Source: Oscillospiraceae bacterium
GTDB lineage: Bacteria; Bacillota; Clostridia; Oscillospirales; Oscillospiraceae
Reading direction: 5' to 3'
NCBI GenBank assembly: GCA_017440925.1
Contig: JAFSAP010000017.1
Location: 1-37,330, forward strand
DNA: 37,330 nucleotides
Part shown: piece by piece, positions 1 to 37,330 of the stretch
How positions within the stretch are numbered: the first letter of the stretch is position 1
Layout of the letters: every line of letters begins with the position of its first letter
The notes under the pieces: generated by a model
What the model saw: only the letters and a program-made list of their open reading frames with translations
Databases searched by the model: none
What the model was told of the DNA's origin: nothing
Translations under genes and position numbers: made by a program

Positions 1-293
1 AGGTCAAAATGAGGACACGAGCACTGAGACCAGTGAGACAGGAGAGAATCAGGCACAATTTATAGCCAAAACTGCCGGAAAATGACCTTTATTCGCCACT
101 TGTAGACACCAGAGATAGATTTGGTAAGCGAGTGGGAATAAATCATTGAGCGCCGCCTGTGGCGGAAGGAGCAAAATGATTTATTGCGCTGCGGTCGACA
201 GATGAGGAAGGCCTTTTGTCCAACGAAGACATCGGGTACCGCAAGTGGGGCCACAGCCAAGACTGCCATACGCATAAGAACAGCTGGCACCTG
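1..293. other. No identifiable gene upstream of the pilus island
   Basis: No complete gene is recognisable here. On the + strand one frame is open from base 2 to a stop near base 85 and is rich in Ser, Thr and Glu, so it could be the tail of a gene starting left of the window. A second short frame ends at the TAG at 305-307, just before the terminator stem. Neither resembles a family I know. The - strand is open across 60-290 but has no convincing ribosome binding site. The stretch may be decayed coding sequence or the body of an RNA ending at the terminator at 326-366. Confidence 0.4.
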
Positions 294-368
294 TTTTCGC
301 TGTTTTAGCCTAGAATTTTTCGCTGAATAGACCTTGAAGGATTTTCCTTTGAGGTCTATTTTTTTTGC
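294..368 (+). repeat. Left flanking repeat of the pilus island
   Basis: This 75-base sequence recurs almost unchanged at 11076-11151, just beyond the last pilus gene. The copies differ at 303, 307 and 308 and by one T in the hairpin loop. Each copy has two parts: an imperfect 23-base tandem repeat, whose units both start TTTTCGCTG (294 and 317), and a rho-independent terminator. The flanking sequences on either side are unrelated, so the homology stops sharply. Confidence 0.8.
326..366 (+). terminator. Rho-independent terminator (left copy)
   Basis: A 16-bp stem joins AATAGACCTTGAAGGA (326-341) to its partner arm (345-360), with two G-T wobbles and a TTT loop. A run of eight Ts follows (359-366). 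The T run shows that it ends + strand transcription arriving from left of the window and insulates the pilus promoter. Confidence 0.85.
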
Positions 369-583
369 GTCCAGATACGGATTCTCCCCGGATCTGGATG
401 TGATAATGATATCAACTTATCAGCATTCCTGTTTTTTGTAATTTTCTGTAATTTTCCAAAACGTATAATACAATATTATTTGTTCTGGTTTTTTGTTTTT
501 TCTTAATATATCGCCGCATTTTATTCCACAATTATTTCATAATTAATAGTTTCAGAGTTATTTAAGTTTTCTTTTGTAAATTA

Positions 584-612
584 TTGACATTTTTTGTAAC
601 CAGCGTTATACT
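584..612 (+). promoter_or_regulatory. Sigma-A-type promoter of the pilus operon
   Basis: A perfect TTGACA (584-589) lies 17 bases before TATACT (607-612). Transcription should begin near 619, giving a leader of about 95 bases before the ATG at 715. The 200 bases upstream are very AT-rich, which could act as an UP element. A short hairpin (ACGC/GCGT, about 628-642) lies in the leader. No riboswitch motif was recognised. Confidence 0.8.
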
Positions 613-714
613 TGATTGTGACATACTACGCCCTTTTGCGTACTGATTGTGTTCCGCAATATAAAATTCTGCAGAACCGGCGTTCCCATACAAGCCTACT
701 AAGGAGATGTTACC

Positions 715-1215
715 ATGACTGAAAAAGAACTAAAAAAGCTCAACCGGTTTCAGTTGCTGGAGATGATCATTCTTCAGACCGAACAGATTGCAGACCTGGA
801 AAAGCAGCTTGAAGAAACACGCCGGCTTCTGGAAAGTCAGCAGGCGCAGGTCGCTCAGGCAGGCTCCATTGCGGAAGCGGCTTTGCAGCTGAGCGGTATT
901 TTTGAAGCAGCCCAGTCCGCTGCTGATATCTATCTTGCCAATGTAAAGGTGCATACCGAAAATGCCGACCAGATTGAAGCCAATGCTCAGGCCGCAGCAA
1001 ATCAGATCCTGGCACAAGCTCGTGCAGAAGCAGATACCATTCTGCGAAATGCCCGCAACCAAGCTGACACAGATATCAGAAGCGCCAAAATACTGCTGGA
1101 TGAAACCACCCGCAGATGTGTGGAAAAGGAAAATGCAGTCGATGCCTACATCTCCAATATCCGGGAAGCTTTCCATCACCAGTTCCAGACTTTGGATCAG
1201 ATTTCAAAGCCGTAA
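715..1215 (+). CDS. Coiled-coil protein heading the pilus operon
   Basis: The 166-residue product has no signal peptide or membrane segment and is probably cytoplasmic. It is almost entirely helical: a Leu/Glu/Lys-rich coiled coil (about residues 5-50), an Ala-rich stretch near residues 50-75, and a second long Ala/Gln/Arg coiled coil (about 80-150), somewhat like DivIVA or V-type stalk proteins. The ATG follows AAGGAG (701-706) at 8 bases. It is the first gene after the promoter and ends 12 bases before the signal peptidase gene. From general knowledge, similar uncharacterised coiled-coil proteins precede signal peptidase and pilin genes in other clostridial pilus clusters, but their role is unknown. 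A scaffold that positions secretion or sorting at the membrane is only a guess. Confidence 0.75.
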   Translation: MTEKELKKLNRFQLLEMIILQTEQIADLEKQLEETRRLLESQQAQVAQAGSIAEAALQLSGIFEAAQSAADIYLANVKVHTENADQIEANAQAAANQILAQARAEADTILRNARNQADTDIRSAKILLDETTRRCVEKENAVDAYISNIREAFHHQFQTLDQISKP

Positions 1216-1227
1216 TGCAGGTTTACT

Positions 1228-1818
1228 ATGAAAAAAGGAAATCATAATACGCAGGATTTTCCTTCTATAGAAATCCTGAAGAAAGAACTGAACCGGGAAC
1301 GGTATAAACGCCGATTCCGCCGGATTCTTCGCAGCACAGTCAACGCCCTCATCGTCGTGGCTGCTGTGGCTGCTCTGATCGCTACGCTGGTGCTCCCCGT
1401 TCTGCAGATTGCAGGTACCAGCATGGAACCCAATCTGAACGACGGCGACATTGTCGTAATGATGAAAACAGATCGCCTGCACACAGGTGACTTGTGCGCA
1501 TTCTATTATTCCAACAAAATACTGATTAAACGCATTATCGGCGCCCCAGGGGATCTTCTGTGGATCAATGACGACGGAACCGTTTACCTGAATGGCTCGG
1601 AATTGACAGAACCCTACATTACAGAAAAAAGCTTGGGGGAATGCGACATTGAATTTCCTTATCAGGTTCCGGAAAATTACTATTTTTTGATGGGCGACCA
1701 TCGCAAGACTTCCATTGACAGCCGCAGTTCTGTAATCGGCTGTATTGCGGAAGATCAGATCATTGGTAAGATTCTTTTCCGAGTCTGGCCGCTGAAGCAA
1801 TTCCTTTGGATGGGATAA
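1228..1818 (+). CDS. lepB: Signal peptidase I of the pilus cluster
   Basis: This 196-residue protein is a type I signal peptidase (family S26). It has a basic cytoplasmic N-terminus of about 38 residues and one membrane segment (about 39-61). The catalytic domain lies outside the cell. The nucleophile is Ser65 in GTSMEP and the general base is Lys101 in KRIIG. Box E is GDHRKTSIDSRS (156-167), the expected GDNR-type motif with His in place of Asn. It should remove signal peptides from exported pilin subunits or help assemble them, as the signal-peptidase-like SipA does in streptococcal pilus loci. All catalytic residues are present here, so it is probably an active enzyme. The gene lies between the coiled-coil gene and the adhesin in one operon. 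Confidence 0.9.
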   Translation: MKKGNHNTQDFPSIEILKKELNRERYKRRFRRILRSTVNALIVVAAVAALIATLVLPVLQIAGTSMEPNLNDGDIVVMMKTDRLHTGDLCAFYYSNKILIKRIIGAPGDLLWINDDGTVYLNGSELTEPYITEKSLGECDIEFPYQVPENYYFLMGDHRKTSIDSRSSVIGCIAEDQIIGKILFRVWPLKQFLWMG

Positions 1819-1859
1819 ACGCTCAATTTTAACACTTCACTATGAAAGGAGGAGGAAGC

Positions 1860-4800
1860 ATGCACTCATCTGCCGAACGTTATCTGCGCTTAGTAAACAA
1901 AGACAATTCCATCCGCAGGCATCTGCGCCAGTGTCTGATGCTTCTTTCTCTGGTCGTGGTGCTGTCCGTATCCTGGGGTCTGAAGCTCACCGGTATCACC
2001 ATGGCAGGCGAAGCTTTCTGTGGCAAGGAAGAGCATAGCCACAGCGAAGAATGCCCTCTGCAGACATTGATCTGCGAGTTGGAGGAATCCGAGGCGCACA
2101 TGCATACGGAGGCCTGCATTCTGCGGGAGTTGATCTGCGAGGAAGAAGAGATTCCCGCCCATACCCACAGCAAGGAATGCCTGAACAAAACGTTCGTCTG
2201 TACCTTGTCGGAAACCGAGGGGCACACCCACGGTACAGAATGCATTGAAAAAGAGCTAATCTGTCAGCTGGCAGAAGAACCTGCCCATTCCCACGAAGAG
2301 GGCTGCTACAGCCAAAAGCAGATCTGCCCTCTGGAAGAAACTGCTCCGCACACCCATGATGACAACTGCCACACAACCAAAATAATCTGTGGTCAGGAAG
2401 AATCGGAACTGCATACCCATGATGAAAGCTGTACATCCACAACTCTGACCTGCACCCTGGCAGAAACGGATGGACACGCCCATACAGATGCCTGCTTCGA
2501 AACACTTTTGAGCTGTCTGTTGACTGAAACTGAAGGTCATGTCCATAGTGATACTTGTTACCAGGAACTTCCCGGCTTTATCTGCGGTCTGGAGGAGCAT
2601 CCTCCCCATATGCACGATGATACCTGCTATCTGTATGAGGAAGGGAACTTTATCTGCGGTCTGGAGGAAACAGAAGGTCACAGTCACGAGGATGTCTGTT
2701 ATCAGTTCGGCATTGGTTTCGGTTGCGGATTAACAGAAGCAGATGCGCACGTCCATGTACTGGAGTGCATTACGCCCGAAACCCAGTTCGGCTGCGAAAA
2801 GGAGATTTCCGAAGGACATACCCATGCCGACAGCTGCTATGACACTTTGGAGGTATGCCCTCTTGAAGAGCATATCCACGACGAAAGCTGCTACAGCGAT
2901 ATCAACGCAGATATTGAAACCAGCGATGACTGGGAAATGACACTGGCGAATATCACCAGAAGTCCCAGTACCGCAAAAAATGTTCTTTCCGTAGCACAGG
3001 CTCAGCTGGGATATACCGAAAGCATCCTGAACTTTGAAGTGGATGAAAACGGTATCCGCCGGGGCATTACCCGGTACGGTCAGTGGTACGGAAACCCCTA
3101 CGGCGACTGGTCTTCCATGTTCACTTCTTTCTGCCTGTATTATGCAGGCGTGGATGCCCCCTTCAACGGCGGCCCTGAAGCCATGCGGCTGGAATGGGAA
3201 CAGGAAGGTCTGTTTATCCCGGTTCAGGAATATGCCCCCATGGTGGGTCACATACTGTTCCTGGACAGAACGCTGGATGGCCAGGCCGATGCCACCGCAA
3301 TCATCGAAGACTATGATGTAACCACCATTTTTGCAATCGAAGGCGATATTCCTCTGGAAACGGAAGAAATGCTGTTTGATGCCGTTGGACGGACCAGAAT
3401 CCCTATGGACGATCCCACGATTCTCGGTTACGGTATAATTCCCGATGATGCCATGATGATGGTGCTTCCCACCGGTGACACCAGTATAATTGCCACTACA
3501 ACACAATACCGGACTGATATGTTCACGGATGATGCTGTATTTGTGCTATATACCACCAGCGGCAGCAATACCTATGCTTTTGATGGCAGCGGCAATGCAA
3601 TTCCTGTTTATATCGATGCGGAAGGCAATATTACCTCGGATGCAGAAAACCCCGAGACACTGCTCTGGAGCTTTACTGCCTCCGGCGGTTCCAACAGCTA
3701 TCTGATTCAAAACGTCAGTACAGGACGGTATATGCATGCTTTCCCCAATAACGGTACAGGCGTTACCACATCCGGTGCTTATCCCAGTTCCCTGATTACC
3801 TCCGGAACTGGTGTGAAAATCAGAAGCAATACGGAATTCGCACGTCTGGATGCAGGCAGAGGTCAATTTGTCATGACCCAAAATCAGAATCTGGCTGCGG
3901 CATATCAATTCGGCATTCGCAACATGTACACTGTCTGGCTGGATGGTACCTGCGGTGGGATCATGTCTTTGGGTGGTTCTCCCAATGAAGCCTATCACAT
4001 ATCAAACGCTGACACGATTGTTCTTCCCACGCAGTGGCAGTCTCCTGACAAATACAGCTACACGTTAAGAGGTTGGTATGATGTCGTAAACAACGCCTAC
4101 TATCCACCCGGAGCAGAGGTGCCGATTACGGGTGATACCGTCTTCTATGCAGACTGGGTCGCCAGCAGTTATAACATCGGTCATTATAATTCCAAAGTGG
4201 CTGATACTGTCAGTACCAGAGACTTTGTCACAACCCGTATGTTTGACTACAATGCACTGTTTAATATTCAGTCTTCTTATGCAGACGTTAATGTGTCCGC
4301 ATCTTCTCACGAAGAAATCTGGAATATTATTTCCTCCGGTGCAAATGCATTCAACGGCGAACCCACACTGAATTATATTTTCCGTGACTGGGACCGGCGT
4401 AATGAGGATATCACCTATCCTGTTGGAAGTAGCAACCAAAATACCAATGGCGGTGTCTACTCCGGTCTTTATTCCAGCCATCTGAGAAATATTCTGTTCA
4501 GCACTGGCAATTCTTTTGATCCAAACACTGGAGCCGGAATCCTCGGCAAGCAGTATCTGGGCACTGGCGATCACCTGTTCCAATATGAAAGCAATCCCAA
4601 TCATCCCAATTACGGCTATTACTATTATGATTCCAGTTTGAATGCTGCATCCTATAATCAGAGTGCAGGACGATTCTATGTATATGATTATCTGGAGTGC
4701 ACCAGTGACTCTGCTGCCAACAATAAGTATTCCGACTTTCTTCCTTTGAATTCTCCTTACGCCAACACCAACGGTCAGGCCATTCCCACCTACAGCTATG

Positions 4801-6935
4801 GTGGTAATTATGGAGAATACAGTGGTACTACCCACTATAGATATGATGCACAGTACAATTCCGGTCAAAGCTCCGCCAACAACGTCGGAACCAATTATTT
4901 CTTCGGAATGAGTATTGATATCGATTTTTATCTGCCAAACAATCCCGGAACACGGGATGACAGTGGTTCCTATGGCAACCGTGACGTCTATGGTAAGGAA
5001 ATGCACTTTAAATTCTCCGGTGACGATGACGTCTGGGTGCTGGTGGATGGTCAGTTGGTACTGGACATCGGCGGCATTCACGGCATTGAAAGCGGTGATA
5101 TCAATTTTTCCTCCGGTGTTGTCACAGTTAACGGAACACAGACCGGATCCATTACCAGTCTGAATCCCGGCGATCATACTCTGACCATCCTTTATCTGGA
5201 ACGCGGCAGTTCTCAGTCCAATTGTGCCATTTACTTCAATCTGGCACCTCGCTTCAGTTTCAGCATCCAAAAGGAAGATATTCTGACGCAGGCCGTTTTG
5301 AATGGCGCAGAATTCTCCGTTTACACCGACAGAAACTGCACTGTTCCTGCCCAGCTTTGGGTCAGCAAAGCATCTCATGACAGAGGCGATACCCCCACCA
5401 ATGTTTTCACCGTCACCAACGGTGTTGCCAACATGTGGGGCATGGGTGCAGGCAATACCTATTATATCCGGGAGACAAAACCTCCTGACAATGCCGAATA
5501 TACCTACGCCAAAGGTATTATATGTGTATCCATCGACAAGCAGGGCCTTGCCTCATACAATGTAGAGCTGCTTGAGGAACCAAATGAGGATGGTACTTCC
5601 TCGGAAGTCTCTGTCGGCTTTACTGTGCATGGCTTCCGAATCGATGAGCAAACCCAAAATGCATATATCATTGCGACCAATGCACCTTCCTGGGTGAAAG
5701 AACTCACCAGTGTCCATGTCGAGAAAAAATGGAACGATTCTATCAACCATAACGGAGAATACGTAACCGTTTTTCTGACGATAACGGAACCTGACGGTAC
5801 AGTCAGACAGATCCGCGAGGTGATGCTGGGAAGTGAAAACAACTGGTCATATACCTGGGAGAATCTACCCAAGCACTATCAGGATGGCACTGCCATTCAA
5901 TATGGTGTGCAGGAGGTAAGTGTACCTGGATATATGGGGACTGTAGCAGTTATTGACTCGTCTTCCGTCGATTCCGGAAGCAGTAGTACTGTTGTCAGCA
6001 GTTTTGAAAATGCGCAGACATACCTGCTGAAAACACCGTATGGCTATCTGGCTGCGGCCAACAACCAGCTTATGCTTGTCAGCACTGAAGCTGAAGCCTT
6101 AGGTTCTGACAATGCCCAGTGGATTGCTGCCAACAACAGCGATGGTACCATAGTTCTGACAAACAAAGCCGGTCAGACACTATATTACAATAATTACGCA
6201 TTCCGGGCATCCTCCTCTCCCCAATCCACCCAAAATCTGCATTTTTCCAATGGTTTATTCTCCTATACCACACACTACAGCACATGGTCTGATACGCAGT
6301 ACCCGATCGATAACAGCAATGTCGTCGATAATATCACCTATAACCATATACTTTATTCCACCCAAAACAGCAGTAACGCAATGGTTATAACACCGCAGAA
6401 ACTGGTGACGATTGAGCCGGAAGAACCGGACGTTTCGGATGAGAACCTTGCTTTCCGCATTACCAATACCCCTCTGGATGAGGAAACGTCCGTAACTGTT
6501 CATAAAGTCTGGGATTACGGATTCCTTGGTCCCCAAACAGAGCATGAACAGGAATTGGTTACAGTCGCCCTTCTGGCCAACGGAAACTATACCGGACGCA
6601 CAGTTACCCTAAGTCTGAAAAACAGCTGGACGGCTACTTTCCAGGGCCTCCCCTATTCAGACAGTAACGGGAACAGAATTGTCTACACCGTTGAGGAACG
6701 ATGGACCTCCGATGATTGGATTCCTTATTATGGAGAAATCGAAATCAGTGATGGAGATCCGCCCACCTACAGTACCGTTATCACCAACGTAAACCGCTGG
6801 GGAACCGGTGTACAGCTCCCCTCTACGGGTTCGGCAGCCCGGATGATGTATGTACTCTGCGGTAGTGGCATAATTGCTGCTTCGCTGGTATATGGAATCG
6901 GATTGAGACGCAAAAGAGAAAGGAGGCCCGAATAG
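1860..6935 (+). CDS. Giant LPSTG-anchored adhesin / pilus tip protein
   Basis: The product has 1691 residues. The start is the ATG at 1860, preceded by AAAGGAGGAGG (1845-1855); an in-frame ATG at 1842 lies just before that site and is rejected. Order of parts: signal peptide with a hydrophobic core near residues 25-43; 14 tandem Cys/His units (54-344); a papain-like, CHAP-like domain (about 375-540) with Ser418 where the Cys is expected; a module resembling a beta-trefoil (about 560-690); an InlB-type repeat (about 735-770); a fibro-slime/PA14-like domain whose GDDDVW and DIGGIHG motifs lie near residues 1050-1080; a SpaA-like module; a Cna-B domain with VEKKW; a second trefoil-like stretch (about 1388-1470); and a Cna-B domain with VHKVW. 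The sorting signal is LPSTG (1653-1657), then a hydrophobic segment and an RRKRERR tail. It is probably the tip adhesin of the pilus built by the neighbouring genes. Its ligand is unknown. Confidence 0.85.
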   Translation: MHSSAERYLRLVNKDNSIRRHLRQCLMLLSLVVVLSVSWGLKLTGITMAGEAFCGKEEHSHSEECPLQTLICELEESEAHMHTEACILRELICEEEEIPAHTHSKECLNKTFVCTLSETEGHTHGTECIEKELICQLAEEPAHSHEEGCYSQKQICPLEETAPHTHDDNCHTTKIICGQEESELHTHDESCTSTTLTCTLAETDGHAHTDACFETLLSCLLTETEGHVHSDTCYQELPGFICGLEEHPPHMHDDTCYLYEEGNFICGLEETEGHSHEDVCYQFGIGFGCGLTEADAHVHVLECITPETQFGCEKEISEGHTHADSCYDTLEVCPLEEHIHDESCYSDINADIETSDDWEMTLANITRSPSTAKNVLSVAQAQLGYTESILNFEVDENGIRRGITRYGQWYGNPYGDWSSMFTSFCLYYAGVDAPFNGGPEAMRLEWEQEGLFIPVQEYAPMVGHILFLDRTLDGQADATAIIEDYDVTTIFAIEGDIPLETEEMLFDAVGRTRIPMDDPTILGYGIIPDDAMMMVLPTGDTSIIATTTQYRTDMFTDDAVFVLYTTSGSNTYAFDGSGNAIPVYIDAEGNITSDAENPETLLWSFTASGGSNSYLIQNVSTGRYMHAFPNNGTGVTTSGAYPSSLITSGTGVKIRSNTEFARLDAGRGQFVMTQNQNLAAAYQFGIRNMYTVWLDGTCGGIMSLGGSPNEAYHISNADTIVLPTQWQSPDKYSYTLRGWYDVVNNAYYPPGAEVPITGDTVFYADWVASSYNIGHYNSKVADTVSTRDFVTTRMFDYNALFNIQSSYADVNVSASSHEEIWNIISSGANAFNGEPTLNYIFRDWDRRNEDITYPVGSSNQNTNGGVYSGLYSSHLRNILFSTGNSFDPNTGAGILGKQYLGTGDHLFQYESNPNHPNYGYYYYDSSLNAASYNQSAGRFYVYDYLECTSDSAANNKYSDFLPLNSPYANTNGQAIPTYSYGGNYGEYSGTTHYRYDAQYNSGQSSANNVGTNYFFGMSIDIDFYLPNNPGTRDDSGSYGNRDVYGKEMHFKFSGDDDVWVLVDGQLVLDIGGIHGIESGDINFSSGVVTVNGTQTGSITSLNPGDHTLTILYLERGSSQSNCAIYFNLAPRFSFSIQKEDILTQAVLNGAEFSVYTDRNCTVPAQLWVSKASHDRGDTPTNVFTVTNGVANMWGMGAGNTYYIRETKPPDNAEYTYAKGIICVSIDKQGLASYNVELLEEPNEDGTSSEVSVGFTVHGFRIDEQTQNAYIIATNAPSWVKELTSVHVEKKWNDSINHNGEYVTVFLTITEPDGTVRQIREVMLGSENNWSYTWENLPKHYQDGTAIQYGVQEVSVPGYMGTVAVIDSSSVDSGSSSTVVSSFENAQTYLLKTPYGYLAAANNQLMLVSTEAEALGSDNAQWIAANNSDGTIVLTNKAGQTLYYNNYAFRASSSPQSTQNLHFSNGLFSYTTHYSTWSDTQYPIDNSNVVDNITYNHILYSTQNSSNAMVITPQKLVTIEPEEPDVSDENLAFRITNTPLDEETSVTVHKVWDYGFLGPQTEHEQELVTVALLANGNYTGRTVTLSLKNSWTATFQGLPYSDSNGNRIVYTVEERWTSDDWIPYYGEIEISDGDPPTYSTVITNVNRWGTGVQLPSTGSAARMMYVLCGSGIIAASLVYGIGLRRKRERRPE
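2019..2891 (+). repeat. Fourteen tandem Cys/His units in the adhesin
   Basis: Residues 54-344 of the adhesin consist of 14 units. The internal form is C-x2-(E/T)-(E/T)-x3-H-x-H-x3-C, 15 residues long, joined by linkers of 6 residues or, towards the end, 8-9. The first unit (CGKEEHSHSEEC) and the last (CPLEEHIHDESC) are 12 residues long, each lacking three residues before the first His. In all, 28 Cys and 28 paired His are retained while the other positions vary. That pattern suits metal ligands or disulfides under selection rather than recent expansion of a DNA repeat. Confidence 0.9.
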
Positions 6936-7027
6936 CATTCAGTCTTCCATTCTCTGTAAACCTTGCGCCGCAGTCACGTCCCCCTATATTTGTACTTTAT
7001 AATTGTTTATAGAAAGGAAAAACGATC

Positions 7028-8518
7028 ATGAAAAAGATTATCTCTTTTACCCTCGCACTTATGATGATCCTGACTCTGGCAACCACAGCATTTGCTGATG
7101 ATGCAACAGGTTCCATCACTATCAATGGCATCGGCACTGAGGCTACTTACTCAATTTACAAGCTGCTGGATCTGGAAAGCTACAACCAGGAAACCGGTGC
7201 TTACTCCTACACAGTTAACAGTGCCTGGAAAAATTACTTTGAGACATCTGATGCTCTGCAGTATTTTGCCATTGACAATGCCGGTTATGCTACCTGGATT
7301 GCTTCCGAAGACGGCAGCACCGTTGCTGCATTTGCCAAGAATGCACTTGCATATGCCAAGGCAAACGGCATCGCTCCTGTAAAGTCCTCTGCAAATGCCG
7401 GTGAATTTGTGGTCACCGAAGGTTCCGGCAAATTCTCCGGTCTGGAGCTGGGTTACTATCTGGTAGACTCCACTATGGGTGCACTGTGCGGTCTGACTAC
7501 CACCAATCCCGATGCTTCCATCAATGCCAAGAACGCCAAACCCACCATTGACAAGCAGGTTCAGGAAGATTCCACCAACCAGTGGGCTGAAGAAAACACC
7601 GCCGACGTTGGTCAGACTGTCCATTACCGTGTCACCATCAATGTTCATGCCGGTGCTGAAAACTATGTTCTGCACGACGTTATGAGTGCTGGCCTCACCT
7701 TTGATAAGGTAACCAAGGTCGAACACATCGACACCTCCAGCAGCACTCCCGTTACCAAGACTGCTGTTGCAGGTACTGATTATACCGTCTTTACGGATCC
7801 TGATATTACACCCGATGTAACTACGGATAACGTAAGCGATGACTGCACGCTTGAGGTTCGTTTCTCCAAGGCATTCTGCGATTCTCTGGAAACCAATGAC
7901 AAAGTAATCGTATACTATCAGGCAATGCTGAACCGTAATGCCATCGTTGCAGAAAACGGCAATCCCAACGAAACATGGCTGCAGTATGGCGAAAACCATA
8001 CAACTACCCACGACACTGTAAAGACCTACACCTTTGGTATTGACATTGTAAAAACCGACTCTCAGAACGCCCTGCTGGACGGCGCTCAGTTCAAGATTTA
8101 TGATGCTGAAACCAAGGGAAACGAAGTGGCTGTTGTCCTGATGGATGATGGTGTAACTTATCGCCGTGCAAGAGAAGATGAGACCGGTATCCCCATTGTT
8201 GTCAAGGATGGTAAGGTACGTGTTGTCGGCTTCGACAACGGTACATACTACCTGGAAGAAACCGTAGCTCCTCAGGGTTACAACAAGCTGACTACACGCC
8301 AAAAATTCATCATTTCCGATGGTAATCTGGATGCCACCTTCAATGGTGACATTTACTCCACCGGCTCCGGTGTCCACGTGGTGAACAAGACCGGCACTAT
8401 GCTGCCTGAAACCGGTGGCATGGGCACTACCCTGTTTGTCACCATTGGTGCCATGATGGTGATGGCTGCTGGCGTTCTGCTGGTGACCAAGAAGAGAATG
8501 TCCATGATTGAAGACTAA
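7028..8518 (+). CDS. Major pilin (backbone subunit), LPETG-anchored
   Basis: This 496-residue protein has the layout of a Gram-positive backbone pilin. A signal peptide ends near residue 24 (TTAFADD). An N-terminal domain (about 25-175) is followed by a fimbrial D2-type isopeptide domain (about 177-330; VGQTVHYRVTI). Then comes a SpaA-like domain (about 335-455) with KTDSQNALLDGAQFKIYD and the E-box YYLEETVAPQGY, where Lys, Asn and Glu would form an internal isopeptide bond. The sorting signal LPETG is at 459-463, followed by a hydrophobic segment and a KKR tail. The Lys near TIDKQ (about residue 180) sits where the pilin-motif Lys is usually found. AAAGGAAA lies 7 bases before the ATG. The class C sortase encoded next should polymerise it. 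Confidence 0.92.
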   Translation: MKKIISFTLALMMILTLATTAFADDATGSITINGIGTEATYSIYKLLDLESYNQETGAYSYTVNSAWKNYFETSDALQYFAIDNAGYATWIASEDGSTVAAFAKNALAYAKANGIAPVKSSANAGEFVVTEGSGKFSGLELGYYLVDSTMGALCGLTTTNPDASINAKNAKPTIDKQVQEDSTNQWAEENTADVGQTVHYRVTINVHAGAENYVLHDVMSAGLTFDKVTKVEHIDTSSSTPVTKTAVAGTDYTVFTDPDITPDVTTDNVSDDCTLEVRFSKAFCDSLETNDKVIVYYQAMLNRNAIVAENGNPNETWLQYGENHTTTHDTVKTYTFGIDIVKTDSQNALLDGAQFKIYDAETKGNEVAVVLMDDGVTYRRAREDETGIPIVVKDGKVRVVGFDNGTYYLEETVAPQGYNKLTTRQKFIISDGNLDATFNGDIYSTGSGVHVVNKTGTMLPETGGMGTTLFVTIGAMMVMAAGVLLVTKKRMSMIED

Positions 8519-8553
8519 TTCTTCTTATTCCCATCATTATTTAAAACAGTGGT

Positions 8554-8580
8554 CCGGCGGGAGCTTCCCGCTCCCGCCGG
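8554..8580 (+). promoter_or_regulatory. GC-rich hairpin between pilin and sortase genes
   Basis: CCGGCGGGAGC (8554-8564) pairs perfectly with GCTCCCGCCGG (8570-8580) across the 5-base loop TTCCC. No T run follows, so it is not a standard terminator. It probably blocks exonucleases or causes partial termination, leaving more pilin mRNA than sortase mRNA. Confidence 0.75.
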
Positions 8581-8610
8581 TCACCCATCTATAACACCAG
8601 GGAGAGACCT

Positions 8611-9447
8611 ATGCAAAGCAGAAAATCTACTTTTATTCTTTTACTATCTTTTTTCATAGGCCTGTCCGTGCTGTTATACCCATCCATCAGCAGCTACTGG
8701 AACTCCAAAACCCAGTCGGAAGCCATTGTCGACTATGAAGCCATGCTTGCCAACTACAAGCCGGAGGATTACACAGCTGTTTTTGAAGATGCAGATGCCT
8801 ATAACCGCGCTCTTGCACAGCTGGAAATACCATTTATTGAGTATAAAGCTCTCAATGACCAATATAAGAATGCACTAAATGTCAGCGGAACCGGCATGAT
8901 GGGCTATATCACCGTTCCAAAAATCAATCAGGAACTCCCACTGTATCATGGCACCTCTGAATCGGTGCTTGCTACCGCCTGCGGTCACTTTGAAGGCAGC
9001 AGTCTGCCGATTGGCGGCGAAAACACCCACTGTGTGGTTTCTGCTCACAGAGGTCTGCCGACAGCCGTGTTATTCACCCATCTGGATCGTATGGAAATCG
9101 GCGATACGTTTTATTTCACCATTCTGGACCGGAAATTCACCTATGAAGTGGATCAGATCCGCATTGTAGAACCCCATGATACCAGTCTGATTCAAATTGA
9201 AGAAGGCAAAGACTACTGCACCTTGCTCACCTGCACCCCCTATGGCATTAACACCCAGCGGCTGCTGGTTCGGGGACATCAGATTGACGAAACCCAGAAA
9301 CGTCATATCTACATCGCCAATGAAGCTTACCGCATTGATACGCTGATTGTCATGCCCATTGTGGCGCTGCCCATGCTTGCAGTTCTGATGATTTATGTCA
9401 TGTTTGCGCCTGTGAAGAAAGAATCTCTTGGAGAGGATTTGCTATGA
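8611..9447 (+). CDS. srtC: Class C (pilin-polymerising) sortase
   Basis: This 278-residue transpeptidase joins the Thr of a pilin sorting signal to a Lys of the next subunit. It has an N-terminal membrane segment (about 8-28), a catalytic domain facing outward, and a C-terminal membrane segment (about 243-266) typical of class C. The catalytic residues are present: His146 in SAHRG, Cys208 in LLTCTPYG and Arg217 in NTQRLLVRG. The usual lid motif (DPF/DPW) before the catalytic domain was not found; residues 48-65 hold only acidic and aromatic positions (DYTAVFEDADAY). The gene begins 92 bases after the pilin, beyond a strong hairpin, and its stop overlaps the next start in ATGA. This is the only sortase in the cluster with intact catalysis. 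Confidence 0.93.
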   Translation: MQSRKSTFILLLSFFIGLSVLLYPSISSYWNSKTQSEAIVDYEAMLANYKPEDYTAVFEDADAYNRALAQLEIPFIEYKALNDQYKNALNVSGTGMMGYITVPKINQELPLYHGTSESVLATACGHFEGSSLPIGGENTHCVVSAHRGLPTAVLFTHLDRMEIGDTFYFTILDRKFTYEVDQIRIVEPHDTSLIQIEEGKDYCTLLTCTPYGINTQRLLVRGHQIDETQKRHIYIANEAYRIDTLIVMPIVALPMLAVLMIYVMFAPVKKESLGEDLL

Positions 9448-10355
9448 GAAAACACCTTCTGCCTCTGATCATCCTGCTGGCGTTCCTGGTGGCACAGCCT
9501 CTGTCTGCCAACGCGATCACACCGCTGGAACCGAATCGAAAATGCAGCCTCAAAGTTCATTTCACCAAGGACGATTACCGATTCTCCAACCTTGAGACCC
9601 GGATCTACCGGGTGGCAGAAGCCCATTCGGACGGTACCTTCGATCTGATTGCGCCCTTCTCAGGCTCTTCCGTCAGCATCCACGGCATAAAGTCCCAGCG
9701 GGAATGGAATGATGCAGCTGTCACTTTGCTGTCCTACATTGTCGACAGAAAGATCCAGCCGGATCATACCGTACTGTCCGATGCCCAGGGCACTGCTTCC
9801 TTTACGGATCTTCATACCGGTCTGTATCTGGTTCTGGGGAATACTGCGGAAAATGACATTGGAATCTATACCTTTGAAGATTTTTTTGTATATTTGCCCA
9901 CCCCGCTGGAGAGCGAAGGCTTTTCCTATGACATGGAAGCCCGTCCAAAGCCCGGCGAATTTGTCCCCAAAACGGAGTATACCGTGAACAAACTGTGGAA
10001 GGACTCCGGCTATACAAGCAAGCGTCCCAAGTCCGTCACCGTGGATATTTACAAGGATGCTGTGCTTTACGAAACCGTTATTCTGGATTCTTCCAACAAC
10101 TGGAGCTATAGCTGGAAGACACCGGAGGACAGCAGCAAGTGGACCGTGGCGGAAAAGGATGTGCCTGATAGCTACACGGTAACCATCAGCTCCAGCGGAA
10201 GTGTTTTCAGTATCACCAACAGCATTAAAACCACTCCGGGGTCTCCTCCCAAAACGGGCGATACCTTCCCGCTCTGGAATTATGTGATTGCCATGAGTAT
10301 TTCCGGCTTCCTGCTGCTGATCTTTGGAATCTGGCACAAGAGGAAATCACAATGA
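9444..10355 (+). CDS. Minor pilin with a PPKTG sorting signal
   Basis: This 303-residue surface protein has a signal peptide (about 1-24, ending SANA). An N-terminal domain (about 30-165) resembles pilin subunits (DLHTGLYLVLG). A Cna-B domain (about 177-260) contains VNKLW, VAEKDV and FSITNS, the Lys, Glu and Asn positions for an isopeptide bond. The sorting signal is PPKTG at 268-272, followed by a hydrophobic segment and HKRKSQ. The first position is Pro rather than Leu, a variant seen in some basal or accessory pilins. It overlaps the sortase gene by 4 bases and the next gene by 4, so the three are translationally coupled. It is probably the base or an accessory subunit of the pilus. Confidence 0.87.
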   Translation: MRKHLLPLIILLAFLVAQPLSANAITPLEPNRKCSLKVHFTKDDYRFSNLETRIYRVAEAHSDGTFDLIAPFSGSSVSIHGIKSQREWNDAAVTLLSYIVDRKIQPDHTVLSDAQGTASFTDLHTGLYLVLGNTAENDIGIYTFEDFFVYLPTPLESEGFSYDMEARPKPGEFVPKTEYTVNKLWKDSGYTSKRPKSVTVDIYKDAVLYETVILDSSNNWSYSWKTPEDSSKWTVAEKDVPDSYTVTISSSGSVFSITNSIKTTPGSPPKTGDTFPLWNYVIAMSISGFLLLIFGIWHKRKSQ

Positions 10356-10933
10356 AAAAACGGATAAACTTTTTTGAAGTATTGGGAATTCTGCTGATTG
10401 TCTGCAGCCTGGGTGTGCTTCTGTTTACGCAACTTCATAGCCAGTACACCAAGAAAAAAGCCGCTGAAATCACCTGTAAAATCGAAGCCGCTTTGCCGGA
10501 AACAACACCGGGTTTTCCAGGAGATTATTCAGACCCTGTCATGCCTGTGCTGCAGGTAGAGGGGAAAGATTATGTGGGACTCCTGAACATTCCCGCCTAT
10601 GGACTTTCGGTACCCATTGTCAATGAATGGAGCAGTTTTCATGTATTCTCCTGCCCTGCCCGTTTTTACGGTAGTGTGTATGACAACACGATGATCATCG
10701 GCGGAAATGATCAGACTGGGCAATTTGATTTCTTCGATCGCATGAATCCTGGTGATCATATAAAGATTACAGATATGCTGGGCACAGAATTTGCCTATGC
10801 CATTGACCGCATTGACCGTGCCAAATCTGCAGACTATGAACACCTGGCTTCCGGCGGTTATCCTCTGACACTATTCGTGCGCAGCGCCTACTCTGCAGAG
10901 TATATTCTTGTACGATGCAGTACTACATTCTGA
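10352..10933 (+). CDS. Sortase-fold protein lacking the catalytic triad
   Basis: This 193-residue protein has an N-terminal membrane anchor (about 8-27) and a domain that reads as a clostridial sortase: YVGLLNIPAYGLSVPIV (74-90), a C-x4-YGS segment (101-108) and LTLF....ILVRC near the end. Active relatives have an A-A-H-N-type His motif, TCT and an Arg in the last strand. Here those positions are Asn119 (IIGGND), Arg177 (LFVRS) and Tyr184, so all three catalytic residues appear to be gone. The reading frame is intact and overlaps the minor pilin gene by 4 bases, which suggests it is maintained rather than decaying. It could be a non-catalytic assembly partner or housing for the pilus base. 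Confidence 0.78.
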   Translation: MKKRINFFEVLGILLIVCSLGVLLFTQLHSQYTKKKAAEITCKIEAALPETTPGFPGDYSDPVMPVLQVEGKDYVGLLNIPAYGLSVPIVNEWSSFHVFSCPARFYGSVYDNTMIIGGNDQTGQFDFFDRMNPGDHIKITDMLGTEFAYAIDRIDRAKSADYEHLASGGYPLTLFVRSAYSAEYILVRCSTTF

Positions 10934-11007
10934 TTATGTCCAATATTGGTCACATCGATCACTTATAAAACGTACTCGAGCAACTGCTCGAAAAAATTGG
11001 AACTAGG

Positions 11008-11036
11008 TTGTAATCCGTCTTATAGACTGTTATATT
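11008..11036 (+). promoter_or_regulatory. Promoter-like pair downstream of the pilus operon
   Basis: TTGTAA (11008-11013) lies 17 bases before TATATT (11031-11036) in AT-rich sequence after the last pilus gene. No open reading frame follows. Transcription from it would begin near 11042 and stop at the terminator at 11108-11149. Confidence 0.45.
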
Positions 11037-11041
11037 ATAGT

Positions 11042-11151
11042 TACAATGTTTATTCTATGTTTCGGTGCAATCCCCTTTTCGCTGATTTGACCTAGAATTT
11101 TTCGCTGAATAGACCTTGAAGGATTTTTCCTTTGAGGTCTATTTTTTTTGC
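11042..11151 (+). ncRNA. Candidate small RNA ending in the right flanking repeat
   Basis: A promoter-like pair upstream and a strong terminator at the end define a possible transcript of about 110 bases with no coding frame. Its 3' two-thirds is the repeat also found at 294-368, including the 23-base tandem and the 16-bp terminator stem. It matches no RNA family I recognise. It may equally be only an intergenic terminator for the pilus operon. Confidence 0.3.
11076..11151 (+). repeat. Right flanking repeat of the pilus island
   Basis: This is the second copy of the element at 294-368, in the same orientation. TTTTCGCTG occurs at 11076 and again 23 bases later. The terminator stem arms are 11108-11123 and 11128-11143, with a four-base loop and a T run to 11149. 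It would terminate + strand transcripts leaving the pilus operon, about 175 bases after its last stop codon. Confidence 0.8.
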
Positions 11152-11476
11152 AGCAAACGGCGGATAACCCTTATAAATCACCGCCATGATGTTTATAAAA
11201 CCCGAATTTCATGCACATTTCCCCTGCCCTGTCCAGCAAATGAAAACAGAGAAAATGATTTTTTACCATGACATAGAGGATTGGAAAAATCTCATTTTGG
11301 GGGATTGGGTGGAAATTCAAATTTCAGAATAAAATAGGATATTGGGGACATTCAACAGATCTCCTCTATATTCTAAAAGCAAATGGAAAATGGTCAGCGA
11401 ATGCATATCTCGCAAGGATTTCCATAATTTGAGCACCAAATTCTGTGTTCAATGATGTTTCCATGCCATATAGAAG
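11152..11476. other. Intergenic, no gene seen
   Basis: About 325 AT-rich bases lie between the pilus island and the recR region. No reading frame with a ribosome binding site, no tRNA and no insertion-sequence end was recognised. The boundary between accessory and core sequence probably falls here. Confidence 0.5.
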
Positions 11477-11514
11477 AACCCCCTGATGCAGTTGTTGTCC
11501 TGCATCAGGGGGTT
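11477..11514. terminator. Orphan 14-bp hairpin
   Basis: AACCCCCTGATGCA (11477-11490) pairs perfectly with 11501-11514 around a 10-base loop. The sequence after it on the + strand (ATTTCATCCTATT) is only loosely T-rich. It may be a terminator for either strand, but no gene clearly ends at it. Confidence 0.5.
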
Positions 11515-11602
11515 ATTTCATCCTATTGTCCAGCTTTCTTGATTCACTTTAGGTAAAAACAAAGGGATATGTAAGTCCAAAGAGATTCGATAATATAGCA
11601 AA

Positions 11603-11620
11603 CAGGAGTGCTGTCTCCTG
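11603..11620 (-). terminator. Weak terminator after recR
   Basis: A CAGGAG/CTCCTG stem with a 6-base loop lies just beyond the recR stop on the - strand and is followed by TTTGC. The stem is only 6 bp, so termination is probably partial. Confidence 0.4.
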
Positions 11621-11632
11621 CTTTTGTTATAA

Positions 11633-12232
11633 TCAGATCTCCTGTCTACCTTCCAGGGCACGGGACAGGGTCACTTCGTCTGCATATTCCAGCTGACTGC
11701 CGACGGGAACGCCATAGGCAAGGCGCGTCACCTTGACCTCCATAGGCCGCAGAAGCCGGGAAATATACATGGCAGTGGCCTCACCTTCGGTATCGGGATT
11801 GGTAGCCATAATGACTTCCCTCACCTCACCGGAGCCCACCCGGATCAGAAGTTCCTTGATCCGGATATCATCCTGGGTCACATGGTTCAGCGGGGAAATA
11901 ACCCCATGAAGAACATGGTAAACACCCCGGAATTCCCGGCTGCGTTCCATGGCGATCACGTCCTTGGGTTCTGCTACCACGCAGATCACACTCCGGTCCC
12001 GCATGTCATCGTCACAGATGGGACATAGCTCCCGGTCTGTCAGATTCTGGCAGCAGGGACAGGTATGTACTTCTTTTTTGGCTTCCAGAATGGCATCGGC
12101 AAAGGCCTGTGCATCTTCCACCGGAAGGCTCAATACATGAAAGGCAAGCCGCTGGGCTGTTTTTCCGCCAATACCAGGAAGCCGGGCAAACTGGTCAGTC
12201 AGATTCTGGAGTGCTGCAGGAAAAAACTGCAT
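11633..12232 (-). CDS. recR: Recombination mediator RecR
   Basis: The 199-residue protein has the normal RecR length and layout. A helix-hairpin-helix region near residues 15-30 (LPGIGGKTAQRLAF) is followed by a zinc finger with Cys58, Cys61, Cys70 and Cys73 and a Toprim domain (about 78-175; VICVVAEPKDV). RecR works with RecF and RecO to load RecA at single-stranded gaps during repair. AAAGGAGG precedes the ATG. It is last in the order dnaX-ybaB-recR, the arrangement common to most bacteria. A two-hairpin repeat lies in the gap separating it from ybaB. Confidence 0.97.
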   Translation of the reverse strand: MQFFPAALQNLTDQFARLPGIGGKTAQRLAFHVLSLPVEDAQAFADAILEAKKEVHTCPCCQNLTDRELCPICDDDMRDRSVICVVAEPKDVIAMERSREFRGVYHVLHGVISPLNHVTQDDIRIKELLIRVGSGEVREVIMATNPDTEGEATAMYISRLLRPMEVKVTRLAYGVPVGSQLEYADEVTLSRALEGRQEI

Positions 12233-12257
12233 AATCGTCCCTCCTTTATCGGAAACG

Positions 12258-12320
12258 CAAAATTATGGTATCGCCTTCGGCAATGATTTAAATTCATCAC
12301 GAAGTGACACCACAATTTTG
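12258..12320 (-). repeat. Small interspersed two-hairpin repeat, copy 1
   Basis: This element lies between ybaB and recR. Outer arms CAAAATT (12258-12264) and AATTTTG (12314-12320) enclose two small hairpins, ATCGCC/GGCAAT and TCAC/GTGA. The core beginning GGTATCGCC also occurs at 35165. On the - strand, the direction of the genes, the first hairpin closes with a G-T wobble, whereas the + strand would have a C-A mismatch, so the RNA form is likely the - strand. An AT-rich tail repeating AATTTTGAATT follows. Confidence 0.65.
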
Positions 12321-12336
12321 AATTTAAAATTTTGAA

Positions 12337-12681
12337 TTAAAACAGGCCGCCCAGACCCAAACCGCCGGTCAGGCGGGACATATTATTGGCAGCCTCAGCA
12401 TCTGCCGCACGCATTGCTTCATTGACTGCTGCCAGGATCATATCCTGCAGCATCTCCACATCATCAGGATCCACTGCTTCGGGCTTGATTTCCAAATTCA
12501 CCAGCTCATGCTTGCCATTGACAGTTGCGGTAACCATACCGCCGCCAGAGGTTGCGGAGAAGGTTTTTGCCTCCTGCTCAGCCTGCATGCGCAGCATTTC
12601 CTGCTGCATCTTCTGTGCCTGCTTCATCATAGCAGCCTGATTCATACCACCGGGCATACCCCGGAATCCACCTTTTGCCAT
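12337..12681 (-). CDS. ybaB: YbaB/EbfC nucleoid-associated protein
   Basis: This 114-residue protein has the family layout: a Gly/Met-rich N-terminus (KGGFRGMPGGMNQAAMMKQ), a long Gln/Met helix, and a beta core with TVNGKHELVNLEIKPEAVDP, ending in a Gly/Leu-rich tail. YbaB/EbfC dimers bind DNA without strong sequence preference and influence nucleoid organisation and gene expression. The gene follows dnaX by 16 bases and precedes recR, the classic dnaX-ybaB-recR order, and is probably cotranscribed with dnaX. Confidence 0.95.
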   Translation of the reverse strand: MAKGGFRGMPGGMNQAAMMKQAQKMQQEMLRMQAEQEAKTFSATSGGGMVTATVNGKHELVNLEIKPEAVDPDDVEMLQDMILAAVNEAMRAADAEAANNMSRLTGGLGLGGLF

Positions 12682-12697
12682 AATTCATACTCCTATC

Positions 12698-14332
12698 TTA
12701 ATTGTTTTTGATTTTTACAATATCGCTGTGTTCCCGGCCGAACTTCATCAGCTGTTCCATGCGGGGATTGGCTGCATTTTTCGCCGTAATATCCACCACA
12801 AAGGTGCGGACAGGCTGTCCCAACATGGCCCCTGCTTTCCGGGAAATGATCTCCAGAATCTCAGGCTTATCAACGCTCTGGGCCACAAACGCCCCATTGC
12901 AATGCAGTTCCAGCCGGTTACCCCGCAGGACACCATGAATTGGTGCGCTGGGGGAATTGGTAAAGAAGCCCAGAGTCGGGGGCCTCAGTTCCTTACGGAC
13001 AGCATCCACCAGATCTGCCCAGAAACCGATGGGACCATCGCTCTGTGGCGGTGCCGGAGGGGAATACATGGCGTCCTCACCGGGAGGGGCATCTGCATCG
13101 TCCGGCATGGGAGGACGGTCATCTCCATAAGGATCCGATTCTTCTGCCTGTTTTTTTGGTGCCGAGACCACGAAAGCACCGCTTTTCAACTGATCCTCCA
13201 GACGGGTCAGCCGTGCATTCAGCGCCTTTGCATCCAGGTTCAGTTCCGGCTGGCACATCTCCAGAATACACAGCTCTGCATCCATCCGGCGGCTGGCGTT
13301 GCGGGTGAAACCGGAAAGGGTGCCCTGGATCAGATTCATCATCCGCACCAGTTCTCCGCTGGAAAGAGCTTTGGTAAGCTGTTGTACTTCCTGGTCAGAA
13401 GCCACACCGGAAAGCATGGTGATTCCGGCATTTCCTGCCGTTTTCATAACCAGCAGATCCCGGGTAAGACAAGCAAGCTCATCCAGTAGAGCAGAAAGAT
13501 CTTTGCCTTCTGTATAGAGACGGTTAAAGAGTTCCAATGCTCTTTTTGTGTCATGGGCTGCAATGTAGCCCATCAGTTCCCCGCATTTCTGTTCACCAGC
13601 GATTCCCAAGCAGGCGTAGACTCCTTCTGCTGTCAACTCACCGGTGGTTGCAGATGCACACTGGTCAAGCAGACTGAGGCCGTCACGCATACCGCCATCG
13701 GCAAGCCGGGCAATGACCCGGGCAGCACTGTCATCCAGGTCGATACTCTCCTGATAGGCAACATACTGCAGTCGGGCAGCGATATCCTCCTGGGATATCC
13801 GGCGGAAAGAAAACCGCTGGCATCGGGAAAGAATGGTTGCTGGAACCTTATGCAATTCTGTGGTGGCCAGAATAAACAGCAGGTGTTCCGGAGGCTCTTC
13901 AATGATTTTCAACAGAGCATTGAAGGCAGAAATCGACAGCATGTGCACTTCGTCTATGATGTACACACGCATTTTCACCTGGGAGGGTGAATACACCGCA
14001 TCATCCCGCAGGTCACGGACATTGTCAACACCGTTGTTGGACGCTGCATCAATTTCCAGAACATCCATACAGGAGCCGGAGTCTATGGCACGGCAGGCCT
14101 CACAGCAGTTGCAGGGATTACCGTTGTCCGGATGCAGACAGTTGACCGCTTTCGCCAGGATCTTGGCACAGCTGGTCTTTCCGGTACCCCGGGATCCGGT
14201 AAAAAGATATGCATGGCTCATCCGTCCGCTGGTGATCTGGGTTTTCAGCGTCTGGGTCACTGCCATCTGGCCGGAAACATCGTCGAAAGTCTGAGGACGA
14301 TATTTCCGGTATAAAGCCTGATAAGTTGACAT
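12698..14332 (-). CDS. dnaX: DNA polymerase III subunit gamma/tau
   Basis: This 544-residue clamp-loader ATPase begins MSTYQALYRKYRPQTF, the usual N-terminus. The ATG at 14332 follows GGGTGGGG; the frame is open further upstream but nothing supports an earlier start. The Walker A motif GSRGTGKT is at 46-53. The zinc-binding Cys are Cys65, Cys74, Cys77 and Cys80. A Walker B/DEVH motif and EEPPEHLLFILATTE follow in the AAA+ core. The C-terminal third carries an acidic Pro-rich linker (about 395-435) and a tau-like domain. At codons 392-394 the message reads CCA AAA AAA, giving an A AAA AAA slippery heptamer (see findings). The gene leads dnaX-ybaB-recR. Confidence 0.96.
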   Translation of the reverse strand: MSTYQALYRKYRPQTFDDVSGQMAVTQTLKTQITSGRMSHAYLFTGSRGTGKTSCAKILAKAVNCLHPDNGNPCNCCEACRAIDSGSCMDVLEIDAASNNGVDNVRDLRDDAVYSPSQVKMRVYIIDEVHMLSISAFNALLKIIEEPPEHLLFILATTELHKVPATILSRCQRFSFRRISQEDIAARLQYVAYQESIDLDDSAARVIARLADGGMRDGLSLLDQCASATTGELTAEGVYACLGIAGEQKCGELMGYIAAHDTKRALELFNRLYTEGKDLSALLDELACLTRDLLVMKTAGNAGITMLSGVASDQEVQQLTKALSSGELVRMMNLIQGTLSGFTRNASRRMDAELCILEMCQPELNLDAKALNARLTRLEDQLKSGAFVVSAPKKQAEESDPYGDDRPPMPDDADAPPGEDAMYSPPAPPQSDGPIGFWADLVDAVRKELRPPTLGFFTNSPSAPIHGVLRGNRLELHCNGAFVAQSVDKPEILEIISRKAGAMLGQPVRTFVVDITAKNAANPRMEQLMKFGREHSDIVKIKNN

Positions 14333-14452
14333 CTTCCCCACCCTTTCATAGATAGCAATACATGGTATTCCCATAAAAACAGATCATACGGCTGATGGAA
14401 ACAGATACGGTATCAGCGGATAAGATGCTTTCAGGGATTGTCCTAAAATAAA

Positions 14453-14705
14453 GACCGGCTCATAACAAGATCGCACACCCACATTTGTGCAGATGAATAC
14501 CTTAAGAAGCGGTTGCCCTGCGGCACACGGGAAGATCCGCTTAATGCTGCTTGGTTCCCCACCTGACATGGTTCACGGTTTCCCATTGCGCAGGACCGCC
14601 TCAGTATTCACTTGCCCGGGTGTGGGAATTCATCCCTGCGAAGCGGATTGCAGGCAGAGGGTACCGCAAACTCCCCGACTAGTGCGACCTTGTTATAAGC
14701 CGGTC
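14453..14705 (-). ncRNA. ffs: Signal recognition particle RNA, large type
   Basis: The 253-base RNA has 5' and 3' ends (GACCGGCT... and ...AGCCGGTC) that pair along about 24 bases. The apical domain carries GTCAGG, GGAAC and AAGCAGC, the Ffh-binding core of SRP RNA. The overall size and the long closing helix match the large, Alu-domain form of Bacillus and Clostridia. It directs membrane-protein ribosomes to FtsY. A TTTATTTT run follows the 3' end. It starts only 21 bases after the acpP stop and has no clear promoter of its own, so it may be processed from an acpP transcript. Confidence 0.93.
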
Positions 14706-14726
14706 AGCTTTAACAAGTCAAAATGT

Positions 14727-14948
14727 TTAGTTCAGCTTGGACTCAATAAAGTCAGCCAGTTCCTGGAAAGTAGCGATCTTCTGATCCTCCATCTCCAGTT
14801 CCACGCCCAGCTCGCTCTCCAGATCCATGATCATTTCCACAACGTCCAGAGAATCAATGCCCAGGCTGTCGAAGGTGGAATCGGGGGTAATGTCATCGAT
14901 ATCCAGCTCCAGCTGCTTTGCTGCGTACTTTGCAAGTTTCTCAAACAT
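14727..14948 (-). CDS. acpP: Acyl carrier protein
   Basis: This 73-residue acidic helical protein carries growing acyl chains in fatty-acid synthesis. Ser33 in the GIDSLD motif is the 4'-phosphopantetheine attachment site. Its length and sequence (FDSLGIDSLDVVEMIMDLE) are typical of a housekeeping ACP. GGAGGG lies 8 bases before the ATG. No other fatty-acid genes are adjacent; it sits alone between the flavoprotein gene and the SRP RNA, as happens in several Clostridia. Confidence 0.96.
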   Translation of the reverse strand: MFEKLAKYAAKQLELDIDDITPDSTFDSLGIDSLDVVEMIMDLESELGVELEMEDQKIATFQELADFIESKLN

Positions 14949-14993
14949 AGATAAGTCCCTCCAAAAAAATCTTTCTTAGCACTATCTTCAAGT

Positions 14994-15022
14994 ATTTTAT
15001 TACAGGATATCCTATTTGTCAA
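14994..15022 (-). promoter_or_regulatory. Promoter of acpP
   Basis: On the - strand, TTGACA (15022-15017) and TAAAAT (14999-14994) are separated by 17 bases. The start point would be near 14987, giving a leader of about 38 bases to the acpP ATG. Confidence 0.75.
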
Positions 15023-15032
15023 TGATGGATTT

Positions 15033-16262
15033 TTAAACTCCGTTTTTACAGGCAGAAATACCCGCCGCATAAGCCGTGGCCCAGGCGATCTGCAGATTGA
15101 AGCCGCCGGTATAGGCATCGCAGTCAATGACTTCCCCAGCAAAATACAGACCTTTTACTTTTTTCGATTCCATGGTCTTGGGATCGATTTCTCCGGTCTT
15201 GACACCTCCGGAGGTAATGATGGCCTCTGCCACGGGACGTTTTCCTGTGATTTCCAGAGAAAGGCCTTTTAAAAGTTCCACCAATGCCCGGCGTTTTTGT
15301 TTGGTCAGACTGTTGGCCTGCATAGTCGGGTCAATTTCCAGCCGACGAAGCACCACAGGGATCATAGACCGGGGCAGAAGATCAATAAGGGCGTTTTCCA
15401 TGGCCCTGTTTTTATACATTTCCAGATCCCGCTGGATACGCTCATCCAGTTTACTGTCCTCCAGAGCCGGCTTCATATCAATGACCAAACGGCAGCCATC
15501 CCCTTTTAGATGGCAGCTGGCAGACAGCACCGTTGGGCCGGAAACGCCGAAATGGGTAAAAAGCAGTTCCCCAAAGTCTTTATAGAGCACCTTTCCCTTG
15601 GCGTTCAGCAACTTCACACCCACATTGCGCAAGGAAAGGCCCTGCATATCCTGGGCATCCTGGCCCGCTGTTTCCAGAGGCACCAGACTGCCCTCCGCCG
15701 GAACAACAGTATGTCCCAGCTGGGCTGCCATAGTGTAGCCATCGCCAGTGGAGCCGGTTGTGGGATAGGATGCGCCGCCAGTGGCAAGGATCACCCATTT
15801 GGCTGAAATGACTTCATTTTGGGTCCGAACGCCGGTTACAATTCCCGCCTCTGCAAGGATCTGCTTTACCCGGGCAGTTTTCACTGTTACACCGGCTCTG
15901 CGGAGTTCCTTTTGCAGGCATTCCAGAATGGAAATAGCTTTGTCTGTTACGGGGAAAACACGGTTTCCACGCTCTGTCTTCAATGGACAACCGTTTTCCT
16001 CAAAAAATGCCATAGTCTTTTCCGGCGGAAAGGCCGCCAGTGCACTGAAAAGAAACCGTCCGTTCCGAGGTGTATTCTGCTGTACTTCCTGGGCAGAGCA
16101 GTTGTTGGTCACATTGCAGCGGCCTTTTCCAGTGATCAGCAGCTTCTTTCCCAGCCGGTCATTGCGCTCCAGAAGCAGTACACGGCTTCCCTGCCGGGCT
16201 GCCGTAATGGCAGCAAATATCCCCGCAGGGCCGCCGCCAATGACGATACCATCATAATTCAT
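15033..16262 (-). CDS. BaiN/HI0933-family FAD-dependent flavoprotein
   Basis: The 409-residue protein starts with a dinucleotide-binding motif (GIVIGGGPAGIFAA, about 5-18). The family signature LGKKLLITGKGRCNVTN follows near residues 37-53, with a second motif WVILATGGASYPTTGSTGDG near residues 130-150. The C-terminus has TSGGV and AGEVIDCDAYTGGFNLQ, also typical. Members are flavin-dependent oxidoreductases; BaiN acts in bile-acid dehydroxylation in some gut bacteria, but most homologues, including this one, have no proven substrate. The ATG overlaps the stop of the rpiR-type gene in ATGA, so the two are translationally coupled. Confidence 0.9.
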   Translation of the reverse strand: MNYDGIVIGGGPAGIFAAITAARQGSRVLLLERNDRLGKKLLITGKGRCNVTNNCSAQEVQQNTPRNGRFLFSALAAFPPEKTMAFFEENGCPLKTERGNRVFPVTDKAISILECLQKELRRAGVTVKTARVKQILAEAGIVTGVRTQNEVISAKWVILATGGASYPTTGSTGDGYTMAAQLGHTVVPAEGSLVPLETAGQDAQDMQGLSLRNVGVKLLNAKGKVLYKDFGELLFTHFGVSGPTVLSASCHLKGDGCRLVIDMKPALEDSKLDERIQRDLEMYKNRAMENALIDLLPRSMIPVVLRRLEIDPTMQANSLTKQKRRALVELLKGLSLEITGKRPVAEAIITSGGVKTGEIDPKTMESKKVKGLYFAGEVIDCDAYTGGFNLQIAWATAYAAGISACKNGV

Positions 16263-17128
16263 TCACCTTCTACCTGCTTTTCATAGACATTGTATTCATC
16301 CCAGATCCGTTCCAGATTGGCAAAGGTCTGGGAAATCTCTTTCTCCCGCTTGGATGCGATGGCAACGATCAAGGCATTGACGATGCTTAAAGGTGCTACC
16401 AGGGAATCCACCAGCGAGACCATGTCGCTCTTAGCGATCAGGGTATGATCGCAACACTGGCCCAGGGGAGACAGTTTACTGTCGGTAAAACCGATCACTG
16501 TGGCACCGGCACTACGGCAATACTGTGCACCTTTGGTGGTGGAAGCAGAATACCGGGGAAATGAAAAGGCGATGACCACATCATCGGAATTGACGCCGAC
16601 AATCTTCTCGAACATCTCTCCTGCACTGAAGCCGGACACCACATGAACATTATTGAACATATAGTTCAGATAATATCCCAGGAAATTGGCCAGAGGTGCC
16701 ACAGAACGGACACCCAGAATATAGACCCGCTTGGCTTTCAGAATGGCATTTACCGCCGCGGTAAATTCATTCCGGTCAATGGTTTCCTCCGTCTGGCGCA
16801 GTTTCTCCATATCAGAGTGCAGCACCATGGAGATCACATCCTGGTCACCCAGGCGGTCATTGGCGACCTCGATGCGCTGAACAGAAGTCAGCCGGTTCAG
16901 CACCATTTCCTGCATGGCCTTCTGCATGCTGGGATAGCCGTCAAAGCCCAGATCCACAGCAAACCGAACCACCGTGGATTCCGAAACGCCTACGGTCTTG
17001 CCCAGGCGGTTTGCAGTCATAAAGGCTGCCTTATCATAACTTTCTGTAATATATTGAGCGATCCGGCGCTGTCCTTTGGAAAAGCCCGGTGCTTTCTCCT
17101 GTAAAGTAGTCAGAATATCGTAACTCAT
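16259..17128 (-). CDS. RpiR/MurR-family transcriptional regulator
   Basis: This 289-residue regulator has an N-terminal RpiR-type helix-turn-helix domain (about 1-77; TANRLGKTVGVSESTVVRFA, the recognition region) and a C-terminal SIS phosphosugar-binding domain (about 120-260; VYILGVRSVAPLANFLGYYL). Such proteins sense phosphosugars such as N-acetylmuramate 6-phosphate or glucosamine 6-phosphate. No sugar gene is adjacent; the partner is the flavoprotein gene, which overlaps it by 4 bases. A likely promoter is TTTACA (17174-17169), 16 bases, then TATACA (17152-17147) on the - strand. Its target and ligand are unknown. Confidence 0.92.
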   Translation of the reverse strand: MSYDILTTLQEKAPGFSKGQRRIAQYITESYDKAAFMTANRLGKTVGVSESTVVRFAVDLGFDGYPSMQKAMQEMVLNRLTSVQRIEVANDRLGDQDVISMVLHSDMEKLRQTEETIDRNEFTAAVNAILKAKRVYILGVRSVAPLANFLGYYLNYMFNNVHVVSGFSAGEMFEKIVGVNSDDVVIAFSFPRYSASTTKGAQYCRSAGATVIGFTDSKLSPLGQCCDHTLIAKSDMVSLVDSLVAPLSIVNALIVAIASKREKEISQTFANLERIWDEYNVYEKQVEGE

Positions 17129-17183
17129 GGTTGCCTCCCAGCGGTCTGTATATCTGTTATCCCGCCTATGTAAATACTAGCAA

Positions 17184-17220
17184 ATGAAGCGGCGATTTGC
17201 AAGATAAATCGCCGCTTCAT
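17184..17220 (-). terminator. Terminator of the scpA-rluB operon
   Basis: ATGAAGCGGCGATTT (17184-17198) pairs with 17206-17220 in a perfect 15-bp stem with a 7-base loop. It lies directly after the rluB stop on the - strand and is followed there by a T-rich stretch, TTTGCTAGTATTT. Confidence 0.7.
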
Positions 17221-17227
17221 GCAATAT

Positions 17228-17929
17228 TTATTTCATAGCCGCCACTTCGTCCGGTGTCAGATACCGCCATTTCCCAAGCGGCAGGTCCCCCAATGAAAGA
17301 TTTCCCTCTTTTGTCCGCTTCAGCCGGGTAACAGTCATTCCGGCCGCTTCGCACATCCGGCGCACCTGCCGGTTCCGGCCCTCGTGAATGGTGATCTGGA
17401 ATTTTGCCTTTTTACCATCGGCACGGATCAGCTTAACCTTTGGCGGCCGGATTCTGTAACCATCCAGGATGATGGGTTGCGAAAGCCTGATTTCTGCACC
17501 GGGAACATAGCCTGTGACCCAGGTATCGTAGGTTTTCTTCACTTCGAGCTTTGGGTGCATCAGTGCATTTGCAAAATCGCCGTCATTGGTAAACAGCAGC
17601 AAACCCTCTGAATCCATATCCAAACGGCCAACAGGATAGACACGGACGCCACAGTCTGCCACCAGCTGGGCAGCATTGGGCCGGCCCTTTTCGTCGGAGA
17701 GGGTGGTCACATAGCCCCGGGGCTTATGCAAAAGGATGTACACATATTCCTGTCTGTCTGGAAGCGGCTTTCCCGCCACCAGAATTTCATCGGTCTGCGG
17801 GTCTGCACTGTCTCCCAGGACGGCGACCGTGCCGTTGACGGTGACCAGACCATTTTGGATCATTTCCTCCGCTTTCCGCCGGGAGGCGACCCCCCGGCCA
17901 GACAGTATTTTCTGCAGCCGCTCAGTCAT
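17228..17929 (-). CDS. rluB: Ribosomal large-subunit pseudouridine synthase B type
   Basis: The RsuA/RluB-family enzyme converts specific uridines of 23S rRNA to pseudouridine. An S4 RNA-binding domain (about 1-48) is followed by the catalytic domain with GRLDMDSEGLLLFTNDG, where Asp104 is the nucleophile. EGRNRQVRRM near residue 185 is also typical. GGAGG (17942-17938) lies 8 bases before the ATG at 17929, giving 233 residues. A GTG at 17938 overlaps the upstream stop but would sit on that ribosome binding site, so it is less likely. It is last in the scpA operon, as in Bacillus-type spm/dac/rluB neighbourhoods. Confidence 0.94.
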   Translation of the reverse strand: MTERLQKILSGRGVASRRKAEEMIQNGLVTVNGTVAVLGDSADPQTDEILVAGKPLPDRQEYVYILLHKPRGYVTTLSDEKGRPNAAQLVADCGVRVYPVGRLDMDSEGLLLFTNDGDFANALMHPKLEVKKTYDTWVTGYVPGAEIRLSQPIILDGYRIRPPKVKLIRADGKKAKFQITIHEGRNRQVRRMCEAAGMTVTRLKRTKEGNLSLGDLPLGKWRYLTPDEVAAMK

Positions 17930-17934
17930 GGCGG

Positions 17935-19029
17935 TCACCTCCGAAACAGTTTATCAAAAAAGCTCTTTTCTTCTTCCTTCAGTTGTTCCACAGTCTTACC
18001 ATACACTGTGGAAACTTTTCCGACGGCATTGCCTTCCAGCAAAACATAGGCATCCATTCCCTTTGCGCCTTCCACCACCGGGGCAAACACAAAGCCGGGG
18101 CCGGACAGCATGGTCTGAGGCCGCTCCTCCGGTGCAAGAGCAAAGGAAAAATCCTCCGCAGCCAGCACTTCTGCCCGGCTGTTCTCTCCACCCTCCACAG
18201 CAACAGTACCGAGACAGTCTCCCTTCGAAATCACCTGGCGTACCGAAAATCGGGAAAACTGTTTCTCCAACAGGGTTCCGTGGTCATTCCAGTCATCAGG
18301 ATCATCTATGGTGACCGCCAGTATTCTCCGCTGCTGCCGTGTGGCGCTGGACACCAGGATCCGACCCGCCGCCTTTGTATACCCGGTCTTTACGCCGTCT
18401 GCTCCCTCCACCCGCCATAAAAGCTTGTTGTGGTTGGTCAGATACCTGTCTCCTACCTTTACGTTTTTGGCAGAAACTGTTTTGTAAAAAACCGGATTCT
18501 TCATAGCATAGGCCGACAGCTTCGCCAGATCCTCCGCTGTGGAATAGTGATCCGGTGCATCCAGACCATTGGGATTGACAAAATGAGTCCCGGTCAATCC
18601 CAGGACGCGGGCCTTGTCATTCATCATCTCCGCAAAGCCCTCCACCGTGCCGCCGCAGTAGATCGCCAGCGCTACAGCAGCATCATTGCCGGAGGCAAGC
18701 ATCAGACCATACAGCAGTTCCTGGAGAGTAAGGATCTCACCCTCTTTCAGATACATGGAAGATCCTTCGATCCCCACAGCTTCCTTGGGGATCCGCATCC
18801 GGTCCAGAACATTGCACTGCTCACATACAACCAGTGCCGTCATGATCTTTGTTGTGCTGGCAATGAGGCTCTGTTCCTGTCCATTCTTTTCATAGAGAAC
18901 ATTGCCGGTAATGCCATCCATAACACAGGCCCTTCTGGCCGAGACCGCCTGAGCCGGCACCGGCAAAAACACAGCGGCGGCCAGCAATGCAGCCGCCGCT
19001 GTGGCGAAAACTCGTTTCATATTCTTCAC
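17935..19029 (-). CDS. dacB: D-alanyl-D-alanine carboxypeptidase (family S11)
   Basis: This 364-residue low-molecular-weight penicillin-binding protein removes the terminal D-Ala from peptidoglycan stem peptides outside the membrane. The signal peptide ends near residue 28 (PAQA). Catalytic motifs are S58-T-T-K61, S113-G-N115 and K214-T-G216. A PBP5-like C-terminal beta domain follows (about 255-340). The C-terminus is charged rather than clearly amphipathic. Its position among ytfJ, scpA/scpB and rluB resembles that of the spore-cortex enzyme DacB in Bacillus; DacF is an equally fair name. It starts 30 bases after ytfJ in one operon. Confidence 0.93.
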   Translation of the reverse strand: MKNMKRVFATAAAALLAAAVFLPVPAQAVSARRACVMDGITGNVLYEKNGQEQSLIASTTKIMTALVVCEQCNVLDRMRIPKEAVGIEGSSMYLKEGEILTLQELLYGLMLASGNDAAVALAIYCGGTVEGFAEMMNDKARVLGLTGTHFVNPNGLDAPDHYSTAEDLAKLSAYAMKNPVFYKTVSAKNVKVGDRYLTNHNKLLWRVEGADGVKTGYTKAAGRILVSSATRQQRRILAVTIDDPDDWNDHGTLLEKQFSRFSVRQVISKGDCLGTVAVEGGENSRAEVLAAEDFSFALAPEERPQTMLSGPGFVFAPVVEGAKGMDAYVLLEGNAVGKVSTVYGKTVEQLKEEEKSFFDKLFRR

Positions 19030-19059
19030 CCGGAAACAGTTTTTCCGGAAAGAAAGAAA

Positions 19060-19437
19060 TTATACATTCTTCTTGGCATCCAGATAAGCAGTCAGCTTGT
19101 CCAGGGTATCGGGAAGCATTTCTACAATCCGGTCGGCAGTGGTATTGGCAGGTGCCGCCACAGGCATCATCCGGACATTGCCGTCTTTAACAATCAAAAA
19201 GCAGATGGGGGTCACCTTGACACCGCCGCCGACACCGCCGCCAAAAGGATTTTCTGCGCCGGTTTTGTTGACAAAATCGCTTCCACCGCCGCCAAAGCCA
19301 ACACTGACCTTGCTGACAGGGATGATGGTAACACCATCGGGAGTAGTGATGGGTTCACCGATGACGGAATTCACATCCACCATCTCACGGATCTTCTGAA
19401 TGGTACTTTCCAGCATGTTGGGAAGTTTCTGGCTCAT
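19060..19437 (-). CDS. ytfJ: GerW-family sporulation protein YtfJ
   Basis: This 125-residue protein matches the YtfJ/GerW family: an N-terminal helix (MLESTIQKIREMVDVNSVIG), then GEPITTPDGVTIIPVSKVSVGF, a Gly-rich loop, and a C-terminal part with ICFLIVKDGNVRMMPV. It is needed for normal germination in Bacillus spores, with an unknown biochemical role. It overlaps the DUF2953 gene by 4 bases (ATGA), a coupling common in Clostridia. Confidence 0.94.
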   Translation of the reverse strand: MSQKLPNMLESTIQKIREMVDVNSVIGEPITTPDGVTIIPVSKVSVGFGGGGSDFVNKTGAENPFGGGVGGGVKVTPICFLIVKDGNVRMMPVAAPANTTADRIVEMLPDTLDKLTAYLDAKKNV

Positions 19438-20087
19438 TTCACAGCACCGCCTTTTCTTTTCTTCTTGATTTTTAAAAATTCAATAAGAGCCCGCACCGCA
19501 AATTTCAGCACTGCGGCAAGGAGTCTGCCCAGCGTAATGGTCAGATCCAGATGGGCAATCACCAGAGTTTGAGATGCGGTAAAATCGCACTCCACCTCAA
19601 TGTTTCTTTTTTTGATAACGAACCATTTTTCCAGCTGTGGCATCAAGTTGCCCACAGCTGCCCAGGCCCGTCCGTAATTCACTGCCAGGTCGCAGGGATC
19701 ATCCGCTGCAAGAATCAGCTTCAGCTGAAGATCGTTCAGCCGCAGCTTCCGGCGAAAATCTCCAAGGAAGTCCAGGGCGGTTTTCACCAGGGGCAGGAAA
19801 TCCAACAGGCTGCCGCCTTTTTCCGATTTCGGTTTTTTCTCCTTGGGAGGCTTGGGCGGCTGGGGTGGTTTCGGAAGGTCATCTTCTGCCTGTGGTTCTG
19901 AAGGTGTCTTTTTCTTTGCCATCTTCTTTTTTTCCTTCTTTTCTTTTGGGGCCAGGGGGAATACTTTGATCTTCAGCGGGCCGGCAATGATTTTTACCAG
20001 CACACCTTCAGAATTATAGCGGATGCGGACACCCAGAGGTAGCACCGCCAGAAGGAACAGGATCCCCGCTGTGATCAGCCAGCCCAT
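19434..20087 (-). CDS. DUF2953 membrane protein
   Basis: This 217-residue protein has an N-terminal membrane segment (about 3-19), then a short beta region (VRIRYNSEGVLVKIIAGPLKIKVFP). A Lys/Pro-rich linker (about 45-95) follows, and a C-terminal domain with a DLTITLGRLLAAVLKF hydrophobic helix. This is the DUF2953 layout. The family is found next to ytfJ in spore formers, so a spore or envelope role is likely, but none is established. The start overlaps the scpB stop by one base (TAATG). Confidence 0.85.
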   Translation of the reverse strand: MGWLITAGILFLLAVLPLGVRIRYNSEGVLVKIIAGPLKIKVFPLAPKEKKEKKKMAKKKTPSEPQAEDDLPKPPQPPKPPKEKKPKSEKGGSLLDFLPLVKTALDFLGDFRRKLRLNDLQLKLILAADDPCDLAVNYGRAWAAVGNLMPQLEKWFVIKKRNIEVECDFTASQTLVIAHLDLTITLGRLLAAVLKFAVRALIEFLKIKKKRKGGAVK

Positions 20088-20653
20088 TATTGTGCCTCCT
20101 GAGGCTGGGATTCCTCCGGTAGCTCCACAGGTTCCCCAAAGGCGATCTTATCGATGGGCGGCAGTTCCTCCAGAGAGGAAAGGCCAAAGGTCCGCAGAAA
20201 ATCCGGAGTTGTCTTATATTGGATGGGGCGTCCGGGAACATTCAGTCGTCCAGCCTCTTCGATCAGTTTCTTATTCAGCAGAGCTGCCACAGAATAAGCA
20301 CTGTCCACGCCCCGGATCTGCTCCACCATGGCTTTGGTTGCCGGCTGGTAGTAGGCAATGATGGTCAGGGTTTCCAGCTGGGAAGAAGAAAGCTTTGGCG
20401 GCTTCCGGGTCTCCAGGGCTTTTGTGATGTAGTCTGCCATTTCACCGGAGGATACCATCTGGTAACCTTTTTCCAGTTTAACGATACGGATCCCCCGGCG
20501 CTGGAAAGCAAATTCATTGGCTAAAGCATCGGCGGCAGCTTCGATATCTGCCTCATCGGTTTCCAGAACCATGGCCAGCCGGGAAATATCCATCCGTTCA
20601 CCGGCAGCAAAGAGAATGGCCTCAATGGCACGCTGCAGCTGTTCTGTTTCCAT
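20087..20653 (-). CDS. scpB: Segregation and condensation protein B
   Basis: This 188-residue protein is the winged-helix kleisin-associated subunit of the SMC-ScpA-ScpB condensin complex, which compacts and separates chromosomes. Typical segments are AIEAILFAAGERM near the N-terminus, LEKGYQMVS, LSSSQLETLTIIAYYQPATKAMVEQIRGVDS and YKTTPDFLRTFGLSSLEELPP. The start codon overlaps the scpA stop by one base in TAATG. Confidence 0.96.
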   Translation of the reverse strand: METEQLQRAIEAILFAAGERMDISRLAMVLETDEADIEAAADALANEFAFQRRGIRIVKLEKGYQMVSSGEMADYITKALETRKPPKLSSSQLETLTIIAYYQPATKAMVEQIRGVDSAYSVAALLNKKLIEEAGRLNVPGRPIQYKTTPDFLRTFGLSSLEELPPIDKIAFGEPVELPEESQPQEAQ

Positions 20654-21444
20654 TATGGCATCTCCTTTCTTTCGGATTCGTCCAGCAGACGGATATTGGG
20701 GTTTTCACCGTTTACATCATCTTCCAGCGTAACGGAACTGGTTTTGCACAATTCCAGAATGGCAAGGAAAGTAGCCACGATCTCTGACCGGCTTTTATTT
20801 CCCCGGAACAGGTTTTTCAGCCGTTCTGCACCCCGGAGCACCAGCTGCCGCAGGACTTCTCCCGCCTTTTTGGTAACAGGATAGGGTTCTTTACCCACAA
20901 TTCCCTGGAAATTCACAGCCGGAGGCGGAAGCTGGCGGGCATTGCGCTCAGAAATGGTATCCAGTGCCCGCAAAAGATCCCGGACATCGTGCTGATAGCG
21001 GTAGGTCTGATCCCGGCGCAGAGGTTCCGGTTCCTTGGTGAACAAACACCGGCCGATTTCATTTCTCGGTTCCAGATCCACGATGGCCAGGCGGATCTGC
21101 TCCATGGCTTCTTTCCGGCGCCGCTCCACAAGAGATTGGCGCAGAAGATCCAGTTCGCTCTCTGCTTCCGCCTGTTCGGCGGCAGATAACAGCATTTTGG
21201 TTTTGATCAGCATCAGATGGGAAGCCATGGTGATGAATTCACTGGCAATCTCCATATCCAGGCGCTTCATTTCTTCCAGATAAGCAAGATACTGCTCCAG
21301 AATGGCAGTGATGGAAACGTCCTGTATCTCAATTTTGTTTTTGCTCAGAAGTAAAAAAATAACATCCAGAGGGCCTTCAAAATCCTCCATCAGTTCACTT
21401 CTTGTGTGAACAATGCCCTCCAAACGGTATTGCGGTTGTCCCAT
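20653..21444 (-). CDS. scpA: Segregation and condensation protein A
   Basis: The 263-residue kleisin bridges the SMC heads with ScpB. The N-terminal EDFEGPLDVIFLLLSKNKIEIQDVSI (split here by the SMC-binding helix) and ASEFITMASHLMLIKTKMLL are diagnostic. The C-terminal winged helix ends with FLAILELCKTSSVTLEDD-like sequence. GGGAG precedes the ATG at 7 bases. The - strand promoter TTGCGT (21507-21502), 17 bases, then TATAAT (21484-21479) drives the six-gene operon down to rluB. Confidence 0.95.
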   Translation of the reverse strand: MGQPQYRLEGIVHTRSELMEDFEGPLDVIFLLLSKNKIEIQDVSITAILEQYLAYLEEMKRLDMEIASEFITMASHLMLIKTKMLLSAAEQAEAESELDLLRQSLVERRRKEAMEQIRLAIVDLEPRNEIGRCLFTKEPEPLRRDQTYRYQHDVRDLLRALDTISERNARQLPPPAVNFQGIVGKEPYPVTKKAGEVLRQLVLRGAERLKNLFRGNKSRSEIVATFLAILELCKTSSVTLEDDVNGENPNIRLLDESERKEMP

Positions 21445-21478
21445 AATGGCTCCCTGTCAGAATAAAATGCTTTTGTGC

Positions 21479-21507
21479 ATTATACCATTCTTTTTTCCAT
21501 AACGCAA
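21479..21507 (-). promoter_or_regulatory. Promoter of the scpA operon
   Basis: On the - strand, TTGCGT (21507-21502) is followed after 17 bases by a perfect TATAAT (21484-21479). The same TTGCGT box and spacing occur before the nucleoside kinase gene. Confidence 0.75.
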
Positions 21508-21544
21508 GTACACAGTAAAATTTTGAGATTTCTTTCAGAAATGA

Positions 21545-21573
21545 TTGCAATTTTGTTTCCGGCGTGTTATCAT
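21545..21573 (+). promoter_or_regulatory. Promoter of the small membrane protein gene
   Basis: TTGCAA (21545-21550), a 17-base spacer and TATCAT (21568-21573) face rightward, divergent from the scpA promoter. The start codon is at 21606. Confidence 0.55.
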
Positions 21574-21605
21574 AACTCTACATAATGATTTTGGAGGGAT
21601 GTACC

Positions 21606-21905
21606 GTGGCTAAACGGAATCGCTATCGTGAAATGGAAAGCTTGATGACCAAGGTCATCCTGGCTGATCTGGTTGTATTCATTCTTTATCTGGTCAGCGC
21701 CGGACAGGGCTGGACCGTCGTGAAAGTGATCAGTGCCATTATTACCATTTTTGGTTCCCTTTTATGCCTGGGCTGGCTGTATATGACCGGCGAATTTCCC
21801 CGCCGCCGCAGTCTGTGGATGATTACCGCTTTTGCCTGCATCGCCCTGTGCGCTCTGGTAAGTCTGCTGCTGAACTTCCCCTGCCCTCCCCTGGCAATCG
21901 TGTAA
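21606..21905 (+). CDS. Small membrane protein of unknown function
   Basis: The GTG at 21606 follows GGAGGG (21593-21598) at 7 bases and gives 99 residues; an ATG at 21585 precedes that site and is less likely. The protein has a basic N-terminus and three hydrophobic stretches (about 16-33, 38-58 and 70-90), so it probably crosses the membrane three times. I do not recognise a family. It is monocistronic, divergent from scpA and closed by a strong terminator. Confidence 0.75.
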   Translation: MAKRNRYREMESLMTKVILADLVVFILYLVSAGQGWTVVKVISAIITIFGSLLCLGWLYMTGEFPRRRSLWMITAFACIALCALVSLLLNFPCPPLAIV

Positions 21906-21919
21906 CTGTACATATCATG

Positions 21920-21953
21920 AAAGAGGTGACCGGATCCGGCCACCTCTTTTTTA
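21920..21953. terminator. Bidirectional terminator
   Basis: AAAGAGGTG (21920-21928) pairs with CACCTCTTT (21941-21949), with CCGGATCCGG inside the loop and a T run on the + strand. It ends the small membrane protein transcript and, read on the - strand, sits just after the nucleoside kinase stop. Confidence 0.85.
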
Positions 21954-21954
21954 T

Positions 21955-23655
21955 TTACCTGTAGAAAGCGTTTCCGCCGATAAACTCCCGCAGGAGGCTG
22001 GTCGGCGGGATCTCATCGTCCACATCTGCCTCCTGCACATAATTCAGGATTTTGACGATCTGCCGGACTTCCTCATAGCAGGCATCCTCTGGTTCCACTG
22101 CCGTCAGCAGTGGGAAAATATGGCGTTTGAGAACTGCCAGCTCATAGAGGGTTGAAGAGTTGAAGATCACGTCTGCATTTTCCTGGTAAGGGAATATCCA
22201 CTTTTTCTCTCCTGCCCGGACACTGTCCCACATGGAAAGGGTCCGCTGGACGGAAGCGCCCCGAGTCTCATAGTCCCGGACGATCCGCCGCAGCAATCGC
22301 AGATAGCTTGTGGGGATCCGGTTATGATTATCCAGGTTCAGCGGCAGCAAGGGACTGACATACAGCCGGAAAATCAGGTTCTTATCCACATTGTCAGGCA
22401 GCATGGCAGGATTCAATCCATGCAGCCCTTCCACAATAATCACAGAATCCGGATGCAGGCGGAGCTTATGTCCCCGCCATTCTCTCCGCCCGGTAAGGAA
22501 GTTGAAGCTGGGCAGTTCCACTTCCTCTCCCGCCAAGAGCTTTTCCATATCCTGCCGGAAAAGGTCTGTATCAATGGTATTGATATGTTCCAGATCCAGC
22601 TTTCCATCGGGGCCGGGCGCAATTTTATCCCGGTCAATGTAATAATCATCCAGACTCATGAGGATCGGTTTTTTGCCATGGACCCGAAGCTGGGTAGCCA
22701 GACGGTTGGCAGAAGTGGTTTTTCCGGAGGAGCTGGGACCTGCCAGCATAACAGCTTTTGCGCCCCGGCTGCAAACCATATCTGCCACCTGGGAATACCG
22801 CTTTTCATGGAGGGCTTCATTGACCCGGATCAATTCCCGGATCCGGCCAGACTGGGTAAGATCATTCAAATCCGCCACAGTTTCACACTCCATCAGCTGA
22901 CACCAGCGCTCGCCCTCTGTAAAGACCTGGAAGAAATTAGGCATAGACGGCATATGTGCCAACGTATCGGGTTCCCGGTCATCGGGATAAACAAACACAA
23001 AGCCACCGTCTGCTGCAACCACATCCCATACAGTCAGCCAGCCCGTGGACGGCATCATTTCACCATAATAGTAATCTGTAAAATCACCATAGGCATACTC
23101 GTCAAAGAAATCCACTGTTCTCCACTGCAAAAGACGGGCCTTATCCTGCTGGCCATCCTGCAGATACCGCTCCACTGCTGCCGCCAGCGGAACCCGGCGG
23201 CGGATCAGCGGAATGTCCTGGGCCACGATCTGCCGGATCTGCTGCTTCAGCGTAGACACAGAAAAATTCTCGGCACCAGTCACTTCAATATAAACACTGG
23301 AACCCAGAGTGCAGTTCATTTTGGCAGAAGCTTCCGGCCAAAGCTGCCGCAGCGCCAGGAAGATGGCAAACTGCGCCGTTCGGATATAGCATTCCTTTCC
23401 CAGTTCATCGCCATAGCGCAGAAGGCGCACGGCACCACCGGAAGCTGCCATTGCCCGGCGGAGGGAGGTCTTCTGTGCATCTGCATCCTTCTGCCGCACC
23501 GGAATATAATTCAGAGTAAAAACTTCGCCGGCAATCTTTGCCGCCAAAGGTCTGTCTGCCAGAGAACTGCCCTGCAGATTCAGTGCCTTCACCAGATCCA
23601 GCAGACTCTGTCCCGGCTGCGGCTTGATTTCGTGTCCTTCAATCGTCAGATACAT
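21955..23655 (-). CDS. TGS-ThrRS-like-uridine kinase fusion protein
   Basis: This 566-residue protein starts at the ATG at 23655, 7 bases after AAGGAGG; an upstream ATG at 23682 is passed over. Three parts are visible: an N-terminal TGS-like domain (about 1-65), a region resembling the second additional domain of threonyl-tRNA synthetase (about 70-240), and a uridine kinase/phosphoribulokinase domain. The last has Walker A GPSSSGKTT near residue 307, SLDDYY and VIIVEGLHGLNP. The family is found in Firmicutes and annotated as nucleoside kinase; ATP-dependent phosphorylation of uridine or cytidine is the expected reaction, though the role of the ThrRS-like part is unknown. Confidence 0.88.
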   Translation of the reverse strand: MYLTIEGHEIKPQPGQSLLDLVKALNLQGSSLADRPLAAKIAGEVFTLNYIPVRQKDADAQKTSLRRAMAASGGAVRLLRYGDELGKECYIRTAQFAIFLALRQLWPEASAKMNCTLGSSVYIEVTGAENFSVSTLKQQIRQIVAQDIPLIRRRVPLAAAVERYLQDGQQDKARLLQWRTVDFFDEYAYGDFTDYYYGEMMPSTGWLTVWDVVAADGGFVFVYPDDREPDTLAHMPSMPNFFQVFTEGERWCQLMECETVADLNDLTQSGRIRELIRVNEALHEKRYSQVADMVCSRGAKAVMLAGPSSSGKTTSANRLATQLRVHGKKPILMSLDDYYIDRDKIAPGPDGKLDLEHINTIDTDLFRQDMEKLLAGEEVELPSFNFLTGRREWRGHKLRLHPDSVIIVEGLHGLNPAMLPDNVDKNLIFRLYVSPLLPLNLDNHNRIPTSYLRLLRRIVRDYETRGASVQRTLSMWDSVRAGEKKWIFPYQENADVIFNSSTLYELAVLKRHIFPLLTAVEPEDACYEEVRQIVKILNYVQEADVDDEIPPTSLLREFIGGNAFYR

Positions 23656-23696
23656 AAGCGCACCTCCTTGGGTGGATTGCATAAAATATTTTGACT

Positions 23697-23725
23697 ATTG
23701 TAGCAGAGAATTGTCAAAAACGCAA
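23697..23725 (-). promoter_or_regulatory. Promoter of the nucleoside kinase gene
   Basis: On the - strand, TTGCGT (23725-23720), 17 bases, then TACAAT (23702-23697). A TTGACA inside the spacer is too close to the -10 box to serve. Confidence 0.6.
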
Positions 23726-23760
23726 TATTTCTTCACCAGACAATCTGTAAATAATATGTT

Positions 23761-23792
23761 AAAACAGCAGAGGAAATTCCTCTGCTGTTTTT
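23761..23792. terminator. Terminator after the PadR operon
   Basis: AAAACAGCAGAGGAA pairs with TTCCTCTGCTGTTTT around a one-base centre, so a few central bases stay unpaired. T runs occur on both strands. It lies against the stop of the membrane gene at 23791 and ends - strand transcription. Confidence 0.75.
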
Positions 23793-24288
23793 ATTGCTTT
23801 CTTCTGCATCTGCTGAGCCGCCGGTAGCCCAGAAATCCCACTGCAACCAGCAGTACCGGAACAACAACCCTTGCCCAATCCGGCGTCGTAAGAAAAATAG
23901 CCGTAGGCCCATCCGCACCGCCGATGATGCCGATGGATGCAGCTTCCCCCACACGCAAAACCGGATCTGCCAGAAACAAAAACAGGATCTTATGAACCAG
24001 GTAGCTGATAAGCTTTACCGCACCATACACGGCACCCACAGCAAACAGAAACCGCCAGGGACTTTTCCGGTAGGTAAATTCCTGCATCTGCTCATTGAGC
24101 TCTTCTGCAGCTTTCGCAGGGGTTCCCAGTTCCGTCAGAATTTCCTCATCTGTCATACCAGCCTCCCTCCTGGCCTGGATGGAACTGATAAAATCACTCA
24201 TGACCCGCTGCTTTACAGATGCCGGCAGATTCAGCCGCCGCTCCACTCCATTGGTATACTTTTTCATTCTCTTTTCTGCATCGGTCAT
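23791..24288 (-). CDS. DUF1700/HAAS-like membrane protein paired with PadR
   Basis: The ATG at 24288 overlaps the PadR stop (ATGA) and follows GGAGGAG; the frame is open further upstream but that stretch is antisense to PadR. The 165-residue product has a soluble helical N-terminus (about 1-70) like the HAAS/DUF1700 domain found beside PadR regulators. Three hydrophobic segments follow (about 78-100, 102-125 and 138-155). Between the last two lies GIIGGADGPTAIFLT (about 118-132), a motif I know from the beta subunits of Na+-translocating decarboxylases such as OadB. The C-terminus is strongly basic. PadR and HAAS pairs often control envelope-stress genes; the actual function is unknown. Confidence 0.78.
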   Translation of the reverse strand: MTDAEKRMKKYTNGVERRLNLPASVKQRVMSDFISSIQARREAGMTDEEILTELGTPAKAAEELNEQMQEFTYRKSPWRFLFAVGAVYGAVKLISYLVHKILFLFLADPVLRVGEAASIGIIGGADGPTAIFLTTPDWARVVVPVLLVAVGFLGYRRLSRCRRKQ

Positions 24289-24632
24289 TTTGTATCTCCT
24301 CCCGTCAGAAAGCCTGTAACTGTTTCTGAAAATTCTTCCCAAATCCTTTTCCGGCGTACATTCTCCTGTCTGCCGTTTTCTGTGGCTTCGTAAATTTTTT
24401 TCGGAGCCACACGGCCCGTTCCCTGCTGCCACTGGGCAGAGATCATTCCGTCATCTTCCAGGCGGTATAGAATGGGATACAGGGTCCCCTCTTTCAGTAC
24501 GAAACGGTTTTGGGATTGTTCCTTCAGTCTGGACAACAGTTCATATCCATAGGTTGGTTTTTCACAGATCAGCTGGAGCACCAGCATTTCCAGAATACCC
24601 TTTTTCAGCTGTTGGGTAAATCTGTCCTCCAC
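24285..24632 (-). CDS. PadR-family transcriptional regulator
   Basis: The most likely start is the GTG at 24632, 6 bases after AAGGAAGTG, giving 115 residues. An ATG at 24659 would lie within about 8 bases of the predicted transcript start. The winged-helix domain has the PadR signatures LEMLVLQLICEKPTYGYEL and LKEGTLYPILYRLEDDGMI, then a short C-terminal dimerisation helix. PadR proteins usually repress nearby transport or stress genes in response to small molecules. It is coupled to the HAAS-like membrane gene by an ATGA overlap. A palindrome overlaps the start region and is probably its own operator. Confidence 0.9.
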   Translation of the reverse strand: MEDRFTQQLKKGILEMLVLQLICEKPTYGYELLSRLKEQSQNRFVLKEGTLYPILYRLEDDGMISAQWQQGTGRVAPKKIYEATENGRQENVRRKRIWEEFSETVTGFLTGGDTK

Positions 24633-24652
24633 GATTATCACTTCCTTAGTAT

Positions 24653-24665
24653 TTAGCATTGCTAA
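24653..24665. promoter_or_regulatory. Candidate PadR operator
   Basis: TTAGCA-T-TGCTAA is a perfect 6-bp inverted repeat immediately downstream of the PadR promoter's expected start point. A repressor bound there would block its own operon. Confidence 0.6.
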
Positions 24666-24673
24666 GTGCTTTT

Positions 24674-24702
24674 AATATAGCAAAGCAATGGTTCTTTGTC
24701 AA
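24674..24702 (-). promoter_or_regulatory. Promoter of the PadR operon
   Basis: On the - strand, a perfect TTGACA (24702-24697), 17 bases, then TATATT (24679-24674). The start is near 24667, only about 35 bases before the GTG start codon. Confidence 0.8.
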
Positions 24703-24745
24703 CAGGAACCGGATAATCTGTTGCCGGTTCCACAGAAACTGGATT

Positions 24746-25729
24746 TTACTCTGTATCGGACAGCAAAGTCACCTCTGCCCCCTGATAATAATGGGCCAGG
24801 ATCTCATTCCAGCTGCTGCCGGAAGCTGCCATGGCATTGGCACCATACTGGCTCATTCCCACCCGATGGCCGTAACCTCTGGTGGTGACCGTAATACCGG
24901 ATTGTGATGCCTCCATGGAAAATGCCGTGGAACGAAGTCCCAGCAGACTGCGAAGTTCAATCCCGGTAAAACACTTCCCGCCGATTACCATGGTATGTAT
25001 GCCGCCGCCTTCCGTAAAGGTCGCACTTCCCAGCCAGGAAGCAGGATCCCCCTCCGGGGATATTCCCAGCGCTTCTGCAAATGCCTTTGCAGGGAACTGC
25101 TGCACATCTGTATAATGGGAAGCTCCCTCTTCCCCTGGGCTGTCCACCGCCTGTAAATAAGGAAAATCCGTTCCCCATACGGCAACAGCATCTTCCGTCC
25201 GGCCGCCGGAACAGGAAAAATAGGTAGCCTCTATCAGCTGACCATCATAGGTCAGAACCTTCCCGGAAGTGGCAAGCACCGCAGAGCGGATCCTGTCGAC
25301 AGCTTCTTCCGTTCCCCCTGCCGCAAGATAATCCGCCTCTGCAAGATAGCCCTGACAGCAGGAGGGTTCCCCGCAAACACTGCCATCCCCATGCTTGCCA
25401 CCGGAACGCCAGGCTTTCCGGGCATAGGTTCTTGCCACACAGGACTGGGCTTTCAATGCTTCCAGTTCAAAGGATGCCGGCATTTCCGCCAGCACAACGC
25501 CCACAAGATAGGCATCCATGTCCATCTGCATCGCTGTATCACCGTCTTTGCGAACAAGTACCGGCAGAGAAATCTGTGTTTCCAAAGTTACCTCCGTCTG
25601 GGTAGGCAGCACATTCATCGTTTGCGTCCGGTACCGGTTCAGCAGCATCACGCCAAAGCTGAGAAACAGATACGGCACTACCACACCCATGACCAGAGAA
25701 AAGCCAATATCTTTCCACATCTGCTTCAT
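24746..25729 (-). CDS. spoIID: Stage II sporulation protein D
   Basis: This 327-residue protein is a lytic transglycosylase that acts with SpoIIP and SpoIIM in septal peptidoglycan removal during engulfment. The ATG at 25729 follows GGAGGGA at about 6 bases. A membrane anchor lies near residues 10-30. The catalytic region starts with DMDAYLVGVVLAEMPASFE, where the Glu of AEMP is the presumed catalytic acid, and LEALKAQSCVARTYA. SVCGEPSCCQGY and FSCSGGRTED follow, then the C-terminal RGYGHRVGMSQYGANAMA. It is alone between the PadR operon and the E2-like gene. A weak hairpin (GGAACCGG/CCGGTTCC, 24705-24731) follows it. Its presence supports a spore-forming lineage. Confidence 0.94.
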   Translation of the reverse strand: MKQMWKDIGFSLVMGVVVPYLFLSFGVMLLNRYRTQTMNVLPTQTEVTLETQISLPVLVRKDGDTAMQMDMDAYLVGVVLAEMPASFELEALKAQSCVARTYARKAWRSGGKHGDGSVCGEPSCCQGYLAEADYLAAGGTEEAVDRIRSAVLATSGKVLTYDGQLIEATYFSCSGGRTEDAVAVWGTDFPYLQAVDSPGEEGASHYTDVQQFPAKAFAEALGISPEGDPASWLGSATFTEGGGIHTMVIGGKCFTGIELRSLLGLRSTAFSMEASQSGITVTTRGYGHRVGMSQYGANAMAASGSSWNEILAHYYQGAEVTLLSDTE

Positions 25730-25788
25730 GTACATCCCTCCATAGCTATGGTAGCACACAATTCTTTCACATCCTGTCAAATCTGTAC

Positions 25789-25818
25789 TTTACATACAGC
25801 CCCGGTTTCTGGTATGAT
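25789..25818 (+). promoter_or_regulatory. Promoter of the E2-like gene
   Basis: TTTACA (25789-25794), 18 bases, then TATGAT (25813-25818). The start would be near 25825, about 36 bases before the TTG start codon. Confidence 0.6.
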
Positions 25819-25860
25819 GTGATTGTATTTTTTATCATTCCTGTCACGGAGGGAACACAT

Positions 25861-26745
25861 TTGGAAAACAGAAAGAGAAAATGGGGAGACCGGAAGGACG
25901 GAATCTGGCTGAAAGATCTGCCGCCGCTGAACCGGATCATGCCCGGGATCATGCCCAACCGGGCTGACAACGAAGCATTCATCAGCTTGGATATTGACCT
26001 GCGTCCCCTGGATGCGTACCTTGCCAAAAAGAATGAAGGCCGCACGCAGGATAAGTATACCTATTTCCATGTCATCAGCGCCGCCATTGGCCGGGCTTTT
26101 GTGCTGCGGCCCCGGATGAACCGATTCATCTGCAATAATAAGGTATACCAGCACAGGGATCTGACGCTGGCCTTCGTTGTCAAAAAACAGTTTGATGATA
26201 AGTCAGAAGAGGGACTTGCTTTTCTGAAATTTGATGAAAAGGAAACCCTTGCTTCCTACCACGGCAAGATCATGAAGGTCATCCATCAGACCCGGCGGGA
26301 TGATACGCTGGACACCTCCTCCAATGCCATGGATATCCTGAATAAGCTGCCCCAGTGGGTCATCAACCTGGTAATCAAAACCACCCTGCTGCTGGACAAG
26401 CACGGCTGGGCACCGGATTTTCTCATCGGCACTGATCCCAACCACGCTTCTATTTTCCTGTCCAACCTGGGCTCCATCGGTCTGCCTGGCGGATACCACC
26501 ATCTGGTAAACTGGGGTACCAACTCCTGCTTTGTAGTGCTGGGCAAAAAATACTGGAAAGCGGATTATGACAGCGGGGGCAATGCCGATGTGCATGAGGT
26601 GATCCCGCTTGGCATTACGCTGGATGAGCGCATCGCAGACGGCTATTATTATTCCGGCACCGCAGCCTTGGTGAAAAAACTGCTGGCAAATCCGGAGCTT
26701 CTGGAAGAGCCTGCTGATACGCCTGTTGCATTCTCCATCCGATAA
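25861..26745 (+). CDS. E2/CAT-fold acyltransferase-like protein lacking the active-site His
   Basis: The TTG at 25861 follows GGAGGGA (25848-25854) at 6 bases and gives 294 residues; an upstream ATG lies in the promoter-proximal leader. The sequence fits the catalytic fold shared by 2-oxoacid dehydrogenase E2 subunits and chloramphenicol acetyltransferase: YTYFHVISAAIGRAF, a strand with ASIFLSNLGSIGLPG, and the C-terminal DERIADGYYYSGTAALVKKLL. Lipoyl and E1/E3-binding domains are absent. In active E2 enzymes the last motif is D-H-R-x-x-D-G, and here Glu256 replaces the His. No E1 or E3 gene is nearby. It is probably not an ordinary E2; an altered or lost activity is likely. Confidence 0.75.
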   Translation: MENRKRKWGDRKDGIWLKDLPPLNRIMPGIMPNRADNEAFISLDIDLRPLDAYLAKKNEGRTQDKYTYFHVISAAIGRAFVLRPRMNRFICNNKVYQHRDLTLAFVVKKQFDDKSEEGLAFLKFDEKETLASYHGKIMKVIHQTRRDDTLDTSSNAMDILNKLPQWVINLVIKTTLLLDKHGWAPDFLIGTDPNHASIFLSNLGSIGLPGGYHHLVNWGTNSCFVVLGKKYWKADYDSGGNADVHEVIPLGITLDERIADGYYYSGTAALVKKLLANPELLEEPADTPVAFSIR

Positions 26746-26762
26746 TATTTAATTTTACAATT

Positions 26763-26795
26763 AATGGGGGAAGTCCTTGACTTCCCCCATTTTTT
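26763..26795 (+). terminator. Terminator after the E2-like gene
   Basis: AATGGGGGAAGTC (26763-26775) pairs with GACTTCCCCCATT (26779-26791) around CTT, followed by a T run. This is a 13-bp perfect stem. Confidence 0.9.
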
Positions 26796-26896
26796 ATGAT
26801 AATCTAGCTAAGATATAGGAAAGATTTAGCAAAGAAACGGTAAAGATTTGTTAAATCTGCACATTTCCGTACCCATTTTAAAAGGAGAGAAATCAA

Positions 26897-27871
26897 ATGC
26901 TTTTATCTGTCGTTCTGTTTGCTGTTGGCCTCGTCCTGCTGATTAAGGGCGGCGACTGGTTCGTTGATGGTGCTACCGGTATTGCCAAGCGCTTCAACCT
27001 GCCTGATATCGTCGTCGGTGCCACCGTGGTTTCCATCGGCACCACCCTGCCCGAAGTCATGGTTTCCACCACCGGCGCTCTGCAGGGTTCCGGTGCTATG
27101 GCTTACGGCAATGCCATTGGCTCCATCATCTGCAACACTGCACTGATCGCCGCCATTTCCATCACCTGCAACCCCGGTCCCGTGAACACCAAGTCCATGA
27201 AGACCCCCGCCATTTTCTTCTTCTGTTCTGCTGCCCTGTACTGCCTGGCTTCTTATGTTCTGGGCACCTTCCCCCGCTGGATGGGCTTTGTCATGCTGGC
27301 CATCTTCGTTGTCTACATGATCACCACTGTCCGCAACGGTATGAAGAATCCCGATGCTGCTCATGAAGAGGAAGAAGAAGGTGGCAAGGAGCGCACTCTG
27401 ATCATGGAGCTGGTTCTGCTGGTCATCGGTGCTGCTGTCATCGCTGTGGGCGCTGATCTGCTGGTCGAGCACGGCCAGGTCATTGCTCTGGGTCTGGGCG
27501 TTCCCGAAACCGTCGTCGCCCTGCTGTTCGTTGCTCTGGGTACCTCCCTGCCCGAACTGGTCACTACCATCACCTCCCTCAGAAGCGGCCATGCCTCCCT
27601 GGGTGTGGGCAACGTCATTGGTGCCAACGTCTTTAACCTGGTTCTGGTTTCCGGCGTTGCTGTCTCCCTGGCTCCCTTTGATGTTCCCTGCGAGAACACC
27701 CTGCTGAATACCGGTCTGAACATGTCCCTGGTCTTCGAGATCCCCGTGATGCTGGGCGTCATGTCCCTGATGATCTTCCCCACCCTGGCTTCCAAGAAGC
27801 TGGCCCGTTGGCAGGGCATCCTGCTGCTGGGCATCTACCTGGCTTTCTGCGTCTGCCAGTTCGTACTGTAA
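26897..27871 (+). CDS. Calcium/sodium antiporter (CaCA family)
   Basis: The 324-residue membrane protein has about ten hydrophobic segments in two related halves. The alpha motifs are present: VVSIGTTLPEVMVSTTGAL in the first half (about residues 45-65) and VALGTSLPELVTTITSLRSG in the second (about 215-235). An acidic loop (HEEEEEGGKERT, near residue 155) separates them. It should exchange Ca2+ for Na+ across the cytoplasmic membrane. AAAAGGAGAG precedes the ATG. Codon use is extremely biased (CTG, ACC, GCC, TCC), like the pyruvate oxidoreductase gene at the end of the window and unlike its neighbours, so strong expression is likely. Confidence 0.92.
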   Translation: MLLSVVLFAVGLVLLIKGGDWFVDGATGIAKRFNLPDIVVGATVVSIGTTLPEVMVSTTGALQGSGAMAYGNAIGSIICNTALIAAISITCNPGPVNTKSMKTPAIFFFCSAALYCLASYVLGTFPRWMGFVMLAIFVVYMITTVRNGMKNPDAAHEEEEEGGKERTLIMELVLLVIGAAVIAVGADLLVEHGQVIALGLGVPETVVALLFVALGTSLPELVTTITSLRSGHASLGVGNVIGANVFNLVLVSGVAVSLAPFDVPCENTLLNTGLNMSLVFEIPVMLGVMSLMIFPTLASKKLARWQGILLLGIYLAFCVCQFVL

Positions 27872-27888
27872 TTTTCATATTACATAAG

Positions 27889-27920
27889 AAAATCCGCCAA
27901 CCAAGGTTGGCGGATTTTTT
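27889..27920 (+). terminator. Terminator after the antiporter gene
   Basis: AAAATCCGCCAAC pairs with GTTGGCGGATTTT around CAAG, followed by a T run to 27920. Confidence 0.9.
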
Positions 27921-28115
27921 CTGTCTTCTGATCCAGGAAGGTACGTGCAGTACCATGGTACGGATTCGCCGATGGAGCCGGCAAAAACCAGCACTCTGCT
28001 GCCGGGCAATCAAGGATAGCCCCCACAAGAGGATCATTCGCTTTTTCCGTATTGCGACAATTTCTGTGGTGATGGCACATTTCAGGCAATCACAGGCTGC
28101 CACTGCAAAAATATT
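27921..28115. other. Intergenic, no gene seen
   Basis: This stretch between two convergent genes has no reading frame with a ribosome binding site on either strand and no recognised RNA motif. It is more GC-rich than other gaps in the window and could be decayed coding sequence. Confidence 0.4.
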
Positions 28116-28132
28116 AAAATACTGCGTATTTT
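28116..28132 (-). terminator. Short terminator after the AEC transporter gene
   Basis: AAAATAC pairs with GTATTTT around three bases, and on the - strand is followed by AATATTTTTG. The stem is AT-only apart from one pair, so it is weak. Confidence 0.5.
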
Positions 28133-28135
28133 CTG

Positions 28136-29065
28136 TTACACCACGAAGGCTGCCAGGATGCAGACGATGGAGAGGGTCACCACTGTGAGGATGGAGCACA
28201 CGCCGGAAGAGATCCGGTACTCTTCCTCCGTACGGCCCAGGCTGGGAGACAGGTAGGAGCCGGGGAGCATGCAGTACAGGAAAATGGCAAGTCTGGTAAG
28301 GGCATCCACACCCGGAATCAAGAACAGGACTGCCTGGGCAATCAGACAGAGAATACCGTAATAAGCGAAGTGAATGAAGGAAATTTTTGCAATGGTGCTG
28401 CGGCTTCCGGGAGCCAGGGAGAAATTATAGCCCACGCTGAAAATCATCAATGCGCTGACCGGCTGGGACAGGAAGGTGGTGGTTTCCGTCAGAACGCCCC
28501 GGATACCAACGGTATCCATCCAGTCACCCACACCGCTGATATTTAAGGCCAGACCCAGCAGGCTCATGATCATCAGTGGAGAGGAGAACACCTTTTTGAC
28601 AATGACTCCCGGAGTGGGGTTGTTGCCAGCATCCGCTGAAAGAATCGCAATGACGGGAATGGCGGTGACTGACTGGGTCAGATCCAGCATACCCACCCGG
28701 TAAGCTTCACCGGCACCGAAGAGGATGATAAAAAGAGGGATGCCCAGCATACCGGACTCCTGAGCGCAGAACAGCATGGGAAGGTTATAATAGGGAAACT
28801 GCTTACGTCTTGCCCGGAAAGCCCATAATGTAGCGATCAGCAGGCCCGGGAACATCAGCGCCATACTGGACAGGGATTCTGCACCGATCTTTGCGGTGAG
28901 GCAAGAATTGAAGATGGTGCAGGGCAGGCCGATTTTCATGACGAAGGTCTGAAAGCCCTGGACATTTTCCGGTGTGACCCATTTGTTTTTCTTTGCCAGA
29001 ATTCCCAGGAATATGGCCGCAAAAATCGGGGCCACTACCTGGGCTGCCGTTACAAACAGCTCCAT
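28136..29065 (-). CDS. AEC-family transporter
   Basis: The ATG at 29065 follows AAAAAGGAG and gives 309 residues; the frame is open further upstream but lacks a binding site. The protein has about ten membrane segments in two five-helix halves, with typical stretches VVAPIFAAIFLGILAKK near the N-terminus and a Gly/Asn-containing crossover region (GLALNISGV) in the second half. AEC proteins export or import small organic anions such as malate or auxin-like molecules. No adjacent metabolic gene suggests the substrate. A likely promoter on the - strand is TTGCTA (29131-29126), 17 bases, TAGCAT (29108-29103). Confidence 0.88.
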   Translation of the reverse strand: MELFVTAAQVVAPIFAAIFLGILAKKNKWVTPENVQGFQTFVMKIGLPCTIFNSCLTAKIGAESLSSMALMFPGLLIATLWAFRARRKQFPYYNLPMLFCAQESGMLGIPLFIILFGAGEAYRVGMLDLTQSVTAIPVIAILSADAGNNPTPGVIVKKVFSSPLMIMSLLGLALNISGVGDWMDTVGIRGVLTETTTFLSQPVSALMIFSVGYNFSLAPGSRSTIAKISFIHFAYYGILCLIAQAVLFLIPGVDALTRLAIFLYCMLPGSYLSPSLGRTEEEYRISSGVCSILTVVTLSIVCILAAFVV

Positions 29066-29102
29066 TTGTATACTCCTTTTTCTATAGCTTTCTACATGAG
29101 AC

Positions 29103-29131
29103 ATGCTAGCATAACGACATGAAAATAGCAA
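29103..29131 (-). promoter_or_regulatory. Promoter of the AEC transporter gene
   Basis: On the - strand, TTGCTA, a 17-base spacer and TAGCAT. The start would be about 30 bases before the ATG at 29065. Confidence 0.5.
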
Positions 29132-29354
29132 CTTGTTTTACAGAAAAACCGCATTCAGCCGGATGCTGTGGTTTCGCCGGAACCGGAGATAACTGTCCAG
29201 GATCATGCTGCATAGAGGGCCGCTGGTCACTCCTGCGGTTTCTATCGATACACCTTCAGAATTTCCCGCAGGCAAGGATCGGAGGATTTCCTCTTCCCTT
29301 TTTCTTTGGAATGTGGTAAGATAAGCAGCGAGATTTTTTTGAAGGAGTTTTTAC

Positions 29355-31496
29355 GTGTTATCCATTACTGAAATTCTGGCTCAGGAACTGGGCCAAAAAA
29401 TAGAATATGTTGAAAATGTGGTAGCCCTTATGGATGAGGGCAATACCATTCCTTTTATTGCCCGGTACCGCAAGGAAATGCACGGCGCTATGGACGACAC
29501 CACCCTGCGGAACCTGGAGACCCGTCTGACCTATCTGCGTAATCTCCAGGAGCGTCGGGAAGAGGTAAAGCGTTCCATTGAAAATCAGGGAAAGCTAACC
29601 GAAGAACTGAGTGCTGCCATTGACGCTGCCGCCACCATGACCGAGGTGGAAGACCTGTACCGTCCCTACAAGCAAAAGCGCCGTACCCGTGGCAGTATTG
29701 CCCGGGAAAAGGGGCTGGAGCCTCTGGCAGAAGCCATTTTTGCCCAGGATGGACAGGATCCTGCCAAGCTGGCAGAAAACTATCTGGATGCCGAAAAAGG
29801 CGTGAATTCCATCGAGGAAGCACTGCAGGGTGCCAATGACATTATTGCAGAAAACCTTTCTGATGATGCAGACATCCGCAAAGCCCTCCGGGATCTTGTC
29901 ATGAAAAAAGGTGTTTTTACCTGCAAAGCTGCAGAAGGTGCCGAAGAAGACGGCGTATACAAGCTGTACTATGACTTTTCCCAGCCCATCGCAAGAATTC
30001 TGGATCATCAGATCCTGGCCATGAACCGGGGTGAAAAGGAAGATGTGCTGAAGCCCAATGTGACCCTGGCTGGCAATGAAGGTGCCGCTCTGGTCTGCCG
30101 AGCTGCTCTGAAACCGGTAATGAACGTATCCCAGTTTGTAAAGACAGCTGCTGAGGACGCTTTTGAACGACTGATTTTCCCCTCTATTCAGCGGGAGGTT
30201 CGCAACGAACTGTCCGAACGGGCCTATGCAGGTGCCATCCACAATTTTGCGCTGAATCTGAAGCCCCTGCTGATGCAGCCCCCTGTCAAGGGTTTTGTTA
30301 CCATGGGGCTTGACCCCGGATACCGCAATGGCTGCAAGGTGGCTGTGGTGGATGCCACTGGCAAGGTTTTGGACACCTCTGTTGTCTACCCCACTTTCAG
30401 TGAGCGGAAAAAGCAGGAAGCCATTGCTGTGCTTTCCGGCCTGATGAAAAAGCATGGTGTACAGCATATTGCCATTGGCAACGGTACTGCCTCCCGGGAA
30501 ACCGAGGCAATGACCGTAGAGCTGCTGCAATCCTTCCCCCAGGCCAGCTACATGATCGTCAATGAAGCCGGTGCTTCCGTTTACTCTGCCTCCCCTCTGG
30601 CTGCAGAAGAATTTCCGGAATATGATGTGAATCTGCGCTCCGCGGTCTCCATTGCCCGTCGGCTCCAGGATCCTCTGGCAGAGCTGGTCAAAATCGATCC
30701 AAAAGCCATTGGCGTGGGACAGTATCAGCATGACTGCCCCCAGAAAGAGCTGGATGCCGCTTTGGGCGGTGTGGTGGAGGACTGTGTCAACGCCGTGGGC
30801 GTGGATGCCAACACCGCATCCCGGAGCCTGCTGCAGCAGGTATCCGGCCTGACTGCCGCCACTGCCAAAAATATCGTTGCCTACCGGGAGGAAAACGGTC
30901 CCTTTACCAGCCGCAGTCAGTTGAAAAAGGTGCCAAAGCTTGGCCCAAAGGCCTTCCAGCAGTGCGCAGGCTTCCTGCGGATCCCGGAAAGCAAGGAAGT
31001 ACTGGACAACACCGGTGTCCATCCCGAATCCTATGCCGCTGCAAAGGCGCTTCTTTCCCTGCTGGACTGCAAAAAGGGAGATGATCTGTCCGGTCTGACT
31101 GCCAAGCTGGAAAGTTACGGTCTTGCCAAAGCTGCTGCAGAATGTGCTGTCGGCGAGCCAACTCTGCTGGACATTGCAAAAGAACTGAGCAAACCCGGAC
31201 GGGATCCCCGCGATGAGCTGCCCAAGCCCATTCTGCGCAAGGATGTTCTGGAGATGAAGGATCTGGTTCCCGGTATGGAGCTCACCGGAACAGTCAGAAA
31301 TGTCATTGATTTCGGTGTATTTGTGGATATCGGTGTTCACCAGGATGGTCTGGTTCATATCAGTGAGGTATGCAACCGCCGTCTGCGTCATCCCAGTGAA
31401 ATGGTAAAGGTGGGCGATATCGTTAAGGTGACCGTCCTGTCTGTGGATGAAAAGCGCCACCGCATCAGCCTGTCCATGAAGCAGGCAAAGGCATAA
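29355..31496 (+). CDS. tex: Tex RNA-binding protein
   Basis: This 713-residue protein has the normal Tex length and order of domains. The N-terminal helical region begins ILAQELGQ and contains TIPFIARYRKEMHGAMDD. A YqgF-like nuclease fold (about 315-450) has VTMGLDPGYRNGCKVAVVD. Helix-hairpin-helix motifs follow (about 490-560; NIVAYREENGPFTSRSQLKKV), and a C-terminal S1 domain (about 637-708; GTVRNVIDFGVFVDIG). Tex binds nucleic acids and influences transcription elongation and toxin expression. The GTG start follows GAAGGAG at 7 bases. A strong terminator follows. Confidence 0.96.
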   Translation: MLSITEILAQELGQKIEYVENVVALMDEGNTIPFIARYRKEMHGAMDDTTLRNLETRLTYLRNLQERREEVKRSIENQGKLTEELSAAIDAAATMTEVEDLYRPYKQKRRTRGSIAREKGLEPLAEAIFAQDGQDPAKLAENYLDAEKGVNSIEEALQGANDIIAENLSDDADIRKALRDLVMKKGVFTCKAAEGAEEDGVYKLYYDFSQPIARILDHQILAMNRGEKEDVLKPNVTLAGNEGAALVCRAALKPVMNVSQFVKTAAEDAFERLIFPSIQREVRNELSERAYAGAIHNFALNLKPLLMQPPVKGFVTMGLDPGYRNGCKVAVVDATGKVLDTSVVYPTFSERKKQEAIAVLSGLMKKHGVQHIAIGNGTASRETEAMTVELLQSFPQASYMIVNEAGASVYSASPLAAEEFPEYDVNLRSAVSIARRLQDPLAELVKIDPKAIGVGQYQHDCPQKELDAALGGVVEDCVNAVGVDANTASRSLLQQVSGLTAATAKNIVAYREENGPFTSRSQLKKVPKLGPKAFQQCAGFLRIPESKEVLDNTGVHPESYAAAKALLSLLDCKKGDDLSGLTAKLESYGLAKAAAECAVGEPTLLDIAKELSKPGRDPRDELPKPILRKDVLEMKDLVPGMELTGTVRNVIDFGVFVDIGVHQDGLVHISEVCNRRLRHPSEMVKVGDIVKVTVLSVDEKRHRISLSMKQAKA

Positions 31497-31500
31497 TCCC

Positions 31501-31534
31501 TCAGGTGTACCCCAATGGGTACACCTGATTTTTT
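31501..31534 (+). terminator. Terminator after tex
   Basis: TCAGGTGTACCC pairs with GGGTACACCTGA around CAAT, followed by TTTTTT. The stem is 12 bp and perfect. Confidence 0.9.
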
Positions 31535-31628
31535 CTGAAAGTATTTTAGACGAATTGTTCGTAGAATAGAAAAACAGCAGACCCATTCTTAAAAAATGTT
31601 AGCAAATTGTTACGTTTTCCCGCCAGTC

Positions 31629-31657
31629 TTGACTTTTTTCGGGAATCGGCGTATAAT
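31629..31657 (+). promoter_or_regulatory. Promoter of the LRR protein gene
   Basis: TTGACT (31629-31634), 17 bases, then a perfect TATAAT (31652-31657). The ATG follows at 31689 with GGAG at 31678-31681. Confidence 0.85.
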
Positions 31658-31688
31658 TGGCGCAGATTCCTTAGAATGGAGCTAATAT

Positions 31689-33404
31689 ATGAAAAAATTC
31701 TTTCAGTTCTTTATATCGCTGCTGCTTGTAATCGCCATCATCGCAAGCATCGGCTGGTATCTGTTTGTCTACGACCGGGACTTTACCCGGGATGCCCTGC
31801 TGAGCCAGGCCCGTTATAATGACCTTTACGGAAATGCCCGGCTGTCCTCCCTGTTTTACAATCTGGCATACGAGCACTCCGGCCGGGATGAAAATGTTGC
31901 TATCGAGCTGGCCAACCAGTATAAAGCTGACGGTAACTTCACAAAAGCAGAAGTGACCTTGTCCAATGCCATTAAAAACAAGGGAACCGTAGAACTCTAC
32001 ACCGCCTTGTGCAAAACCTATGTGCAGCAGGACAAGCTGATGGATGCTGTGGCACTGCTGAACAACATTGCAGACCCGAACATGAAGTCTGCACTGGATG
32101 CCCTCCGCCCCACAACGCCTGCCACCAGCCACGAGCCGGGATTTTATTCCCAGTACATCGACCTGGCTCTGACCTCTTCCTCCGGCACCCTGTATTACAC
32201 CATGGATGGTGAATATCCTTCCATTTCTGGTTCCGTATATGAAGCGCCTCTGGAGCTGGAAGCCGGTGAAACTGTTATTTACGCCATCAGTGTAGACAGC
32301 AATGGTCTCGTCAGTGAACCAGTTGTTGCCGGATATACCATCGGCGGTGTTATCGAGCCCGTTGAATTTGATGACAAGGCAATGGAAGCAGCTATCCGGG
32401 AAGTTCTGGGTGCCAGGGAAAGCGAGATCCTTTACACCAATGTCCTGTGGGATATTACAGAATTCACCGTTCCTGCAGATGCCAAGAGCCTGGCTGATCT
32501 GCAGCTGATGCCCTACTTGAAGTCGCTGACCATCCAGGGCCACAGTCTGGGCACTCTGGTGGATCTTTCTTCCATGAGCAAACTGGAAACACTGGATCTT
32601 ACCGGAACCACTTTCCCTGCAGAAGAGCTGGCCGTCCTGGCGAAGCTGCCCAATCTGACCAAGCTGATCCTGTCCAACTGTGGACTGAGCACCATTGCTT
32701 CCCTGGAGGGTGCCGAAAAACTCAGCTATCTGGATCTCAGCAGCAATACCGTCCGCAATATGGATGCCCTTATCCAGATGAAAACACTGAAGGAGCTGTA
32801 TCTGCAGCACAATGCCGTTACCGGTCTGGAAGCTCTCAGCAGCCTTACCAATCTGGAGAAGCTGAATATCGCCTTCAATTCTGTTACAGACCTGACTCCC
32901 CTGTCCACCTGCATGAAGCTCAACTGGCTGGATGCCGGCAACAATGCACTGACCACCATCAACGGTGTGGAGGGACTGTCTTTGCTGAGCTACCTGTCTG
33001 TGGATTATAACAATCTGTCGGATGTTTCCATCGTTGCAGCATGCAGGGAACTGACCAATCTGAGCATCGCAAACAATCAGATCTCCGATATTTCCGCTCT
33101 TTCTGCACTAACCAAGCTGGATATCCTGGACTTCTCTTACAACTCTGTCTCTGCCCTGCCTGAATGGCAGGAAGGCTGTACCCTGCGCACTATTGACGGT
33201 TCCTACAACTCCCTGTCCAGCATTGACAATCTGGCAAATCTGGCCAATATCTCCTATATTTACATGGACTACAACAACATCACCAATGTAAATGCGCTGG
33301 CAAACTGCTATGTTCTGGTTCAGCTGAATGTTTACGGCAATGACATTGACACCGTGGCCGAATTGACTGCTCACGATATCATTGTCAATTACGATCCCAC
33401 CTGA
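31689..33404 (+). CDS. Exported leucine-rich-repeat protein with a chitobiase-like module
   Basis: The 571-residue protein has a single N-terminal membrane segment (about 6-24) and no cleavage site that I can see clearly, so it is probably anchored facing outward. Residues about 35-140 are helical with TPR-like pairs (LSSLFYNLAYEHSGRDENVA). Residues about 150-220 resemble the chitobiase/hexosaminidase C-terminal beta module (GTLYYTMDGEYPSISGSVYE). From about residue 270 to the end come about 14 SDS22-type leucine-rich repeats of 21-23 residues (LTNLSIANNQISDISAL). No LPXTG or lipobox was found. Such repeats bind proteins; an envelope or host-interaction role is a guess. It has its own promoter and terminator. 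Confidence 0.85.
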   Translation: MKKFFQFFISLLLVIAIIASIGWYLFVYDRDFTRDALLSQARYNDLYGNARLSSLFYNLAYEHSGRDENVAIELANQYKADGNFTKAEVTLSNAIKNKGTVELYTALCKTYVQQDKLMDAVALLNNIADPNMKSALDALRPTTPATSHEPGFYSQYIDLALTSSSGTLYYTMDGEYPSISGSVYEAPLELEAGETVIYAISVDSNGLVSEPVVAGYTIGGVIEPVEFDDKAMEAAIREVLGARESEILYTNVLWDITEFTVPADAKSLADLQLMPYLKSLTIQGHSLGTLVDLSSMSKLETLDLTGTTFPAEELAVLAKLPNLTKLILSNCGLSTIASLEGAEKLSYLDLSSNTVRNMDALIQMKTLKELYLQHNAVTGLEALSSLTNLEKLNIAFNSVTDLTPLSTCMKLNWLDAGNNALTTINGVEGLSLLSYLSVDYNNLSDVSIVAACRELTNLSIANNQISDISALSALTKLDILDFSYNSVSALPEWQEGCTLRTIDGSYNSLSSIDNLANLANISYIYMDYNNITNVNALANCYVLVQLNVYGNDIDTVAELTAHDIIVNYDPT

Positions 33405-33442
33405 TCAAAAACAAATCTTGCGGAACCCCATCACCTATAGTT

Positions 33443-33479
33443 AAAAAGATCCCGCTCCGGTTTGGAGCGGGATCTTTTT
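33443..33479. terminator. Bidirectional terminator between the LRR gene and pncC
   Basis: AAAAAGATCCCGCTCC (33443-33458) pairs perfectly with 33464-33479 around GGTTT. The 16-bp stem has A and T runs on the two sides, so it serves both convergent genes; its end overlaps the pncC stop. Confidence 0.92.
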
Positions 33480-33942
33480 ATGGATTTTGACTGAGTACCA
33501 GCTTTAGTGCCGCCGCTATGGTCTGCTGCCGGACTTCTTCTCTGGTTCCTGTGAAAATACGGTGCACAGAAAGCGATTGTTTTTCATCTGCATAGCCGAT
33601 ATAAACGGTACCCACAGGGTTTCCATACGCATCGCCACCAGGGCCAGCCAGACCGGTAACAGAAACTGCAACATCAGCATTCAGCAGTTTTCGTACACCA
33701 ACAGCCATGGCCTCCGCCACAGGTGCGGAAACCGCACCATGCTGGGCCAAAACATCTCCAGGTACGCTCAAAATATGCTCTTTTACCTGGTTGGTATAGC
33801 TGATGACACCACCCTTATACACGGAAGAAGCACCGGAAACTGCTGTCAGTGCAGCGCCGATACCGCCACCGGTGAGGCTCTCTGCCGTCACCAGTGTCTT
33901 TCCCGAAAGGGCGTTCAGCACATCACTGCACAGCTTCGTCAT
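33478..33942 (-). CDS. pncC: Nicotinamide-nucleotide amidase (CinA C-terminal domain)
   Basis: This 154-residue protein consists only of the CinA C-terminal domain. It hydrolyses nicotinamide mononucleotide to nicotinate mononucleotide in NAD salvage. Diagnostic segments are TLVTAESLTGGGIGAAL, SSVYKGGVISYTNQVKE, SVTGLAGPGGDAYGNPVGTVYIG and the C-terminal REEVRQQTI. The ATG at 33942 overlaps the end of thiI by 20 bases, with a weak AAGGT site in front; the frame extends to a TTG at 33966 but with less support. Translation probably depends on coupling to thiI. Confidence 0.92.
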   Translation of the reverse strand: MTKLCSDVLNALSGKTLVTAESLTGGGIGAALTAVSGASSVYKGGVISYTNQVKEHILSVPGDVLAQHGAVSAPVAEAMAVGVRKLLNADVAVSVTGLAGPGGDAYGNPVGTVYIGYADEKQSLSVHRIFTGTREEVRQQTIAAALKLVLSQNP

Positions 33943-35113
33943 AGTAATTGACCTTGATCTTTTCAATGTTTTCCAGAGCGCGCTGGATCAGTGCTTCCCT
34001 GTCCAGATTCTTTTCTGCATTTAACAGCTGACCAAGGGTAGGCTTGGTTTTGGGATGCTTGGGAGTAAAGACGGTACAGCAATCCTCATAGGGCAGAATA
34101 GAGGTTTCCATGGTTCCGATTTTCCGGGCGATGGTAACGATCTCTTCCTTATCAAAACCAATGAGGGGCATAAAAATAGGCATATCCACCACAGCGCCGG
34201 TAACACCCATGGCTTCCATGGTCTGGGATGCCACCTGGCCCAGATTTTCACCCGTGATCAGGGCACCGCAGCCATCATGTTTGGCGATCCGCATGCTGAT
34301 CTCCATCATGAAGCGGCGCATGATGAGGGTAAAATATTCCTCGGGGCAGTTGTCCCGGATGGCTTCCTGGATTTCCGTGAAGGAAACCACATTGATAGTC
34401 ATACGGCCGGTATACTTTGTCACCAGACGGCCCAGCTCAATAACCTTGTCCTTGGCCAGCTGGGAGGTATAGGGATAGGAGAAGAAATGAACGGCTTCAA
34501 TTTCCACACCCCGTTTACCGATCATATAGGCCGCCACAGGAGAGTCGATGCCGCCGGACAGCAGGATCATGGCTCTGCCGCCCACACCGGTAGGCAGACC
34601 GCCGGCACCGGGTTCTGCAGGGCCATGGACGTAAGCTGCCAGGTCACGGACTTCCACATAGACCGTATAATCAGGATGATGCACATCCACCTCCACGGTA
34701 GGATGGGCCTCTGCAAGGCGGCCGCCGATTTCCTGAGAGAGCTGGATGGAGGTCAAGGGGAACCGCTTGTCGGAACGCTTGCTTTCCACCTTGAAGGACT
34801 TGGCGCAGTCCAGATCATCGCCCAGATAATTTTCAATGGCTTCAAAAATGGCATCCGTATTCTTTTCGCAGGGCCGGCAGCGACACAGGCTGACCACACC
34901 AAAAATGCTGCGGCAGGCTTCCCAGGCAGCATCCACATCACAGGCATCATCCATGGGTTCCACATAGACGGTGGACTGCATCAGATACACGTCAAAATTG
35001 CCGTACAGCTTCATGCGGCGGCGGACATTCTGGCGCAGACGGGATTCAAACTGGCGCTTGTTGGCACCTTTCAGGACGATCTCGCCCAATTTTAACAAAA
35101 AAATCTCTTTCAT
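33923..35113 (-). CDS. thiI: tRNA 4-thiouridine synthase ThiI
   Basis: The 396-residue enzyme adenylates tRNA U8 and transfers sulfur to make 4-thiouridine; it can also serve thiamine biosynthesis. An N-terminal ferredoxin-like region (1-60) and THUMP domain (about 60-165) precede the PP-loop ATPase domain with SGGIDSP (186-192). A C-terminal rhodanese domain is absent, as usual in Firmicutes. The Cys pair DCCTVF near residue 345 fits the known active-site Cys of this shorter form. A cysteine desulfurase gene is often adjacent but is not seen here. Confidence 0.95.
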   Translation of the reverse strand: MKEIFLLKLGEIVLKGANKRQFESRLRQNVRRRMKLYGNFDVYLMQSTVYVEPMDDACDVDAAWEACRSIFGVVSLCRCRPCEKNTDAIFEAIENYLGDDLDCAKSFKVESKRSDKRFPLTSIQLSQEIGGRLAEAHPTVEVDVHHPDYTVYVEVRDLAAYVHGPAEPGAGGLPTGVGGRAMILLSGGIDSPVAAYMIGKRGVEIEAVHFFSYPYTSQLAKDKVIELGRLVTKYTGRMTINVVSFTEIQEAIRDNCPEEYFTLIMRRFMMEISMRIAKHDGCGALITGENLGQVASQTMEAMGVTGAVVDMPIFMPLIGFDKEEIVTIARKIGTMETSILPYEDCCTVFTPKHPKTKPTLGQLLNAEKNLDREALIQRALENIEKIKVNYYDEAVQ

Positions 35114-35132
35114 TTTTATACCTCGTTCTATA

Positions 35133-35249
35133 GTGCAGAGTTTGGAGTGTGAAGAGTGGAGTTAAGGTATCGCCTCCGGCGATTATTTGAATTCATTTGC
35201 GAAGCAAATACATTCACTCCACACTCCACTCTCAGCACTTCACACTCAA
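35133..35249 (-). repeat. Small interspersed two-hairpin repeat, copy 2
   Basis: The 35165-35212 core starts GGTATCGCC and holds the hairpins ATCGCC/GGCGAT and ATTTGC/GCAAAT, with the same layout as 12258-12320. Longer arms on each side, including GGAGTGTGAAGAGTGGAG on the left and ACTCCACTCT plus TTCACACTC on the right, are partly complementary. It lies between comM and thiI in the direction of both genes. Confidence 0.65.
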
Positions 35250-36764
35250 TTATCGGTTTCCCAAATTGACTGCCCGGTACTGAATTGCCTCAGCGATGTG
35301 CTGGGGTTCAATGGTTTCACTGCCCTCCAGATCTGCCACGGTTCTGGCAACCTTCAGGATCCGGTCATAGCTTCTGGCTGTCAGCCCCATGGTCTCAAAG
35401 GCATTTTTCATTAGCTCGGCACATTCTCCGCTGAGCTCGCAGTAACGGCGCATTTCATCCGGGCCCATCCGGGCGTTGCACATACCGCCACTGCCAAACC
35501 GCTTGTTCTGAAGATCCCTTGCACTGTTGACCCGCTTCTTGACAGCAGCAGAGGGTTCTGCCTCTGCACGACTGCGCAGATCCTCAAAATGTACTGCCGG
35601 AACTTCCACAACAATATCGATCCGGTCCAGCATAGGGCCGGAAATCCGGCTGCGGTAGCTATCCACTGCGGAATCTGAGCAGCGGCACCGGCCGGAAGGA
35701 TCGCCATACCAGCCGCACTTGCAGGGATTCATGGCGCAGACCAGCATGCATTCTGCCGGATAGGTCACGGTTCCGGATACCCGGGAAATGGTAACTTTGC
35801 CATCCTCCAAAGGCTGGCGCATGATATCCAGTGTATCTTTCTTGAATTCCGGAAGCTCATCCAGGAACAGCACACCCTTATGGGCCATGGATATCTCACC
35901 AGGTCTGGGATTGCTGCCGCCACCGGCAAGTCCTGCATTGGACACCGTATGATGGGGCGACCGGAAAGGACGGGTCATCACCAGCGGTTTTTTCGATGTC
36001 AGAAGGCCCATTACAGAATAGATCTGGCTGACTTCCAGAGACTCCTCCCAGGTCATATCCGGCAAAATGGAAGGGAGCCGCTTGCTGAGCATACTCTTGC
36101 CGGAACCGGGCGGGCCAATCAACAGCACATTATGGCTTCCAGCTGCCGCGACTTCCAGCGCACGCTTTACATTCTCCTGTCCCAGAACATCCTTAAAATC
36201 CAGCATCTGCGCTGCTTCGGGACTGGGTTCCCATACAGGCGCTTCCGGCAAAACAGTCTCTCCGTTCAATCCCGCTGCAAGCTCCTGCACCGTATGTACC
36301 GGGATCACCTTTGGGCCTCTTGCAAGGGTGGCCTCCGGTGCGTTTTCTGCCGGAACCATCAGACATTGAATGCCCTCATTCTTTGCTGCCAATGCCATTG
36401 GGAGAACACCAGAAACCGGGCGGACGGAACCATCCAGTCCCACCTCTCCCAAAAATGCCGTTGTATTTTTAGGCCGGCGGACACTGCCGCAGGCACAGAG
36501 AATACTGATCAGGATCGGCAGGTCATAGTGGGTTCCCGCCTTTTTCAGATTGGCCGGTGCCAGATTGACCGTGATCCGGCTGACTGGAAAGGCCAGTCCG
36601 CTGGACTTGGCTGCGGCACGCACCCGTTCCCGGGCCTCTTTTACAGCAGCATCAGGCAGGCCCACGATATCAAAGCCGGGCAGACCGTTGGAAATATAAC
36701 ATTCCGCTGTCACGGCTTTGCCCTGGATGCCGGTAATGCCCAGGGTTTGCACACTGCAGATCAT
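35250..36764 (-). CDS. comM: ComM/YifB-type magnesium-chelatase-like ATPase
   Basis: The ATG at 36764 follows GGAG at 8 bases and gives 504 residues; an upstream in-frame ATG at 36833 lies in the promoter. The protein has an N-terminal ChlI-like domain (about 15-130; SNGLPGFDIVGLPDAAVKEARERV). The central AAA+ module has Walker A GPPGSGKS (about 216-223), then GEISMAHKGVLFLDELPEF and RPLEDGKVTISR. The C-terminal part has a Cys cluster (CAMNPCKCGWYGDPSGRCRC) and ARSYDRILKVARTVADLEG. In transformable bacteria ComM is a branch-migration helicase; in most others the role is unknown. Confidence 0.95.
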   Translation of the reverse strand: MICSVQTLGITGIQGKAVTAECYISNGLPGFDIVGLPDAAVKEARERVRAAAKSSGLAFPVSRITVNLAPANLKKAGTHYDLPILISILCACGSVRRPKNTTAFLGEVGLDGSVRPVSGVLPMALAAKNEGIQCLMVPAENAPEATLARGPKVIPVHTVQELAAGLNGETVLPEAPVWEPSPEAAQMLDFKDVLGQENVKRALEVAAAGSHNVLLIGPPGSGKSMLSKRLPSILPDMTWEESLEVSQIYSVMGLLTSKKPLVMTRPFRSPHHTVSNAGLAGGGSNPRPGEISMAHKGVLFLDELPEFKKDTLDIMRQPLEDGKVTISRVSGTVTYPAECMLVCAMNPCKCGWYGDPSGRCRCSDSAVDSYRSRISGPMLDRIDIVVEVPAVHFEDLRSRAEAEPSAAVKKRVNSARDLQNKRFGSGGMCNARMGPDEMRRYCELSGECAELMKNAFETMGLTARSYDRILKVARTVADLEGSETIEPQHIAEAIQYRAVNLGNR

Positions 36765-36799
36765 ACTTTCATCTCCTGTGGACATACTTCTCAGATTAA

Positions 36800-37330
<531 letters not shown>

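What the first reader, a model, noticed from the sequence alone, without database searches (positions are those of the whole stretch)
2019..2891. Fourteen-unit Cys/His array with shorter capping units on a pilus adhesin
Seen: 14 units of C-x(2-7)-H-x-H-x3-C in adhesin residues 54-344, keeping all 28 Cys and 28 HxH histidines while other positions vary. The first and last units are both 12 residues long, each missing the same three residues before HxH, as if they cap the array. Inference: such density and spacing suits metal binding (Zn, Cu, Ni or Fe/heme) or disulfide-linked beads. A surface metal scavenger or metal-stiffened stalk at a pilus tip would be unusual. I do not know a described domain with this signature.
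Basis: partly seen in the sequence, partly recalled or inferred. Interest (0 to 1): 0.75.

Follow-up and report, generated by a model that had tools for sequence, protein, structure and literature searches.

The report
Zinc-clamped bead chain on pilus tip
A bacterial protein, predicted to sit on the outer tip of a pilus, carries a chain of fourteen short cysteine/histidine units closed by a shorter unit at each end; the units are likely held in shape by metal ions such as zinc rather than by disulfide bonds, and none of the domain libraries searched has a name for them.

Summary
In detail: 14 units of C-x(4 or 7)-HxH-x3-C lie at 2019-2891, with 28 Cys and 28 paired His; units 1 and 14 are three residues shorter. 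It is not chance (at most 2 units in 5000 composition-matched shuffles) and not a recent duplication.

It belongs to a large, unnamed repeat family; the named relatives are Clostridia. No Pfam, NCBIfam, PHROGs or PADLOC model and no convincing PDB entry matched the array. In 29 close homologs each ligand column is kept in 397 of 397 ungapped cells, the Glu at C1+4 in 362 of 392, other columns in 43%. The caps are real: searching the genus with only the domain behind the array gave 12 loci (own included), all with an upstream array that starts and ends with a short unit, around zero to twelve internal units.

The genus almost lacks disulfide enzymes (VKOR 0, DsbB 0, Thioredoxin_4 1, DSBA 2 of 61 genomes), and Cys is 9.3% inside units, 0.54% outside. 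I favour one Cys2His2 metal site per unit, most likely zinc: a metal-clamped bead chain in front of a dead CHAP domain and a beta-trefoil at the pilus tip. Metal binding, the metal and the role are inferred; none was measured.

The parts
1860..2018 (+). N-terminal export signal of the tip adhesin, ending just before the first array cysteine
   Evidence: AAAGGAGGAGG before ATG 1860; hydrophobic segment in translation; signal function inferred
2019..2054 (+). N-cap unit, C-x4-HxH-x3-C, residues 54-65
   Evidence: short first unit in 116 of 120 homologs
2073..2837 (+). twelve internal units, C-x7-HxH-x3-C, residues 72-326
   Evidence: AlphaFold2 model, 10-residue blocks mostly pLDDT 81-92
2856..2891 (+). 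C-cap unit, C-x4-HxH-x3-C, residues 333-344
   Evidence: short last unit in 109 of 120 homologs
2913..3449 (+). CHAP-like domain with Ser at the catalytic Cys position (YGDWSSMF): predicted dead enzyme
   Evidence: PHROG endolysin match E 5.4e-5; second model with CHAP endolysin Ly7917 among the Foldseek matches; Ser read. Borders approximate, from the model
3471..3947 (+). beta-trefoil, lectin-like domain (predicted fold)
   Evidence: Foldseek, top match a beta-trefoil, E 8e-5; RicinB_lectin_2 just under the Pfam cut-off. Borders approximate
4986..5234 (+). fibro-slime / PA14-like domain
   Evidence: TIGR02148 46.9 bits, cut-off 45
5256..5546 (+). SpaA (prealbumin-like) domain
   Evidence: PF17802
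5712..5945 (+). Cna_B domain (best of two stretches)
   Evidence: PF05738
6807..6920 (+). LPSTG-type sortase anchor region of the adhesin
   Evidence: PF00746, below its cut-off; LPSTG seen in the translation
1228..1818 (+). signal peptidase I directly before the adhesin
   Evidence: TIGR02227, PF10502
7028..8518 (+). backbone pilin (SpaH/EbpB family)
   Evidence: NF033902, TIGR04226
8611..9447 (+). class C (pilus) sortase
   Evidence: NF033745
9444..10355 (+). minor pilin with Cna_B domain
   Evidence: PF05738
10352..10933 (+). second sortase-like protein (weak match)
   Evidence: PF04203 below its cut-off

Best explanation
The array is a capped chain of fourteen short units in which each unit's two cysteines and two histidines likely grip one metal ion, most probably zinc, giving a predicted bead chain at the free end of a predicted pilus-tip adhesin. 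Shown: the ligand pattern, its invariance in close homologs, the two short end units, the operon, and Ser in place of the catalytic Cys in the CHAP-like domain that follows. Inferred: after export, each 12- or 15-residue loop would close around a metal without any oxidase, the 6-9-residue linkers would join the beads, and the strongly acidic chain would act as a structural extension whose stiffness depends on bound metal. The number of internal units would set its length, and the short units would close its ends. Inferred last step: together with the predicted trefoil it would serve contact with glycans, other cells or host surfaces. In this reading the metal clamp stands in for the disulfide-rich repeats that a reducing cell envelope cannot make.
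For: Ligand columns C1, H1, H2, C2 each kept in 397 of 397 ungapped cells over 14 units and 29 homologs (9 gapped cells each), Glu at C1+4 362 of 392, the remaining unit columns 1604 of 3767 (43%, three lines added); the 29 are close relatives picked from the 120 listed. Cys 9.32% inside units with their linkers, 0.54% outside, 120 homologs. Oxidative-folding families in the genus: VKOR 0/61, DsbB 0/61, Thioredoxin_4 1/61, DSBA 2/61; the same searches rang in 3, 6, 7 and 8 of 14 control genomes. Of 15 genomes with the array by profile, and G006, G011, G458 found otherwise, only G477 has any of the four. Cysteines beyond two per unit show no preference for even numbers (45 odd, 44 even, 31 arrays with none, of 120). 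P0076 has a unit with Arg for C1 and the other three ligands kept. Caps 12 of 12 in loci found without using the array. AlphaFold2 gives a short helix ending at C2 in 13 of 14 units and the same pair of bridges in 10 of 12 internal units (my reading of the DSSP line).
Against: No metal was modelled or measured, and no atomic coordinates were available, so ligand distances are unchecked. pTM 0.37 leaves the overall shape open; the first 20 and last 30 or so residues of that model are at pLDDT 44-70, and the last three units in the second model are at about 47-62. Strands 21 residues apart may pair between neighbouring units, which would make a ribbon or solenoid rather than separate beads. Ligands are not invariant in the wider set of 120: a few units lose H1 alone and keep both Cys (3 clear of 4 listed), and one in P0016 loses both His and keeps both Cys, which fits a disulfide better than a metal site. 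An SdbA-type oxidase or small-molecule oxidants could still make disulfides (PMC12453122, passages). Other exported window proteins are not Cys-poor (1.10-2.01%). No zinc-uptake family or Zur-like site was found near.
Confidence: 0.56

Rival explanations
1. Disulfide-linked beads: the two cysteines of each unit form a disulfide and the HxH pair serves something else.
For: A few units keep both Cys and lose the first His (P0040, P0082, P0098) or both His (P0016). Units without C1 tend to be matched by a lone C1 elsewhere in the same array (P0056, P0062, P0078, P0080, P0087, P0097; L073; L066, L070, L074, L075), so a lone Cys half may need a partner.
Against: VKOR and DsbB absent and DsbA-type families almost absent in 61 genus genomes; His as invariant as Cys in 29 close homologs; odd Cys totals in 45 of 120 arrays.
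Confidence: 0.17
2. Surface metal scavenger or buffer: the array collects zinc (or copper, nickel, iron) for uptake.
For: High ligand density, up to 40 units in a protein (two of 120, second arrays counted in); surface zinc-binding proteins tied to uptake exist in Corynebacterium diphtheriae (PMC12445094, abstract and passages).
Against: No zinc, copper, nickel or iron uptake family among 27 window proteins scanned (a sodium/calcium exchanger lies at 26897-27871), no Zur-like site beyond chance. Fixed caps suggest architecture rather than storage.
Confidence: 0.13
3. Metal-bridged zipper: arrays of neighbouring pili or cells pair through shared metal ions, as the G5-E repeats of staphylococcal Aap do with zinc.
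For: Repeats at the exposed end of a predicted adhesin; Aap precedent for zinc-dependent homophilic adhesion (PMC9802226, abstract).
Against: No G5 domain among the Pfam matches; each unit already holds four ligands, enough for a closed site; the chain is strongly acidic (66 D+E against 8 K+R), so like chains would repel.
Confidence: 0.14

Closest known systems
Classical C2H2 zinc fingers and zinc knuckles (definition recalled)
   Same: Four Cys/His ligands in a short unit, tandem arrays, conserved ligands in varying sequence
   Different: Ligand order Cys-His-His-Cys with HxH-x3-C, unit of 12-15 residues, exported; no Pfam zinc-finger match in the array
Streptococcal polyhistidine triad (Pht) proteins (motif recalled; family named in PMC12445094)
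   Same: Repeated His-rich metal motifs on the surface of Gram-positive bacteria
   Different: Pht motif HxxHxH without Cys; no Pfam match here
C. diphtheriae ZnuE/ZnuF/ZnuG HxD/HxH proteins (PMC12445094, abstract and passages)
   Same: HxH on cell-wall proteins, zinc-linked
   Different: HxD and HxH are about 150 residues apart, one or two copies in these three; tied to a zinc transporter locus
Staphylococcal Aap/SasG G5-E repeats (PMC9802226, abstract)
   Same: Repeat region of a long surface adhesin with zinc dependence and a lectin domain
   Different: Large beta-sheet-rich repeats that join molecules with zinc; no such Cys/His unit (recalled)
Sortase-assembled pili (SpaH/EbpB type)
   Same: Class C sortase, isopeptide pilin, LPXTG-type subunits
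   Different: The large subunit carries the unnamed Cys/His array plus a dead CHAP domain
Eukaryotic disulfide-rich repeats such as EGF modules (recalled)
   Same: Small cross-linked modules strung into long extracellular chains
   Different: Cross-link here is likely a metal ion, in a genus almost without disulfide enzymes

Membership tests
Sortase-assembled pilus operon | class C sortase next to pilin genes | tested here: met
   NF033745 262.5 bits, cut-off 160
Sortase-assembled pilus operon | LPXTG backbone pilin with isopeptide domains | tested here: met
   NF033902 and TIGR04226 over cut-off
Sortase-assembled pilus operon | adhesin located at the pilus tip | not testable with these tools
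   inferred from size, domains and gene order only
Any named domain family, for the array | profile match over a curated cut-off | tested here: not met
   Pfam, NCBIfam, PHROGs, PADLOC show none in the array over cut-off (one stray Pfam line at E 0.099); PDB by sequence one weak hit, E 0.0033, to the designed protein SAKe6BR, by profile none, by fold none convincing
C2H2 zinc finger | ligand order Cys-Cys-His-His and Pfam match | tested here: not met
   order is Cys-His-His-Cys; no Pfam match
C2H2-type metal site (works like) | four ligands conserved together | tested here: met
   397 of 397 for each ligand in 29 close homologs; exceptions exist in the wider 120
C2H2-type metal site (works like) | metal actually bound, one per unit | not testable with these tools
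   needs ICP-MS or structure
Polyhistidine triad proteins | HxxHxH motif / Pfam match | tested here: not met
   array motif is C-x4/7-HxH-x3-C; no Pfam match
Aap/SasG G5-E adhesins | G5 domain | tested here: not met
   not among Pfam matches
CHAP amidase/peptidase (domain behind the array) | catalytic Cys | tested here: not met
   YGDWSSMF, Ser at the Cys position
CHAP amidase/peptidase (domain behind the array) | CHAP fold | tested here: inconclusive
   Foldseek to CHAP endolysin Ly7917 E 2.2e-4 but 271 columns at rmsd 17.4; PHROG endolysin E 5.4e-5 over residues 92-245 of the fragment; no Pfam CHAP match in the window protein, though homolog P0047 has one at the same place
Disulfide-linked repeat | oxidative-folding machinery in the organism | tested here: not met
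   VKOR, DsbB 0 of 61; Thioredoxin_4 1 of 61; DSBA 2 of 61; own genome 0, but only 68% complete. SdbA-type oxidases not searched

The most novel reading that the evidence does not exclude
Anaerobic bacteria that cannot make disulfides outside the cell evolved a metal-for-disulfide building block: an unnamed, capped Cys-His-His-Cys bead repeat, strung from two to about forty units per protein, that folds only around zinc. At the pilus tip it is a metal-set rod, floppy without metal and stiff with it, so that local zinc tunes how far and how firmly the tip reaches. In sister arrays where a C1-only half-unit and a C1-less half-unit sit far apart, the two complete one metal site over a distance and fold the chain back on itself.
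Probability: 0.3. Interest if true: 0.82.

Novelty: new variant of a known kind. Interest (0 to 1): 0.6.

Why it matters
The array has 1264 protein hits at E up to 1e-3 (120 of them seen), yet no domain library searched names it; where a source named the organism it was a Clostridia-type bacterium. If the units bind metal, it would show how anaerobes build stable small extracellular repeats without disulfides, and it would add metal availability to the factors that may control pilus adhesion. The claim is cheap to test on a recombinant fragment.

Full report
OBSERVATION. The reading frame 1842-6935 (best start ATG 1860, after AAAGGAGGAGG) encodes 1691 aa. Residues 54-344 hold 14 units, C-x4-HxH-x3-C for the first and last and C-x7-HxH-x3-C for the twelve between, with 28 Cys and 28 paired His. 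Shuffled arrays of the same composition gave at most 2 units in 5000 trials. The long units are on average 30% identical at non-ligand positions and 55% at DNA level, and no DNA tandem repeat is found, so the array is old and the ligands look selected.

SURROUNDINGS. Before the adhesin lie a coiled-coil-like protein (715-1215, weak matches only) and a signal peptidase I (1228-1818); after it a SpaH/EbpB-type backbone pilin (7028-8518), a class C sortase (8611-9447), a minor pilin (9444-10355) and a weak sortase-like protein (10352-10933). The adhesin continues after the array with a CHAP-like domain that has Ser instead of the catalytic Cys, a predicted beta-trefoil, a fibro-slime/PA14-type domain, SpaA and Cna_B domains and an LPSTG-type anchor. 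Trefoil and CHAP folds come from a second AlphaFold2 model (mean pLDDT 77.7) searched against the PDB; the trefoil match is good, the CHAP match is loose. A further 20 window proteins were scanned with Pfam (three likely genes at 33478-33966, 33923-35113 and 35250-36833 were not): housekeeping functions, transporters and a Na/Ca exchanger, no zinc, copper, nickel or iron uptake family.

FAMILY. A search with residues 50-360 of the 1842 frame found 1264 proteins at E up to 1e-3, of which the best 120 are listed (P0001 is the window's own protein). Counting all full units of each of these 120 proteins, the first has the short spacing in 116 and the last in 109; among 1715 units between, 1252 have spacing 7 and 210 spacing 4; proteins hold 8 to 40 units. 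A second search limited to shorter proteins found 428, 120 listed; the first unit is short in 107 of 119 with at least two units. These include array-CHAP proteins with an intact catalytic Cys and no LPXTG anchor, such as P0196 and P0201. In the first set, a CHAP-like motif was recognised in 93 of 120, mostly 69 residues after the last array Cys, with Ser in 75, Cys in 12 and other residues in 6. By profile, 15 of 61 genomes of the genus and 3 of 398 of the phylum, the window's own included in both, pass E 1e-5; three more genus genomes (G006, G011, G458) were found otherwise, so the profile count is a lower bound. The spread is patchy.

CAPS TESTED WITHOUT THE ARRAY. To avoid choosing by the array, I searched 61 genus genomes with only residues behind it (window 2901-3560). 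This gave 12 places in 11 genomes, the window's own among them. All 12 have an array upstream, directly behind the signal segment, and in all 12 the first and the last unit before the CHAP-like domain have spacing 4 (ten counted and seven of these read in full; L072 and L073). L069 has the two short units and nothing between; L068 and L071 have one internal unit (spacing 13 and 8); L064 and L066 have twelve. So the architecture is N-cap, a variable number of internal units, C-cap. Short units are not only caps: L066, L067 and the second arrays behind CHAP in P0078, P0087 and L073 have runs of short units.

METAL OR DISULFIDE. In the alignment of 29 homologs (chosen by me from the better-ranked of the 120) to the window array, C1, H1, H2 and C2 are each kept in 397 of 397 ungapped cells, with 9 cells gapped in each; the Glu at C1+4 is kept in 362 of 392 and the remaining unit columns in 1604 of 3767. 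MAFFT may favour matching these residues, but the contrast is very large. In the wider 120 there are exceptions: H1 lost alone in 3 clear units, both His lost in one unit of P0016, C1 replaced in one unit of P0076. Genus genomes lack VKOR (0/61) and DsbB (0/61) and nearly lack Thioredoxin_4 (1/61) and DSBA (2/61); the searches rang in 3, 6, 7 and 8 of 14 control genomes. Of the array genomes only G477 has a DSBA match. A 2025 paper searched clostridia with DSBA, DsbB and VKOR models, three of the four that I used, and notes that obligate anaerobes tend to exclude Cys from exported proteins, yet that some secrete disulfide proteins with DsbA-like proteins lacking a partner (PMC12453122, abstract and passages). 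Here Cys is 0.54% outside the units and 9.32% inside in 120 homologs. In the window, the adhesin outside the array and the two pilins have 0.36-0.64%, 14 proteins that I took as cytosolic (one, 19434-20087, probably membrane-bound) average 1.63%, and three other exported proteins have 1.10-2.01%: Cys avoidance is clear in the pilus proteins but not in every exported one. Of 120 arrays 45 have an odd Cys total; among the 89 with Cys beyond two per unit, 45 are odd and 44 even: no pairing preference.

STRUCTURE. AlphaFold2 with 30 sequences gives mean pLDDT 83.8, blocks from residue 31 to 280 at 81-92, lower at both ends, pTM 0.37. By my reading of its DSSP line, a short helix ends at C2 in 13 of 14 units, and 10 of 12 internal units show bridges at C1+5 and at H1. 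No convincing PDB fold match.

MECHANISM. Most likely each unit closes around one metal ion, probably zinc (0.56 for the combined reading). Shown: pattern, conservation in close homologs, caps, near absence of oxidases. Inferred: metal, bead-chain mechanics, role at the tip. The tip position follows from general knowledge of sortase pili and was not tested.

UNEXPLAINED. Some arrays have one unit without C1 and, elsewhere, one C1 without HxH-x3-C: P0056, P0062, P0078 and P0087 in that order, P0080 and P0097 in the reverse order. Among the 12 genus loci, L066, L070, L073, L074 and L075 have both kinds, L067 has a unit lacking C1 and HxH plus a lone C1, and by my reading the other six have neither. 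P0076 has the first kind without the second. The two halves together make one full ligand set, which suggests, but does not show, a long-range site; common descent can explain much of the co-occurrence. The window's own array has no half-units.

VERDICT. A real, unnamed repeat domain with true end caps in many homologs; metal clamp likely, function open.

Noticed in passing
window 2913-3449: CHAP-like domain behind the array has Ser for the catalytic Cys; 75 of 93 homologs with a recognised motif share this, 12 keep Cys, so a peptidoglycan-hydrolase fold seems to have been reused as a non-enzymatic module.
   Followed up: partly
P0056, P0062, P0078, P0080, P0087, P0097; loci L066, L067, L070, L073, L074, L075: Half-units occur in complementary pairs far apart in the same array: one lacks C1, one has only C1.
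   Followed up: partly
P0078, P0087, L073: A second array of alternating short units follows the CHAP-like domain, so that domain is enclosed by two arrays.
   Followed up: no
P0196, P0201: Array-CHAP proteins without LPXTG anchor, with intact catalytic Cys and a C-terminal Cys/His tail (CKCKCHK-like).
   Followed up: no
P0155: N-terminal signal and first cap run into an M23 peptidase domain on a 1356-base contig; may be a chimeric assembly.
   Followed up: no
window 1228-1818: The pilus operon has its own signal peptidase I just before the adhesin; it may be dedicated to the adhesin's signal sequence.
   Followed up: no
units of 120 homologs: Glu four residues after the first Cys is almost as fixed as the ligands (84% in 1206 unique long units; 362 of 392 cells); a second-shell role is possible.
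   Followed up: no
window 26897-27871: Sodium/calcium exchanger gene (PF01699), the only metal-ion transporter seen in the scanned window proteins, about 20 kb downstream of the adhesin.
   Followed up: no
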